Of a stretch of 64,000 nt of DNA, positions 1-64,000 are shown piece by piece; within the stretch, counting starts at the first letter, position 1; the number at the start of each line of letters is the position of its first letter. The DNA lies in NCBI GenBank assembly GCA_021781575.1, contig JAJXWP010000002.1, positions 62,001-126,000 on the forward strand, read 5' to 3'. A program made the position numbers and the translations under genes. The notes below the pieces were generated by a model. That model had not been told where the DNA came from and ran no database searches. It worked only from the letters and a program-made list of their open reading frames with translations. This DNA comes from Pseudomonadota bacterium (GTDB lineage: Bacteria > Pseudomonadota > Alphaproteobacteria > Rhodospirillales > Magnetospirillaceae).

Positions 1-300
1 TGCGGGGCATGCTGCCAGACCCTGAGAGTCTCGTTTTATCATGGCGAATTGGACACGCAGCCGAACGGATTTGTTCCCGCCGACCTGGCCGTCCAACTGG
101 GCCCGTTTCGCGCATGCATGAAAGGCACGCAGTGGGGCGGCGGGCGGTGCCTGGCGCTGACCGAGGACAAGCGATGCAGCATTTACGAGCATCGCCCGAC
201 CCCTTGCCGCGACTTTCCCGCAATCGTCGACGGCGCACTCAATCCGAAATGCCTGGAATTGAGAAAGAGCTGCGGCATCCGCCAGGAAAACCCCGGGTAA
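1..300 (+). CDS. YkgJ-family cysteine cluster protein, C-terminal part (5' end outside window)
   Basis: The frame is open from base 1 and stops with TAA at 298-300, so only about 99 C-terminal residues are visible and the true start lies upstream. The visible part opens with CGACC and carries more cysteines in the contexts RACMK, GRCLA, KRCSIY and TPCRDFP. This spacing is that of the YkgJ family (putative zinc- or iron-chelating domain, Fe-S oxidoreductase-like). The Y-E-H-R-P-x-x-C-R-x-F-P segment is the most diagnostic part. The family's biochemical role is poorly defined. It lies 52 bases upstream of the epimerase gene on the same strand. The family call is fairly safe; the function is not. 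Confidence 0.8.
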   Translation, partial: CGACCQTLRVSFYHGELDTQPNGFVPADLAVQLGPFRACMKGTQWGGGRCLALTEDKRCSIYEHRPTPCRDFPAIVDGALNPKCLELRKSCGIRQENPG

Positions 301-352
301 GGCCGATCTGCCGTATTATAACCTGCAACCCACAACGCGAGGTGTCCATTCC

Positions 353-757
353 ATGATCGGCAAACTGAACCATGTGGCCATCGCCGTTCCCGACCTCGAG
401 GCCGCCGTCCATACCTACCGGGACGTCCTGGGCGCCAAGGTGTCGGCTCCTCTGGCCCAGGTGGCCCACGGCGTGACGGTGGTTTTCGTGGAACTCGACA
501 ATACCAAGGTCGAACTGCTCCATCCCCTCGGCGAAAAGTCGCCGATTCAAGGGTTCCTCGAGAAGAATCCATCGGGTGGCATCCATCATGTCTGCTATGA
601 GGTCGCCGACATTCTCGCTGCCCGCGACAAACTGAAGGCGGCCGGGGCGCGCGTGCTGGGCGATGGGGAGCCGAAGATCGGTGCCCACGACAAGCCGGTA
701 TTGTTTCTGCATCCCAAGGACTTCAACGGCACCCTGGTCGAACTGGAACAGGCTTGA
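353..757 (+). CDS. mce: Methylmalonyl-CoA epimerase
   Basis: 134 residues, the usual length for this glyoxalase-fold enzyme, which interconverts the two epimers of methylmalonyl-CoA in propionate and branched-chain amino acid breakdown. The N-terminal motif KLNHVAIAV carries the metal-binding His7, the middle has GGIHHVCYEV, and the C-terminal VELEQ carries the glutamate ligand (about Glu130). These are the ligand positions expected of the vicinal-oxygen-chelate superfamily. A GAGGTG ribosome-binding site lies about 9 bases before the ATG. The stop TGA overlaps the TTG start of the next gene (TTGA), so the two are probably coupled. A related glyoxalase is possible but less likely, given the strong N- and C-terminal match to epimerases. 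Confidence 0.9.
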   Translation: MIGKLNHVAIAVPDLEAAVHTYRDVLGAKVSAPLAQVAHGVTVVFVELDNTKVELLHPLGEKSPIQGFLEKNPSGGIHHVCYEVADILAARDKLKAAGARVLGDGEPKIGAHDKPVLFLHPKDFNGTLVELEQA

Positions 758-1302
758 GCTGGTACTGCGACATTGCCCCGGGGCATCCCTACCACGGCCC
801 CTATCATGACCAGGAATACGGCTTCCCGCTGACCGACGATCGGGACCTGTTCGAGCGCCTGTGCCTGGAGATTTTCCAGGCAGGTCTATCCTGGTTGATC
901 GTCCTGAAGAAGCGGGAGGCCCTCCGCGCCGCCTTCGATGGCTTCGATCCGGCCAAGGTCGCCGCTTATGGCGACTCCGAGATCGAGCGGCTGCTGGCCG
1001 ACGCGGCGATCATCCGCAACCGCCGCAAGATCCTGGCGGTCATCGGAAATGCGGGGCGCCTGTTGCAGCTTGCCGCCGGGTACGGATCGTTCGCCGCCTG
1101 GCTCGAAGCCCACCATCCGCGGCCGAAGGATGACTGGGTAAAGCTCTTCCGGCGAACATTCGCCTTCACCGGGGGCGAGGTGGTCAATGAATTTCTGATG
1201 AGTATCGGCTATCTGCCGGGCACGCATCGGCCGGATTGCCCGGTGCAGTTGCGCCTGGATGCGCTGTTCCAACGGTCAGGCGGGGCATCGCCATCTGGTT
1301 GA
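754..1302 (+). CDS. tag: DNA-3-methyladenine glycosylase I
   Basis: 182 residues. Tag removes 3-methyladenine from alkylated DNA as the first step of base excision repair. The N-terminus reads S-W-Y-C5 ... PYH18DQEYG and the C-terminal part has GTHRPDCPV. These supply the Cys-His / His-Cys zinc site known from the E. coli enzyme (its Cys4/His17 fall here at 5 and 18). The aromatic and acidic stretch around FQAGLSWLIVLKKREAL matches the family core. The start is TTG, overlapping the epimerase stop as TTGA. No better start exists, because the zinc-binding cysteine is only four residues in. Confidence 0.93.
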   Translation: MSWYCDIAPGHPYHGPYHDQEYGFPLTDDRDLFERLCLEIFQAGLSWLIVLKKREALRAAFDGFDPAKVAAYGDSEIERLLADAAIIRNRRKILAVIGNAGRLLQLAAGYGSFAAWLEAHHPRPKDDWVKLFRRTFAFTGGEVVNEFLMSIGYLPGTHRPDCPVQLRLDALFQRSGGASPSG

Positions 1303-1316
1303 TCGGGAGACATAGG

Positions 1317-1445
1317 GCAAAAAAAGAAACGGCAGGGCGCGATACCCTGCCATTCCCGATTGTACCCCACCGGCTAGGCAATCTACCTCGGCCGATTCCT
1401 CCCAAAACTCAGGCACCCGCTTCAGGGCTTTGTTGCCCTCTTTAT
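1317..1445 (-). ncRNA. Candidate small RNA with its own promoter and intrinsic terminator
   Basis: Reading the minus strand, GTGACT (1480-1475), a 17-base spacer and TAAACT (1457-1452) form a plausible sigma-70-type promoter. About 130 bases later comes a classical intrinsic terminator: stem GGCAGGG/CCCTGCC (1331-1351) followed on the minus strand by GTTTCTTTTTTT. No minus-strand gene lies between them, and the plus-strand side of the hairpin has no T-run. The predicted transcript starts with a small AGGGC-AACAAA-GCCCU hairpin and can form a second stem around GGC..AGG / CCU..GCC. I do not recognise an RNA family; the ends do not pair as in 6S RNA and there is no SRP or RNase P core. Expression is inferred, not shown. 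Confidence 0.35.
1331..1351 (-). terminator. Intrinsic terminator oriented to the minus strand
   Basis: Perfect 7-bp stem GGCAGGG / CCCTGCC with a 7-base loop. On the minus strand it is followed by GTTTC and seven T residues (plus-strand A-run 1319-1325). On the plus strand the following bases are not T-rich, so it cannot be a good terminator for tag. Confidence 0.7.
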
Positions 1446-1578
1446 TTGGTCAGTTTACGCAATCATGTTATCGAAGTCACGAAAAATCCTGACAGATGTT
1501 GCGGAATGGCGGGGAAGCTTGCCAGATGGCAGGAATGTGAAGCAACATCAGGGCGATAGGAAATATGGAGTCGGGCGC

Positions 1579-2031
1579 ATGCGCATCGTGCTGATCCTAG
1601 CCGCTCTGCTTATAGTCCATTCAGCAGCCTGGGCCGATCAGGTGACGGTCTCCGGTGGTACGATCTATGTGACGCGTGATGACTGCGCAATGCTCCAGCA
1701 GCACCAGCCGTCGCCCGATGTGACCTTCCGGCCGGGAGTCGACGTGAACGGAAAATACGTCGCTCCGGCCGACCTGCCGGGCACCGATTACTCCAACCTG
1801 CTGCCCGACACCATCAAGTTCGATGTGCTGGCCAACCCGTTGACCTATGGCGGCGGCGCCGGCAACCAGGCGCTGAACCAGGTTCCTGGGCGGTTCCTCA
1901 ATACGGCCATGCCGGTCGCCCATGTCGCCGTGGACCTGAAGACCGGCGATGTGACTTTGAACGGCCAGCCGTTGTCCGGGGTGCAGACCAAGACCTTGCG
2001 AGACGCCTGCCGAAAGGCGGGATTTCATTGA
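1579..2031 (+). CDS. Secreted hypothetical protein
   Basis: 150 residues from the ATG at 1579, preceded by GGAG about 9 bases upstream. An upstream in-frame start at 1465 would put 38 residues in front of an obvious signal peptide and is unlikely. The N-terminus MRIVLILAALLIVHSAAWA is a Sec signal peptide with a cleavage site near AWA-D. The mature part has only two cysteines (DDCAML and RDACRKAG near the end), which could form a disulfide, and no membrane segment. I do not recognise the family. It sits alone between tag and proS on the same strand. Export to the periplasm or beyond is inferred from the signal peptide alone. Confidence 0.75.
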   Translation: MRIVLILAALLIVHSAAWADQVTVSGGTIYVTRDDCAMLQQHQPSPDVTFRPGVDVNGKYVAPADLPGTDYSNLLPDTIKFDVLANPLTYGGGAGNQALNQVPGRFLNTAMPVAHVAVDLKTGDVTLNGQPLSGVQTKTLRDACRKAGFH

Positions 2032-2116
2032 TTTCTCGGCACGCGCTGTGGACATGTGAAAAATCCAGGTTAAAGTCACCACCCTCCGTTCATTGTCCCA
2101 GGGATCTTGAAAAGGC

Positions 2117-3658
2117 ATGACCCGCGCACTTCCCGTAACCCGCGAGGAGAACTTTCCCGAGTGGTATCTGGCCGTCGTCCGCGACGCCGACATGGCCGAG
2201 ACCAGTGCGGTCCGCGGCTGCATGGTCATCAAGCCGTGGGGTTGGGGAGTGTGGGAGCTGATCCAGGGCGAGCTGGATCGCCGGATCAAGGAAACCGGCC
2301 ATGAGAACTGCTATTTTCCGCTGTTCATCCCGTTGCGCTTCCTGGCCAAGGAGGCGCAGCATGTGGAGGGTTTCGCCAAGGAAATGGCGGTGGTCACCCA
2401 CCATCGCCTGAAGACCATCGACGGGGTGCTGCAGGTCGATCCCGAGGCCGAGCTGGAAGAGCCGCTGGTGGTGCGCCCGACTTCCGAAACCATTATCGGC
2501 GACACCTTCCAGCGCTGGGTGCAAAGCTATCGGGACCTGCCGCTCCTGATCAACCAATGGGCCAATGTGGTCCGTTGGGAGATGCGTACCCGACTGTTCC
2601 TGCGCACGGCCGAGTTCCTGTGGCAGGAAGGGCATACCGCCCATGCCGACGCGGCCGAAGCGATGGACGAAACCTTGCGCATGCTGGAGGTCTATCGCCA
2701 ATTCTGCGAGACCGTCCTGGCGATGCCGGTGGTGGCCGGCGAGAAGCCGGAAAACGAACGGTTTCCCGGCGCCGTCAGCACCTATTCGGTCGAGGCGATG
2801 ATGCAGGACGGCAAGGCCTTGCAGGCCGGGACCTCGCATTATCTGGGCACGCATTTCGCCGAGGCCCAGAACATCCGTTATCAGACCTCCGACGGCCAGC
2901 TGGCATTCTGCCACACCACCAGCTGGGGCGTGTCGACGCGCCTGGTCGGCGGCGTCATCATGACCCATGGCGACGACGACGGCTTGCGGCTGCCGCCGGC
3001 CATCGCGCCGCGCCAGGTGGTCATCGTGCCGATGCTCCGCGACAAGCCCGAGGATGCGGCCGTCCTCGATTATTGCGAAGAGCTGCGCGCCGAGCTGGTG
3101 GCCCGGCACGGCGCCTTCGGGCCGGTACGCGTCCTGGTCGACAAGAAGCCGCTGAAGTCGGCGGACAAGCGGTGGAACTGGGTGCGCCGCGGCGCTCCGC
3201 TGATCGTCGAGGTCGGCCCCCGCGACGTTGCCGGCGGCAACGTCACCTATATGCGCCGCGATCGCCTGCGCAATGGCGACAAGGTGATCTCGCAAAGCAG
3301 TTCGCGGGGTGATTTTGTCGCCGGCGTCACTGCTTTGCTGGCCGAAATACAGGCCAGCCTGTTCGCCGAGGCAAAGCAGCGCCTGGAGGCGAACATCCGC
3401 TCCGACCTGACCTCGTTCGACGACATCGCCGCCTATTTCGGCCCGTCGACCGACGAAGAGAGTGACGTTTTCAAGGGCTGGGTGCGCGTCGCCTGGTGCA
3501 AACCGACCGGCGCCGCCCTGGAACAGGTGGAAGAGCGGCTGAAGTCGCTGAAACTGACCATCCGCAACGCTCCCTTGGACCAGTCCGGATCCTTCGGGCC
3601 TTGCGTGTTCACCGGCGCTCCGGGTGTCGAGGAGATCCTTGTTGCCCGGGCATATTAG
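2117..3658 (+). CDS. proS: Prolyl-tRNA synthetase, archaeal/eukaryal (type 3) class
   Basis: 513 residues; charges tRNA-Pro with proline. The sequence follows the Thermus/archaeal/eukaryal type and not the bacterial type with an inserted editing domain. It has FPEWY near the N-terminus, PWGWGVWE, HENCYFPLFIP, the class II motif RPTSETIIG, motif 2 around RWEMRTR ... FLWQEGHTAHA, then QAGTSHYLG and MTHGDDDGL. It ends in Tyr (ARAY), as type 3 enzymes do. The C-terminal zinc-binding domain is degenerate: of the four cysteines seen in the Thermus enzyme only two have counterparts here, Cys461 (AWCKPTG) and Cys496 (GPCVFTG). The ATG has AAAAGG just upstream. The function call is strong. Confidence 0.96.
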   Translation: MTRALPVTREENFPEWYLAVVRDADMAETSAVRGCMVIKPWGWGVWELIQGELDRRIKETGHENCYFPLFIPLRFLAKEAQHVEGFAKEMAVVTHHRLKTIDGVLQVDPEAELEEPLVVRPTSETIIGDTFQRWVQSYRDLPLLINQWANVVRWEMRTRLFLRTAEFLWQEGHTAHADAAEAMDETLRMLEVYRQFCETVLAMPVVAGEKPENERFPGAVSTYSVEAMMQDGKALQAGTSHYLGTHFAEAQNIRYQTSDGQLAFCHTTSWGVSTRLVGGVIMTHGDDDGLRLPPAIAPRQVVIVPMLRDKPEDAAVLDYCEELRAELVARHGAFGPVRVLVDKKPLKSADKRWNWVRRGAPLIVEVGPRDVAGGNVTYMRRDRLRNGDKVISQSSSRGDFVAGVTALLAEIQASLFAEAKQRLEANIRSDLTSFDDIAAYFGPSTDEESDVFKGWVRVAWCKPTGAALEQVEERLKSLKLTIRNAPLDQSGSFGPCVFTGAPGVEEILVARAY

Positions 3659-3668
3659 GCGTTTCCCT

Positions 3669-3733
3669 GTCATCCTGAGCCCGGCGAAGGATCTGGCCGG
3701 CCAGACGAGCCCCCGTGCTTGGCTCGGGATGAC
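3669..3733. repeat. Intergenic inverted repeat (GTCATCCTGAGCC type)
   Basis: GTCATCCTGAGCC at 3669-3681 faces GGCTCGGGATGAC at 3721-3733, 13-base arms with one mismatch, around a 39-base centre containing GAAGGATCTGGCC. It fills the gap between proS and the lipoprotein-release permease gene. The arm resembles TCATCCTGAGC-type dispersed palindromic repeats of many proteobacterial genomes (recalled, not searched). Confidence 0.7.
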
Positions 3734-3757
3734 GGTCTCATCAATGGCGGCAAATCG

Positions 3758-5008
3758 ATGATCTTTTCCCCCTTTGAACGGATGGTGGCGGCGCGCTATC
3801 TGCGAGCCCGCCGCCGTGAAGGGTTCATTTCCATCATCGCCTGGTTCTCGCTGCTGGGGATTGCCCTGGGCGTCGCAACTCTGATCATCGTCATGTCGGT
3901 AATGAACGGCTTCCGGGCGGAGCTGATGGGCCGTATCCTTGGCCTGAACGGCCATGTCGGCGTATACGCCCAGGCCGGTGGCCTGAGCGATTTCGACAGC
4001 CTGGCCGATAAGATCCGCAAGCTGCCCGATGTGGTCAGCGTTACGCCGATCGTCGAAGGCCAGGTGATGGCGACCTCGCCCAACGGTGCGGCCAGCGGCG
4101 CCTTGGTGCGCGGCATCCGGCCGCAGGATCTGCTGTCCCGCACCACCGTGGCCAAGGGTATCCGGGCTGGCGACCCGACACAGTTCCACGGCGACGACGC
4201 AGTGATCGTCGGCAACCGGCTGGCCGAGAAACTGGGTCTCCGGGTCGGCGACAAAATCACCATCATCTCGCCGAAGGGCAATGTCACCGCCTTCGGCACC
4301 GTGCCGCGCATGCGCGCCTACAAGATCGTCGCGTTGTTCAACGTCGGCATGTATGAATACGATTCTTCGTTCATTTTCATGCCTCTGGAGGCGGCGCAGA
4401 TCTATTTCATGCTGCCCAACCGTGCCACCGACCTGTCCGTCATGCTGACCAATCCGGATGACGTGGGCAACGTGGTGGACGGTATTCGCCACTTGGCCGG
4501 TGACGGCGTGCGGGTCTACGACTGGCAGCAGGCCAATGCCAGCTTCTTTAACGCCGTTCAGGTCGAGCGGAATGTCATGTTCCTGATTCTCACCCTGATC
4601 ATCGTGGTTGCCGCCTTCAATATCATTTCCAGCCTGATCATGCTGGTGAAGGACAAGGGGCGTGACATCGCCATCCTGCGCACCATGGGCGCGACACGTG
4701 GCATGATCATGCGCATCTTTTTCATTTCCGGGGCCAGCGTCGGGGTGATCGGTACCGCTGCCGGCGTCGGGCTGGGACTGGCCTTCGCCCTCAACATCGA
4801 ATCGATCCGCCAGTTCCTGCAACGACTGACCGGGCGCGAACTGTTTTCCGCCGAGATCTACTTCTTGAGCCAGTTGCCGGCCAAGGTGGACGCGGTGGAG
4901 GTGGGGCTGGTGGTGGCCTTGGCCCTGGCGCTGTCGTTTGCCGCCACCATCTATCCGTCCTGGCGGGCGGCGCGCCTCGATCCGGTGGAGGCGTTGCGCT
5001 ATGAGTGA
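3758..5008 (+). CDS. lolC: Lipoprotein-releasing ABC transporter permease (LolC/LolE family)
   Basis: 416 residues from the ATG at 3758. An earlier in-frame start at 3719 would run into the inverted repeat and add non-conserved residues. The protein extracts mature lipoproteins from the inner membrane and hands them to the periplasmic carrier. The N-terminus [20 protein letters not shown] leads into the first membrane helix (about residues 23-45). A large periplasmic domain follows, then three C-terminal helices (about 270-300, 320-345, 375-400). It ends with the FtsX-like coupling segment [16 protein letters not shown]. Its last codons overlap lolD by 8 bases (ATGAGTGA). Only one permease gene is present, so it may work as a homodimer like LolF-type proteins. 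Confidence 0.93.
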
Positions 5009-5681
5009 CGCGGCGCTCGTCCTCGACGGCATCCGCCGGGCCTTCCGCCAGGGGCGTGATCAACTGAACGTGCTGGATGGCGCCCGCCTGGCCGTGCGCA
5101 GCGGCGAAATCGTCGCCCTGGTCGGGCCTTCCGGCGCCGGCAAGTCGACGCTGCTGCACATCGCCGGCCTGCTGGAACGGCCGGATGCCGGCGAGGTGCT
5201 GGTGGGCGGAGAGGCCTGCGGCAAATTGTCCGATGACCGGCGTACGGCGATCAGGCGACGGCAGTTGGGTTTCGTTTATCAATACCACCACCTGCTGCCA
5301 GAGTTCTCGGCACTGGAGAACATCGTTCTGCCGCAAATGATCGCCGGCATCGACCGCCGGCAGGCGGCGGCGAAGGGGCGGGAACTGCTGGAGCGCATGG
5401 GATTGACCGCTCGCGCCGAGCACAGGCCGGGCCAGCTTTCCGGTGGCGAGCAACAGCGCGTCGCCATCGCTCGCGCCCTGGCCAACGACCCCCGTCTGTT
5501 GTTGGCCGACGAGCCTACCGGCAATCTCGATCCGCATACCGCCGAGGCGGTATTCGACGAATTGCTGCGTTTGGTGCGGGGTGCCGGCCTGGCCGCCCTG
5601 GTCGCCACCCACAATCCCGAGCTGGCGCGGCGAATGGACCGCGTGGTCAGACTGGAGGAGGGGCGGCTGGTGGAAGGGTGA
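5001..5681 (+). CDS. lolD: Lipoprotein-releasing system ATP-binding protein
   Basis: 226 residues. The ATPase energises lipoprotein extraction by the LolC-family permease encoded just before it. It has Walker A GPSGAGKS (residues 42-49), a Q-loop near [16 protein letters not shown], the ABC signature [10 protein letters not shown] (from residue 146), Walker [13 protein letters not shown] and a switch histidine in ATHNPELA. The ATG at 5001 overlaps the permease stop by 8 bases, which suggests translational coupling and fixes the start. The [10 protein letters not shown] segment is typical of LolD within the MacB/LolD/FtsE group. Confidence 0.95.
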
Positions 5682-5808
5682 CGGAAGCCTTTCTCCTTTT
5701 TTCGGGCGAGATGGTCTGGACAGGCTATCTACGGTCGATATTGTGATGCCTTTCTGTTGATTCAGACAGCGGCTGCGGCCGGCCGGACCGCGACTTGGAG
5801 GGGTGGGT

Positions 5809-8800
5809 ATGGATACGCCCGGCGAGAAGGATCCCGGCAAGGATGGAGGCGGGAGCGCCAAGCCTCCGCTTGCCGTGGTCGGCATCGGTGCCTCGGCCGG
5901 GGGATTCGAGGCGATGCGCAGTTTCCTGCTGGCCATGCCGCCCGACAGCGGTCTCTGTTTCGTCTACATCCAGCACTTGGCACCGGACTATAAGAGCCTG
6001 ATGGCCGAACTGCTGGCGCGGTTCACCAAGATGCGGGTGGCGGAAGCGGTGGACGGCATGGCGCTGGAGCCGAACCTCGTGTTGGTTGCTCCGCCCAACC
6101 GCTATGTGGCGGTGGTGGACGACCATCTGCGGCTGACCGAGCCCATCGAGCCGCGCGGCGTGCGCCTGCCGATCGACTTCTTCCTGCAGTCCCTGGCTCA
6201 CGAGAAGCGTGAGGCGGTCATCGGCATCATCTTGTCGGGCGCCGGAAGCGACGGTGTGCTGGGCGTGAAGGCGATCAAGGAATGCGGCGGCATGGTGCTG
6301 GCAGAAGAAGCCGCCGCCTATGATACCATGCCGCGGACCGCTATCGAGACCGGCCATGTCGACTGTGTTTTGCCGACCGCGAAGATGCCGGAGATGCTGC
6401 TGGCGTTCGCCAGTCATGACTATGTCACACAATCCAATCGTGCCAAGGAATACTCGCAAGACACATTCATTCGTATTATGAATGTAATTCAAACACATAC
6501 AAAGCGGAATTTTAAGGAATACAAGAAGAAAACGGTAATCAGGCGGATCGAGCGGCGGATGGGGCTCAATCGCATTAATGACATGGAGGTATATGTCGAG
6601 TTTTTGCGAAATAGTTCTGTCGAGATTGCCGCTTTGGCGAAAGATTTATTGATCAGTGTGACGAATTTCTTCCGCGATAGCGAATCCTTCGAGTCGCTTC
6701 GGCGAGAGGTCTTGGTCCCTCTGGTCCTGCGAGCATCGCCGGAACGTCCGTTGCGCGTCTGGGTGGCCGGTTGCGCCACCGGTGAAGAGGCCTATTCGGT
6801 GGCGATGCTGCTGATCGAGGCGTTCAGCGACGCTGGACGGGAATATGCCGCCCAGATCTTCGCCACCGACATCGATACGGACGCCCTGGAAGTGGCCCGC
6901 ACCGGCCTTTATCCCGAGTCGATCGAGGCCGATGTTTCCCCGACCCGCCTGGCCCGCTTCTTCACGAAGGAAGGAATTTTCTACCGGGTCACCAAGCAGT
7001 TGCGCGAATCGGTGATGTTCGCCGTGCAGAATCTGCTGACCGATCCGCCGTTCTCCAAGATGGATCTGATCACCTGCCGCAACCTGCTCATCTATATCGA
7101 GCCGGATGTGCAGAAGAGCGTCCTCAGCCTGTTCCATTTCGTCCTCACCGAAGGCGGCGCCTTGATGCTGGGAAGCTCGGAGACCATCGGGCGCCTGACC
7201 AACCATTTCGAGCCGATTTCCAAGAAGGACCGGATCTACCGCAGGGTCGGCGCCACGCTGCTCAGCCATGTGCAGTTCCCGTTGCTCGCGATGGAGGAGC
7301 GGGGTGGCGTCGCCGTCGCTTCCAGCCATGCCGGAACGGGGCGCGAACCGCTCCCCGCGGAGCTGGCCCGCCAGGTGCTGCTCGAGCAATACGCGCCGGC
7401 TTCGGTGCTGGTCAATCGCCGCGGGCAGGTTTTGTATTTCTATGGCGACACGACGAAATATCTTGAATTCCCGACCGGCGAGCCGAGCCAGGATCTGATA
7501 GCCATCGCTCGCGACGGCCTGCGGACCAAACTGCGCGCGGCATTGCATCGGGCCATTCAGTCGGACGAAGAGATTTCGATCGGAGGAGTTCGCCTGCGGC
7601 GCAACGGTGGCTATTGCCAGACACGGTTCCGCGTCGTACCGCTGCAACGTTTCAGAGGCACGAGCGGCCTACTGCTGGTCAGTTTCACCGATGAGCCGGA
7701 AGCGCAGCCCGAACAGCCCGGCGCGGGTGAGCATCCTGACAAGGACGATGGGGCGATCAGGCACCTGGAATCGGAACTGCAGGCGACCAAGGAAGACCTG
7801 CAGAGCACGATCGAAGAACTGGAAACCTCGAACGAGGAGCTGAAGGCCTCGAACGAAGAGATTATGTCGATCAATGAAGAACTTCAGTCATCAAATGAAG
7901 AACTGGAAACTTCAAAAGAAGAACTGCAGTCTCTCAATGAGGAATTGACCACCGTCAACAGTCAGTTGCACGATAAGGTTGATGAACTTGAGACAACCAC
8001 CAACGACCTGGTCAATCTGCTATCCAGCACGGACCTCGCGACGATTTTCCTCGACACCGAGCTCAGGATCAAACGGTTCACTCCCTCGATCAACCGGCTG
8101 TTCAATTTAATCCCCTCGGACATCGGCCGGCCGGTCAGCGATATTTCTCAGAAGTTCTACGACGACAGCTTGCTGCCCGACTTGAAAGCCGTCTTGGCCA
8201 AGCTGGTCCCCGTCGAAAAGGAGATTGCGACGATGGACGGCGGTTATTGCATCCGCCGGATCCTGCCCTACCGCACACAGGACAATCGGATCGAAGGGGC
8301 AGTGGTCACCTTCACCGACATCACCCAGCTCAAGACGATGTCGGAACGCCTGGAGTTGCGCGCGCAGCGCGGCGGCGTGGTGATCGAGATCGGGCAGCAC
8401 GCCCTGTCCGGTGTCGAGCCCGACAGCCTGCATGCCATGGCGCTGCAAGCGGTGGCGGAGACGCTGAAGACCGATCTGGTCTGCCTTTTCCAACCGGGTA
8501 CCGAGGGACAGGACCTTCACTTGTGCGGCCATCATGGGGAGCCGGCGGCACTTCCGCCGCTCACCGTCGGCAAGGATGGGGCGGTCGACGTCGGCTATGT
8601 CTTCTGGGCTCGCGACAGCCTGCTGGTGAGGGATTTCAGCCGGGAAAAGCGCCTCCGCCCGGCCCTGAGAGCGGTACGGCCGGATATCGCATCCTGTATC
8701 GCCACGGTCATCGATGGTCGTTCCGGCCCGGCCGGCGTACTGGTCGCCTATGCCTGCTCCAGCCACCATTTTTCCGATGATGATGTCGAGTTCCTTCGGG

Positions 8801-9591
8801 CCATCGCCAATCTGCTTGGCATGGCCTCCGAGCGCCGACAGGCCCAGTTGGAGATCGAAGCGGCACGGGATGCGCTGGCCGAGGCCAAGGTCAGGGCCGA
8901 GCAGGCCAGCGATGCCAAGACCCGCTTCCTGGCGGCCGCCAGCCATGATTTGCGCCAGCCGGTGCAGGCCGCCAGTCTGTTCCATGGGGCTCTGGTTTCC
9001 GCCAACAAGGACAAGAAGCTGGGGCGTATCATCGAAAATCTCGGCAGCAGCCTCCATGCCATCGGCACTCTGCTGGAAAGCTTGCTCAATATCTCGAAGC
9101 TCGATGCCGGCGTGATCCGGATCGAAAAGCGCACTCTGCCGCTGGATGAGGTCTTGCAGCCCCTGGCGGCGCGCACCGCCGCGCTTGCCGAGGCGAAGGG
9201 CCTGCAGCTTCGCTATGTGCCGACCCGCGGCGCGGTCCATACCGACCCGGAACTGTTGGCGCAGATGGTGCAGAACCTGCTGTCCAACGCCATCCGCTAT
9301 ACCGAGCGCGGCAAGATCCTGGTGGGATGCCGGCATCGCGGCAGGCGCCTCGATCTTGCGGTTTGCGACACCGGGATCGGTATTCCCGAAGGGCATCTGG
9401 CAAGTATTTTCGCCGAGTTCTACCAGGTCAGCAACGAGGCGCGGCAGTCGTCGAAAGGACTGGGCTTGGGCCTCTCCATCGTCGAGCGGATCGCCCGCCT
9501 GCTCGACTGCCCGGTGAGCGTTCGCTCAACGGAAGGCAAGGGCTCGATCTTTATTGTTTCGATCCCGCTGGCGGATCGCGCCGTATCGTAG
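5809..9591 (+). CDS. CheB-CheR-PAS-GAF hybrid histidine kinase
   Basis: 1260 residues from the ATG at 5809, which has GGAGGGG (5797-5803) 5 bases upstream; a GTG at 5803 would lie inside that site. Domain order: CheB methylesterase (about 20-205; Ser29 in GASAGG, His56 in YIQHLAP, Asp148 in GSDG, no receiver domain); CheR methyltransferase (about 215-480; TNFFRD, VAGCATGEEAYS, KMDLITCRNLLIYI); a long coiled coil (about 650-735) of repeated EEL-x-SNEE units; PAS (740-845); GAF (855-1010); HisKA with SHDLRQP (from about 1040); and HATPase with N-box QNLLSNAIRYTERG, DTGIGIP and GLGLGLS. It ends without a receiver. The CheR N-terminal part (6425-6690) is more AT-rich than the rest. The 3' end overlaps the convergent CheB gene by 41 bases. 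The phosphorylation target is unknown. Confidence 0.93.
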   Translation: MDTPGEKDPGKDGGGSAKPPLAVVGIGASAGGFEAMRSFLLAMPPDSGLCFVYIQHLAPDYKSLMAELLARFTKMRVAEAVDGMALEPNLVLVAPPNRYVAVVDDHLRLTEPIEPRGVRLPIDFFLQSLAHEKREAVIGIILSGAGSDGVLGVKAIKECGGMVLAEEAAAYDTMPRTAIETGHVDCVLPTAKMPEMLLAFASHDYVTQSNRAKEYSQDTFIRIMNVIQTHTKRNFKEYKKKTVIRRIERRMGLNRINDMEVYVEFLRNSSVEIAALAKDLLISVTNFFRDSESFESLRREVLVPLVLRASPERPLRVWVAGCATGEEAYSVAMLLIEAFSDAGREYAAQIFATDIDTDALEVARTGLYPESIEADVSPTRLARFFTKEGIFYRVTKQLRESVMFAVQNLLTDPPFSKMDLITCRNLLIYIEPDVQKSVLSLFHFVLTEGGALMLGSSETIGRLTNHFEPISKKDRIYRRVGATLLSHVQFPLLAMEERGGVAVASSHAGTGREPLPAELARQVLLEQYAPASVLVNRRGQVLYFYGDTTKYLEFPTGEPSQDLIAIARDGLRTKLRAALHRAIQSDEEISIGGVRLRRNGGYCQTRFRVVPLQRFRGTSGLLLVSFTDEPEAQPEQPGAGEHPDKDDGAIRHLESELQATKEDLQSTIEELETSNEELKASNEEIMSINEELQSSNEELETSKEELQSLNEELTTVNSQLHDKVDELETTTNDLVNLLSSTDLATIFLDTELRIKRFTPSINRLFNLIPSDIGRPVSDISQKFYDDSLLPDLKAVLAKLVPVEKEIATMDGGYCIRRILPYRTQDNRIEGAVVTFTDITQLKTMSERLELRAQRGGVVIEIGQHALSGVEPDSLHAMALQAVAETLKTDLVCLFQPGTEGQDLHLCGHHGEPAALPPLTVGKDGAVDVGYVFWARDSLLVRDFSREKRLRPALRAVRPDIASCIATVIDGRSGPAGVLVAYACSSHHFSDDDVEFLRAIANLLGMASERRQAQLEIEAARDALAEAKVRAEQASDAKTRFLAAASHDLRQPVQAASLFHGALVSANKDKKLGRIIENLGSSLHAIGTLLESLLNISKLDAGVIRIEKRTLPLDEVLQPLAARTAALAEAKGLQLRYVPTRGAVHTDPELLAQMVQNLLSNAIRYTERGKILVGCRHRGRRLDLAVCDTGIGIPEGHLASIFAEFYQVSNEARQSSKGLGLGLSIVERIARLLDCPVSVRSTEGKGSIFIVSIPLADRAVS

Positions 9592-10525
9592 GCGGCATCG
9601 CCGAGACCAGCTTCCGCAACGCCGCCTCGTGCCGCTCCAGTTCGGCGATGCGCCGATGCAGACGCTCTGCGAGAGAGGGGTTTCCGGAGCGCGCGGTCCG
9701 TTCCGCCAGTCTGCGGTAAACGCGCAATTGGTCGTGATGCAGGCGCAAAGCGCTCCACACCGCGCGGAGGGTCTCCATTCCCATCGAGGCCAAAAGAGCT
9801 TGCGGGGCGTATTGATGACCCAACTCGCAGCGATACCGCTGCAGGCCGGCCACCGCCAGTTCCTGCAGGGGGCCGCCGCAATCCGGGCAAATATAGACCG
9901 CCCCTGTTGGCAAGTCGGCCGGTGCCCCGACATCGGCCGGCACGGCGGGGAGAGGAGGCAAGGCCTCCTCGGTGAGCTGGTGGAGCAGGGCGGCGATCGC
10001 GCTTGCCGGCACCACATGGTCGATCGCCACGTTGTCGATGGCGTTCGCCGGCATTTCGGCGAATTCGGCGTCGAGGGGATCCTGGACGATGGTGGCCCCG
10101 CCCGCTTGCTTCAGCACGTGCAGGCCGAAGGTCCCGTCGTCCAGGGTGCCGCTCAACAGGACCCCGACGGCGGCCCGGCCGCGCGCCGCGGCCGAGCAGA
10201 ACAACACGTCGATGGCCGGCCGGACGCCGTTCTGTTGTGGTTCCCGGTTCAGTGCCAATCGATTGCCGGTGACCAGCAGGTGGCAGTCGGGGCGCGCCAC
10301 ATAAGCCCGCCCCAACTCGAGCGGCATGCCGTCCTCGGCGTCGACCACCGGAAAGTTGCCCGCCCGGGCAAGAATAGACTGCAGCATCGAGGGCCGCTGA
10401 GGCGCCAGATGCTGGGTGACCAGCACCGAGGCCGGCAGGGTCGGCCGGAGTCCGGAAAAGATCCGGCGCATCGGCTCAAGACCACCTGCCGATGCGCCGA
10501 TCACCACGAGGTCGCGATTGTGCAA
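9551..10525 (-). CDS. cheB: Stand-alone CheB-type methylesterase with C-terminal zinc ribbon
   Basis: 324 residues. The CheB catalytic triad is visible: Ser in VIGASAGGLEP, His in VTQHLAPQ and Asp in SGTLDDGTFG. There is no N-terminal receiver domain, so activity is not controlled by phosphorylation in the classical way. After the catalytic domain (about residues 1-190) comes a CPDCGG ... YRCELGHQY module, a likely zinc ribbon, then a helical tail rich in Arg and Leu. The start is TTG, supported by an AGGGAGGG ribosome-binding site 6 bases upstream and by the need to keep the first beta strand (LVVIGAS). The gene is convergent to the hybrid kinase and overlaps its end. A functional link to that protein is inferred from location and shared domain type only. 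Confidence 0.88.
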   Translation of the reverse strand: MHNRDLVVIGASAGGLEPMRRIFSGLRPTLPASVLVTQHLAPQRPSMLQSILARAGNFPVVDAEDGMPLELGRAYVARPDCHLLVTGNRLALNREPQQNGVRPAIDVLFCSAAARGRAAVGVLLSGTLDDGTFGLHVLKQAGGATIVQDPLDAEFAEMPANAIDNVAIDHVVPASAIAALLHQLTEEALPPLPAVPADVGAPADLPTGAVYICPDCGGPLQELAVAGLQRYRCELGHQYAPQALLASMGMETLRAVWSALRLHHDQLRVYRRLAERTARSGNPSLAERLHRRIAELERHEAALRKLVSAMPPTIRRDPPAGSKQ

Positions 10526-10603
10526 GGCGGGCCCTCCCTGCTGGAAAACGTCTGGAGGGGCAGGTTGTTCCGTCCGGCCGAGGGGTGGCGCAGCGCGCGG
10601 ACT

Positions 10604-10617
10604 TGAACCATCGTTCA
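10604..10617. promoter_or_regulatory. Palindrome TGAAC-N4-GTTCA upstream of the MoxR gene
   Basis: Perfect 14-base palindrome TGAACCATCGTTCA, 52 bases before the MoxR start. It overlaps a weak TTGAAC ... TTTACT promoter-like pair. The GAAC-N4-GTTC pattern resembles Gram-positive-type LexA boxes, but the LexA of this window should use the alphaproteobacterial direct repeat, so the binding protein is unknown. Confidence 0.35.
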
Positions 10618-10668
10618 GTGCCCTTTACTCTCCTGGCTCTCGAAGGATAGTGAAGGACTTGCATCGCC

Positions 10669-11511
10669 ATGAGTTTCCGGGGAACAGAGACCTACGTCGC
10701 CACCGACGATTTGCGGGTGGCGGTCAATGCTGCCATAGCCCTGGAGCGGCCGCTGCTGGTCAAGGGCGAGCCAGGCACCGGCAAGACGGTGCTGGCCTAT
10801 GAGGTGGCGAAATCGCTGGGGCGCCCGCTGATCCCCTGGCACATCAAATCGACCACCAAGGCCCAGCAGGGGCTTTACGAGTACGATGCAGTGTCGCGCC
10901 TCAGGGATTCGCAATTGGGCGACGCCCGCGTCCGCGACATTTCCAACTATATCCTGCGCGGCAAGCTGTGGGAGGCGTTCGAGGCGGACATCGCGCCGGT
11001 GCTGCTGATCGACGAGATCGACAAGGCCGACATCGAGTTCCCCAACGACCTGCTGCTCGAACTGGATCGGATGGAGTTCTACGTCTACGAGACGCATCAG
11101 ACGGTCAAGGCGCGCCAGCGGCCGATCGTCGTCATCACCTCGAACAACGAAAAAGAGCTGCCGGACGCCTTTCTGCGGCGCTGCTTCTTCCATTACATTC
11201 GCTTTCCCGACCGCGAGACGATGGAGAGGATCGTCGACGTCCATTTCCCCAATCTGCGGCGCGACCTGCTGCGAGAAGCGTTGACCGTGTTCTATCAGGT
11301 TCGCGAGGTGCCCGGCCTGAAGAAGCGGCCCTCGACCTCGGAACTGCTGGACTGGCTGAAGCTGCTGATGGTCGAGGATCTGCCGGCCGAGGTGCTGCGG
11401 GCGAAGGACGCCAAGACCAGCATTCCACCGATGTACGGCGCCCTGTTGAAGAACGAGCAGGATGTCCATCTGTTCGAGCGGCTGGCTTTCCTCGCCCGAC
11501 GGGAGCGGTAG
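10669..11511 (+). CDS. MoxR-family AAA+ ATPase
   Basis: 280 residues. MoxR ATPases act with von Willebrand A (VWA) proteins to mature or insert cofactors into protein complexes. Walker A is GEPGTGKT (residues 33-40) and Walker B is LLIDEIDKAD (about 112-121). The sensor segment VVITSNNEKELPDAFLRRC and the FHYIRFPD motif are typical of this group. The gene is followed after 7 bases by a CoxE-like VWA protein gene, the standard MoxR partner arrangement. The client complex is not encoded nearby. The family is certain; the substrate is unknown. Confidence 0.92.
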   Translation: MSFRGTETYVATDDLRVAVNAAIALERPLLVKGEPGTGKTVLAYEVAKSLGRPLIPWHIKSTTKAQQGLYEYDAVSRLRDSQLGDARVRDISNYILRGKLWEAFEADIAPVLLIDEIDKADIEFPNDLLLELDRMEFYVYETHQTVKARQRPIVVITSNNEKELPDAFLRRCFFHYIRFPDRETMERIVDVHFPNLRRDLLREALTVFYQVREVPGLKKRPSTSELLDWLKLLMVEDLPAEVLRAKDAKTSIPPMYGALLKNEQDVHLFERLAFLARRER

Positions 11512-11518
11512 ATCGCCG

Positions 11519-12694
11519 ATGTTTCCTACGTTCTTCCTGGCCCTGCGCGAGGCCAAGTTGCCGGTTTCCCTCAAGGAATACCTGACCTTGATGGAAGCCA
11601 TGCGGGCCGGGTTGGCAGACTACAGCCTGGATGACTTCTATTTCCTGTCGCGGGCCTGCCTGATCAAGGACGAGCGCAACATCGACAAGTTCGACCGGGT
11701 GTTCGGCCAGTGCTTCCAGGGCATCGAGTCGCTGGAGCAGGGAATCGAGGCGGAGATCCCCGAGGAATGGTTGCGCGCCTTGGGCGAACGTCACTTGAGC
11801 GACGAGGAGAAGCAGCGGATTCAGGCCTTGGGCGGCTGGGACAAGCTGATGGAGACGCTGAAGAAACGCCTGGAAGAACAACAGGGGCGGCATTCCGGCG
11901 GCTCGAAGTGGATCGGCACCCAGGGCACCTCTCCGTTCGGCGCCAACGGCTACAACCCGGAAGGGGTGCGCATCGGCCAGGACCGCTCTCGCCATCGCCG
12001 CGCGGTCAAGGTGTGGGACAAGCGGGAATTCCGCAATTTCGACGATACGGTGGAACTGGGCACCCGCAACATCAAGGTGGCGCTCCGCCGGCTGCGGCGC
12101 TGGGCCCGTGAGGGCGCCGCGACCGAACTGGACCTGCCGGCCACCATCGCCTCGACGGCGCGCAATGCCGGCAGCCTCGATCTGAAGCTGGTGCCGGAAC
12201 GGCGCAACACCGTCAGGGTCCTGCTGTTTCTCGATGTCGGCGGATCCATGGACGACCATATCCGCATCTGCGATGAATTGTTTTCAGCGGCCCGCAGCGA
12301 ATTCAAGCATCTCGAGCATTTTTATTTCCATAACTGCCCCTATGAAGGGGTGTGGCGCGACAATTCCCGCCGCCAGGAGCGCGTCGATACCTGGTCGGTG
12401 ATCCACACCTACCCGGCTGACTATAAGCTGGTGTTCGTCGGTGACGCGTCGATGAGCCCTTATGAGATCGTCGAACCCGGCGCCAGCGTGGAACATTGGA
12501 ACGCCGAGGCGGGGTCTGTGTGGATGGAGCGCCTGCTGTCCGCCTTTCCCCATGCCGTGTGGCTCAACCCGATGGCCGAGGACGCCTGGCCTTACACGCC
12601 GTCGGTCGGCCTCCTGCAGCGGCTGATGGCAGGGCGGATGTTTCCCCTGAGCCTGGCTGGGCTCGACCGGGCCATGGCCGAACTGGGGCGCTGA
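11519..12694 (+). CDS. VWA domain-containing CoxE-like protein
   Basis: 391 residues from the ATG at 11519; an upstream in-frame start would overlap the MoxR gene by 50 bases. The N-terminal half is helical and charged, with a central basic linker. The C-terminal VWA domain starts around residue 235 with FLDVGGSMDDHI, a MIDAS-like metal site in which the usual DxSxS reads DVGGS, as is common in CoxE-like proteins. The segments LEHFYFHNCPYEGVW and VGDASMSPYEI match the same family. It probably forms a chaperone pair with the MoxR ATPase encoded just upstream. A weak hairpin and a T-run (12691-12721) follow the stop. Confidence 0.9.
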   Translation: MFPTFFLALREAKLPVSLKEYLTLMEAMRAGLADYSLDDFYFLSRACLIKDERNIDKFDRVFGQCFQGIESLEQGIEAEIPEEWLRALGERHLSDEEKQRIQALGGWDKLMETLKKRLEEQQGRHSGGSKWIGTQGTSPFGANGYNPEGVRIGQDRSRHRRAVKVWDKREFRNFDDTVELGTRNIKVALRRLRRWAREGAATELDLPATIASTARNAGSLDLKLVPERRNTVRVLLFLDVGGSMDDHIRICDELFSAARSEFKHLEHFYFHNCPYEGVWRDNSRRQERVDTWSVIHTYPADYKLVFVGDASMSPYEIVEPGASVEHWNAEAGSVWMERLLSAFPHAVWLNPMAEDAWPYTPSVGLLQRLMAGRMFPLSLAGLDRAMAELGR

Positions 12695-12721
12695 CCGGCC
12701 CGGCCGTCAGGAACCTTTTTT
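12691..12721 (+). terminator. Possible terminator of the MoxR-VWA pair
   Basis: CTGAC (12691-12695) pairs with GTCAG (12706-12710) around a GC-rich palindromic centre, followed by six T residues at 12716-12721. The T-run is also the 3' end of the convergent MarR-type gene (its Lys-Lys codons). Confidence 0.45.
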
Positions 12722-13204
12722 CGGTCGCGGGTTGTCGTCGTCCTTGGCGGGGACGGTCATCTGGCCCAAGAGATCGGTCAGGGTGTTGTGCAGGGCGACT
12801 TTTTCGTGGGGTGGGAGAAGGGCGATCACGCGGGCCAGCCGCCGCAAGGGATCCTGCGATAGGGCGTCCCACCCGCGAGGGGTCAAGGCGATGCGGCGGG
12901 TACGGTCCTTGGTCCGTTCGGCGTCGACGCTGACCAGCCCCTTCCTCGCCAGGACAGCCACGGTTCGCGAGGCGGAACTGTGGCTGACGCCGAAAAACTC
13001 GGCGAGCGAGCCGACCGTCCGCTTGCCGGCCGAGTTATGGCCAAGCCACCGCAATGCCGACCACTGGACGGGGCGCAGCGAGTCAGTGAAACACTCAGCC
13101 TGGGTCAGGCGCCCGATGCGGTCGAGCAATGTAGCGGTCGCAAACGGAAGCGGATCGAAGTCCATGATGATGCGTGTAAAGAATTCGCTGAACGCATCAA
13201 TCAT
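12707..13204 (-). CDS. MarR-family transcriptional regulator
   Basis: 165 residues if it begins at the ATG at 13204; a second in-frame ATG at 13165 would give 152. Neither has a clear ribosome-binding site, so the start is uncertain; an in-frame extension further upstream runs through AT-rich spacer and is rejected. The winged helix-turn-helix is clear: VGSLAEFFGVSHSSASRTVAVLARKG, then the wing around ERTKDRTRRIALTPRG. Flanking helices would form the dimer interface. The gene is divergent from the GGDEF/EAL gene across a 435-bp spacer with three GTGC-N5-GCAC palindromes, one overlapping its own candidate promoter. Ligand unknown. Confidence 0.85.
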   Translation of the reverse strand: MIDAFSEFFTRIIMDFDPLPFATATLLDRIGRLTQAECFTDSLRPVQWSALRWLGHNSAGKRTVGSLAEFFGVSHSSASRTVAVLARKGLVSVDAERTKDRTRRIALTPRGWDALSQDPLRRLARVIALLPPHEKVALHNTLTDLLGQMTVPAKDDDNPRPKKGS

Positions 13205-13255
13205 ATGCTCGAAACATAAAATTTCAATGCGGCTATTGTATCGAAAAAAAACTAA

Positions 13256-13270
13256 TGTGCATACGGCACA
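13256..13270. promoter_or_regulatory. Candidate operator 1 (GTGC-N5-GCAC)
   Basis: TGTGCATACGGCACA, a perfect 5+5 palindrome with a 5-base centre. It covers the -35 position expected for the minus-strand -10 box TACAAT (13240-13235) of the MarR-type gene, so binding there would block that promoter. Confidence 0.5.
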
Positions 13271-13471
13271 TAATGCCAACCATTGAGACAAATAACAGGA
13301 AAGCAGTATTAATTTTGTGTAATTCTGTAACTTCACAGTGTTTTATCAATCATATAAATCAACTATTTATTAAAAGTCTTGCCACGATAAATTTTCTCCG
13401 GATCCAGAGTCCCGCGAAATCGGCGATTCCGAGAACAGAAGACATCGTGCGTGAAAGTTGTGCTGGATATT

Positions 13472-13484
13472 GTGCCGAACGCAC
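13472..13484. promoter_or_regulatory. Candidate operator 2 (GTGC-N5-GCAC)
   Basis: GTGCCGAACGCAC: same half-sites and same spacing as the other two copies in this spacer. It lies 46 bases, centre to centre, upstream of copy 3. Confidence 0.45.
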
Positions 13485-13517
13485 GTCCGGCAATGCCCCC
13501 TTGTGGCGCTTAAAAAC

Positions 13518-13530
13518 GTGCAACTTGCAC
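13518..13530. promoter_or_regulatory. Candidate operator 3 (GTGC-N5-GCAC)
   Basis: GTGCAACTTGCAC, a perfect palindrome with a single central base (GTGCAA-C-TTGCAC). Its right half is the candidate -35 element TTGCAC of the GGDEF/EAL gene, 17 bases before TACTCT. Confidence 0.5.
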
Positions 13531-13639
13531 CAAAGAACCAAAATCCGTACTCTTCCATTGTCGCTTGTGCCCTGCCTCGTCGAATGCTTTCAGCCGGGCG
13601 GCCGTCGGTGACATGTGACGAGGATCGTGAGGTTGGACC

Positions 13640-15394
13640 GTGTCCGGAGAGCAAACACCCATAGCGGTATCGGCCGATCCGCCTGTCTGTTCGCTTCCCA
13701 TGGTCCCCGGCGGGCGTTGCCGCCTGTTCGAGGCCTGGGCCCAACTGATCCCGGTCGGCCTGTTCGCCACCGACGCGGCAGGGGTTTGCCGCTATGCCAA
13801 TCCGGCGATGCTCGGTCTGCTGGGGGAGGTCCCGGTCTCTTCTCCGGTACGGGATTGGTTGGGGCAGGTTCATGTCGAGGAGCGGGGTTCGGTGGTCGCC
13901 GAATGGAGCCAAGCGGTCAGTCGGGGCGAGCCGTTTCGCCGGGAATTCCGGCTGGAGGAAGGCAAGGGGGCGGCCTGGGTGCACTGCCATGCCTTTCCTC
14001 TGCGGGACCACGACGGTGCGGTGAGCGGTTTCGTCGGTGCCGTGGTCGATGCCACCGAACGCCGCGACACCCAGGCCCGGCTGGACTTTCTGGCCTACCA
14101 CGACGCGCTGACCGGCCTGCCGAACCGCGACTTGGCCCGCGACCGGCTGCGCCAGGCCATGTCGTTTGCCGCGCGCGGCGGATTCCTCGTCGCCCTGCTG
14201 CTGGTCGACATCGACCATTTCAAGATGATCAACGAGTCTCTGGGCCATTCGGCCGGCGACGCGGTGCTGATCGCCGCGGCCGACCGGCTTCGGCGGTGCG
14301 TGCGCGAGGCCGACACCATCAGCCGATTGGGTGGCGACGAATTCCTGTTGATTCTGACCGACCTGCGTGCCTCGGATGCCGTCGCCACGGCCGCGGCGAA
14401 AATCCTGCAAGCCTTGTCCGAACCGTTGACCATCGACGGGCATGAACTGGGCGGGTCGGTGTCCATCGGAATTTCCGTCCATCCCGAGGATGGCTCGGAT
14501 TTCGACACGCTGCTGGGAAAGGCGGATACCGCCTTGTACCAGGCCAAGGCGGCAGGGCGGAACACCTATCGTTTCTATGCTGAGCAGATGAACGCTGACG
14601 CCTTGCGCAACCTCGAGATCCGCAGCCAGTTGCGGTGGGCCCTGGCGCGCGGCGAGTTCGAATTGCACTATCAGCCGGTGGCCTCGGTCGCCGATGGTTC
14701 CGTCGTCGGCGTCGAGGCGTTGATTCGCTGGAACCATCCGGAACGCGGACTGGTCTATCCGGACGGCTTCATCCCGGTGGCTGAGGAAAGCGGCCTGATC
14801 GTCCCCGTCGGCGAATGGGTCTTGCAGGAGGCGTGCCGACAGGCGGCGGAATGGCGGCGCCAGGGGATGGCCCGCCTGTTCGTGGCGGTCAATTTGTCGG
14901 AAGTCCAGTTTCGCCGCGGTGACATCGCGTCCTCGGTCATCGCCGCCCTGGCGGATAGCGGGATCGAGCCTGGGCTGCTGGAGTTGGAACTCACCGAGTC
15001 GATGCTGATCGGCAGCGACGCGCGTGTCCTATCGGCGATCGACCGCCTTGCCGGCCTCGGCGTGCGGTTTTCCATCGATGATTTCGGTACGGGCTATTCC
15101 AACCTGGCCTACTTGAAGCGGTTTCAGGTGCACAAGCTGAAGATCGATCGCTCGTTCGTCGGCGGTCTCGGCCAAAGCGGGAGCGACGCGGCCATCGTGC
15201 GGGCGATCATCCAGATGGCCCGGGCGCTCAATCTCGAGGTGGTGGCCGAAGGGGTGGAGGACAGGCGCACTCTTGAGTTCCTGAGGGAACAAGAGTGCGA
15301 CCTGATGCAGGGATATTATTTCTCCAAGCCGCTGCGCAACCCGTTCAAAATGGATGGACGTCCCCTGCGGCCGGAGGCCTGGGCGGGGCTATAG
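13640..15394 (+). CDS. PAS-GGDEF-EAL cyclic-di-GMP signalling protein
   Basis: 584 residues, GTG start with GAGG 7 bases upstream. An N-terminal PAS sensor (about residues 30-150) is followed by a diguanylate cyclase domain with an intact GGDEF motif (231-235). An RxxD inhibitory site (R-E-A-D) lies five residues before it, so product inhibition is expected. The phosphodiesterase domain has an intact EAL (359-361), DDFGTGYSNLAYL, KIDRSFV and VVAEGVED. Both active sites look complete, so the protein could make or break c-di-GMP depending on the PAS input. No membrane segment is visible; it is probably cytoplasmic. The stop overlaps the convergent CDGSH gene in CTATAG. Control by the divergent MarR-type protein is suggested by shared palindromes. 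Confidence 0.94.
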   Translation: MSGEQTPIAVSADPPVCSLPMVPGGRCRLFEAWAQLIPVGLFATDAAGVCRYANPAMLGLLGEVPVSSPVRDWLGQVHVEERGSVVAEWSQAVSRGEPFRREFRLEEGKGAAWVHCHAFPLRDHDGAVSGFVGAVVDATERRDTQARLDFLAYHDALTGLPNRDLARDRLRQAMSFAARGGFLVALLLVDIDHFKMINESLGHSAGDAVLIAAADRLRRCVREADTISRLGGDEFLLILTDLRASDAVATAAAKILQALSEPLTIDGHELGGSVSIGISVHPEDGSDFDTLLGKADTALYQAKAAGRNTYRFYAEQMNADALRNLEIRSQLRWALARGEFELHYQPVASVADGSVVGVEALIRWNHPERGLVYPDGFIPVAEESGLIVPVGEWVLQEACRQAAEWRRQGMARLFVAVNLSEVQFRRGDIASSVIAALADSGIEPGLLELELTESMLIGSDARVLSAIDRLAGLGVRFSIDDFGTGYSNLAYLKRFQVHKLKIDRSFVGGLGQSGSDAAIVRAIIQMARALNLEVVAEGVEDRRTLEFLREQECDLMQGYYFSKPLRNPFKMDGRPLRPEAWAGL

Positions 15395-15625
15395 CTCCTT
15401 GTGGCTGCCATCGCAGAACGGCTGGTTCTTCGTTCCCTTGCAGGCACAAAGATAGGCGGTCTTGCTTTCGCTGGCGGTAAAGGCGTGGGGGGTGAATTCG
15501 CTGCCCTTGTGGCTGCCGTCGCAGAACGGCTGGTTGCCGCTTTTGCCGCAGCTGCACCAGTAGTAGGTCTTTCCCGCTTCCAGTTCGACGGCGATCGGCG
15601 ACTTTTGCGCAATGACGGGGGGCAT
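15389..15625 (-). CDS. Double CDGSH-type iron-sulfur protein
   Basis: 78 residues from the ATG at 15625, with AAAGGA about 8 bases upstream; longer in-frame starts add non-conserved sequence. Two consecutive CDGSH modules are visible. Each has C-x-C followed by NQPFCDGSHK: WCSCGKSGNQPFCDGSHKG and LCACKGTKNQPFCDGSHKE. Each module should bind one [2Fe-2S] cluster through three Cys and one His, giving a monomeric two-cluster protein of the MiNT type. The function is probably redox or cluster transfer and is undefined here. The last codons read CTA-TAG and the same six bases are the end of the convergent GGDEF/EAL gene. Confidence 0.92.
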   Translation of the reverse strand: MPPVIAQKSPIAVELEAGKTYYWCSCGKSGNQPFCDGSHKGSEFTPHAFTASESKTAYLCACKGTKNQPFCDGSHKEL

Positions 15626-15762
15626 AAGGAGATCCTTTCGTCGGAGTAGGTGGAGCCCCCAACTTAGGGATTGGCGCCCCCGGACATAATCCCCCGCAGT
15701 AGAAAAATTTAGTTGCTCGGCCCGCAACAGTGCCGGGCATCGCCGGCCGGGTCATTATCAGT

Positions 15763-15804
15763 CCCATCGCCGGGCGGGCGCATTCGCGTCAGCCCGGCGA
15801 TGGG
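15763..15804. repeat. Perfect 13-bp hairpin upstream of dnaE
   Basis: CCCATCGCCGGGC (15763-15775) pairs with GCCCGGCGATGGG (15792-15804) around a 16-base loop. It lies 46 bases before the dnaE start. No T-run follows on either strand, so it is not an ordinary terminator. It could be a 5' leader structure of dnaE or an intergenic repeat. Confidence 0.5.
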
Positions 15805-15850
15805 TATGAACCAAGCGACAGAGTGAGGATTCCCGGCTAGACTGCCGGCC

Positions 15851-19336
<3,486 letters not shown>

Positions 19337-19368
19337 GTCGATTCGAAAGTGCGGGACGGGTGGTGGCG

Positions 19369-19770
19369 ATGTGGCGATTGCGATGGCTGATCCTGGGGGT
19401 TGCGCTCCTGGTCGGCGGCTGCGAGGGAATTTACGAGGACGGAGCCGGCTACGGTTGGGGGGGCGGCTATGGCGACTATTCCTGGTACGACGGCGGCTAT
19501 TATCCCTGGTACGGCGGCAGCGGCCTGTTCTGGGGTGGCGGTCCGGCGGTCGTCGAGCCCTATTACGGTCGCCCCGGCTTCGAGGGGCATCACTGGCATG
19601 GCGGCTGGCACGGCGGTTGGCGTGGCGGCTGGCACGGCCCGGGGCATGGCCCTGCGCATGGCGGGTTTCACGGCGGCGGCTTCCATGGGGGCGGCTTTCA
19701 CGGGGGGGGAGGCCATTTTGGTGGCGGCCATTTTGGTGGCGGCATGGGGCATATGGGCGGGGTCCGATGA
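19369..19770 (+). CDS. Gly/His-rich lipoprotein
   Basis: 133 residues from the ATG at 19369; an in-frame GTG at 19360 would add three residues. The N-terminus MWRLRWLILGVALLVGGCEG is a lipoprotein signal with lipobox VGGC. The mature part is first rich in Gly, Tyr and Trp (YGWGGGYGDYSWYDGGYY), then a low-complexity tail of repeated HGG, FHGGG and HFGGG units with about 20 histidines. Such a tail could bind metal ions, but this is inferred from composition. No known domain is recognised. It is followed after 33 bases by a TPR lipoprotein gene, so the two may be co-expressed at the envelope. Confidence 0.7.
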   Translation: MWRLRWLILGVALLVGGCEGIYEDGAGYGWGGGYGDYSWYDGGYYPWYGGSGLFWGGGPAVVEPYYGRPGFEGHHWHGGWHGGWRGGWHGPGHGPAHGGFHGGGFHGGGFHGGGGHFGGGHFGGGMGHMGGVR

Positions 19771-19803
19771 ATGGGGCGGCGTGTGAACTGGATGGAGGAC
19801 GGA

Positions 19804-20670
19804 ATGAAGTTTCGCAGCTGTCTGGCGTTCTGCCTGGCTATCACGCTGGCGAGCTGCGCCAGCCCGCCGACGACGGCGGCCGACGCGCTCGATAACGACA
19901 AGGCAGCCGCCGCGGCCGCGGATGATGGCGACTTCCCCGAGGCGATCCGGCTGTTGACCGAGGCGCTGGCGGTGCCGGATCTTTCCGTCGACCAGCGGGC
20001 CGAACTGACGTTGCACCGTGCGTTCGCCTATGACGAAAACGGCGAATACAACCATGCCATCGTCGACTACGACAGCGTTCTGGAGATGAAGCCGGGGGCG
20101 TCCCAGGTTTATTTTCGGCGAGGCATCGCCCGTCGCGAGAAAGGTGAATACGAGCAGGCGCTCGGCGATTTCGAAGCGGCGGCCAAATCGGCCGCCCCCG
20201 GTGTCGCCGACTGGCCGTTCCTCTATGGCGACCGTGGTGTGGTGCGGTTCGCCCTGGGCCGGTATGGCGAAGCGGCAAAGGATTTCGGCCGTGTCGTGAC
20301 GGCCGAACCGAGCGACGCCTACGGTATCTTGTGGCTGCATATTTCCCGCAGCCGCGCCGGCGCGCCTGAGCCGGCGAAATTCACCGAAGAGGCGGCCAAG
20401 ATCCAGGGTGACGACTGGCCGAATGCGGTGCTCGAACTTTACCGCGGCAAGATGACCCCGCAGCAGCTGCAGACCGTCGCGACCGAGGGCGATGAGGAGG
20501 AGCGCCAGTTCAAAGGGTGCGAGGCCGACTTCTTTATCGCCGAGCAGGATCTGATTCAGGGGAAGGTCGAAGCGGCGAAGCCGCTCCTGCAGATGGTCAC
20601 GAAGGATTGCTCGCCCAGCCTCGCGGTACATGCCGGCGCAGCGGGGGAACTGCGGCGGATCGGGGGCTGA
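19804..20670 (+). CDS. Tetratricopeptide-repeat lipoprotein
   Basis: 288 residues from the ATG at 19804, which has GGAGG 5 bases upstream; an earlier ATG at 19771 lacks this and would precede the signal sequence. MKFRSCLAFCLAITLASCAS is a lipoprotein signal with lipobox LASC. The mature protein has several TPR-like helical pairs between residues 35 and 200 (for example FPEAIRLLTEALAV, YNHAIVDYDSVLEMKPGASQVYFRRGIARREKG, YEQALGDFEAA). The overall plan resembles NlpI-type TPR lipoproteins, but I cannot assign it as NlpI. It probably scaffolds envelope protein complexes. Confidence 0.82.
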   Translation: MKFRSCLAFCLAITLASCASPPTTAADALDNDKAAAAAADDGDFPEAIRLLTEALAVPDLSVDQRAELTLHRAFAYDENGEYNHAIVDYDSVLEMKPGASQVYFRRGIARREKGEYEQALGDFEAAAKSAAPGVADWPFLYGDRGVVRFALGRYGEAAKDFGRVVTAEPSDAYGILWLHISRSRAGAPEPAKFTEEAAKIQGDDWPNAVLELYRGKMTPQQLQTVATEGDEEERQFKGCEADFFIAEQDLIQGKVEAAKPLLQMVTKDCSPSLAVHAGAAGELRRIGG

Positions 20671-20676
20671 TGGCTC

Positions 20677-20820
20677 TTGCCAAAGCCTATTCGAGGTGCT
20701 AGGTAGCGCCTCTCAAATCCGCACGCGGGTTCGCGGACGGCCGTTGGCCGTTCGTTCCGGTGCCGGGCAGGGCCCGGCCACATCCCGCGGAGGTTCAACC
20801 GGAGAAGCAAAGGATTCTCT
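20677..20820 (+). promoter_or_regulatory. Candidate rpsB promoter and structured leader
   Basis: TTGCCA (20677-20682), a 17-base spacer and TAGGTA (20700-20705) form a plausible promoter. The following roughly 110-base leader is GC-rich with several short inverted repeats, for example TCCGC/GCGGA. Leaders of rpsB often carry an S2 autoregulation site, but I cannot confirm that motif here. Confidence 0.4.
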
Positions 20821-21627
20821 ATGGCTCTGCCGACGTTCACCATGCGTCAGCTCATCGAAGCTGGCATCCATTTCGGTCACAACACCCGCCGCTGGAACCC
20901 GAAGATGGCTCCGTACCTCTTCGGTGTACGCAACGGCATTCACATCATCGACCTGCAGCAGACTGTTCCCATGCTGCATCGCGGCATGCAGGCGGTGCGC
21001 GACGTCGTCGCCGGCGGCGGCCGCGTGCTGTTCGTGGGCACCAAGCGGGCGGCTGCCGACATCGTCGCCGACTCGGCCAAGCGTTGTGGCCAGTACTACG
21101 TCAACCACCGCTGGCTGGGCGGCATGCTGACCAACTGGAAGACCATCTCCCAGTCGATCCGCCGCCTGCGGGAAATCGAAGAGCGCATGCATTCGGGCAA
21201 TGTCCAGGGCCTGACCAAGAAGGAGCAGCTCAACCTGTCGCGCGAGCAGGAAAAGCTCGATCGCGCCTTGGGCGGCATCAAGGAAATGGGCGGTTTGCCG
21301 GATATTCTGGTCATCATCGACACCAACAAGGAGTCGCTGGCGGTTCAGGAAGCCAACAAGCTGGGCATCCCGGTGGTCGCCGTGCTCGACAGCAATTCCG
21401 ATCCGCATGGCGTGACCTATCCGGTGCCCGGTAACGACGATGCGCTGCGGGCCATCCACACCTATTGCGACCTGTTCGCCGGGGCCGTTCTTGACGGCAT
21501 CCAGGCGGAAATGACCCGCTCGGGCGTGGATGTCGGCGAGGCCGCCGAGGCTCCCGTCGAGGAAATTGTCGAGGCGGCCGCGCCGGTTGCCGAGGCTCCG
21601 CCGGTCGAGGAGCAGCCGGGCGCCTGA
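20821..21627 (+). CDS. rpsB: 30S ribosomal protein S2
   Basis: 268 residues. The start [24 protein letters not shown] and the segments [31 protein letters not shown] and IDTNKE are canonical S2. Residues from about 235 on form an acidic, Ala/Pro/Glu-rich tail typical of alphaproteobacterial S2 proteins. A GGAG site lies about 17 bases upstream with a closer AAAGGA. It is separated from tsf by a strong terminator and a long inverted repeat, so the two may not be transcribed equally. Confidence 0.98.
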
Positions 21628-21661
21628 TCGCCGCCCGGCGCAATCTCCACAACGTCATCGG

Positions 21662-21701
21662 ATGGCGGCGGCGACGGCCGCCGCCATTTGTTTAGTTTTT
21701 T
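21662..21701 (+). terminator. Intrinsic terminator after rpsB
   Basis: Perfect 10-bp stem ATGGCGGCGG / CCGCCGCCAT (21662-21671 and 21678-21687), 6-base loop, then TTGTTTAGTTTTTT. Confidence 0.8.
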
Positions 21702-21702
21702 C

Positions 21703-21778
21703 ACCACGGAGGGCACGGAGAGCAGGGAGGAAATCAGTCGTCACCGACGTTCTCCCTGTTCTCCGTGCCCTCCGTGGT
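21703..21778. repeat. Long inverted repeat between rpsB and tsf
   Basis: ACCACGGAGGGCACGGAGA at 21703-21721 and its continuation pair with the complementary arm ending in CTCCGTGCCCTCCGTGGT at 21778. Arms are about 29 bases with few mismatches around a short centre with GTCGTCACCGACG. It shares CACGGAG / CTCCGTG cores with the repeat at 60313-60368, so it looks like a dispersed family. Confidence 0.75.
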
Positions 21779-21810
21779 AAACCTTTCTCACTTATAGGAA
21801 GAGGATACCC

Positions 21811-22734
21811 ATGGCCGAGATTTCCGCCTCGCTTGTCAAGGAACTGCGCGAGAAGACTGGCGCCGGCATGATGGACTGCAAAAAGGCGCTCAACGAAACC
21901 GCCGGCGATATCGAAGCTGCCGTCGATTGGCTGCGCAAGAAAGGGCTGGCCGCTGCGGCGAAAAAGGCTGGTCGCGTCGCTGCCGAAGGGCTGGTGGCGG
22001 TGGTGTCGAGCGGCGGCAAGGGCGCTCTGGTCGAGGTCAACGCCGAGACCGACTTCGTCGCCCGCAACGAGCAATTCCAGGCATTCGTGCGCAAAGTTGG
22101 TGAGATGGCGCTCGAGCTCGGCGATGACGTCGCCGTCCTGAAAGCCGCCAAGACGGCCAGCGGCAAGACTCTCGAGGAAGAGCTTTCCAGCCTGATCGCC
22201 ACCATCGGCGAGAATATGAATTTCCGGCGCGCAAAGCAGCTCAAGGTGTCGCAGGGCGTGGTGGCCAGCTATATGCACAGCGCCGCCGCCCCCGGTTTGG
22301 GCAAGATCGGCGTGCTGGTGGCCCTGGAATCGGCCGGAGACGCCGCTAAACTGGCCGATCTGGGAAAGCAGGTCGCCATGCATGTGGCGGCCGCCAACCC
22401 CCTGTTCCTTTCCGTCGATTCAGTCGATTCGGCGGCGCTCGAGCGGGAGCGCGCGGTCCTCAGCGAACAGGCCGCGGCGTCCGGCAAGCCCGCGGCCGTC
22501 ATCGAGAAGATGGTCGAGGGGCGCATCCGCAAGTACTACGAAGAGGTCGTGCTGCTCGAGCAATTGTTCGTCATCGACGGCGAAACCAAGATCGCCAAAG
22601 TGGTGGAGAATGCTGCCAAAGAGCTCGGGGCGCCCATCAAGGTGACGGGGTTCGCCCGCTTCGCGCTTGGCGAGGGAGTCGAGAAGGAAGAGAAGGACTT
22701 CGCCGCCGAGGTGGCTGCCCAGTTGGGGCGCTGA
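21811..22734 (+). CDS. tsf: Translation elongation factor Ts
   Basis: 307 residues; EF-Ts is the nucleotide exchange factor of EF-Tu. The N-terminal UBA-like part has the signature [18 protein letters not shown], followed by [13 protein letters not shown] and the core segment [11 protein letters not shown]. The C-terminal [21 protein letters not shown] is also typical. An AGAGGA site is 6-7 bases before the ATG. It lies downstream of rpsB in the usual order but after a terminator and inverted repeat. Two tandem hairpins separate it from pyrH. Confidence 0.98.
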
Positions 22735-22780
22735 CCCCGGCCTCCGGTCGCCCGCCGGTCAACCCAGAAAGGGCGAGACA

Positions 22781-22811
22781 GCGGCAGGGAATGGTGTATC
22801 ATCCCTGCCGC
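22781..22811. repeat. Hairpin in the tsf-pyrH spacer
   Basis: Perfect 10-bp stem GCGGCAGGGA (22781-22790) / TCCCTGCCGC (22802-22811) with an 11-base loop. It is followed directly by a second GC hairpin (GGGGCCC TTGA GGGCCC, near 22816-22832). There is no T-run, so it is more likely a processing or stability element than a terminator. Confidence 0.5.
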
Positions 22812-22885
22812 GAGCGGGGCCCTTGAGGGCCCGCGCTGGCTGCCGTTTGCCGCCCCACGCGACCCATCCAGACAAAGGCCGACCA

Positions 22886-23611
22886 ATGCCCGATGCGCCC
22901 AACTTCCGCCGCGTGTTGATCAAGCTGTCGGGGGAAGGCCTGATGGGCAAGCGCGAATACGGGCTCGACGGGACGACCTTGTCGCGCATCGCCGGCGAGA
23001 TCCGGTCGGTGGTGGACCTGGGTGTCCAGGTCTGCCTGGTGATCGGCGGCGGCAACATCTTTCGCGGCATCTCCGCCGCCGCCGTCGGCATGGAGCGGAC
23101 CAGCGCCGACTACATGGGAATGCTCGCCACCGTGCTGAACGCCCTGGCCATGCAGAATGCCCTCGAGCGGATCGGCCTATCCACCCGTGTCCAATCGGCT
23201 ATACCCATGGCCATGATATGCGAGCCCTATATCCGCCGGCGGGCTATCCGGCACATGGAAAAAGGTCGTATCGTCATTTTTGCCGCCGGCACCGGCAACC
23301 CGTTTTTCACCACCGACACTGCCGCCGCCCTGCGCGCCGTCGAGATGAATTGCGACGTTCTGGTCAAGGCGACACAGGTGGATGGGGTCTACTCGGCCGA
23401 TCCGCGCAAAGTGAAGGATGCGACACGTTATGATAGGCTTAGTTTCATGGACGTGCTGGCCAACGATCTGCAGGTGATGGACGCCACGGCCATTGCGTTG
23501 TGTCGCGAAAACGATCTTCCCATCCTCGTCTTCAATTTGCACGAGGAAGGTTCTTTCGCCAAAGTGGTGGCCGGCGAGGGCCGGTTTACCATCATTGAAG
23601 AAGGAAAATAG
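22886..23611 (+). CDS. pyrH: UMP kinase
   Basis: 241 residues from the ATG at 22886; a longer frame reaching 22667 would overlap tsf and lacks conservation. The enzyme phosphorylates UMP to UDP. It has [14 protein letters not shown] at the start, the glycine-rich [30 protein letters not shown] and [17 protein letters not shown], all diagnostic of bacterial PyrH. A 2-base gap separates its TAG from the GTG start of frr. Confidence 0.97.
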
Positions 23612-23613
23612 CC

Positions 23614-24183
23614 GTGTCGGTAACCAATTATGCCGATCTCAAAAAAGACCTCAAGCGCCGCATGGACAGCGCCGTCGATGTCCTGAAGAAGGAATTCGGA
23701 GGCCTGCGCACCGGCCGAGCGGCGGCGTCCCTGCTGGAACCGGTGGTGGTCGAGGCGTACGGCAGCGCGATGCCGCTGAATCAGGTGGGCAACGTCAACG
23801 TACCCGAACCGCGGATGATCACCGTTCAGGTGTGGGATAAGGGCATGGTCAAGGCGGTGGAGAAAGCCATTCGCGACGCCGGCCTGGGGCTCAATCCCTC
23901 GGCCGACGGCCAGACCGTCCGGGTGCCGATTCCGGCATTGAACGAGGAACGCCGGATCGAGTTGCAGAAGGTGGCGGGGAAATACGCCGAACAGGCTCGC
24001 GTGTCGGTGCGCAATGTCCGTCGCGACGGTATGGATGCCTTGAAAAAGCTCGAAAAGGATGGGCACATTTCCCAGGACGAGCACCGTCAGCACGAAAAAG
24101 AGATCCAGGTGATTACCGACGAGACGATCAAGCGGATCGACGAAGCACTATCCCACAAGGAAAAAGAAATCATTCAGGTCTGA
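23614..24183 (+). CDS. frr: Ribosome recycling factor
   Basis: 189 residues, slightly longer than the usual 185. It releases ribosomes from mRNA after termination, together with EF-G. GTG start, 2 bases after the pyrH stop. Typical segments are [57 protein letters not shown] and [19 protein letters not shown]. The short C-terminal extension is lysine-rich. Confidence 0.98.
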
Positions 24184-24187
24184 AGGC

Positions 24188-24919
24188 ATGGAAGCTTTGC
24201 AACCCAAATCGGGTGCGCCGTCGCCGCCGGTTCACGTCGCCATCATCATGGACGGTAATGGGCGGTGGGCGAAGGCCCGCGGCTTGCCGCGCACGGCCGG
24301 GCATAAGCGGGGGGCCGAAGCGGTGCGGGCGGCGGTGAGAGGCGCCTCCGACCTGGGTATCTCCTATCTGACGCTGTTCGGGTTCTCGGCGGAAAACTGG
24401 AAGCGTCCCCAGGCCGAGGTGCGCGACCTGATGGGCCTGCTGCGGCTCTATCTGCGCAACGAGATCAATGAACTGCACGGCAACGGCGTGCGATTGCGCG
24501 TCGTCGGCGACCGCCGTCGGCTTGACCCCGACATCGTTGCCCTGATCGAGCACGGCGAGCGTAAGACGGCGGGCAATTCCAAGCTGACCCTGGTTCTCGC
24601 GCTGAGCTACGGCGGCCGGCAGGAACTGGTGTCGGCGGCACAGCGGCTGGCCGAAGAAGCGCGGGCAGGAAGACTCGATCCCGCCGCCATCGACGAGCGG
24701 CTTCTCGCCGGACAGTTGTTCACCGCCGACATTCCAGACCCCGACCTGTTGATCCGTACCAGCGGGGAGAAGCGGATCAGCAACTTCCTGCTATGGCAGT
24801 GCGCTTACGCCGAGATGGTTTTCCTCGACGTCCTCTGGCCCGATTTCTCCAAGTCCGATCTTGAGTTCGCGCTGCACGACTTTCACCGTCGCGAGCGCCG
24901 CTACGGCACCGTCGGCTGA
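24188..24919 (+). CDS. uppS: Undecaprenyl diphosphate synthase (isoprenyl transferase)
   Basis: 243 residues. It makes the C55 lipid carrier for peptidoglycan and O-antigen synthesis by cis-prenyl transfer. The signature IIMDGNGRWAKARGLPRTAGHKRGAEAVR is at the N-terminus, with FGFSAENWKRP in the middle and DLLIRTSGEKRISNFLLWQ ... FLDVLWPDF at the C-terminus. The ATG lies 4 bases after the frr stop. CdsA follows after 2 bases, a common pairing of lipid-precursor genes. Confidence 0.97.
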   Translation: MEALQPKSGAPSPPVHVAIIMDGNGRWAKARGLPRTAGHKRGAEAVRAAVRGASDLGISYLTLFGFSAENWKRPQAEVRDLMGLLRLYLRNEINELHGNGVRLRVVGDRRRLDPDIVALIEHGERKTAGNSKLTLVLALSYGGRQELVSAAQRLAEEARAGRLDPAAIDERLLAGQLFTADIPDPDLLIRTSGEKRISNFLLWQCAYAEMVFLDVLWPDFSKSDLEFALHDFHRRERRYGTVG

Positions 24920-24921
24920 AC

Positions 24922-25698
24922 TTGCTGGTCCCGCGGATCCTCTCGGCCCTGATCCTCGCGCCCTTGGCCCTGGCGGCGGTGTGGGCCGGGGGTTGGGCCT
25001 TCGCTTTGCTGGCGGCGCTGTGCGGCGCCCTGATGGCGTGGGAATGGTGCAGGCTTTGCCTCGGCCATTTCGGCCCGGCCGGCGTCGTGCTCGGCCTGAT
25101 GGCAATCGCGGTGGCCCTTGGTGGCGGTTCCCGGCCGGAAGCCGGGCTGGCGGTCATTGCCGCGGCCGCCGTCGCCGCGCCTCTGGCCCAGCGGGCGGCC
25201 GGGCGGTCGATGGCATGGATGGCGGCTGGAGCGTTCTATCTGGGGCTACCGGAACTCGCCCTGGTCTGGTTGCGCGGGCAGGGGCGCGAGCCGCTGTTCT
25301 GGGTGCTGCTGGTGGTCTGGGCGACCGATATCGGTGCCTACGTCGCCGGACGCGCCATCGGCGGCCCCAAGCTGCTGCCAAGCGTCAGTCCGAAGAAGAC
25401 CTGGGCCGGCCTGTTCGGCGGCATGGTCTGCGCGGCCGCGGCGGGGGCCGGCGTCGCCGCCTATGCGGGCGCGTCGGGTATTCTTCTGGCTGGCATGTCG
25501 GCTGCACTTGCGGTTGTGGCGCAAGCGGGTGATCTTGCCGAATCGTCGGTGAAGCGGTATTTCGGAGTCAAGGATTCGAGCGGCCTCATCCCAGGCCATG
25601 GCGGAGTGCTGGATCGTCTGGACGGATTGCTTGCGGCAGCGCCCGTTGTGGCGGTGATTTACCTGGCGATGCATTCCGGGCTCGAGTATTGGCGATAG
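24922..25698 (+). CDS. cdsA: CDP-diacylglycerol synthase
   Basis: 258 residues. An integral membrane enzyme that activates phosphatidic acid with CTP for phospholipid synthesis. About eight hydrophobic segments are visible. The family signature is near the C-terminus: SVSPKKTWAGLFGG, then GDLAESSVKRYFGVKDSS and PGHGGVLDRLDGL. The start is TTG, 2 bases after the uppS stop, with only a weak ribosome-binding site. No nearer ATG exists before the first membrane helix, so translation probably depends on coupling to uppS. Confidence 0.95.
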   Translation: MLVPRILSALILAPLALAAVWAGGWAFALLAALCGALMAWEWCRLCLGHFGPAGVVLGLMAIAVALGGGSRPEAGLAVIAAAAVAAPLAQRAAGRSMAWMAAGAFYLGLPELALVWLRGQGREPLFWVLLVVWATDIGAYVAGRAIGGPKLLPSVSPKKTWAGLFGGMVCAAAAGAGVAAYAGASGILLAGMSAALAVVAQAGDLAESSVKRYFGVKDSSGLIPGHGGVLDRLDGLLAAAPVVAVIYLAMHSGLEYWR

Positions 25699-25718
25699 AG
25701 ATTTGATGGGGCAACACG

Positions 25719-26885
25719 ATGGGCAATGACGTGCGGACGGTGACTATTCTCGGCTCCACAGGTTCGGTGGGCTGCAACACCGTCGATCTGGTGGAGCGCG
25801 AGCCGGAACGGTTCTCGGTCGAAGCCCTGGTGGCCAACAGCAATGTGGACAAGCTGGCCGAGCAGGCGCGCAAGCTGCATCCGCGCTATGTGGCGATCGC
25901 CTCGGAGAAGGCCTACAAGCCGCTCAAGGAGGCATTGTTCGGCCATAAGATCGAGGTGGCGGCCGGCCCGGCTGCGGTCATCGAAGCGGCAGCGCGCCCC
26001 GCCGACTGGGTGATGGCGGCGATCGTCGGCGCCGCCGGCCTGCAGCCGACCCTGGCCGCGGTGCGTCGCGGCGCCACCATCGGGCTGGCCAACAAGGAGA
26101 CGCTGGTCTGTGCCGGCGCTCTGGTGATGGCCGAGGTGGCCGCCTGCGGCGCCACCCTGGTGCCGGTGGACTCCGAACATTCGGCTATCTTCCAGGTATT
26201 CGACTTCGAGCAGAAGGACAAGGTCGAGAAGATCATCCTCACCGCATCGGGCGGACCCTTTCGCAAGTTCAGCCGCGAGGCCATGGCCGCGGTCACTCCC
26301 GCGCAGGCGGTGGCCCATCCCAACTGGGACATGGGCGCCAAGATCTCGGTGGACTCGGCGACCATGATGAACAAGGGCCTGGAACTGATCGAGGCCTTCC
26401 ATCTGTTTGGCTTGCCGGAGGAGCGGATCGAAATTCTGGTGCATCCGCAGTCGGTGGTGCACAGCCTGGTCGCCTATGTGGACGGCTCGGTTCTGGCGCA
26501 ACTGGGCACGCCCGACATGCGCACCCCGATCTCCTATGCGTTGGGCTGGCCGAAGCGGATGGCGACCCCGGGCAAGCTTTTGGATCTCGGGGCAATCGGC
26601 AGCCTGACCTTCGAAGCGCCCGATCCGGTACGTTTTCCTGCGTTGCGTCTGGCCCGTGCGGCCTTGCGCAAGGGCGGCGGCGCGCCCACCATCTTCAATG
26701 CCGCCAACGAAGTGGCGGTGCAGGCGTTCCTGGGTGGCGCCATCGCGTTTCTCGACATCGCCGCGGTGGTCGAAGGCGTGATGGAGACCCTGGAGGGAAC
26801 GCCGGTGGATTGCCTCGATGACGTGCTGGCCCTGGATATGCAGGCGCGTCACGTGGCCGGGGAACGGGTTAGGCTGGCTTCATGA
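25719..26885 (+). CDS. dxr: 1-deoxy-D-xylulose 5-phosphate reductoisomerase
   Basis: 388 residues; second step of the non-mevalonate isoprenoid pathway, which supplies the substrate chain for UppS. The NADPH-binding GSTGSVGCNT is at the N-terminus, ANKETLVCAG in the middle and the metal/substrate-binding PVDSEHSAIFQ follows. ILTASGGPFR, HPNWDMGAKISVDSATM and MMNKGLELIEA are family hallmarks. The TGA stop overlaps the rseP ATG (ATGA). Confidence 0.98.
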   Translation: MGNDVRTVTILGSTGSVGCNTVDLVEREPERFSVEALVANSNVDKLAEQARKLHPRYVAIASEKAYKPLKEALFGHKIEVAAGPAAVIEAAARPADWVMAAIVGAAGLQPTLAAVRRGATIGLANKETLVCAGALVMAEVAACGATLVPVDSEHSAIFQVFDFEQKDKVEKIILTASGGPFRKFSREAMAAVTPAQAVAHPNWDMGAKISVDSATMMNKGLELIEAFHLFGLPEERIEILVHPQSVVHSLVAYVDGSVLAQLGTPDMRTPISYALGWPKRMATPGKLLDLGAIGSLTFEAPDPVRFPALRLARAALRKGGGAPTIFNAANEVAVQAFLGGAIAFLDIAAVVEGVMETLEGTPVDCLDDVLALDMQARHVAGERVRLAS

Positions 26886-28021
26886 TTCATTTTCTTGTCG
26901 GGTTCTGGGACTACGTCGTCGTCTTCCTGGTGATTCTTACGGTAGTCGTTTTTGTTCACGAGTTGGGGCACTTCCTGGTGGCGCGCTGGAACGGCGTGCG
27001 CGTCGACGTCTTCTCCATCGGTTTCGGCCCCGAATTGTTCGGCCATACCACCAGGTCCGGTACACGCTGGAAGGTAAGCCTGCTGCCGCTGGGCGGTTAC
27101 GTGAAAATGTTCGGCGATGCCGACGCCGCCAGCACGCCCGACCAGCGGACCACCTTTACCGCCGAAGAGAGCCGGGTCGCCTTCCAATGCAAGAAGGTCT
27201 GGCAACGGGCTGCCATCGTCGCAGCCGGTCCGGCGGCCAACTTCGTGTTCGGTATCGTGGTGCTGGCCGTCATGTTCATGGTCTACGGCGAACCGCTGAC
27301 GGCCCCGGTGGTCGGCCAGGTACAGCCGGGCAGCGCCGCGGCCGAAGCCGGCCTGCAGCCCGGAGACCGCGTGCTGGAGGCCAACGGCAGCAAGGTGGGC
27401 CGCTTCCAGGACTTGCAACGGATCGTCCGCCTCACGGTGGGCGGGCCGGTTTCCATGGTGGTCCGGCGCGGCGACCAGCGCATCGATGTGCTGACCCATC
27501 CGCGGCTGATGGAAATCAAGGACGCCTTCGGCAATCTGCACAAGACCCCGGTGCTGGGGATCGTCGCCGATCCGAACGCTACCGAGATCGTTCACTTCGG
27601 CCCGGCTTCGGCGCTGTGGGAGGCCATGGGGCAGACCGGGGAGATGGTGTCCACCACCGTTACCGGCCTGGGGCAGATGCTGTCCGGCGAGCGCGGCACG
27701 GAAGAACTGGGGGGGCCGCTGCGCATCGCCAAGGGCGCGGGGCAGGCGGCAAAGCTTGGGCTGGGTAGCGTCGTCTTCTACACGATCCTGTTATCGATCA
27801 ATCTGGGGCTGATTAACATATTTCCCGTACCGCTTCTCGACGGCGGGCATCTGTTGTTTTATGGTGTCGAGGCCTTGCGAGGGAGGCCGCTCGGTCCGAA
27901 GGCGCAAGAATATGGTTTTCGCATTGGTCTGTTTCTGGTATTCGCCTTGATGCTGCTCGCCACCCGCAACGACCTTGTGGACTTGCGGGTGTGGGAATTC
28001 ATCAAGGGGATCATTTCCTGA
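26882..28021 (+). CDS. rseP: Site-2 intramembrane metalloprotease RseP
   Basis: 379 residues. It cuts membrane-embedded substrates such as anti-sigma factors during envelope stress. The active-site motif HELGH has His26, Glu27 and His30 in the first membrane helix. A PDZ domain follows (about residues 125-200; GLQPGDRVLEANG), then an LDGGH motif near residue 319 that supplies the aspartate ligand. The last helix is near the C-terminus. The ATG overlaps the dxr stop. The location between dxr and bamA is classical. Confidence 0.97.
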   Translation: MIHFLVGFWDYVVVFLVILTVVVFVHELGHFLVARWNGVRVDVFSIGFGPELFGHTTRSGTRWKVSLLPLGGYVKMFGDADAASTPDQRTTFTAEESRVAFQCKKVWQRAAIVAAGPAANFVFGIVVLAVMFMVYGEPLTAPVVGQVQPGSAAAEAGLQPGDRVLEANGSKVGRFQDLQRIVRLTVGGPVSMVVRRGDQRIDVLTHPRLMEIKDAFGNLHKTPVLGIVADPNATEIVHFGPASALWEAMGQTGEMVSTTVTGLGQMLSGERGTEELGGPLRIAKGAGQAAKLGLGSVVFYTILLSINLGLINIFPVPLLDGGHLLFYGVEALRGRPLGPKAQEYGFRIGLFLVFALMLLATRNDLVDLRVWEFIKGIIS

Positions 28022-28045
28022 GCAGGCTGTCCATTAGGGGGAATC

Positions 28046-30364
28046 TTGCTCCGTCTTTTCCGCTCGTTGCTCGCTACCGTGGTGATCACGCTGGTGATGG
28101 TCTCCGCGATCCCGGTGCTGGCCCAGGAAGGCGGCGTGATTCGCCAGATCGTTGTGCAGGGGAACGAGCGCATCGAACCGGAAACCATCCGTTCCTACAT
28201 GTCGGTCGCCGATGGCGATCCCTTCGATGACGCGAAAATCGACAAATCCCTGAAAAGCCTGTTCGCCACCGGCCTGTTCGCCGACGTCGCCATCCACCGC
28301 GAAGGCGACACGCTGGTGGTTCGGGTGGTCGAGAATCCCATCATCAACCGAGTGGCGTTCGAAGGAAACCACAAGGTCAAGAGCGACGACCTGCAGAAGG
28401 AAGTCCAGCTCAAGCCGCGCAGCGTCTACACCCGCACCAAGGTGCAGAACGACGTCAAGCGCATCCTCGACATCTACCGGCGGAATGGCCGTTTCGCCGC
28501 CTCGGTCGACCCCAAGATCATCGAGTTGCCGCAGAACCGCGTTGATCTGGTGTTCGAAATTGCCGAGGGGCCGGCCACCTATGTGACCCGCATCAACTTT
28601 ATCGGCAACAAGGAATACAGCGATTCCGACCTGCGCGAAGTGCTGCAGACCAAGGAGGAGCGCTGGTACCGCTTCCTGAGTTCCGATGACACCTACGATC
28701 CCGACCGTGTCAACTATGACCGTGAGTTGCTGCGCCGACACTATCTGCGGCATGGGTTCGCCGACTTTCGTGTCATCTCGACGGTCGCCGAGCTGTCTCC
28801 GGACCGCGAAGAATTCTTCCTGACCTTCACCATCGAGGAAGGGGCGCGCTATACGGTCGGCAAGATCGATGTGAAGAGCGCCATCCGCGATCTGAAGGCG
28901 GAGGACCTGCGCCCCACCATCACCAACATCGAAACCGGCGACATCTATAACGCCGACGAGATCGAAAATACCGTCCAATCGCTGACCGACGTGGTCGGTA
29001 CCAAAGGCTTCGCGTTCGTCGATATCAGGCCGATTCTCACGCGGAACCGCGAGAAGCACACGATCGACGTCACGTTCGAGGTCCAGGAAGGGCCGCGGGT
29101 ATTCGTTGACCGCATCGACATCGAAGGCAACGTCCGTACCCTGGACAAGGTGATCCGGCGAGAAATGCGCCTGGTCGAAGGTGATGCCTTCAACGCGGCG
29201 AAGCTGCGCCGTTCGCGCGAGCGCCTGAAGGATCTCGATTTCTTCGACAAAGTCGACGTCAACGCCGTGCCGTCGGAAACGGCGCAGGACCGGACGGTTA
29301 TCAAGGTGAACGTGGCCGAAAAGTCCACCGGCGAACTATCGTTCGGCCTCGGTTGGTCGAGCTTCATCGGTGCCATGATCAATGTCGGCGCCCGCGAGCG
29401 GAACCTGCTCGGCGGCGGTCAGGATCTCAGCATCAATGCGACGCTTGCCCAGTATATGTCGAATGTCAATATTGGGTTTACCGAGCCATACTTCCTTGAT
29501 CGTCGTTTGGCTGCCGGATTTGACTTGTTCTCGATCATGACAAGCCCGCTGGATTACCTGGTCTATTCAGCGACAACGAGCGGCTTCGACTTGCGTATGG
29601 GGTATTACTATACGGAGCACTTGAGCCAGCAGTGGAAATATACGGCCAGCGTCACCGATGTGAACAATATCCAGCCGGGCGCCTCGGTCTACATTACCGA
29701 TCAGGCCGGCTGGTCCACCTTGTCCTCCATCGGCCAGACCCTGTTCTACGACCGTCGGGACAGCAAGGTTGACCCCACCACCGGATATTACCTGCGATTC
29801 GGGAACGAACTCGCCGGCGTCGGCGGCACAGAGCATTTCCTTCGCACGAATGCCAGCCTCGGGAGGTACTTCCGCCTGGGCGAACAGACCGTCCTTCAAT
29901 TGTCGGGCACCGGCGGCTATATTTACGATACCGGGAACCAGCCGATCCGCATCAACGAGCTTTACTATCTGGGCGGTGACATCATGCGCGGCTTCTTCGA
30001 TGCCGGTATCAGTCCGCGTGATGCCAATACCAACGACGCGCTGGGCGCCCTGTGGCAGGCCGTCGGCACCGCCGAAGTTCGCTTCCCGCTGGGACTGCCC
30101 AAGGAGTTGGGGGTGCAGGGCAAGCTGTTCACGGATATCGGTACCGTTGGCCACACCGATCCCGGGGTGAGCAAGACGATCAACCCGCTGAACAACGAGC
30201 CCGTGGTCGTCGCACAGTCGAGCGCGCCGCGTCTATCGGTCGGCACCGGCGTGGTCTGGCGATCGCCCATGGGGCCGATCAACATTGACCTCGGCGTGCC
30301 GATCCTCAGGCAACCGCGCGACGAGACCCAATTCTTCCGCCTGAATTTTGGGACGAGGTTCTGA
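28046..30364 (+). CDS. bamA: Outer membrane protein assembly factor BamA
   Basis: 772 residues. The central pore protein of the BAM complex that inserts beta-barrel proteins. The start is TTG with AGGGGGA just upstream; it is accepted because a full signal peptide follows at once (MLRLFRSLLATVVITLVMVSA, cleavage near VLAQ). About five POTRA domains cover residues 27-430, beginning with IRQIVVQGNERIEPETIRSY. The C-terminal barrel ends in Phe (NFGTRF), the outer-membrane signature. The barrel's first strands (29440-29620) use AT-richer codons than the rest. The stop overlaps skp as TGATG. Confidence 0.97.
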   Translation: MLRLFRSLLATVVITLVMVSAIPVLAQEGGVIRQIVVQGNERIEPETIRSYMSVADGDPFDDAKIDKSLKSLFATGLFADVAIHREGDTLVVRVVENPIINRVAFEGNHKVKSDDLQKEVQLKPRSVYTRTKVQNDVKRILDIYRRNGRFAASVDPKIIELPQNRVDLVFEIAEGPATYVTRINFIGNKEYSDSDLREVLQTKEERWYRFLSSDDTYDPDRVNYDRELLRRHYLRHGFADFRVISTVAELSPDREEFFLTFTIEEGARYTVGKIDVKSAIRDLKAEDLRPTITNIETGDIYNADEIENTVQSLTDVVGTKGFAFVDIRPILTRNREKHTIDVTFEVQEGPRVFVDRIDIEGNVRTLDKVIRREMRLVEGDAFNAAKLRRSRERLKDLDFFDKVDVNAVPSETAQDRTVIKVNVAEKSTGELSFGLGWSSFIGAMINVGARERNLLGGGQDLSINATLAQYMSNVNIGFTEPYFLDRRLAAGFDLFSIMTSPLDYLVYSATTSGFDLRMGYYYTEHLSQQWKYTASVTDVNNIQPGASVYITDQAGWSTLSSIGQTLFYDRRDSKVDPTTGYYLRFGNELAGVGGTEHFLRTNASLGRYFRLGEQTVLQLSGTGGYIYDTGNQPIRINELYYLGGDIMRGFFDAGISPRDANTNDALGALWQAVGTAEVRFPLGLPKELGVQGKLFTDIGTVGHTDPGVSKTINPLNNEPVVVAQSSAPRLSVGTGVVWRSPMGPINIDLGVPILRQPRDETQFFRLNFGTRF

Positions 30365-31011
30365 TGTTTATCAGGAAATCCGGCATCCAGGCTCTGGTCG
30401 CCGGGGGACTGTGCGGGGCACTGCTGCTGTTCCACGCCACGGCCGTAGCTGCCGCCGAAAAAGTTGCCGCGCCGGTTCCGCCCCCGGTAATCGGCATTGT
30501 CGACGTCGACCAGATTCTGCAGGAATCAGCCGCCGCCAAGAGCGTGCGGAGCCAGGCGGACCGATACCAGCAGACCTTCCAGCAGGAAATCAGCAAGGAA
30601 GAGGCGGGCCTGCGCACCACACAGCAGGAGTTGGAGGCCGAGCAGCAGCACAAGACGGTGGCGCCGCAGGCTTTTGCCGAGAGGGCGCGGGCTTTCGAGG
30701 CCAGCGCCGCCGAGTTCCAACGCAAGGGGATGGCGCGCCGCCGCGCCTTCGACAAATCGGTCAGCGCCGCCATGGCGCAGGTGCAGAAGGCCATGCTGGA
30801 AGCCAGCCAGGCCGTGGCCCAGGCGCATGGGGTGACCGTCCTGCTGCCACGCAACCAGGTCTTGCTGTTCGATGACAAGATGAACATCACCAGGGAAATC
30901 ATCGTGGCGATGGACAAGAAGCTGACGCATGTCGACTTCCCTCCTCCGAACGTGGAGGCGGAGATGGGAGCGGCGCAGCACGGCGGCAACACGAAGAAGA
31001 AGTCTCAGTAG
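30364..31011 (+). CDS. skp: OmpH/Skp family periplasmic chaperone
   Basis: 215 residues. It holds unfolded outer-membrane proteins in the periplasm before BamA inserts them. There is a signal peptide ending near AVAAAEK, then a beta strand VIGIVDVDQILQES and a long charged, glutamine-rich helical hairpin (about residues 55-150) forming the chaperone tentacles. The C-terminal strand has VTVLLPRNQVLLFDDKMNIT. It is longer than E. coli Skp (about 160) because of extra sequence at both ends. The ATG overlaps the bamA stop by one base. Confidence 0.9.
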   Translation: MFIRKSGIQALVAGGLCGALLLFHATAVAAAEKVAAPVPPPVIGIVDVDQILQESAAAKSVRSQADRYQQTFQQEISKEEAGLRTTQQELEAEQQHKTVAPQAFAERARAFEASAAEFQRKGMARRRAFDKSVSAAMAQVQKAMLEASQAVAQAHGVTVLLPRNQVLLFDDKMNITREIIVAMDKKLTHVDFPPPNVEAEMGAAQHGGNTKKKSQ

Positions 31012-31014
31012 TCC

Positions 31015-32037
31015 ATGGCCGATCCGCGCTTCTTCGCCAAGGCTGGTCCATTCACCTTGGCGGAACTGGCCTCGCGTTGCGGGGCTGATCTGGCCTCCGG
31101 TGTGGATCCCGAGACCTGTGTGGTCGACGTGGCCGCCCTCGATGCCGCCGGGCCGGAACACCTCTCGTTTCTCGACAACAAGAAATATGTCGAGGCCTTT
31201 TCCCGCAGCCGCGCCGGGGCCTGCCTGGTGCATCGCGACATGGCGAGATGGGCGCCTCCGGGCATGGCCCTGCTGTTTTGCTCCGATGCCTACCGGGCTT
31301 ACGCGCAGATCGCCACCGCGTTTTACCCGCCGGAAGCGGTCGTACCGGGAATCGCCGCCGGAGCGGCGATCGATCCGACGGCGGTGGTCGACGGGCGGGT
31401 CCGTGTCGAGCCGGGTGCGGTGATCGGGGCCGGCGCCGCGATCGGACCAGGCTGTCTGATCGGCCCCAATGCCGTGATCGGCCCTGGGGTCGTGCTTGGC
31501 GAAGACTGCGTGATCGGGGCCAACGCTTCGCTCAGCCACTGCATCCTGGGCAACCGGGTCCGCATCTATCCCGGGGCCCGCATCGGCCAGGATGGCTTCG
31601 GCTTTGCCATGGGGCCGGCCGGGCATTTGAAAGTGCCGCAACTGGGCCGCGTGCTGATCCACGACGACGTGGAAATCGGGGCCAACACGACCATCGACCG
31701 CGGCGCTGGTCCGGATACCGTCATCGGAGCCGGATGTAAGATTGATAATCTGGTGCAGATCGGGCACAACGTGCAACTCGGGCGTGGATGCGTAATCGTC
31801 GCGCAGGTCGGGATCTCCGGCAGCACCCGGCTCGACGACTTCGTCGCGGTAGGAGGGCAGGCCGGTATCACCGGCCATCTGAGGATCGGCGCCGGCGCGC
31901 GGATCGCCGCGCAAAGCGGAGTGATGCGCGATGTCGAAGCGGGGGGCACTGTCGGCGGTTCGCCGGCCGTTCCGATGAAGGAATGGCTCAAGCAGGCGGC
32001 CGTGCTCGGACAACTGGCGCGCAAGAAGGGGCGATGA
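31015..32037 (+). CDS. lpxD: UDP-3-O-(3-hydroxyacyl)glucosamine N-acyltransferase
   Basis: 340 residues; third step of lipid A synthesis. An N-terminal uridine-binding domain ([20 protein letters not shown]) is followed by left-handed beta-helix hexapeptide repeats (about residues 105-300). The segment [14 protein letters not shown] and [30 protein letters not shown] contain the catalytic His region. A C-terminal helix has [12 protein letters not shown]. The ATG is 3 bases after the skp stop. Confidence 0.97.
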
Positions 32038-32050
32038 GGGGACAAGCTGG

Positions 32051-32515
32051 ATGGATACCGTGGACAACCGGACCGGCAAAACGATCGACATCAACCGTGT
32101 CATGCAGATGATCCCGCACCGCTATCCGTTTCTGATGGTGGACAAGGTGATCAATGTCGTGCCCGATGCCAGCGCCGTCGGCATCAAGAACGTCACCGCG
32201 ACCGAGCCGCATTTCCAGGGGCACTTCCCGCAACGGCCGATCATGCCGGGGGTGCTGATCATCGAAGCCATGGCGCAGACCGCCGCCGTGCTGGTGGTCG
32301 AGACGCTCGGACCGAGCGCCGAAGGCAAGCTGGTTTATTTCATGTCCGTCGAGAACGCACGCTTTCGCAAGCCGGTTGTGCCGGGTGATACTTTGCACAT
32401 ACATGTTCAGAAGGAACGCAGTCGGGGCAATGTGTGGAAGTTCCGCGGCGAGGCCAAGGTTGACGGAGCGCTGATGGCGGAAGCGACCTATGCCGCGATG
32501 ATCATGGACAGCTGA
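32051..32515 (+). CDS. fabZ: 3-hydroxyacyl-ACP dehydratase FabZ
   Basis: 154 residues. A hot-dog fold dehydratase of fatty acid elongation. Its position in the lpx operon reflects the competition for 3-hydroxyacyl-ACP between phospholipid and lipid A synthesis. Catalytic His23 lies in [10 protein letters not shown] and Glu72 in [21 protein letters not shown] is the usual signature. The stop overlaps the lpxA start as TGATG. Confidence 0.97.
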
Positions 32516-33315
32516 TGGCCGATATTCACCCTTCCGCTATTGTCGCTCCCGGGGCATCCATAGCCGCGGGGGCCGAAATTGGACCGTTTTGCGTCATCGG
32601 CCCGCAGGTGGAAATCGCCGGCGGGGTAAGGCTCATTTCCCACGTGGTGGTGGACGGCCTGACCAGCATCGGCGAGGGAACGGTGGTCTATCCCTTTGCC
32701 TCGCTGGGGCATCGGCCGCAGGATCTGAAATACAAGGGTGAACCGAGCCGCCTGATCATCGGCAAGCACAACCAGATCCGCGAGAACGTCAGCATGAATC
32801 CCGGCACCGAAGGCGGCGGCATGGTCACTCGTGTCGGCGACAACGGCCTGTTCATGGTCGGCGCCCATGTCGCGCATGACTGCCAAGTCGGCGACGGCGT
32901 CATTTTCGCCAACAACGCCACGTTGGGTGGGCATGTCACCGTCGGTGATTTTGCCGTTCTGGGCGGTCTGTCCGCGGTCCACCAGTTCGTGCGCATCGGG
33001 CGCCACGTCATGGTGGGCGGCATGACCGGGGTCGAAAATGACGTCATTCCCTTTGCCACGGTAACCGGCAATCGCGCCCATCTGTCCGGCCTGAACCTGG
33101 TCGGGCTGAAGCGCCGGGGCTATTCTCGCGAGGACATTCATGCGTTGCGGAATGCCTATCGCCTGTTGTTTGCGCCGGAAGGCACCATGGCCGAGCGGCT
33201 CGAGGAAGTGGCCACGCAATTCAGCGACGTCGCGCCCGTGATGGAGATCGTCGATTTCATTCGGGTCGACAGTTCGCGCGCGATTTGCCAGCCGAAGCTG
33301 GCGAATGGCGCCTAA
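32515..33315 (+). CDS. lpxA: UDP-N-acetylglucosamine acyltransferase
   Basis: 266 residues; first step of lipid A synthesis. Left-handed beta helix with hexapeptide repeats from residue 2 ([20 protein letters not shown]), the catalytic His121 in GAHVAHDC, the [14 protein letters not shown] loop, and the C-terminal helical part [22 protein letters not shown]. The start overlaps the fabZ stop by one base and the last 11 bases overlap lpxI. Confidence 0.97.
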
Positions 33316-34138
33316 GCTGGGCATTCTTGCCGGTGGCGGAGGGTTGCCCCGGCAATTGATCACGGCCTGTCAGGCCGAAGGCCGGCCGTTTTTCGTCTTG
33401 GCCTTCTCCGGTCATGCCGAACCATCCACCGTCGAGGACGTTCCGCATGCGTGGCTGCGGCTGGGCGAAGCCGGCAGGGGCTTCGACCTGCTGCGTGAAG
33501 CCGGTGTCCAGGATGTGGTGATGGCCGGGCCGGTGCGACGGCCAAGTCTGCGCGACCTGCGGCCCGATTGGCGGACTGCACGGTTCTTCAGCCGCATCGG
33601 CCTGAAGGCCCTGGGCGATGACGGGTTGTTGAAGGCGGTCATTGCGGAACTGGAGGGCGAAGGGTTCCGCGTCATCGGCGTCGACGCGGTCCTTCATCAC
33701 CTGTTGGCGGAAGACGGTGTCTGGGGCATCGTCGCGCCGGACGATCAGTCCCGTGCCGACATCGAGCGCGGCCTGCAGGTGGCCCGCGGTCTGGGTGGCC
33801 TCGATGTGGGTCAGTCTGTGGTTGTGCAACAAGGCATTGTCCTGGGCGTCGAGGCGGTGGAAGGAACCGACGCCCTGCTCGGCCGTTGCGGCGAGCTGCG
33901 GCGCACCGGACCTGGCGGCGTCCTGGTCAAGATCTCCAAGCCGGGCCAGGAGCGCCGCGCCGACCTGCCCACCATCGGCCCCGCGACTGTGCGGAACTGC
34001 GCCGCGGCGGGTCTGCGGGGTATCGCCGTCGAGGCTGGCTCGACCGTCGTGGTGGCTCGATCGGCGGTCATCGCGGCGGCGGATGCGGCCGGCATGTTCG
34101 TTTGCGGCATTCCAGCGGGCAAGGAGCCCGGCAAATGA
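33305..34138 (+). CDS. lpxI: UDP-2,3-diacylglucosamine pyrophosphatase LpxI
   Basis: 277 residues. It hydrolyses UDP-2,3-diacylglucosamine to lipid X, the step done by LpxH in gammaproteobacteria; LpxI is the alphaproteobacterial version. Family features are the N-terminal [27 protein letters not shown], the central DDGLLKAVI and the C-terminal [19 protein letters not shown] plus [11 protein letters not shown]. The ATG overlaps the end of lpxA by 11 bases. The next gene is lpxB, which uses the product. Confidence 0.96.
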
Positions 34139-34162
34139 ATCCCGGCATCGGTGAGGTCGGCT

Positions 34163-35335
34163 GTGCCGGCTGACCCCCTGATCTATCTGATCGCCGGAGA
34201 GCCGTCGGGTGATCTGCTGGCGGCTGGCTTGATGGCCGGGCTCAAGGCATTGACCGGCGGACGGGTTGCCTTTGCCGGCATCGGCGGAGAAGCGATGCGC
34301 GGGGAGGGGCTGGTCAGCCTGTTTCCCCAAGCCGACTTGGCAGTCATGGGGCTGGCCGAGGTGGTGCCGCGGATTCCGCGGATCCTGGGGCGGCTTGACC
34401 AGACCATGGCCGACATTGCGGCTCGGCGGCCGGCGGCCGTGGTGACGGTGGATTCCTGGGGCTTCACCGGGCGTGTCGCCAAGCGGCTGAAGGCTCGGGG
34501 CTCGGTCGTCCCGCGCATCCACTACGTGGCCCCGATGGTCTGGGCCTGGAAGGCGCAGCGCGTTCACCAATTGGCCGAGCGGGTCGATCTCCTGCTCTGC
34601 CTGCTGCCAAACGAACCGGCGTATTTCACCGCGGCCGGTCTGCGGGCCATCCATGTTGGCCATTCGGTGCTGGAAAGCGGCGCCGACAGGGGGAATGGCC
34701 CGGCATTCCGGGACCGTCACGGGATCGCTCCGGAGGCCCCGCTGCTCTGTGTCCTTCCGGGCAGCCGACGCTCGGAGACCTCGCGCCTGCTGCCGATCTT
34801 CGCCGAAACGGTAGGACGCCTGGCGGCGGATCGCCCCGGCTTGCGGGTTGTCGTGCCAACCGTTGAGACAGTTCGCAACGAGGTGGCCCACGCCATCGGA
34901 TCCTGGCCGGTTTCGACGATCCTGGTGACTGGAATGGCCGATCGCTACGATGCCTTCGCTGCCAGCCGCGCCGCCTTGGCCGCGTCCGGGACAGTGGCAC
35001 TGGAACTGGCCTTGGCCGGGCTGCCTATGGTCGTGGCCTACCGGGTGGCACGGCTGACTGCCTTGTTGGCACGCCGACTGTTGAAGATCCGTCATGTCAG
35101 CCTGCCCAATCTCTTGATGGACAGGGCCATCGTGCCTGAGTATCTGCAGGAAGAGTGCCGGCCTGACAGGCTGGCCGCGGCGGTCGGCTTGCTGATGGAT
35201 GACGAGACGGTCCGTCGGGGACAGTTGGCCGGTCTGGCCGCGGCGCTGGACAGGCTGGGCCGCGGCGGCGACCCCCCAAGCCTTCGCGCCGCCCAGGAAG
35301 TGCTTCGTCTGATCGAAGGAGAACACCGCCAATGA
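34163..35335 (+). CDS. lpxB: Lipid A disaccharide synthase
   Basis: 390 residues. It joins lipid X to UDP-2,3-diacylglucosamine. I chose the GTG at 34163 because GAGG lies 6 bases upstream and the protein then starts just before the first strand (LIYLIAGEPSGD). An in-frame GTG at 34151 would use that ribosome-binding site as its own coding sequence. Family segments are GIGGEAM, MGLAEVVPRIPRIL, YVAPMVWAWKAQR, CLLPNEPAYF, LPGSRRSE and SGTVALELALAGLPMVVAYR. The stop overlaps gloA (ATGA). Confidence 0.96.
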   Translation: MPADPLIYLIAGEPSGDLLAAGLMAGLKALTGGRVAFAGIGGEAMRGEGLVSLFPQADLAVMGLAEVVPRIPRILGRLDQTMADIAARRPAAVVTVDSWGFTGRVAKRLKARGSVVPRIHYVAPMVWAWKAQRVHQLAERVDLLLCLLPNEPAYFTAAGLRAIHVGHSVLESGADRGNGPAFRDRHGIAPEAPLLCVLPGSRRSETSRLLPIFAETVGRLAADRPGLRVVVPTVETVRNEVAHAIGSWPVSTILVTGMADRYDAFAASRAALAASGTVALELALAGLPMVVAYRVARLTALLARRLLKIRHVSLPNLLMDRAIVPEYLQEECRPDRLAAAVGLLMDDETVRRGQLAGLAAALDRLGRGGDPPSLRAAQEVLRLIEGEHRQ

Positions 35336-35733
35336 CCGCCACGCCCTATCGCCTTCTGCACACCATGTTGCGTGTCCGCGACCTGGAGACGTCTCTGGAT
35401 TTCTACACGCGCCTCCTCGGCATGACCCTGTTGCGGCGCACCGACTACCCGGAAGGCAAATTCACCCTCGCCTTCGTCGGCTACGGCGGTGAAGAGGATC
35501 ATTCCGTCGTCGAACTGACATTCAACTGGGGGCGTGAAGAGCCTTACCAGCTGGGAACGGGCTTCGGCCACCTGGCTATCGGCGTGCCGGATATCTACGG
35601 CACCTGTCAGCGCCTGGCCGCGGAGGGCGTCGTCATCTCCCGGCCGCCGGGCCCGATGAAGCACGGCACCACCGTGATCGCTTTCATCGAGGACCCGGAC
35701 GGCTACAAGATCGAATTGATCGAGAAGAAGTAG
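35332..35733 (+). CDS. gloA: Lactoylglutathione lyase (glyoxalase I)
   Basis: 133 residues. It isomerises the hemithioacetal of methylglyoxal and glutathione. Metal ligands are His10 (LLHTMLRV), Glu in VVELTFNWG, His in GFGHLAIGV and Glu in YKIELIE. DFYTRLLGMTLLRRTDYP and FIEDPDGYKIELI are classical GloA. It is translationally coupled to lpxB (ATGA overlap), an unusual position for a detoxification enzyme at the end of the lipid A operon. Confidence 0.96.
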   Translation: MTATPYRLLHTMLRVRDLETSLDFYTRLLGMTLLRRTDYPEGKFTLAFVGYGGEEDHSVVELTFNWGREEPYQLGTGFGHLAIGVPDIYGTCQRLAAEGVVISRPPGPMKHGTTVIAFIEDPDGYKIELIEKK

Positions 35734-35753
35734 CCGGATACCGTTATTCGGCT
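35732..35753. terminator. Hairpin spanning both stop codons of convergent genes
   Basis: AGCCGGATA (35732-35740) and TATTCGGCT (35745-35753) form a 9-bp stem with one G-T pair and a CCGT loop. The gloA stop (35731-35733) and the stop of the convergent gene (35744-35746) both lie in it. No T-run is present. Confidence 0.4.
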
Positions 35754-36118
35754 GGCACCTCGGCAACCGAGGGACCTGCTCCGTATGCGACATATACATG
35801 CAGGCGGCGCCCGTCCTTCACCGCCGTACCGTTCCACCCGGTATGGATCGGGGTGGTTTGCGGGTTGCCACCGGTGCCGTGCGTCTGCGGATTTGGGTCG
35901 GCCGGGGTCGGATAGAGCGAGGACAACTTGATGTCGTTGTAGCCTTGCGACCGAAGTTGACGGGCCAGTTGAGCTTGGCTCATGACGCCGGGAACGGTCA
36001 CATCAACGCGCGGCCTGACGCCGAACAGTTGCTGTGCCGCCACCGGCATTGGAGAAGCCAAGAGCAGGGCGGCCACAGCACCTGCAGCGACTTTCGAAAT
36101 GCGGGCGATTTTTGCCAT
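35744..36118 (-). CDS. Secreted hypothetical protein
   Basis: 124 residues with AGGTAAAG just upstream of the ATG. MAKIARISKVAAGAVAALLLASPMPVAA is a signal peptide cleaved near VAAQQ. The mature part has SQAQLARQLRSQGYNDIKLSSLYPT, a helix-strand segment reminiscent of small periplasmic BON/PepSY-like folds, then a proline-rich linker and a C-terminal strand RRLHVYVAYG. I do not recognise the family and give no function. It is convergent with gloA and shares a hairpin with it. Confidence 0.7.
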   Translation of the reverse strand: MAKIARISKVAAGAVAALLLASPMPVAAQQLFGVRPRVDVTVPGVMSQAQLARQLRSQGYNDIKLSSLYPTPADPNPQTHGTGGNPQTTPIHTGWNGTAVKDGRRLHVYVAYGAGPSVAEVPAE

Positions 36119-36582
36119 GGAACTTTACCTGTGCGGTTACTGTCTATGCATAGAGCGTCGAACGCAGAAACAGAACCTCGCTTGGCCGTGTTTCGTGCGG
36201 AGCGAGATTGTGGCTGATGCACCCCTAAGCGTACTGGCATTCGACCTCGGAGGTAGCCGACGTCTCTTGTGATCCGCGCCAGGCGATCGGTTGCCTGGCA
36301 TCCGGATGCGCCCGCCCGGCGAGGGGCAAAGACCAAGGCTGGTTCGCGATCAGACGGAATGGCCTTCTCTTCTCGTCACCCCCGGGCTTGACCCGGGCGT
36401 CCATGGATTGCCGTCCCCCGGTCAAGCCGGGGGAGGGCAATGACGAACAAGGGGGACGACCCCGTCTGAGCGCGAACTGAACCAGGTTGGTAGAAGGTTA
36501 TCCGACTGAGTTCTTCCCAACGGTTTCAAAGAAAACATATGCTGCCACCATTGCCAGCGCAGGAGGGTGGAGGGAAACCGCC
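36119..36582. other. 464-bp intergenic region with two palindromic elements
   Basis: No gene is visible. It contains the palindrome CTATGCATAG (36144-36153), the hairpin GCCAGGC/GCCTGGC (36278-36284 and 36293-36299) and the long inverted repeat at 36373-36446. It should hold divergent promoters for the secreted protein on the minus strand and the outer-membrane protein on the plus strand; none is clear enough to mark. Confidence 0.5.
36373..36446. repeat. Inverted repeat of the CCCCGGGCTTGACCCGGG type
   Basis: TCGTCA (36373) and TGACGA (36441-36446) form the outer arms. CCCCCGGGCTTGACCCGGG (36379-36397) pairs imperfectly with CCCCGGTCAAGCCGGGGG (36416-36433). The motif resembles palindromic intergenic repeats common in alphaproteobacterial genomes (recalled, not searched). 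Confidence 0.75.
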
Positions 36583-37269
36583 ATGAGATGGAGAATAGCG
36601 GCATTCGTTATTTTAGTTCCTATCTGCAGTATGTTTTCCCGGGAAGTAGAGGCCCAGGTTCCCTTCAGTCCCTTTTCATCAGTTGGGGTCGAGGCATCGG
36701 CCGGTACTCTGGGGATTGGTCCCGAGGCGGATTTTCGTCTCGCATACCTGCCGCTGGGCGTTCGGTTGGGGGCAAATTTTCTTGATTTCAGCCACCACCT
36801 CAACAGCCAGGATGCGCGCTATGACGGCAGGGCTCACCTTTCCAATGGCGGGGTGATCGTCGATTGGTATCCGTTCTTTTACGGCTTCCGCCTGTCCGCC
36901 GGAGTGAAGATCAACGGTAACGACGCGACCTTGAATTCGTCGCCGAACGCCGCTGGACTGATCACCGTCAACAACCAGGCCTATTCCACGGCCGGCAGCA
37001 GCGTCACCGGGAAGATCTCCTTCGATCGGTATGCGCCATATCTGGGAATCGGGGTCGGCGGCGCCATCCTTGGCGGGCTGACTTTGGCTGTGGATGCGGG
37101 TGCCATGTTCCAAGGCCGGCCGAGCACGGCTCTGGCCGCCAGCGGTCCGATCAGCCAAGCTCCCGGCTTCGCTGCCAATCTTGCCGCCGAACAGCAAAAT
37201 CTGGAGAACAAGATCCGGGACTTCATGGTCTATCCGGTGGTGCAGGTCGCCTTGGGCTGGCGGTTCTGA
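36583..37269 (+). CDS. Outer-membrane beta-barrel protein
   Basis: 228 residues from the ATG at 36583, with AGGG 8 bases upstream; an in-frame start at 36487 would bury the signal peptide. MRWRIAAFVILVPICSMFSREVEAQV is a signal peptide cleaved after VEA. The mature part alternates polar and hydrophobic residues with many Gly, Tyr and Phe and ends in Phe (ALGWRF), the usual outer-membrane signature. Strand-like units include FRLAYLPLGVRLGANF, GVIVDWYPFFYGFRLSAGVKIN and YAPYLGIGVGGAILGGLTLAVD. No specific family is recognised. It stands alone. Confidence 0.8.
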   Translation: MRWRIAAFVILVPICSMFSREVEAQVPFSPFSSVGVEASAGTLGIGPEADFRLAYLPLGVRLGANFLDFSHHLNSQDARYDGRAHLSNGGVIVDWYPFFYGFRLSAGVKINGNDATLNSSPNAAGLITVNNQAYSTAGSSVTGKISFDRYAPYLGIGVGGAILGGLTLAVDAGAMFQGRPSTALAASGPISQAPGFAANLAAEQQNLENKIRDFMVYPVVQVALGWRF

Positions 37270-37280
37270 ATGGCGGAGCT

Positions 37281-37475
37281 TCAGAACGGACCGTGGCGCC
37301 ATAGCCAGGTCAGGGCACTGCCGACGGCGAGAACCGCCGCCAGCCATTTTGTTCTGCGCCGCAGGGGCGGATGGTTGTCGTTCGCCGGGGTAAGGGAGAC
37401 AAGGGAAGGGTGTGGGGCCGCGCGGTGAGCGCGGCCCCTTTCGTCACGAGGCGTAAGTTGCCTGATTTCACCCAC
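37281..37475 (-). CDS. Possible small membrane protein with PANDN motif
   Basis: 64 codons, GTG start overlapping the last 8 bases of gltA (GTGGGTGA), the same kind of overlap as lolC/lolD. The protein would have an Arg/His-rich N-terminus, the motif TPANDNHPP, and one C-terminal membrane helix ([17 protein letters not shown]). PANDN-type motifs recur in small alphaproteobacterial proteins (recalled, not searched). Against it: there is no ribosome-binding site, and codons 15-22 coincide with a perfect 10-bp hairpin. Real coding status is open. Confidence 0.35.
37414..37441 (+). terminator. Strong hairpin between the outer-membrane protein gene and gltA
   Basis: Perfect 10-bp stem GGGGCCGCGC (37414-37423) / GCGCGGCCCC (37429-37438), GGTGA loop, then only TTT on the plus strand; no T-run on the minus strand. 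It probably ends transcription from both sides imperfectly. Confidence 0.5.
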
Positions 37476-38796
37476 GGGCGTGCAGCGGAACGTACTTGCG
37501 CTGCGGCGAGCCGGTGAAGAGCTGGCGCGGCCGGCCGATCTTCTGGTCGGGGTCGCCGATCATCTCGTTCCACTGGCTGATCCAGCCGGCCGTGCGCGAT
37601 ACGGCGAACAGCGCGGTGAACATGCTGACGGGAATGCCCATGGCGCGGAAGATGATGCCCGAATAGAAATCGACGTTCGGGTACAGCTTCTTTTCGACGA
37701 AATAGGGATCCTCGAGAGCGATACGCTCCAGTTCCATTGCCAGTTGGAGCAGAGGCTCGTCGCGCACCCCCAGTTCGTCCAGCACCTCGTGGCAGGTCCG
37801 CTGCATGACCTTGGCGCGCGGATCGTAGTTCTTGTAGACGCGGTGGCCGAAGCCCATCAAGCGGAAGGAATCGTTCTTGTCCTTGGCCTTCTTGATGAAT
37901 TCTGGAATCCGGTCCTTGGAGCCGATCTGGTGCAGCATGTTGAGCACCGCCTCGTTGGCGCCGCCATGGGCGGGGCCCCACAGCGAAGCGATGCCGGCGG
38001 CAATGCAGGCATAGGGATTGGCCCCCGAGGAACCGGCCATGCGCACGGTCGAGGTCGAGGCGTTCTGCTCGTGATCGGCATGAAGGATGAGGATGCGATC
38101 CATCGCCTTGGCCAGCACCGGGCTCACCTTGTAGGGCTCGCAAGGGGTGGCGAACATCATGTGCAGGAAATTCTCGGCGAAGGTCAGGTCGTTACGGGGG
38201 TAAATGAACGGCTGGCCGATGGCGTATTTGTAGGCCCAGGCGGCGATTGTCGGCATCTTGGCGATCAGACGGTAGCTGGCGATCATCCGATGCTGGGGAT
38301 CGTTGATATCGAGGGTGTCATGGTAGAAGGCCGACAGAGCGCCGACCACGCCGCACATCACCGCCATCGGGTGGGCGTCGCGACGGAATCCGCGATAGAA
38401 ATAGTTGATTTGCTCATGCACCATCGTGTGATGGCGGATGTCGTCCTCGAACTTGCCCTTCTGCTGGGCGTTCGGCAGTTCACCCTTGAGCAGCAGGTAG
38501 CAGGTTTCCAGGTGGTCCGAGTACTCGGCCAGCTGGTCGATGGGGTAGCCGCGATAGAGCAGCACGCCGGCATCGCCATCGATATAGGTGATCTTCGATT
38601 GGCATGAGCCGGTCGAGGTATAGCCCGGATCGTAGGTAAAATGGTTGGTTTGGGCGTACAGGGAGCGAATATCGATCACTTTCGGCCCGATGGAACCGGG
38701 AATCAGCGGGAACTCGTAACTCTTGCCGGTGCTATTGTCGATGAGGGTGACGGTTTCTTTTTGAGCCGCGTCGGTCGGCTTTACATCCTGTGTCAT
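37468..38796 (-). CDS. gltA: Citrate synthase
   Basis: 442 residues from the ATG at 38796, with GGGAG about 8 bases upstream; an in-frame extension to 38850 is not supported. It condenses oxaloacetate and acetyl-CoA as the TCA entry step. Catalytic residues are in [20 protein letters not shown] (the two His) and PNVDFYSG (Asp). [24 protein letters not shown] marks the type II hexameric NADH-sensitive class. It lies 63 bases downstream of gltX on the same strand. Confidence 0.98.
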
Positions 38797-38859
38797 CCGG
38801 ACAACTCCCTTAGATCGATCTGAAAAACGACCGCGCGCCGTGAATTTCAACGACGGCAG

Positions 38860-40281
38860 CTATGGCACTTGGCCCCCATCCCACATTCGCACGTCCTGTA
38901 CTCGGGCCAGGCTCTCCTCCCGCCCGAGAATTTGCAGTACCTGGAAAATCGGCGGCGACACCGTCGCCCCGGTCAGGGCGGCCCGCAACGGTTGTGCCAG
39001 CTTGCCGAGTTTCAGTCCTCGCGCCTCGGCGAATTGCCGTGCCTCGGACTCGAGGGCATCTTGCTCCCATGTCGGCATCGCGGCCAACGATTGCGCGAAC
39101 GCGAAAAGAATATCGCGCCCTTCCGCGTCGAGCAGCTTGAGCGCTTTGTCATCCATCGGAAGCGGCCGGGCGCGGACATAGAATGCAGCGCTGTCGGCCA
39201 GGTCGAGCAGGGTCTTGGCGCGCTCCTTGAGCCCGGGCATGGCTTTTTCCAGCACCGTCTGGTCCGCTTGGCCCAGCGAGCGTCCGGCAAACTGTTCGAG
39301 GCGCGGCTTGATCAAGGCGACCAGTCGCCGGTCGTCCGCCTGGCGCAGGTAGTGACCGTTCAGATTGGTCAATTTGACCATGTCGAAACGGGACGGGGAA
39401 CGGCCGATTCCGGCCAGATCGAACCAGGCAATGGCCTGTTCGGTGCTGATGATCTCGTCGTCGCCATGTCCCCAGCCCAGGCGCAGCAAATAGTTGCGCA
39501 ATGCCTCAGGGAGGAACCCCATGTCGCGATAGGCTTCGGCGCCCAGGGCGCCGTGTCGTTTCGACAGTTTGGCGCCATCGGGACCATGGATCAGCGGGAT
39601 ATGGGCGAACTCTGGCGTCTCCCAGCCACAGGCGCGGTAGAGCTGGATTTGTCGGAAGGTGTTGGTCAGATGATCGTCGCCGCGAATGACATGGGTGATC
39701 GCCATGTCATGATCGTCGACCACTACCGACAGCATGTAGGTGGGCGTGCCGTCGGCGCGCAACAGGACCATGTCGTCGAGTTGCTCGTTGGCAACCCGCA
39801 CCTCGCCCTGCACGCGGTCTTCGATGACGGTTTCTCCCTCCTTCGGTGCTTTCAGGCGGATCACCGGTGGCACGCCGGGGGGAGCCTCGGCCGGATTGCG
39901 ATCGCGCCATCGCCCGTCGTAACGCACGGGCAGGCCCTTCGTCTTCTGCTCGGCGCGCATGGCCTCGAGTTCCTCGGGCGTGCAATAGCAGCGGTAGGCT
40001 TTGCCCTCGGCCAGCAATTGCTGCGCCACCGCGGCATGCCGGGCAGCCCGCGAGAACTGGAATACCGGTTCTTCATCCCATTCGAGGCCGAGCCATTTCA
40101 AGCCGTCGAAAATAGCGTCAACCGCCGCTTGGGTTGAACGGGCGCGGTCTGTATCCTCGATACGGAGCAGGAACTTGCCGCCTTGATGGCGAGCAAATAG
40201 CCAGTTGAACAGCGCCGTTCGGGCACCGCCGATATGCAGAAAGCCAGTGGGGGACGGGGCAAAGCGGGTGACTACGGTCAT
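38860..40281 (-). CDS. gltX: Glutamyl-tRNA synthetase
   Basis: 473 residues from the ATG at 40281, giving the canonical start [19 protein letters not shown] with the HIGH-type motif. The KMSKS-type motif is [19 protein letters not shown] segment corresponds to the zinc/acceptor-binding region. It charges tRNA-Glu (and possibly tRNA-Gln, since many alphaproteobacteria use the amidotransferase route). The ribosome-binding site is weak. It is divergent from comEC with 83 bases between the two starts. Confidence 0.97.
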
Positions 40282-40364
40282 CGTTCGAAAGAAAACCTCG
40301 TACTCGAAGGGTGAAGCCGCGGGGGTGTATGTAGCATATTCTTTGTGGCGGTGCGACAGGGGCA

Positions 40365-42491
40365 TTGGAAAAATCGGGGGTTGGCCTGGGCAACAATCGA
40401 ATTATTACCCTTGTGGCTGAAATTGAATATTGGCAGTTATGGCTACCAGTTGCATTGGGGGCGGGGATCGGCGCGTATTTTGCGTTTCCTGTGGAACCGG
40501 TGCGTTGGGCCGGGCCGCTGGCGATGCTTTTCTGCGGCGTGGCGGCCGCCACGCTGCGGCGCTGGCCGCTGGCCGTTGCTGCGATGGTGCCGCTGCTGCT
40601 GGCGGCGGTCGGCTTCACCGTGGCCGCCGAACGTTCGGCGCGGGTTGCCGCGCCGGTGCTCGGCCACGCCACCGGGGCCATTCGCCTGTCCGGCCGGGTG
40701 GCCGAGGTTGAGCCACTGGAGAACGGCCAACGCCTGATCCTCGACCAGTTGGATCTTCCATGGTCGGCAGAGGAAGCGCCGCTGCCTCGACGTGTGCGAC
40801 TCCACGTGCCGGCCAGGGTGGAGGCCCGCCCCGGCCAGCGGATTGCGCTGCAAGCGGTTCTGATGCCGCCGCCACCGCCGGCCGCGCCGGGAGCCTACGA
40901 TTTTTCCCGGCAGGCCTGGTTCAAGGAATTGGGGGCTGTCGGCTACGCCGTAGGCCCGCCGCGGATGATGCCGGCCGCGGGCGACGAGGGGCCGGTCGAG
41001 ACGGTTCGTCTCCGGCTGGCCAATTTGCGCCACGATCTTACCGCCCGCATCGTCGCCGCCATCGACGGCTCAGGGGTCCCCGGCGGCGTCGGTGCCGTGG
41101 CGGCGGCGATCATCACTGCCGAACGCGGGCCGGTATCGCCCGATCTTCTGCAGGCCTATCGCGACGCGGGGCTGGCTCATATTCTGGTGATCGCCGGCAT
41201 GCATATGAGCATGGTGGCCGGCCTGGTCTTCGTCGCCATCCGTGGTGGTCTGGCGGCCATTCCGGCGTTGGCGCTGCGCTTCCCGATCAAGAAGTGGACC
41301 GCCGCCGGCGCCCTGGTCGTCACCGTCGGATATCTCGTCATCTCGGGGGCGCCGGTGCCGACCCAGCGGGCCTTCATGATGAACGGCATCCTGCTCCTTG
41401 CGGTGCTTCTCGACCGCGAGGCACTCTCGCTGCGCAGCATCACCTGGGCGGCGACGGTTATCCTGTTGCTGGAGCCCGAGGCGCTGGTCGGTGCGAGTTT
41501 CCAGCTGTCCTTCGCCGCCGTCTATGGGCTGATCGCCGGCTACGAGGCGCTGGGCCCTCGGGTGGCGCGATGGCGCAGCGGCGGCGAGGGGTGGTGGCGC
41601 ACGCCGGCGTTCTATGTCGCCGGCATCCTGTTGACCACACAGATCGCCGGTTCGGCCACGGCATTCTACACCGTATTCCACTTCAACCGGTACGCGACCT
41701 ATTCCTTGTTGGGCAATTTTCTCGCAGTGCCGGTGGTCGGCTTCTGGGTGATGCCGGCGGCATTGCTGGCGTTCTGCCTGATGCCATTTGGCCTGGACGG
41801 CTGGGGCTGGCAATTGATGGGATGGGGCATCGTCTGCGTCAACCACATTGCCCGGTGGGTGGCGGCGCTGCCCGGAGCGACAGCCAATCTGCCGAGCATC
41901 CCGCCTTCGGCACTCGTCATTTATACCTTGGGTGCTCTGTGGCTGTGCCTGTGGAAGACGCGCTCGCGGCTGTGGGGCTTGGCCGGCATGGCTGCGGCGC
42001 TGCTCATCTATGCGGTTCATCGGCCGCCGGACCTGCTGATCGATGGTGGGGGCAAGCTGATGGCCGTCCGCACCGTCGACGGGCGGCTGGCGGTGTCACA
42101 GACGCGAGGGGCGAAGAGCCTGCGTGAGGCTTGGACGAAGCAAGCGGGGCAGGGCACCTGGGCTCCTTATTGGGGAGAGTTGGCGGGCGAGCAGCTGCGT
42201 TGCGACACCCTGGGCTGCGTCTACCGCAGCCACGGCCATGTGGTGGCGCTGGCCCGCCATGCCGAAGCCCTGGCGGAGGACTGCCGGCAGGCCGATCTGG
42301 TGGTGCTGCCGGCACCCTATGGCATGGCGTGCCCATCGGCCCGGACGGTGATCGACGGGTTATCGCTGGCTCGCCATGGGACTCACGCGGTGTGGTTGGA
42401 CGACGATGGCTCCATCCGCATCCGGACGGTCGAGGACTGGCAGGGCGACCGGCCCTGGACTCGTCGCCTGCCGGTCGGGGAGGAGCGGTAG
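40365..42491 (+). CDS. comEC: ComEC/Rec2-family DNA-uptake channel protein
   Basis: 708 residues. A polytopic membrane protein with an N-terminal DUF4131-type OB part (about 30-210), then the competence domain with many helices (about 230-560; [47 protein letters not shown]). The C-terminal soluble region (560-708) starts [13 protein letters not shown] but lacks the HxHxDH motif of metallo-beta-lactamase domains, so no nuclease activity is expected from it. The start is a TTG very close to AGGGG; a GTG at 40413 is an alternative. No other competence gene is near. Confidence 0.92.
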
Positions 42492-42529
42492 GATGAGCCC
42501 TGAGGTTTGCGGTAAAGGCTCAGTCCCGG

Positions 42530-42679
42530 TCAGCGGAACAGATGCGGCCAAATGCCGGTCAGCCCGACGATTATGAGGTAAAGCGCGACGAGGTAGCGCA
42601 GCAGCTTGGGGATGAGGAGGATGAGGATGCCGGCGATAAGCGCTATCACGGGCTGCAACAGGACGACATGAACGGTCAT
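42530..42679 (-). CDS. DUF3096-family small membrane protein
   Basis: 49 residues, ATG at 42679 with GGAGG 7 bases upstream. Nearly the whole protein is two hydrophobic stretches: VIALIAGILILLIPKLL and YLVALYLIIVGLTGIW. The pattern L-Q-P-x-I-A-L-I-A-G-I-L-I-L ... L-x-A-x-Y-L-I-x-x-G matches DUF3096 peptides as I remember them. It lies downstream of lexA on the same strand, separated by a 16-bp hairpin. Function unknown. The good ribosome-binding site and family match make it likely real. Confidence 0.8.
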   Translation of the reverse strand: MTVHVVLLQPVIALIAGILILLIPKLLRYLVALYLIIVGLTGIWPHLFR

Positions 42680-42721
42680 TGGGCTGCCTCCAGTTTGGAC
42701 GTGCGATCCGTTATTAGTTAA

Positions 42722-42762
42722 GCGCTCGTTCGGAAATGACGCAGAGATTTCCGGACGAGCGC
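42722..42762 (-). terminator. 16-bp hairpin after lexA
   Basis: GCGCTCGTTCGGAAAT (42722-42737) pairs with ATTTCCGGACGAGCGC (42747-42762) with one G-U position and a 9-base loop. On the minus strand it follows lexA but has only CTTAACTAATAAC after it, so termination may be partial and DUF3096 could be read through. Confidence 0.55.
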
Positions 42763-42780
42763 CTATCGCCGAACGGGGCC

Positions 42781-43500
42781 TTAATACCGGCGCAGCAGCC
42801 CGACCAAGCGACCCTGAACCTTGACGCGGTCGGGGCCGAAAATGCGAATCTCGTATTTCTGATTGGCCGGTTCCAGGGCAATGGAGGCGCCTTTGCGGCG
42901 CAGCCGCTTGAGCGTCGCCTCGTGATCGTCGACCAGGGCAACGACGATCGAGCCATTCTCCGCGGTGTCGCAACGCCGGAGGATGACCACGTCGCCGTCG
43001 AGAATTCCGGCATCGACCATGGAATCCCCTTCGACCGTCAAGGCGTAATGTTCGCCATTGCCGAGCAGGCTGGAGGGAACGCTGACCGTGTTGGAATAGT
43101 CGCGCAGGGCCTCGATCGGGGTGCCGGCGGCGATCTTTCCGTAAAGCGGCAGGTCGATGGCGTCGGCAGCCCCGCCGATGGCGGCGCCGGGCAATGCGGC
43201 CTTGAAATCGCCGCGGATGACATTGGGGGAGAATTTGGGCGCCGGAAGGGGGGGCGATGGCTCGACGGCCTCGGTGGCTCCGAGGTTCTCCGGCAGCTTG
43301 AGGACCTCAAGGGCGCGTGCGCGGTGGGGCAGGCGGCGGATGAAGCCTCGCTCTTCCAGCCCGGTGATCAGCCGGTGAATGCCGGACTTGGACTTGAGAT
43401 CAAGGGCCTCTTTCATTTCATCGAAAGAGGGGGATACGCCGGATACTCGCAATCGTTGATCGATAAAAATGAGCAACTCGTATTGCTTGCGCGTCAGCAT
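42781..43500 (-). CDS. lexA: SOS repressor LexA
   Basis: 239 residues from the ATG at 43500, with GGAGGG 5-6 bases upstream. The N-terminal winged helix has [13 protein letters not shown] and [23 protein letters not shown]. The self-cleavage site is Ala125-Gly126 (KIAAGTP), with catalytic Ser160 (GDSM) and Lys198 (TLKRL). A linker rich in Pro and Ala joins the domains. A LexA box lies 61-75 bases upstream, so the gene is autoregulated. The usual alphaproteobacterial neighbour moeA is missing between it and moaC. Confidence 0.97.
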
Positions 43501-43560
43501 CTCGCCCTCCGCCCCGGCCGCAGCCACAACATATGGAACAAACCCGCAACATCAAGCTAT

Positions 43561-43575
43561 GTTCTAGTTTGGTTC
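43561..43575. promoter_or_regulatory. LexA box GTTC-N7-GTTC upstream of lexA
   Basis: GTTCTAGTTTGGTTC is an exact match to the alphaproteobacterial SOS box, 61-75 bases upstream of the lexA start. A second, imperfect site GAAC-N7-CAAC lies at 43536-43550. A minus-strand TTGATG ... TATGTT promoter-like pair lies between the box and the gene. Confidence 0.8.
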
Positions 43576-43653
43576 CGGGGGCTCGTCAAGCCGTAATGTC
43601 TCAAGCGACCATGGGGATTCATCCGGGCCCGAGGTGGCCGGCGGGCGGTGGGT

Positions 43654-44130
43654 TCAGTCGGCGTTGAATACTCCGCTCTTGCCGCCGGCCTTGTGCACCA
43701 GGCGGATGTCGGTGATGCGCATGCTCCGGTCCACGGCCTTGCACATGTCGTAGACGGTGAGAGCGGCGACCGAGACCGCGGTAAGCGCCTCCATCTCGAC
43801 GCCGGTCTGGCCGGTCAGCCGGCAGGTGGCGGTGATGTCGATGGCCGGGCGGGCGGGGTCGCAGCGCAACTCCACCTGCACCGACGACAACGCCAGCGGG
43901 TGACATAGCGGGATCAGGTCGGGCGTGCGCTTCGCCCCCATGATGCCGGCCAACTGGGCGACTGCCAGAACGTCACCCTTGCCGACACCGCCGGCCTGGA
44001 TCAGCGCCATCGTCTCGGCCGCCATCAGCACCGACCCTTTGGCCACGGCGACCCGGCTGGTCGCCGCCTTGCCGCCGACGTCGACCATGACCGCATTGCC
44101 TTGGCTGTCGAAATGGGTAAGTTCCGCCAT
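43654..44130 (-). CDS. moaC: Cyclic pyranopterin monophosphate synthase MoaC
   Basis: 158 residues; second step of molybdenum cofactor synthesis. Hallmarks are [50 protein letters not shown] and the C-terminal lysine-glycine loop HKAGGKSG. It lies 6 bases downstream of trpC, the usual alphaproteobacterial arrangement. No other moa or moe gene is in the window. Confidence 0.97.
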
Positions 44131-44136
44131 CTGCCG

Positions 44137-44937
44137 TCACACCAAAAAAGGATCGGCCAGCAAGGCCCGCGTCGCTTCCGTCAGGTCCGGCTGGCGCATC
44201 AGGGATTCGCCGACCAGGAAGCGGCGCGCTCCGGCCTTGGCCATGCGAGCCAGGTCGGCCGGCGTCTTGAGGCCGCTCTCGGCGACCAGGACACGGCCGG
44301 GGGGCAGGCGGGCAGCCAGGCGTTCGGTGGTGGCGAGGTCGGTGGTCATGGTCTTGAGGTTACGGTTGTTGACCCCCAGCAACGGCGAACGCAAGGCCAG
44401 CGCGCGGTCGAACTCGGCTTGGTCATGCACCTCGACCAATACATCCATGCCGAATTCCACTGCGGCCGCCTCCAGTTCGGCGGCCTGGGCGTCGGACAGG
44501 GCGGCCATGATCAGCAGGATGCAGTCAGCGCCGAGGGCCCGCGATTCGGCGATCTGCCACGGGTCGATCATGAAGTCCTTGCGCAACACCGGCAGGGTGA
44601 CGGCCTGACGGGCCGCCGCCAGGAACTCATCGCGGCCCTGAAAATAGGGTGCGTCGGTGAGTACCGACAGGCAGGTGGCGCCGCCGGCCGCGTAGGCGCG
44701 GGCCAGCGTCGGCGGGTCGAAGTCGGGGCGGATCAGCCCGGCCGACGGTGAGGCCTTCTTGATTTCGGCGATCAGACCGTAGCCGTGGGCAGCGGCACGA
44801 TCGAGGGCGGCGGCGAACCCCCGCGGGGCAACTTGCCGCCGGGCCTGCTCCTCGACCGCCGAAAGGGGGCGCGCTCCCTTGGCCGTGGCTACATGGTCGC
44901 GCTTGGCCGAGCAGATTTCCGCAAGGATGTCGCTCAC
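44137..44937 (-). CDS. trpC: Indole-3-glycerol phosphate synthase
   Basis: 266 residues. GTG start overlapping the trpD stop as GTGA. A (beta-alpha)8 barrel with [64 protein letters not shown] and [12 protein letters not shown]. It is not fused to trpF, as expected outside the enterobacteria. Fourth committed tryptophan step. Confidence 0.97.
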
Positions 44938-45968
44938 GCCACCAGTTCCCGGTTGGTAATGGCGACCATCTGCTCCAGCGTCGCGCGGGCCGCCCCCCCG
45001 TCGATGGCCAACGCCGCCTGTGCCACGCCTTCCGCCAGATTGGGCACGCGGCCGGCGACCACCAGGCCGGCAGCCGCGTTAAGCAGTACGATGTCGCGGT
45101 AAGGTCCGGCTTCCCCGTCCAGCAGGCGGCGCAGCGCCGCGGCATTGCACTGGGCGTCGCCACCTTTGAGGTCGGCCGGCGTGGCCGGTTTCAGTCCCAC
45201 CGACTCGGGGTGGACGGTGAAACGGTGCACCGAGCCATTGTGCCATTCGGCCACATGACTGGGGCCCGTCGTGGTCAGTTCGTCCAGTCCGTCCGAGCCG
45301 TGCACCACCCAGGCGCGTTCGGCGCCCAGGCGCCCCAGAACCTCGGCCAGCGGCACCAGCCATTGCTCGGCGAACACCCCGACGATCTGCCGCGTTGTCC
45401 CGGCCGGATTGGCCAGAGGTCCAAGCAGGTTGAACAGCGTGCGGGTGCCCAGTTCCACCCTGACGCCGGCGACATGGCGCATGGCGGCGTGGTGCAGCGG
45501 CGCCATCAGGAAGCCGATGTTGTTGGCCCACAGGCATTCCCGCACGAGGCTGGCGTGAGCGTCGATTTTGACCCCTAACGCCGCCAGGACATCGGCGGAT
45601 CCGGACTTGGACGACAAGGCGCGATTGCCGTGTTTGGCCACCGGTACGCCGCAGGAAGCGATCACCAGGGCGGCAGCGGTGGAAATGTTGTAGGTGCCCG
45701 CGGCATCACCGCCGGTGCCGCAGGTGTCGATGGCGCCGGCAGGCGCCTCGATGCGGCTGGCCTTGGCACGCATGACGCGGGTGGCGGCGGCGATCTCGTC
45801 GATCGATTCGCCGCGGACCCGGAGCGCCATGAGGAATCCCCCCATTTGCGCCGGAGTGGCATTGCCCGACATGATCATGTCGAAAGCGGCTTCGGCCTCG
45901 GCCTCCGACAGGGTCTCCCCGGCGGCGACGCGCGCCAGCAGGGGCTTCATGACAGTGAAATCGGTCAT
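44934..45968 (-). CDS. trpD: Anthranilate phosphoribosyltransferase
   Basis: 344 residues. It transfers phosphoribosyl to anthranilate. The PRPP-binding [51 protein letters not shown] and [16 protein letters not shown] are classical. The stop and start overlap with trpC (GTGA) and with trpG (TGATG), so trpG-trpD-trpC form one tightly coupled unit. Confidence 0.98.
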
Positions 45969-46558
45969 CAGGCGGCGTGCCCGCTGCGGCGCAAGGCGAG
46001 GGACATAAAATTACGCAACATTTGGTGTCCATGCTCCGAGGCGATGCTCTCCGGGTGGAACTGCACGCCATGAATGTTCAGCTGACGGTGGGCCAAGCCC
46101 ATGATCAACCCGTCATCGGTCCAGGCGGTCGCCTCCAGGCAGGCCGGCAGGGTGGCGCGGTCGACCACCAGCGAGTGGTAGCGCGTGGCCAGGAACGGAG
46201 TCGGCAGGCCGGCGAACAGCCCGGTCCCGATATGATTGATGGAACTGGTCTTGCCGTGGACGGGCTGGGGGGCTCGGACCACCTTGCCGCCGAAAGCCTG
46301 ACCGATGGCCTGATGGCCCAGGCACACGCCGAGAATTGGCACTTGGCCGGCGGCCTTCCTGATCAGTTCGAGGCAGATGCCGGCGCGGTCCGGGTCGCAG
46401 GGACCGGGGGACAGCACGATGCCCTCGGGAGCCATGGCCAGCGCCTCGTCGGCGGTCAGCGCGTCGTTGCGCGCCACCTCCACCTTCGCCCCCAATTCAC
46501 CCAGGTAATGCCAAAGGTTGTAGGTGAAGCTGTCATAATTGTCGATGAGCAGGAACAT
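45968..46558 (-). CDS. trpG: Anthranilate synthase glutamine amidotransferase component
   Basis: 196 residues from the ATG at 46558. Class I amidotransferase: N-terminal [27 protein letters not shown], catalytic Cys79 in [11 protein letters not shown], and the His-Glu pair in VQFHPESI. It supplies ammonia to TrpE and may also serve 4-amino-4-deoxychorismate synthase. The partner trpE lies nearly 4 kb away beyond several unrelated genes. No leader peptide or attenuator was recognised upstream of the start. Confidence 0.97.
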
Positions 46559-46750
46559 GGCCGCCGACCTGTGGAATGAAGGCGGAAAGAATGCCGCCCG
46601 GCGGCTGGCGGCGTCAAGCATGTGGGTAGCTCGGCAGGTGGGGGGCCGGGAGCGCGGCCCCGGCCCGCGATGAACCGGAGCCGCGCGGTGCCCACCACCG
46701 TCCGCCCGCGCCGGCGCTGGGCGCCTCGCCGGTGGGGCGGTCGGCTTCCG

Positions 46751-47116
46751 CTATGCCGCCGTGGCCCCGTGATGCATATGGAGCCAGCGGATTTCGCCGA
46801 TAGCGGCGACCAGAACGACGAAGCCCAGGACGATATGGGCATACATCGCCATCGAGATGGTCGTAAAGCCGATTGCCCAGGGCGACAGAATCATCCAGGC
46901 GCCCAAGGCGCCCTCGACCCATTCCTCCCATTCGGCGAAACGGGCAAGGGCGATCAGAGCCATCGCTGCGACGACCACGCCGCTGGCCCAGGAGGTCCAG
47001 GCCGCCGTACGCTCGGCGGCATAGCCGAGGACCCATGGGGCGACGAACAGCAGGATCCCGGCAATCAGGTTGACGACGTCGACGATGCTTTCTTTGCGTT
47101 TCAGAAACCAAGTCAT
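46751..47116 (-). CDS. SPW-repeat membrane protein
   Basis: 121 residues; GGAGGG 5 bases before the ATG. Four hydrophobic segments are arranged as two similar halves: NLIAGILLFVAPWVLGY ... ASGVVVAAMALIALARFAEWEEW and GALGAWMILSPWAIGF ... MYAHIVLGFVVLVAAIGEI. The APW and SPW motifs with following Trp-Glu mark the SPW repeat family. The C-terminus ends in a His-rich tail (LHMHHG). Function unknown; inner membrane location is expected. Confidence 0.88.
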   Translation of the reverse strand: MTWFLKRKESIVDVVNLIAGILLFVAPWVLGYAAERTAAWTSWASGVVVAAMALIALARFAEWEEWVEGALGAWMILSPWAIGFTTISMAMYAHIVLGFVVLVAAIGEIRWLHMHHGATAA

Positions 47117-47351
47117 GGCTACCCTCCCTCCGGTCGGGAAGCATTAAGGTTCTACCGCGTAGTAGGTAGGAACGAACGCGGATAAGAACAAGTCGCAATT
47201 GTAGGGTGGGCCGGCGACCGATCCACCCGGCAGGCAAATTTGGCAATGAGCCAGTCTTTTCCGAAGCGGCCTAACTCCGAAGAATGCTGGACCAGGCCGC
47301 GTTCGTGGGGCCTCCATTGGGAATGGATCGAACAGTCGAGGACGCCCAGCC

Positions 47352-47996
47352 ATGGCTCGTGCCGTTGCAATCGCCTTATGCGGCCTCTTGTGCTGCGTCG
47401 GCCGGCCGGCTTCTGCTCTGATCTGTGAAGACCCGCAAAGCGGCACCGCCCGTGAGTCGGGAACGGACAGTTGCCTGCTCGGCGAGAGGCAGATCCTGCC
47501 GCAAGATGCCGGCGAGGGCGGGGTTGCGCCAAAGCCCGCGGCACCGCGCGCGGTCGAAACCTCGTCGCCGGCACCGCCGGCGGAGGGCAAGGTGGTCAGC
47601 ACGGCCGCGCTCCCGCCTCATCCGCCGCGGCCATCGCCGCCACGGCACCGGCCAAGCTGTCTCGGCCCCACCGCCGCCGTCGCCAAAGCCGAACAAACGA
47701 TTCGCATGCATCTCGGTGCCGTCACCTTCGCCAGTGGGCGCGTCATCATCAATTCCGTCTTGGGGGGCACTTATAGCGCCAGCCTGGGGACGCTTGATCC
47801 TGCGGTGGTGGTGCAGGCCGAGGCGGGACGGGCCAGGTTGACCATCAACTGTACTGCCGGCAACTGCTGGAGGGTGCGCCGGGCTGGGGCGGTCGAAAGG
47901 TCGGCTTCGGCCAGTTTTCCGCTAGACCAGGACGGTCAGGCCTCTCCGGTCGGCCAGGCACTAGCCAAGCTGATCCGCCAATGCAGGGAAGATTAG
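47352..47996 (+). CDS. Secreted hypothetical protein
   Basis: 214 residues, GAGGA about 8 bases upstream of the ATG. MARAVAIALCGLLCCVGRPASA is a signal peptide. The mature part begins with a short Cys-containing region, then a low-complexity proline/alanine linker (about 55-105), then a small domain AVTFASGRVIINSVLGGTYSASLGTLDPAVVVQAE with six cysteines overall in the mature protein. I do not recognise it. It is followed after 180 bases by a possible 45-codon frame and the yibQ-like gene. Confidence 0.6.
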   Translation: MARAVAIALCGLLCCVGRPASALICEDPQSGTARESGTDSCLLGERQILPQDAGEGGVAPKPAAPRAVETSSPAPPAEGKVVSTAALPPHPPRPSPPRHRPSCLGPTAAVAKAEQTIRMHLGAVTFASGRVIINSVLGGTYSASLGTLDPAVVVQAEAGRARLTINCTAGNCWRVRRAGAVERSASASFPLDQDGQASPVGQALAKLIRQCRED

Positions 47997-48039
47997 CCGG
48001 TTCTTGACGCGTTGCACCGCGCCACATCACATTAGGCGA

Positions 48040-48177
48040 ATGACTGAAGGAATATCTGCCCAGGATGACGCGGCCGGGTCGGCTCGGCCCAGGGATCGGA
48101 GCACCGGCAGCGCCGTGGCGTTCTCCAATGTGCGGGTGGGGCTCGGCAGCCCGTTGCCGGTCTGCCGGCGACCATAA
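48040..48177 (+). CDS. Possible 45-residue ORF coupled to the polysaccharide-deacetylase-like gene
   Basis: ATG at 48040 with AGG 3-5 bases before it; the stop TAA overlaps the next ATG by one base (TAATG). The peptide starts MTEGISAQDDAAGSARPRD and ends LPVCRRP. It shows no known motif and no membrane segment. The overlap suggests a leader-type or coupled small gene, but it could be chance in GC-rich DNA. Confidence 0.25.
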   Translation: MTEGISAQDDAAGSARPRDRSTGSAVAFSNVRVGLGSPLPVCRRP

Positions 48178-49304
48178 TGGAGGATTGGCTGCGCGAGCTT
48201 TGGCCGCGGCATCGGCGGGCGATCCTGGCCGGCGCGGCGATGCTGGCCGTTGGGCTGGCCATCGGATTGGCCGCCGGCCGCGTGCTGGTCCCGGGGAACC
48301 GGGCGGTGCTGCCGGCAAAATCGGCCGCCGCGCCGGCTCAGCCGGCCGCACCGCCGGCCGCAGCATTGCCGGGTCCGACCGTGACGAATGGGGTGACGAG
48401 CGATCCGCCGGCGACCGAGACCAGCCCGCACACGGTCGTCGAGGACGAACCGCTTGTTCAGCCGCCGATGGCGGCTGAAACCCGGTTGGCGGCGTTGCCG
48501 CCACCCGCTCCGCCGCCGGCGCGGCGCGAAAGACCGGCCTGGGAGCGGTTTGCCGTGGTGGCACCGAATCCCGGCGGATTACCGATGGTCGCGGTGATTA
48601 TCGACGACATGGGGTTGGACAGGCGGCGTTCGGAACGCATCCTGCAACTGCCGGGGCCGTTGACTATTTCGTTCATGAGCTATGCCGAAGAACTGGGGCG
48701 GCAGACACAAGAGGCGCGCGCCCATGGCGACGAACTGATGATGCATGTGCCGATGGAGCCGTTGGGCCAAGGCATCGACCCTGGTCCCGGCGCCCTGCTC
48801 GACCGGCTGACGCCGGAGGAACTGCGCAAGCGGATAGGCGCCGACCTCGATCGCTTTACCGGCTATGTCGGCATCAACAACCACATGGGCAGCAAATTCA
48901 CCGCATTCGCGCCGGGCATGGAGATGCTGATGGAGGAACTGCATCGGCGCGGCCTGCTGTTTATCGACAGCCTGACCACCGATCACAGCGTCGGACTGGC
49001 GCTGGCCCGGCAGGCCGGTGTGCCGACGGCGGGGCGCAACGTGTTCCTCGACAACGAGGCGGATGTCGGGGCGATCAACGGCCAACTGGCCAAGCTCGAG
49101 GAAATCGCCCGCAAGAAAGGCAATGCCATCGCTATCGGCCACCCACGGGACGCGACCATTGCCGCCTTGGCGGGCTGGCTGCCGACACTGCGGGCAAAGG
49201 GCCTGGTGCTGGTACCGGTAACCGCCGTGGTGCAGGCCCGCCAGCATGGCGACACGCGTTACAGCAGGGGGCCGGACACGCCGGCGCCGCCCGGGCGGAA
49301 TTAG
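48177..49304 (+). CDS. Divergent polysaccharide deacetylase family protein (YibQ-like)
   Basis: 375 residues. One N-terminal membrane helix (about 16-38), a long Ala/Pro-rich linker (40-130), then a divergent deacetylase domain: VAVIIDDMGLD, PLTISFMSYAE, GDELMMHVPMEP, INNHMGSKFTA, FIDSLTTDHSVGLALA and NAIAIGHPRDATI. The domain faces the periplasm. Its substrate in alphaproteobacteria is undefined. The usual neighbours of this family, as I remember them (a C-terminal protease and an RNA pyrophosphohydrolase), are absent here. Confidence 0.9.
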   Translation: MEDWLRELWPRHRRAILAGAAMLAVGLAIGLAAGRVLVPGNRAVLPAKSAAAPAQPAAPPAAALPGPTVTNGVTSDPPATETSPHTVVEDEPLVQPPMAAETRLAALPPPAPPPARRERPAWERFAVVAPNPGGLPMVAVIIDDMGLDRRRSERILQLPGPLTISFMSYAEELGRQTQEARAHGDELMMHVPMEPLGQGIDPGPGALLDRLTPEELRKRIGADLDRFTGYVGINNHMGSKFTAFAPGMEMLMEELHRRGLLFIDSLTTDHSVGLALARQAGVPTAGRNVFLDNEADVGAINGQLAKLEEIARKKGNAIAIGHPRDATIAALAGWLPTLRAKGLVLVPVTAVVQARQHGDTRYSRGPDTPAPPGRN

Positions 49305-49432
49305 CTTGGTGCGGCCGGATATCGCCGGAGACAGCCAAGGAAAACGGCAAGGGAAACGGCCGCGCCATTGACCGCGGCGGAATTCGCGCCGATGATCAGC
49401 CGCAAGCCAACTTCAAGGCGGAGAATCATTCC

Positions 49433-49633
49433 ATGGCGAAAACATACAAGGTGGCGGGCATGACCTGCGGCGGATGCGTGCGCTCGGTGGAGCAGGCGAT
49501 CAAGGCGGCGGCGCCGGGCGCCAGCGTGAGCGTCGATCTGGCCAGCGGCAAGGTCACCGTCGACGGCGTTGAGGAGGCGGCGGTGGCCAAGGCGGTGGAC
49601 GACGCCGGCTTCGAGTTCCGCGGGGCGGCTTAG
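49433..49633 (+). CDS. Heavy-metal-associated (HMA) copper-chaperone-like protein
   Basis: 66 residues, a single HMA domain. The metal site is GMTCGGCV with Cys12 and Cys15, the MxCxxC motif of CopZ and Atx1 proteins. The expected beta-alpha-beta-beta-alpha-beta pattern is visible (VSVDLASGKVTVDG, AVAKAVDDAGFEF). It probably binds Cu(I). No copper ATPase is encoded nearby. Confidence 0.93.
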   Translation: MAKTYKVAGMTCGGCVRSVEQAIKAAAPGASVSVDLASGKVTVDGVEEAAVAKAVDDAGFEFRGAA

Positions 49634-49733
49634 GCCGATTCCCTCCTGGACCAGGGGATCGGCAGGTCCCAATTCCCGTCGCGCCCGAGGGGCGATTGGA
49701 AAACGGGTGACAACGGATGCCGCTACGCGGCCA

Positions 49734-49809
49734 ACGGATAAGTGAGATTTCAAATATCTCCGCCGAAGGCGGCAAAGTCCTTAATCCGTGTTTATCCGGC
49801 GTTATCCGT
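49734..49809. repeat. Intergenic repeat with ACGGATAA/TTATCCGT arms
   Basis: ACGGATAA (49734-49741) faces TTATCCGT (49802-49809). Inside are CCGCC-GAA-GGCGG (49760-49772) and further ATCCG copies. It resembles ATCCGTG/TTATCCG-type dispersed repeats (recalled). It fills the spacer between the HMA gene and maoC. Confidence 0.55.
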
Positions 49810-49828
49810 ATTGCCCAAGAGCCCAGGA

Positions 49829-50305
49829 CTAACCCGCGTCCCGGCATTTCAGCAGGTTCATCGCCTTCATCGTCATCACCACCTCGTCGTGCTGATTGAC
49901 TACTTCGATGAAGGAACGGACCATGCCGCGGTCCGGCTTCGAGCGGGAGCGATTGGTTTCCAACACGGTGACGCGCACCCGCAACACGTCGTCCGGGCGC
50001 ACCGGCTTGGTCCAGCGCAGTTCGTCGATCCCCGGCGAGGCCAGGCTTGCCACCTTAGACAGGTAATGGTCGGCGTAGAGGCGCATCATCAGGCCGGCCG
50101 TCTGCCAGCCGCTGGCGATCAGCCCGCCGAATGGCGTCTTTGCCGCCGCCTCCGGATCAATGTGGAAATCCTGCGGATCGTAACGCTTGGCGAATTCCAT
50201 GATCTCGTCGGCATTTACCGAGGCGCTGCCGAATTCGTAGACCGCTCCGGCGACATAGTCTTCGAAATAACGCCGGTCGATCGGCACCTGGAACTGCGCT
50301 CCCAT
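49829..50305 (-). CDS. MaoC-family (R)-specific enoyl-CoA hydratase/dehydratase
   Basis: 158 residues from the ATG at 50305. An ATG two codons earlier (50311) overlaps the trpE stop, but GGAGG is 6 bases from 50305 and directly abuts 50311. Hot-dog fold with the hydratase-2 motif YDPQDFHIDPEAA (catalytic Asp and His), FGGLIASGWQT and IDELRWTKPVRPDDVL. The substrate is not known. It is coupled to the end of trpE. Confidence 0.9.
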   Translation of the reverse strand: MGAQFQVPIDRRYFEDYVAGAVYEFGSASVNADEIMEFAKRYDPQDFHIDPEAAAKTPFGGLIASGWQTAGLMMRLYADHYLSKVASLASPGIDELRWTKPVRPDDVLRVRVTVLETNRSRSKPDRGMVRSFIEVVNQHDEVVMTMKAMNLLKCRDAG

Positions 50306-50307
50306 GC

Positions 50308-51831
50308 TCATCCTCCGTTACGGCCGGCGAAGGTCACCGCTTCCTCGGCGGCGCGCAGCAAAGCCCGGGCCTTGTTCCAGCACTCCTGGTATTCCGACTC
50401 GGGTATCGAATCGGCGACGATGCCGGCGCCGGCCTGGACCACCATCTGACCGTCCTTGACCAGGGCGGTGCGCAGCGCGATGCAGGTGTCCATGGTGCCG
50501 TTGGCGGCGAAATAGCCGATGCAGCCGGCATAGAAGCTGCGCCGGTCGGGTTCCAGTTCGTCGATGATCTCCATCGCCCTGACCTTTGGCGCGCCAGACA
50601 CGGTGCCTGCGGGAAAGCCGGCGAACAGGGCATCCATGGCATCGTGACGCGGATCCAATTTGCCTTCCACATTCGATACGATGTGCATGACGTGCGAATA
50701 AAGCTCGATCACCATCTTCTCGGTGACCTTCACCGTACCCACTTCGGCGACCCGCCCTACATCGTTGCGTCCCAGATCGAGCAGCATCAAATGCTCGGCC
50801 AGTTCCTTGGGGTCGGCCAGCAGGTCGGCGGCCAGCGCCTTGTCTTCCGCATCGTCGGCGCCGCGCTTGCGGGTGCCGGCGATCGGCCGGATGGTGACCG
50901 TGCCGTCGCGCAAGCGGACCAGGATTTCCGGGCTGGATCCCACCAGGGCGAAATCCCCGAAATCGAGAAAGAACAGGAACGGACTTGGGTTGGTCCTCCG
51001 CAGCGCCCGGTACAGCGCGAAGGGCGGCAGCCGGAACGGCACGGTGAGCCGCTGTGATAACACCACCTGGAAGATGTCGCCGGCCAGGATATATTCCTTG
51101 GCCTTGTTGACCATCCGATGGAAATCCTCGCGCGACATGTTGGCCGCTTCGGCCGTGGGCGGCTGTTCGTCCAACAGGGTGTTGCGGCCGTAGGGCAGGC
51201 AGCGCTCGAAATCTGCAACCACGTCGGCCAGCCGTTCGCAGGCCTGGGAGAATGCGGCGCGCGCGTCGACCCCGGCTTGTGGCCGCGCCGGGGTGACGAC
51301 GGTAACGGAATCATCCACGTTGTCGAAAATGGCCATCACCGTCGGGCGGAGGAAGATGCCGTCCGGAACGCCGATGCCGTCGGGGTTGCCATCGGGCAAT
51401 CGCTCCACCAGCCGGACCATGTCGTATCCCATATAGCCGACCAGACCGGCGGCCATCGGAGGGAGGACATCGGGCAGGTCGATATGGGATTCGGCCACGA
51501 CGGCGCGCAGCGAGGCCAGCGTACCGTCCGCTTCGGCGACCGGGCAGGGGCGGAACGCGTGCTGGTCGAAGCGGGCCTGGCGGTTGATCTCGGCCGAATC
51601 GCCTCGGCATCGCCAGATCAGGTCCGGCTTCATGCCGAGGAAGGAGTACCGCCCGCGCTTGGCGCCGCCCTCGACCGATTCCAGCAGGAAGCTGTTGGGC
51701 CGGCCGTCAGCCAGCTTCAGCATGGCCGAGACCGGCGTTTCCAGGTCGGCGACCAGTTTGGTCCACACGACCTGGGCCACGCCTTCATCGTAGCCGCGCT
51801 GGAAGGTATTGAAGTCAACGCCCGTTTTCAT
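50308..51831 (-). CDS. trpE: Anthranilate synthase component I
   Basis: 507 residues; converts chorismate and ammonia to anthranilate with TrpG. The N-terminal SFLLESVEGGAKRGRYSFLG has the LLES tryptophan-feedback element. The chorismate domain has QVVLSQRL, NPSPFLFFLDFGDFALVGSSPEILVRL, PIAGTRKRG, LGRNDVGRVAEVGTV, HIVSNVEGKL, PAGTVSGAPKVRAMEIIDELEP and RSFYAGCIGYFAANG. Separate from trpG, with maoC downstream and ppiD upstream on the same strand. Confidence 0.98.
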   Translation of the reverse strand: MKTGVDFNTFQRGYDEGVAQVVWTKLVADLETPVSAMLKLADGRPNSFLLESVEGGAKRGRYSFLGMKPDLIWRCRGDSAEINRQARFDQHAFRPCPVAEADGTLASLRAVVAESHIDLPDVLPPMAAGLVGYMGYDMVRLVERLPDGNPDGIGVPDGIFLRPTVMAIFDNVDDSVTVVTPARPQAGVDARAAFSQACERLADVVADFERCLPYGRNTLLDEQPPTAEAANMSREDFHRMVNKAKEYILAGDIFQVVLSQRLTVPFRLPPFALYRALRRTNPSPFLFFLDFGDFALVGSSPEILVRLRDGTVTIRPIAGTRKRGADDAEDKALAADLLADPKELAEHLMLLDLGRNDVGRVAEVGTVKVTEKMVIELYSHVMHIVSNVEGKLDPRHDAMDALFAGFPAGTVSGAPKVRAMEIIDELEPDRRSFYAGCIGYFAANGTMDTCIALRTALVKDGQMVVQAGAGIVADSIPESEYQECWNKARALLRAAEEAVTFAGRNGG

Positions 51832-51844
51832 CTGTCGGTCCGCG

Positions 51845-53725
51845 TCATTTCTGGAACTGATCGTCGATCAGCGAGGTGTTGACGCGCACGGTATAATCCT
51901 TCTGCAGTTTGGCCAAATATTCCTGCATCAGGTCCTCGCCGAGGGCTTCACCCAGCTTCTTGCGGGCGTTGTTGTAGGCCACCGCATCGGCCTTGGGATC
52001 GGCGGGGATCACGCTTTGCAGACGGGCCAGCATGGCGCCGCCCCGCAGGGGCACCACGGCGACGCCGCCAGGGGCGGTCTGCTTGAACATTTCCGCCGCC
52101 AGCAGGGGTGGCACGTTGGCGACCCCGCCGCCGGTGCGCAGGAACGGCTTGGTGGTTTCCACCTTGAAGGGGCCTGCCACGGCCGCCAGCGATTCGCCTT
52201 TTTTCAGGCGCTCCGCCGCCGCTTCGGCCTCCTTGCGGGACACCTGTTCCTTCTGGTCGTCGGTCCAGGCGGCGATGACCTGATCCTTCACCGTGTCGAA
52301 CGGCTTGACCGCCGGCGGCGTGACCTTGTCCACATGGAGGACGAAATAACCGCTGTTGTCCTTGAACTGCGTAACTTCGCTGGTATCGCCCTGGGGAGTC
52401 TGGAAGGCCGTCGCCAGGAAGTCCGACAGCAGGGGGACGCCCGGCGCCGGCTTGCCGTCGGGGCCGTCACCCTTCGCGTCCATTGCCGCCACCTTGAGCG
52501 GCTTGACGCCGACCGTGCCCGCCGCCTCTTCGATGCCGGCACCTGAGCCGATGGAATCTTCAAGCTTGGTCGACAGGGCGTAAAGGCGGTTGGCCGCTTC
52601 GTCGTTCACCAGGCCCTGCACGATGATGCTGCGTACGTCGGCGAGGGCTCGGGTCTTGCCCGGCACCACCGAGGCGACGTGCAGGACATGCCACCCGAGA
52701 GGCGACTGAACAGGACCGACGATGCCCGGGCCGGGAGCGCCGAAGGTCGCCTCGGCCAGGCCCTCGATGGGCATCTGCCGGCGGTCGACCCACCCCAGGT
52801 CGGAGACGGTGTGGCCGGCGGCCTTGGCGGCCGCGGCAAAATCCTTGCCCTTGCGCACCGTGTCGGCAAAGGCCTGCGCCTTGGCCTTGTCGGCAAACAG
52901 CACCTGCTGGACGTCGCGTGTCTCGGGCGTTTGGAATTCGCCTTGCCGCGCCTGGTATGCCTTCTGAACGTCCTGCTCCGACGGCTTGATGTCGCCGGCG
53001 ACGTCGGCCGTCCGGATGACCACCGCGCTGACCGCACGCAATTCCGGAGCCATGAACTGGCTGGAATGAGCCTTATAGAAGGCCTTCAGCGTGGCGTCGT
53101 CGGGTTTGGCCGGCTCAGGCATCTTGTTGGCGGGGAAGCTTACGGTTTCCGCCACGCGCTGCTCGTTCCGATAGCGGAAAAGAGGCTCGGCCAGAGCTGC
53201 CGGTACCGTTGCGCCACCCCCGATCAGCCGGACCAGCTGCTGGCGTGCGAAGTCGGCCCGTTCAAGGCCGAGATACTGGCGCTCGGTCAAGCCGGCCCGC
53301 GTCAGCACCTGCTGATAAATGTCCTTGTCGAACACATGCAGTTGGTTCTGGAAGGCTGGCGTGCCGGCGATGATCCGGCGCATGGTGTCGTCGTCGACGC
53401 CCAGTTTGAGGTCATCGGCTGCCTGGTCGAGCAGGCTACGGCTGACGATCTGTGCGATGGTGCGTTGCAACAGGCCAAGTTGGCGCGCCTGATCGATCGA
53501 CAGCTTGCCACCGAACGCGGCGGACAGCCGTTCGACATCTCTGCGGAATTCATCGACCACCTCGGTGGCCGAGATATTCTGCCTGCCGACGACGATTGCC
53601 GGGGTGGCCGCGACGCGCATGCGAATGACGTCGCCAATACCCCATACGCCGAAGCTGAGGATCAGAAGACCGAAGAGAATCTTGATGTACCAGGACTGCG
53701 AAGCCTTGCGGAAAGCGTCGAGCAT
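51845..53725 (-). CDS. ppiD: PpiD-type peptidyl-prolyl isomerase with SurA N-terminal domain
   Basis: 626 residues. A membrane-anchored periplasmic folding factor: one N-terminal helix (about 14-34, YIKILFGLLILSFGVWGIG), a SurA-like chaperone domain (about 45-190), then a parvulin domain (about 270-365; QVLFADKAKAQAFADTVRKGKDFAAAAK ... SPLGWHVLHV) and a second helical region. The C-terminal part has another chaperone-like segment. It is divergent from tpiA. It ends 13 bases before the trpE start. Confidence 0.94.
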   Translation of the reverse strand: MLDAFRKASQSWYIKILFGLLILSFGVWGIGDVIRMRVAATPAIVVGRQNISATEVVDEFRRDVERLSAAFGGKLSIDQARQLGLLQRTIAQIVSRSLLDQAADDLKLGVDDDTMRRIIAGTPAFQNQLHVFDKDIYQQVLTRAGLTERQYLGLERADFARQQLVRLIGGGATVPAALAEPLFRYRNEQRVAETVSFPANKMPEPAKPDDATLKAFYKAHSSQFMAPELRAVSAVVIRTADVAGDIKPSEQDVQKAYQARQGEFQTPETRDVQQVLFADKAKAQAFADTVRKGKDFAAAAKAAGHTVSDLGWVDRRQMPIEGLAEATFGAPGPGIVGPVQSPLGWHVLHVASVVPGKTRALADVRSIIVQGLVNDEAANRLYALSTKLEDSIGSGAGIEEAAGTVGVKPLKVAAMDAKGDGPDGKPAPGVPLLSDFLATAFQTPQGDTSEVTQFKDNSGYFVLHVDKVTPPAVKPFDTVKDQVIAAWTDDQKEQVSRKEAEAAAERLKKGESLAAVAGPFKVETTKPFLRTGGGVANVPPLLAAEMFKQTAPGGVAVVPLRGGAMLARLQSVIPADPKADAVAYNNARKKLGEALGEDLMQEYLAKLQKDYTVRVNTSLIDDQFQK

Positions 53726-53903
53726 GTAAAATCCGAGCCTTATATGGCGAGAGGCGGCATCATAAAAGCGGCTCTGGACTGCGGCAACTCGGAAAACGGA
53801 ATTGTCGTCACGCAGCCCTTATCCGTACCACCAGCTACCTGGAATTCGGCAGGGCCCCATGCTAAATCCTCGCTGCCAAAATTAAACTGGGAGGTGTGGG
53901 ATC

Positions 53904-54659
53904 ATGTCTCGTCGTCCGTTGATCGCCGGTAATTGGAAGATGAACTGCCTGAAGGGCGACGGGGTCGCCCTGGCCGAAGGCATCGCTGCCAGGTTGAAGG
54001 CCGAGCCTCCGCAGGCGGATCTGCTGGTCTGTCCGCCGGCGACCCTGATCGACGCGGTTGCCCGCGCCGTCGCCGGCACGCCACTGGCGGTCGGCGGGCA
54101 GGACTGTCACGCGGCGAAAAGTGGCGCCCATACCGGCGACGTCGCGGCACCGATGCTCAAGGATCTTGGCGCGAGCCATGTCATCGTCGGCCATTCGGAG
54201 CGGCGCAGCGATCACGGCGAGACCGATGCGACGGTAAGGGCGAAGGCGGCCGCCGCCCATGCCACCGGGCTTGTCGCCATCATCTGCATCGGCGAGACGG
54301 AAGCCGATCGCGACGGCGGGCGTACGCTCGCGGTGGTGGGCAGCCAGTTCGAAGGCTCGCTGCCGCCTGATGCGACGCCGGAGAACACGGTCATCGCCTA
54401 TGAGCCGGTCTGGGCGATAGGCACCGGTCGGACGCCGACCAACCCTGAAGTGGCGGAGGTGCACGGCGCCATTCGAGCCCTGGCGGCCAAACGCCTGGGG
54501 ACCGACGGGGCGTCCCGCCTGCGCATCCTTTACGGCGGTTCAATGAAGCCGTCGAACGCCGAGGACCTGCTGGCGCTCGAGGACGTGGACGGCGGGCTGA
54601 TCGGCGGCGCCAGCCTGAACGTGGAGGACTTCTGGGCGATCGCTCGAAGCAGCCGTTAG
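53904..54659 (+). CDS. tpiA: Triosephosphate isomerase
   Basis: 251 residues. Catalytic Lys12 in GNWKMN, His97 in VIVGHSERR and Glu167 in [11 protein letters not shown] are all present. The phosphate-binding [12 protein letters not shown] and GGLIGGASL complete the family pattern. GGGAGG lies 8-9 bases before the ATG. An inverted repeat follows the stop. Confidence 0.98.
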
Positions 54660-55035
54660 AACAGGTGCGCGGTCATCTCCGGAGCGCTTCGGTTCCGAGA
54701 CGCCGCCCCGATCGGACGGCTCCTCATCCTGAGGAGCCGCCGAAGGCGTCTCGAAGGATGCCCCCGCTTCTCGAGTCCGTCCGCGTCCCGCTAACCGCGG
54801 CCGGGAAATAACTGCATCATGCCCGCTCAAACGAAGGCCCGTCCGGTTTATGCCAGTCGACCGGCCTAATCGATTGCCGCTATTCCCATTGGCGTTACTA
54901 CCTCAATGGAGATACTCAAGATTCGGTTCCGGCGTTATTCTTTCAGATGACGCAAGCATGAAGGAAGCGGGGCAGGGCTGTCTCCCCATGCTGGTGAGAC
55001 AGCCCGCCGCCCGTCTTGGAAGCAAGGATTCCATA
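54660..55035. other. 376-bp intergenic region with inverted repeats
   Basis: It holds the double-stem palindromic repeat at 54696-54753. The rest shows no gene with coding character; an in-frame extension of the LuxR gene back to 54850 has no ribosome-binding site. The promoter of the LuxR-type gene should lie here but no strong candidate stands out. Confidence 0.5.
54696..54753. repeat. Double-stem palindromic repeat (CTCATCCTGAGGAG type)
   Basis: CGAGACGCC (54696-54704) pairs with GGCGTCTCG (54745-54753). Nested inside is the perfect hairpin GGCTCCTCA (54718-54726) TCC TGAGGAGCC (54730-54738). The CTCATCCTGAGGAGCC core with GCGTCTCGAAGGATG resembles a dispersed repeat common in alphaproteobacteria (recalled). 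Confidence 0.75.
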
Positions 55036-55779
55036 ATGCCGAATATGGAACTCGGAGCGAATGATCCGAGCACGTCGTCGGTTGCTCTTTTTATCGATGA
55101 TCAAGTGATTGCCGACGGGATACTGAGCCGATTCGACATGGCCGAGCGGCCTGCCGCGGTGGCCCGCATCGATCCCGCCACGCTGCGCCGGGATTGCGAG
55201 TGGCCGGACGGCGAAGTGGCGTTCATCTCTCTTTCATGCATGCGCCGCCTGGCGGATGCTCACGGTGAGCGGTGGCGTGGCTATTGCGCGTCTCACACAG
55301 TCGTACTGGTGATGAATTCGGTCGATTTCATCGATAGTTGGGCGTTTCTCGAGATGGCTGGCGGGGTCTGGTTTCTCGACACGGCCATGCCTCCCGTTAC
55401 CGCGGTCATCGCTCTCGCCAAGGCCGGCTTGTCGGTCCTGCCGCCCACGGCGGTCATGGACATCGTCGGCGACCGCCTGCGTTGCGACGCGATTGCCACG
55501 TTGAGCGGGACCGACCTTGCCATCCTCGATCAACTGGGGGAGGCCAAGAGCAACCGGTCGATCGGCTGCGCCCTCGGGCTGAGCGAGGCTCAGGTGAAGA
55601 CGAGAATGCGCAGCCTTCTGCGGCTGCTGAAATGCCAGAACCGCACCGCCGCGGCGGTCTTCATCACCGGGCTGGGGGACCGGCGCCGGCGAGCCGAAGA
55701 GCGGCAGCTTCCGCCGGGCGGGGTGAAGGGAGGCGCCCGGGCCGACACCGAGCAGGCCAAGCCCCGCGTTTCGGCCTGA
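55036..55779 (+). CDS. LuxR-family transcriptional regulator with degenerate receiver-like domain
   Basis: 247 residues from the ATG at 55036, with AAGGA 7 bases upstream; starts further upstream give non-conserved sequence. The C-terminal GerE/LuxR helix-turn-helix is LSGTDLAILDQLGEAKSNRSIGCALGLSEAQVKTRMRSLL ... CQNRTAAAVF. The N-terminal half (about 18-150) looks like a receiver fold (ALFIDDQVIADGIL, VVLVMNSVDF, GGVWFLDTAMPP) but lacks a clear phosphorylation site pattern with Asp followed by the Thr and Lys. A basic, disordered tail of about 40 residues ends the protein. Target genes unknown. Confidence 0.78.
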   Translation: MPNMELGANDPSTSSVALFIDDQVIADGILSRFDMAERPAAVARIDPATLRRDCEWPDGEVAFISLSCMRRLADAHGERWRGYCASHTVVLVMNSVDFIDSWAFLEMAGGVWFLDTAMPPVTAVIALAKAGLSVLPPTAVMDIVGDRLRCDAIATLSGTDLAILDQLGEAKSNRSIGCALGLSEAQVKTRMRSLLRLLKCQNRTAAAVFITGLGDRRRRAEERQLPPGGVKGGARADTEQAKPRVSA

Positions 55780-55895
55780 CCAGCCCAGGCAATATTGCGC
55801 GGTCATTGGGGGGCAGTCCGGCCGCATCTGCACATCCGGACAAGCGCGAGCTTGCCATCGGTCGGCAAGGCGAATAAAAAGACGCCAGTCTGTCA

Positions 55896-55918
55896 GCCGC
55901 CCCGAGTACTGGGGCGGC
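55896..55918. repeat. Hairpin 21 bases before secG
   Basis: Perfect 8-bp stem GCCGCCCC (55896-55903) / GGGGCGGC (55911-55918) with a GAGTACT loop. It lies just before the secG start and lacks a T-run, so it may be a leader structure. Confidence 0.45.
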
Positions 55919-55938
55919 AGCCTCTTGTCGGTGATCAC

Positions 55939-56250
55939 ATGCTGAACGTGCTTCTCGTCGTCCATCTACTTCTCGCCATCGCCCTGGTCGGGGTGATCCT
56001 GCTTCAGCGCAGCGAAGGCGGAGCCTTGGGCATCGGTGGTGGCGGCGTGATGACCGGCCGTGCGGCGGGTAATCTTCTGACCCGTACGACAGCCATCCTG
56101 GCCACTGGGTTCTTCCTGACCAGCCTTGGCTTGGCGATCTTGGCCAATGCGCGCAGCCAGCCGCACTCGATCATGGATCAGTCGCCGGCCGGCTCGGCTC
56201 CTGCCGCTCCGGCGGCCCCTGCCGCTCCGACCGCGCCGCTGAGCCGGTAA
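55939..56250 (+). CDS. secG: Preprotein translocase subunit SecG
   Basis: 103 residues from the ATG at 55939. Two membrane helices (NVLLVVHLLLAIALVGVILLQ and TAILATGFFLTSLGLAILA) flank the conserved loop RSEGGALGIGGGG ... GRAAGNLLTRTTA. A C-terminal Ala/Pro repeat tail follows. It is part of the SecYEG channel. A strong terminator follows. Its place between tpiA and pyrG is the usual one. Confidence 0.95.
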   Translation: MLNVLLVVHLLLAIALVGVILLQRSEGGALGIGGGGVMTGRAAGNLLTRTTAILATGFFLTSLGLAILANARSQPHSIMDQSPAGSAPAAPAAPAAPTAPLSR

Positions 56251-56266
56251 CCTTTGTCTTTCTCGG

Positions 56267-56301
56267 GAGAGGCGGCAGTGATGACCGCCTCTCTTTTTTT
56301 T
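56267..56301 (+). terminator. Intrinsic terminator after secG
   Basis: Perfect 9-bp stem GAGAGGCGG / CCGCCTCTC (56267-56275 and 56285-56293), 9-base loop, followed by eight T residues. Confidence 0.9.
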
Positions 56302-56355
56302 GTCGTTTTTTGGGGCACCCCCACTTGGGTGCCGGTGACCTCTGGTGTATTGTAA

Positions 56356-57990
<1,635 letters not shown>

Positions 57991-58036
57991 TGGAAAAAGA
58001 ATGATGCCTCGCGTGTTGCCGGCTGCTTCTGGGCAC

Positions 58037-58102
58037 CCAGATGGACACAGACGCGCAGGGATGAACGCAGAGAGATTGATACCCTTCGTCTATGTCCATC
58101 GG
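58037..58102. repeat. Intergenic inverted repeat (ATGGACACAGACG type)
   Basis: CCAGATGGACACAGACG (58037-58053) pairs with CGTCTATGTCCATCGG (58087-58102), with one internal mismatch. The centre contains ATGAACGCAGAGAGATTG. It lies between pyrG and kdsA and resembles GACACAGATGAACGCAG dispersed repeats (recalled). Confidence 0.7.
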
Positions 58103-58158
58103 TGGCCGCGTCGCGGTACCCGCATATATTTCCGTTCTCTTGATCCCGCTGTCCGCCT

Positions 58159-58992
58159 ATGACCACTCCCCGTCACCTCGCCATCGGCTCGGTTACCCTC
58201 GGCAACGATCTGCCGTTCGTGCTCATCTCCGGCCCCTGCCAGATGGAGAGCCGCGATCATGCCCTGGAAACGGCGCAAGCGCTGAAGGAATTGTGCGACC
58301 GGGAAGGGGTCCCGCTTATCTACAAGACTTCGTTTGACAAGGCCAACCGCACCAGCATCGAGGGGCAGCGAGGCATCGGGTTGGATCGGGCGCTGCTGGT
58401 TTTCGCCGAAATCCGGCAACGGCTGGGCATTCCCGTGCTGACCGATGTTCATTCCGCCGAGCAATGCGCTCGAGTCGCCGAGGCGGTGGATGTTCTGCAG
58501 ATTCCGGCCTTTCTGTGCCGTCAGACCGACCTGCTGCTGGCTGCCGGCGCCACCGGCCGGGCCATCAACGTGAAGAAGGGCCAGTTCCTGGCGCCATGGG
58601 ACATGGCCAACGTGGTCAAGAAGATCGAGAGCACCGGCAACCACCGGATCATGCTGTGCGAGCGCGGCGTCAGCTTCGGCTACAACACCTTGGTGACCGA
58701 TATGCGCAGCCTGCCGATCATGGCGCGCACCGGCTGCCCGGTGGTGTTCGACGCCACCCATTCCGTGCAGCAACCGGGGGGGCAGGGCACCAGTTCGGGC
58801 GGTCAGCGCGAATTCGCTCCGGTGCTGGCGCGCGCCGCAGTGTCCATCGGCGTCGCCGCGGTATTCGCCGAGGCGCACGAAAATCCGGACCGCGCTCCGA
58901 GCGACGGCCCCAACATGATTCCCTTGTCCGAAATGCCGGCGTTCGTCGCCACTCTGGCGGCCTTCGACCGTCTGGCCAAACATATCACTTGA
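58159..58992 (+). CDS. kdsA: 3-deoxy-8-phosphooctulonate (KDO-8-P) synthase
   Basis: 277 residues; makes KDO-8-phosphate for the LPS core. Segments [101 protein letters not shown] and [16 protein letters not shown] are diagnostic. It has the metal-independent-type Asn in KANRTS. Confidence 0.98.
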
Positions 58993-60300
<1,308 letters not shown>

Positions 60301-60312
60301 CGGTCAGCTGCC

Positions 60313-60368
60313 GAGGATATGGAGAGCACGGAGAATGGATTGACCTCCGTGTTCTCTGTGTTCTCCTC
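60313..60368. repeat. Inverted repeat after eno (CACGGAG type)
   Basis: CACGGAG (60327-60333) pairs with CTCCGTG (60345-60351), and the outer parts GAGGATATGGAGAG and CTCTGTGTTCTCCTC extend the stem imperfectly. Its core is shared with the repeat at 21703-21778. Confidence 0.6.
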
Positions 60369-60417
60369 TTCGAATACTTATTGACGCCGGGAATCAGAGT
60401 GTGATTCCATATGGCGC

Positions 60418-60735
60418 ATGATGATCCTGGATGAAATACGCCATCGTGCGCGTCATGTGATCGGCCCCTTCCTGGGGCTGACGGCGGTTGTGTATTTTGC
60501 CTATCATACGGTGCAGGGGGACCGCGGCCTGCTGGCCTGGTGGCGCCTCAATCAGGAAATCAAGCAGGCCGAGGACAGCCTCGGCCAATTACAGACCGAG
60601 CGCGACAACCTTGATCGCCGGGCTCGCCTGCTGCGGCCCGACCATCTCGATCCCGACATGCTGGAAGAGCGGGCTCGCATGATGCTGAATCTGGGGCGGG
60701 ACGACGACATCATCATTCTTCGTTCCAAGCGCTGA
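60418..60735 (+). CDS. ftsB: FtsB/DivIC-family septum formation initiator
   Basis: 105 residues. One membrane helix near the N-terminus (about 16-33, GPFLGLTAVVYFAYHTVQG), then a coiled coil (about 42-70, NQEIKQAEDSLGQLQTERDNLDRRARLL) in the periplasm and the C-terminal LEERARMMLNLGRDDDII. It is the divisome bridge between FtsL and FtsQ in the known family. The ATG could be 60418 or 60421. The position between eno and pdhA is conserved in alphaproteobacteria. Confidence 0.92.
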   Translation: MMILDEIRHRARHVIGPFLGLTAVVYFAYHTVQGDRGLLAWWRLNQEIKQAEDSLGQLQTERDNLDRRARLLRPDHLDPDMLEERARMMLNLGRDDDIIILRSKR

Positions 60736-61096
60736 ATCGGGCGCCCGCCAGCAAGTTCAATCCTTTCATTCGCAGTTCGCCGCGACGGCGTCGGGGTGAT
60801 TCTCCGGGCGCGGAGCAACCATGCCGTTTGCGATCGGCGGACAAATATGCGGCTGGGGGCTCGCATCGCCTGGGCAGATCGCTTATCTCCTTCGTGAGGC
60901 TGGACCTATAGGGTTGCGGCCGCGCAATATCATTCCGCCGAGGCAAGCTCGTTAACCTGCTTAACTGTAACGCAGTTAAATGCGAAAATCGCGTGTAAAT
61001 GCAGCAGCTTATATGCAGCAATGTGCTTGCGTGATGGAATGAAAGCGAGTATCAACTGGGGCCAATCCGCGGAATTGTCCCGGTGGGAGGGAATGA
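60736..61096. other. 361-bp intergenic region upstream of the pyruvate dehydrogenase operon
   Basis: No gene is visible. Near its 3' end is a candidate promoter TTAACC (60952-60957), 18 bases, TTAAAT (60976-60981), overlapped by the palindrome at 60961-60979. Further on are GCGA-AAA-TCGC and two direct ATGCAGCA copies. The 5' half shows no strong motif. Confidence 0.5.
60961..60979. promoter_or_regulatory. Candidate operator upstream of pdhA
   Basis: Perfect palindrome TTAACTG-TAACG-CAGTTAA, 19 bases, 117 bases before the pdhA start and between the candidate -35 and -10 elements. Another TTAAC half-site lies at 60952. The binding protein is unknown; the E. coli PdhR site looks different. Confidence 0.5.
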
Positions 61097-62101
61097 ATGG
61101 CCATTGCGAGACGTAGGGCGCGGTCCGGAGCGCCGGCTCTGACGAACGAGGATCTCGTCAGCTTTTACAAGGATATGCTGCTGATCCGCCGGTTCGAGGA
61201 AAAGGCCGGCCAGCTGTACGGAATGGGCCTGATTGCCGGCTTCTGCCACCTTTATATCGGCCAGGAGGCCGTGGTGGTCGGCATGCAGGCGGCGATCGCG
61301 TCGGAGGACAGCGTCATCACCAGCTACCGCGACCACGGACACATGCTGGCCTGCGGCATGGACCCCAAGGGGGTGATGGCCGAGCTTACCGGGCGTAGCG
61401 GCGGCTACTCCAAGGGCAAAGGCGGTTCGATGCACATGTTCAGCCGAGAAAAGCGCTTCTTCGGCGGTCACGGCATCGTTGGCGCGCAGGTGCCCCTGGG
61501 CACCGGCCTGGCTTTCGCCCACAAGTACCGGGAAGATGGCGGAATCTGCGTGTGCTATCTCGGTGACGGCGCGATTAACCAAGGACAGGTTTACGAGTCC
61601 TTCAACATGGCTTCGCTGTGGAAGCTCCCGGTGATCTATGTCATCGAAAACAACAAATACGCCATGGGCACGTCCATCGAGCGCGCCTCGGCCGGAACCG
61701 AGCTTTGCCGTCGCGGCGCCGCCTACGACATTCCGGGCAAGCAGGTGGACGGAATGGATGTCCTGGCGGTCAAGGCGGCGGGGGACGCCGCCGTGGCCCA
61801 AGTCCGCACCGGCGAGGGGCCGTTCATCCTGGAAATGAAGACCTATCGGTACCGCGGCCATTCCATGTCCGACCCGGCCAAATATCGGACAAAGGAGGAA
61901 GTGGCCAAGATGCGCGAACAGCATGATCCCATCGACAAGATGAGCAAGAAGCTGATCGAGGACGGCGTGCTCAATGAGGAGCAGTTGAAGAACATCGACC
62001 GCGAGGTGAAGGCGATCGTCGGCGAGGCTGCCGACTTCGCTCAGACAAGCCCCGAGCCGGATCCGTCCGAGCTGTGGACCGACGTGCTGATGGAAGCCTG
62101 A
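61097..62101 (+). CDS. pdhA: Pyruvate dehydrogenase E1 component, alpha subunit
   Basis: 334 residues, GGGAGG 7-8 bases before the ATG. It decarboxylates pyruvate with thiamine diphosphate. It has [60 protein letters not shown] and the thiamine diphosphate motif [15 protein letters not shown] ... [15 protein letters not shown]. The C-terminal [11 protein letters not shown] is the usual E1 alpha phosphorylation-loop region. First gene of the pdh operon. Confidence 0.98.
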
Positions 62102-62112
62102 GGGGAATCGAC

Positions 62113-63486
62113 ATGCCTATCCAGATACTTATGCCCGCCCTGTCGCCGACCATGACCGAGGGGAAGCTCGCCCGCTGGCTGAAGGGAGAGGGTGACCAGA
62201 TCCGATCGGGCGACGTCATCGCCGAAATCGAGACCGACAAGGCGACCATGGAAATGGAGGCCGTCGACGAAGGCACGTTAGGCAAGATCCTGATCGCCGG
62301 CGGTACCGATGGGGTGGCGGTGAACACGCCGATCGCGCTGTTGCTGTCCGATGGCGAAGACAGGGAGGCCTTGGCCGGCGCCATGGAGGGCCCACTATCG
62401 AAGTCGGCGCCGGTGGGCGCCAAGGCGCCCCAGACCCCGGCTCAGCCGGCTCCCGCTCCGGCCGCCGGTGCGGCGAGCGCGCCGGCCGAAAAGGTCTACG
62501 CCAAGACCGTCCGTCAGACCGTCCGCGAAGCCTTGCGCGACGCCATGGCCGAAGAAATGCGCAGCGACCCCGATGTCTTCCTGATGGGCGAGGAAGTTGC
62601 CCAGTACCAGGGCGCCTATAAGGTCAGCCAGGGTTTGCTCGACGAGTTCGGGCCGAAGCGGGTGATCGACACGCCGATTACCGAAATGGGCTTTGCCGGG
62701 TTGGGCACCGGCGCTGCCTATGCCGGGTTGAAGCCGATCGTCGAATTCATGACCTTCAACTTCGCCATGCAGGCCATCGACCAGATCATCAACTCAGCCG
62801 CCAAGACCCTTTACATGGGCGGTGGCCAATTGCCCGTGCCGATCGTCTTCCGTGGCCCCAACGGCGCCGCGTCGCGGGTGGCTGCCCAGCATTCGCAATG
62901 CTATGCCTCGTGGTATGCCCATTGTCCGGGGCTGAAAGTGGTGGCGCCCTATTCGGCGGCCGACGCGAAGGGGCTGTTGAAGGCGGCCATCCGCGACCCC
63001 AATCCGGTGGTGATGCTGGAGAACGAACTGCTATACGGCCAAAGCTTCGAAGTTCCCGATGACCCGGATTTCATCGTTCCCATCGGCAAGGCGAAGATCG
63101 AACGGAGCGGTGGTTCGGTCACCATCACCGCCTTTTCCCGCATGGTCCATGTCGCCCTGGAAGCGGCCGCCGCCTTGGCCAAGGAAGGCATCGAGGCGGA
63201 GGTGATCAACCTGCGGACCATTCGCCCCCTGGATGTCGACACCATCGTCGAATCGGTCAAGCGGACCAACCGCATCGTTACCCTTGAAGAGGGCTGGCCA
63301 TTTGCCGGCATCGGTGCGGAGATTTCGGCCGTGGTGCAGGAGCGGGCCTTCGACTGGCTGGATGCCCCGGTGACCCGGGTGACCGGCAAGGACGTGCCGA
63401 TGCCCTATGCGGCCAATCTGGAACGGCTGGCCTTGCCGCAGGTCGATGAAGTCGTCGCCGCGGTCAAAGCCGTCTGCTACCTCTGA
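62113..63486 (+). CDS. pdhB: Pyruvate dehydrogenase E1 component, beta subunit with N-terminal lipoyl domain
   Basis: 457 residues from the ATG at 62113, with AGGGG 7 bases upstream; a start at 62074 would overlap pdhA by 28 bases. Residues 1-80 are a biotinyl/lipoyl domain with lipoylated Lys43 ([10 protein letters not shown]). An Ala/Pro linker (110-135) leads to the E1 beta domain ([70 protein letters not shown]). A lipoyl domain on E1 beta is characteristic of alphaproteobacteria. It ends 13 bases before pdhC. Confidence 0.98.
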
Positions 63487-63499
63487 AGGAGGACCCTCC

Positions 63500-64000
63500 A
63501 TGCCGATCCAGATCCTGATGCCTGCCCTTTCACCAACGATGAGCGAGGGAAACCTCGCGCGCTGGCTGAAGAAAGAGGGAGACATGGTCAAGTCCGGCGA
63601 TGTGCTGGCCGAGATCGAGACCGATAAAGCAACCATGGAGTTCGAGGCGGTCGACGAAGGCACCCTGGGCAAGATCCTGGTGCCGGGCGGGAGCCAAGGA
63701 GTGAAGGTCAACCAGCCCATTGCGCTGCTGCTCGAGGAAGGGGAGGACGCTTCGGCGCTGGCGGCAGCGGCCCCGACAGCGAAGCCGGCTCCGGCGCCGG
63801 AAGCCGCGCCCGCCCTGGCTTCGGCACCGCCGACGGCGTCAGCTATGGCTCCGATGGCGGCCGCACCCTCGGTCCACGGGGACCGCGTGTTCGCCACCCC
63901 GCTGGCCAAGCGCCTTGCCAAGGATGCCGGCCTCGAACTCAAGGCGGTGACCGGCACCGGCCCACATGGCCGGATCGTCAAGGCCGATGTGGAAAAGGCG
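63500..64000 (+). CDS. pdhC: Dihydrolipoamide acetyltransferase E2 of pyruvate dehydrogenase (3' end outside window)
   Basis: 167 N-terminal residues are visible and the frame is open at the window end. AAGGAGG lies 7 bases upstream of the ATG. Residues 1-80 are a lipoyl domain with Lys43 ([10 protein letters not shown]), very close in sequence to that of pdhB. An Ala/Pro linker (85-125) is followed by the peripheral subunit-binding domain [20 protein letters not shown] ... [12 protein letters not shown]. The catalytic acyltransferase domain lies beyond the window. Confidence 0.97.

Follow-up and report, generated by a model that had tools for sequence, protein, structure and literature searches.

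Probable operators of a MarR-type repressor between its own gene and a divergent PAS-GGDEF-EAL gene in the Magnetospirillaceae

The spacer between two divergent genes, one for a MarR-type regulator and one for a GGDEF/EAL protein, carries three copies of the palindrome GTGC-N5-GCAC, and the question raised by this locus is whether these are operators through which the regulator controls both its own gene and a c-di-GMP enzyme. In the window, meaning the whole 64 kb stretch of DNA that was analysed, the spacer runs from 13205 to 13639 and is bounded by the marR ATG (13204-13202, minus strand) and by the GTG of the GGDEF/EAL gene at 13640. An earlier note on this DNA had placed the copies at 13257-13269, 13472-13484 and 13518-13530, and all three are found there, with one further match elsewhere in the window. 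The features of the locus are as follows.

12707..13204, minus strand: marR-type regulator gene, 165 aa, MIDAFSEFF..., start ATG 13204; PF12802 5e-11, modelled MarR fold
13235..13262, minus strand: candidate marR promoter, by consensus match only; -35 ATGCAC (13257-13262) inside copy 1, 16 bp, -10 TACAAT (13235-13240)
13255..13271 (core 13257-13269), no strand assigned: copy 1, ATGTGCATACGGCACAT, probable operator at the marR promoter; identical in the sister species, one mismatch to the clade operator
13357..13369, plus strand: IHF-like match AATCAACTATTTA, between the operators in a conserved AT-rich block; the only exact match in 64 kb
13472..13484, no strand assigned: copy 2, GTGCCGAACGCAC, palindrome lost in the sister species, with only the half GTGCCG and its flank kept
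13518..13530, no strand assigned: copy 3, GTGCAACTTGCAC, probable operator at the GGDEF/EAL promoter; identical in the sister species, exact match to the clade operator
13525..13553, plus strand: candidate GGDEF/EAL promoter with weak boxes; -35 TTGCAC (13525-13530) inside copy 3, 17 bp, -10 TACTCT (13548-13553)
13640..15394, plus strand: PAS-GGDEF-EAL protein, 584 aa, GTG start; PF08448, PF00990, PF00563; 79% identical in the sister species

Both proteins are what the earlier note took them to be. The regulator carries a MarR winged-helix domain by profile (PF12802, 43 bits against a cut-off of 27, with PF01047 at its cut-off), the OhrR profile does not match it, and its start is backed by that of the sister protein (MIDQSSEFF). 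In a structural model of only modest confidence (mean pLDDT 74), N- and C-terminal helices enclose the winged helix as in the MarR topology, with helices at residues 18-38, 45-56, 64-71 and 75-87, then the wing strands, and further helices at 119-128 and 132-149; the top structural match of this model is MepR (Z 13.0 over 132 residues, 3.7 A). The GGDEF/EAL protein was resolved by Pfam as PAS-GGDEF-EAL (PF00990 at 1.2e-48, PF00563 at 1e-74), and the signature motifs RLGGDEF and GVEALIRW can be read in its sequence, so that both catalytic motifs are apparently intact. Elsewhere in the window, positions 5803-10525 encode a protein of 1262 aa whose sequence reads as a fusion of CheB, CheR, PAS and histidine kinase; next to it, on the opposite strand, lies a CheB-like gene of its own.

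The triplet had been called very unlikely by chance, and this holds for the fixed motif: over 20,000 first-order shuffled spacers its mean count was 0.007, and none had as many as three copies. It does not hold to the same degree for the class of pattern from which the motif was drawn, as some palindrome with 4-bp arms and a gap of 0-12 bp recurred at least three times in 20 of 2000 shuffled spacers (1%). Because the motif was picked post hoc, the triplet alone is therefore only mildly unlikely. Nor did the genome-wide count proposed in the earlier note bring enrichment to light: GTGC-N5-GCAC has 70 sites in the 4.48-Mb genome, against 81 for a reversed control pattern. Shuffles and a genome-wide count at background would both suit chance repeats in an AT-rich spacer, a reading that is at most true of copy 2; for copies 1 and 3 it is contradicted by the comparative data that follow, and we regard it as next to impossible.

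The first of these comparisons is with a sister species (G003; MAG contig JAJYTF010000004.1), the sole species found in a scan of named genomes. Gene order is kept there (VWA/CoxE, MarR, GGDEF/EAL, CDGSH and DNA polymerase III alpha, the last two named from sequence and Pfam profiles), the regulator is 80% identical and the enzyme 79%, while the spacer is about 70% identical with many gaps. Within this diverged spacer every base of copies 1 and 3 is retained, interiors included, and the distance between them is 261 bp in the window and 260 bp in the sister despite intervening indels. Only five identical runs of at least 9 bp are shared by the two spacers. The longest, of 18 bp, covers copy 1; two of 16 bp correspond to copy 3 and to an AT-rich block; and the remaining two are half of copy 2, at 11 bp, and a further run of 10 bp. 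This conservation is real support for copies 1 and 3. The arrangement of a MarR gene beside a GGDEF/EAL gene was seen in these two species only; for the enzyme's relatives in G049 (63% identical) and G017 (59%), which are longer proteins with upstream regions partly read, the DNA examined held no site.

Copy 2 fares differently, having lost one arm in the sister species, so that conservation in a related species, which the earlier note had looked to, bears out two of the three palindromes. It also differs from the clade operator described below at two positions, and the idea of three equivalent operators is unsupported on both counts. We accordingly rejected copy 2 as a third operator on the loss of its palindrome in the sister; it is probably a product of chance or specific to the lineage, and thus either no operator or a lineage-specific one. 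Its surviving half belongs to CGGCACAATAT (window 13466-13476, minus strand), which is followed by CAGCA and kept in the sister despite the loss of the palindrome. We considered CGGCACAATAT-N-CAGCA as a sigma-54 site and rejected it, the GG-GC distance being 11 bases rather than 10.

The positions of the two conserved copies agree with what had been proposed for them. Copy 1 lies over the -35 of the candidate marR promoter (ATGCAC-16-TACAAT), for which the sister has ATGCAC-17-CATAAT, and copy 3 forms the -35 box of the candidate GGDEF/EAL promoter, whose 17-bp spacing recurs in the sister as TTGCAC-17-TAGTCT; in both promoters the boxes match the consensus weakly. With both putative operators on candidate -35 regions, a bound protein would be expected to repress.

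Whether the sites belong to this regulator was addressed through its homologues, sampled from 317 genomes of the order as a 10-member clade and 33 others, and supplemented with class-level relatives. TGCA-N3-TGCA occurs within 400 bp upstream of the regulator gene in all 10 clade members, where shuffled sequences lead one to expect 0.15; this ten-member group was drawn after the sites had been seen, and it coincides with a supported clade (branch support 98/92). The motif is absent upstream of all 33 other homologues of the order (0.26 expected) and of 29 class-level relatives, one of which had no upstream sequence. Since it is absent also in the closest sister group (L046 and L047, 41% identical), the motif is restricted to a small clade of one family. 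In 8 of the 10 members an exact or one-mismatch site lies 48-78 bp before the start; G049 has an exact site at -368 and a one-mismatch site at -135, and in the 4.0-Mb genome of G009 the only two matches to RTGCANNATGCAC are those before its clade regulator gene. Every clade member thus has a palindromic site at its own promoter region, a trait of the MarR family.

The genes around the regulator are far less constant. G009 has a LuxR-type regulator and an MCP-like protein there, and G049 has hemerythrin proteins; in G004, G045 and G050 the neighbours are a histidine kinase and a CheY-like receiver, joined in G004 and G050 by a divergent XRE regulator. As the neighbours vary among clade members while the site persists, the site goes with the regulator rather than with any single target. 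In related genera the clade gene is convergent with a CheY-like receiver and histidine kinase pair (L041:5228-8949, L043:914-4841 and L042:3556-6535), and in L041 and L043 it is also divergent from an XRE-type regulator, making up an uncharacterised signalling cassette.

The outer base of the site also changes with the residue that precedes SSASRT in the recognition helix, which we offer as a lead. Direct readout would predict such covariation. Where this residue is His or Arg the outer base is G or A (the window, the sister, G009 and G049), and where it is Val, Ala or Gln the outer base is T or A. At this place in the helix, different sequences such as PPASRT and GTASQT are found in the homologues that lack the site. 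The groups are few and related, so the covariation is a lead rather than proof. The palindrome of the earlier note needs a small correction: what is conserved is nTGCA-N3-TGCAn, whose outer base is G, A or T according to the regulator. Because the site tracks the clade, is absent upstream of the other homologues and has an outer base that follows the helix, this 13-bp motif is, judged by comparison of sequences, the operator of this MarR clade, to which we infer that its regulators bind. Copies 1 and 3 would then very probably be bound by the MarR-type repressor encoded beside them, at the marR promoter and at that of the c-di-GMP enzyme respectively.

Pattern searches of the window's own genome speak to how far such a regulon might extend. 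Only five RTGCANNNTGCAY sites were found, two of them within coding sequence (acetoacetyl-CoA synthetase-like and phaR-like genes, conserved as coding DNA), two before toxin-antitoxin-like genes, and one being copy 3. We rejected a wider regulon on these counts; one-mismatch matches number 57 against a background of 48, so a looser regulon is indistinguishable from noise. The two sites before toxin-antitoxin-like genes, ATAGTGCATTATGCACTAT and ATAGTGCATAATGCACTAT, are near-identical palindromes (L008:4650-4662 and L009:4269-4281, contigs C11 and C18) that sit downstream of similar gene remnants and before different genes, one zeta-toxin-like and one nucleotidyltransferase-like as named from sequence. 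They fit the MarR clade motif, perhaps through convergence. Being of the same form, they also suggest that another factor may use a similar word, and that the palindromes at our locus could be sites of such a transcription factor, which also controls marR. We consider this very improbable, given that the site tracks one MarR clade across genera with varying neighbours, is absent upstream of other MarR homologues, and has an outer base that follows the recognition helix.

The reading that we favour, and hold to be likely, is that the divergent MarR protein has its operators in copies 1 and 3 and would repress marR and the PAS-GGDEF-EAL gene together; sites that follow the MarR clade and lie in promoter-like positions support the switch proposed in the earlier note. 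A MarR dimer would bind the 13-bp palindrome, lying over the marR -35 region at copy 1 and over the -35 region of the enzyme gene at copy 3, and would most likely repress both. Release by a signal, whether a ligand or oxidation of the conserved Cys38, would allow regulator and c-di-GMP enzyme to rise together. In this scheme we infer binding, repression rather than activation, the signal, and the direction, synthesis or breakdown, in which the enzyme would act on c-di-GMP. Cys38, which ends helix 18-38 in the model, is shared without exception by the clade's ten members and the pair of sister proteins, and none of the other 26 homologues has it in this column; a thiol switch at this residue is possible.

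It may instead be that the regulator mainly controls itself, with copy 3 used for activation or, through looping, as an auxiliary site to strengthen autorepression. MarR proteins can also activate, and the nearly constant spacing of copies 1 and 3, together with the IHF-like match between them, would suit a loop. Yet copy 3 sits on a candidate -35 with a conserved -10 spacing, which is the position of a repressor, and the sister spacer holds no exact IHF consensus, itself a word that occurs in 3% of shuffled spacers. On balance we find this alternative rather unlikely. The minus-strand sequence TTTAATAAATAGTTGA (window 13358-13373), which overlaps the IHF-like match, equals the operators in its degree of conservation in the sister. 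A bolder and still less probable elaboration of joint repression would have operators 260-261 bp apart and an IHF-like bend form a repression loop that is opened by an oxidised single-cysteine MarR, so that redox would set c-di-GMP through one local switch, with the module recurring in related genera next to hemerythrins, a LuxR-type regulator or a two-component system.

Joint repression from two operators would resemble well-known systems. Repressors of the MarR, MexR, OhrR and MepR type share with this one the winged-helix fold, a palindromic operator over promoter elements and a site at the own gene; in those the divergent gene is an efflux pump, peroxidase or catabolic gene, whereas here it is a c-di-GMP enzyme and the operator is nTGCA-N3-TGCAn. 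The circuit had been called unrecognised, but control of c-di-GMP genes by MarR-type proteins has precedent in RovA and RtrC. RovA of Yersinia pestis, a MarR/SlyA-type protein, directly represses the diguanylate cyclase gene hmsT (PMC4821237). It regulates several distant virulence and biofilm genes, whereas the exact-motif sites here suggest a switch that acts locally on a divergent gene. RtrC of Caulobacter crescentus is described by its authors as lacking sequence resemblance to a defined family; it has a predicted MepR-like fold and a pseudo-palindromic motif, and controls a GGDEF-EAL gene among others in a wide regulon of 113 ChIP peaks (PMC9648850). The likeness extends to an alphaproteobacterial host, a MepR-like fold and a GGDEF-EAL target, and the breadth of the RtrC regulon sets it apart. 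The unfamiliar part is the operator and the divergent arrangement: a non-exhaustive literature search returned no MarR regulator for which this operator or a divergent GGDEF-EAL gene is described. Comparison thus gives good support to an ordinary type of local switch, with what would be a new operator and an uncommon target.

Taken at this strength, the finding defines at sequence level an operator for a MarR clade that is as yet uncharacterised, and links this operator to a c-di-GMP enzyme, a kind of link of which few are known. The way in which the outer base varies with the recognition helix lends itself to direct testing, and the module would represent a regulator whose operator stays constant as the neighbouring genes vary.
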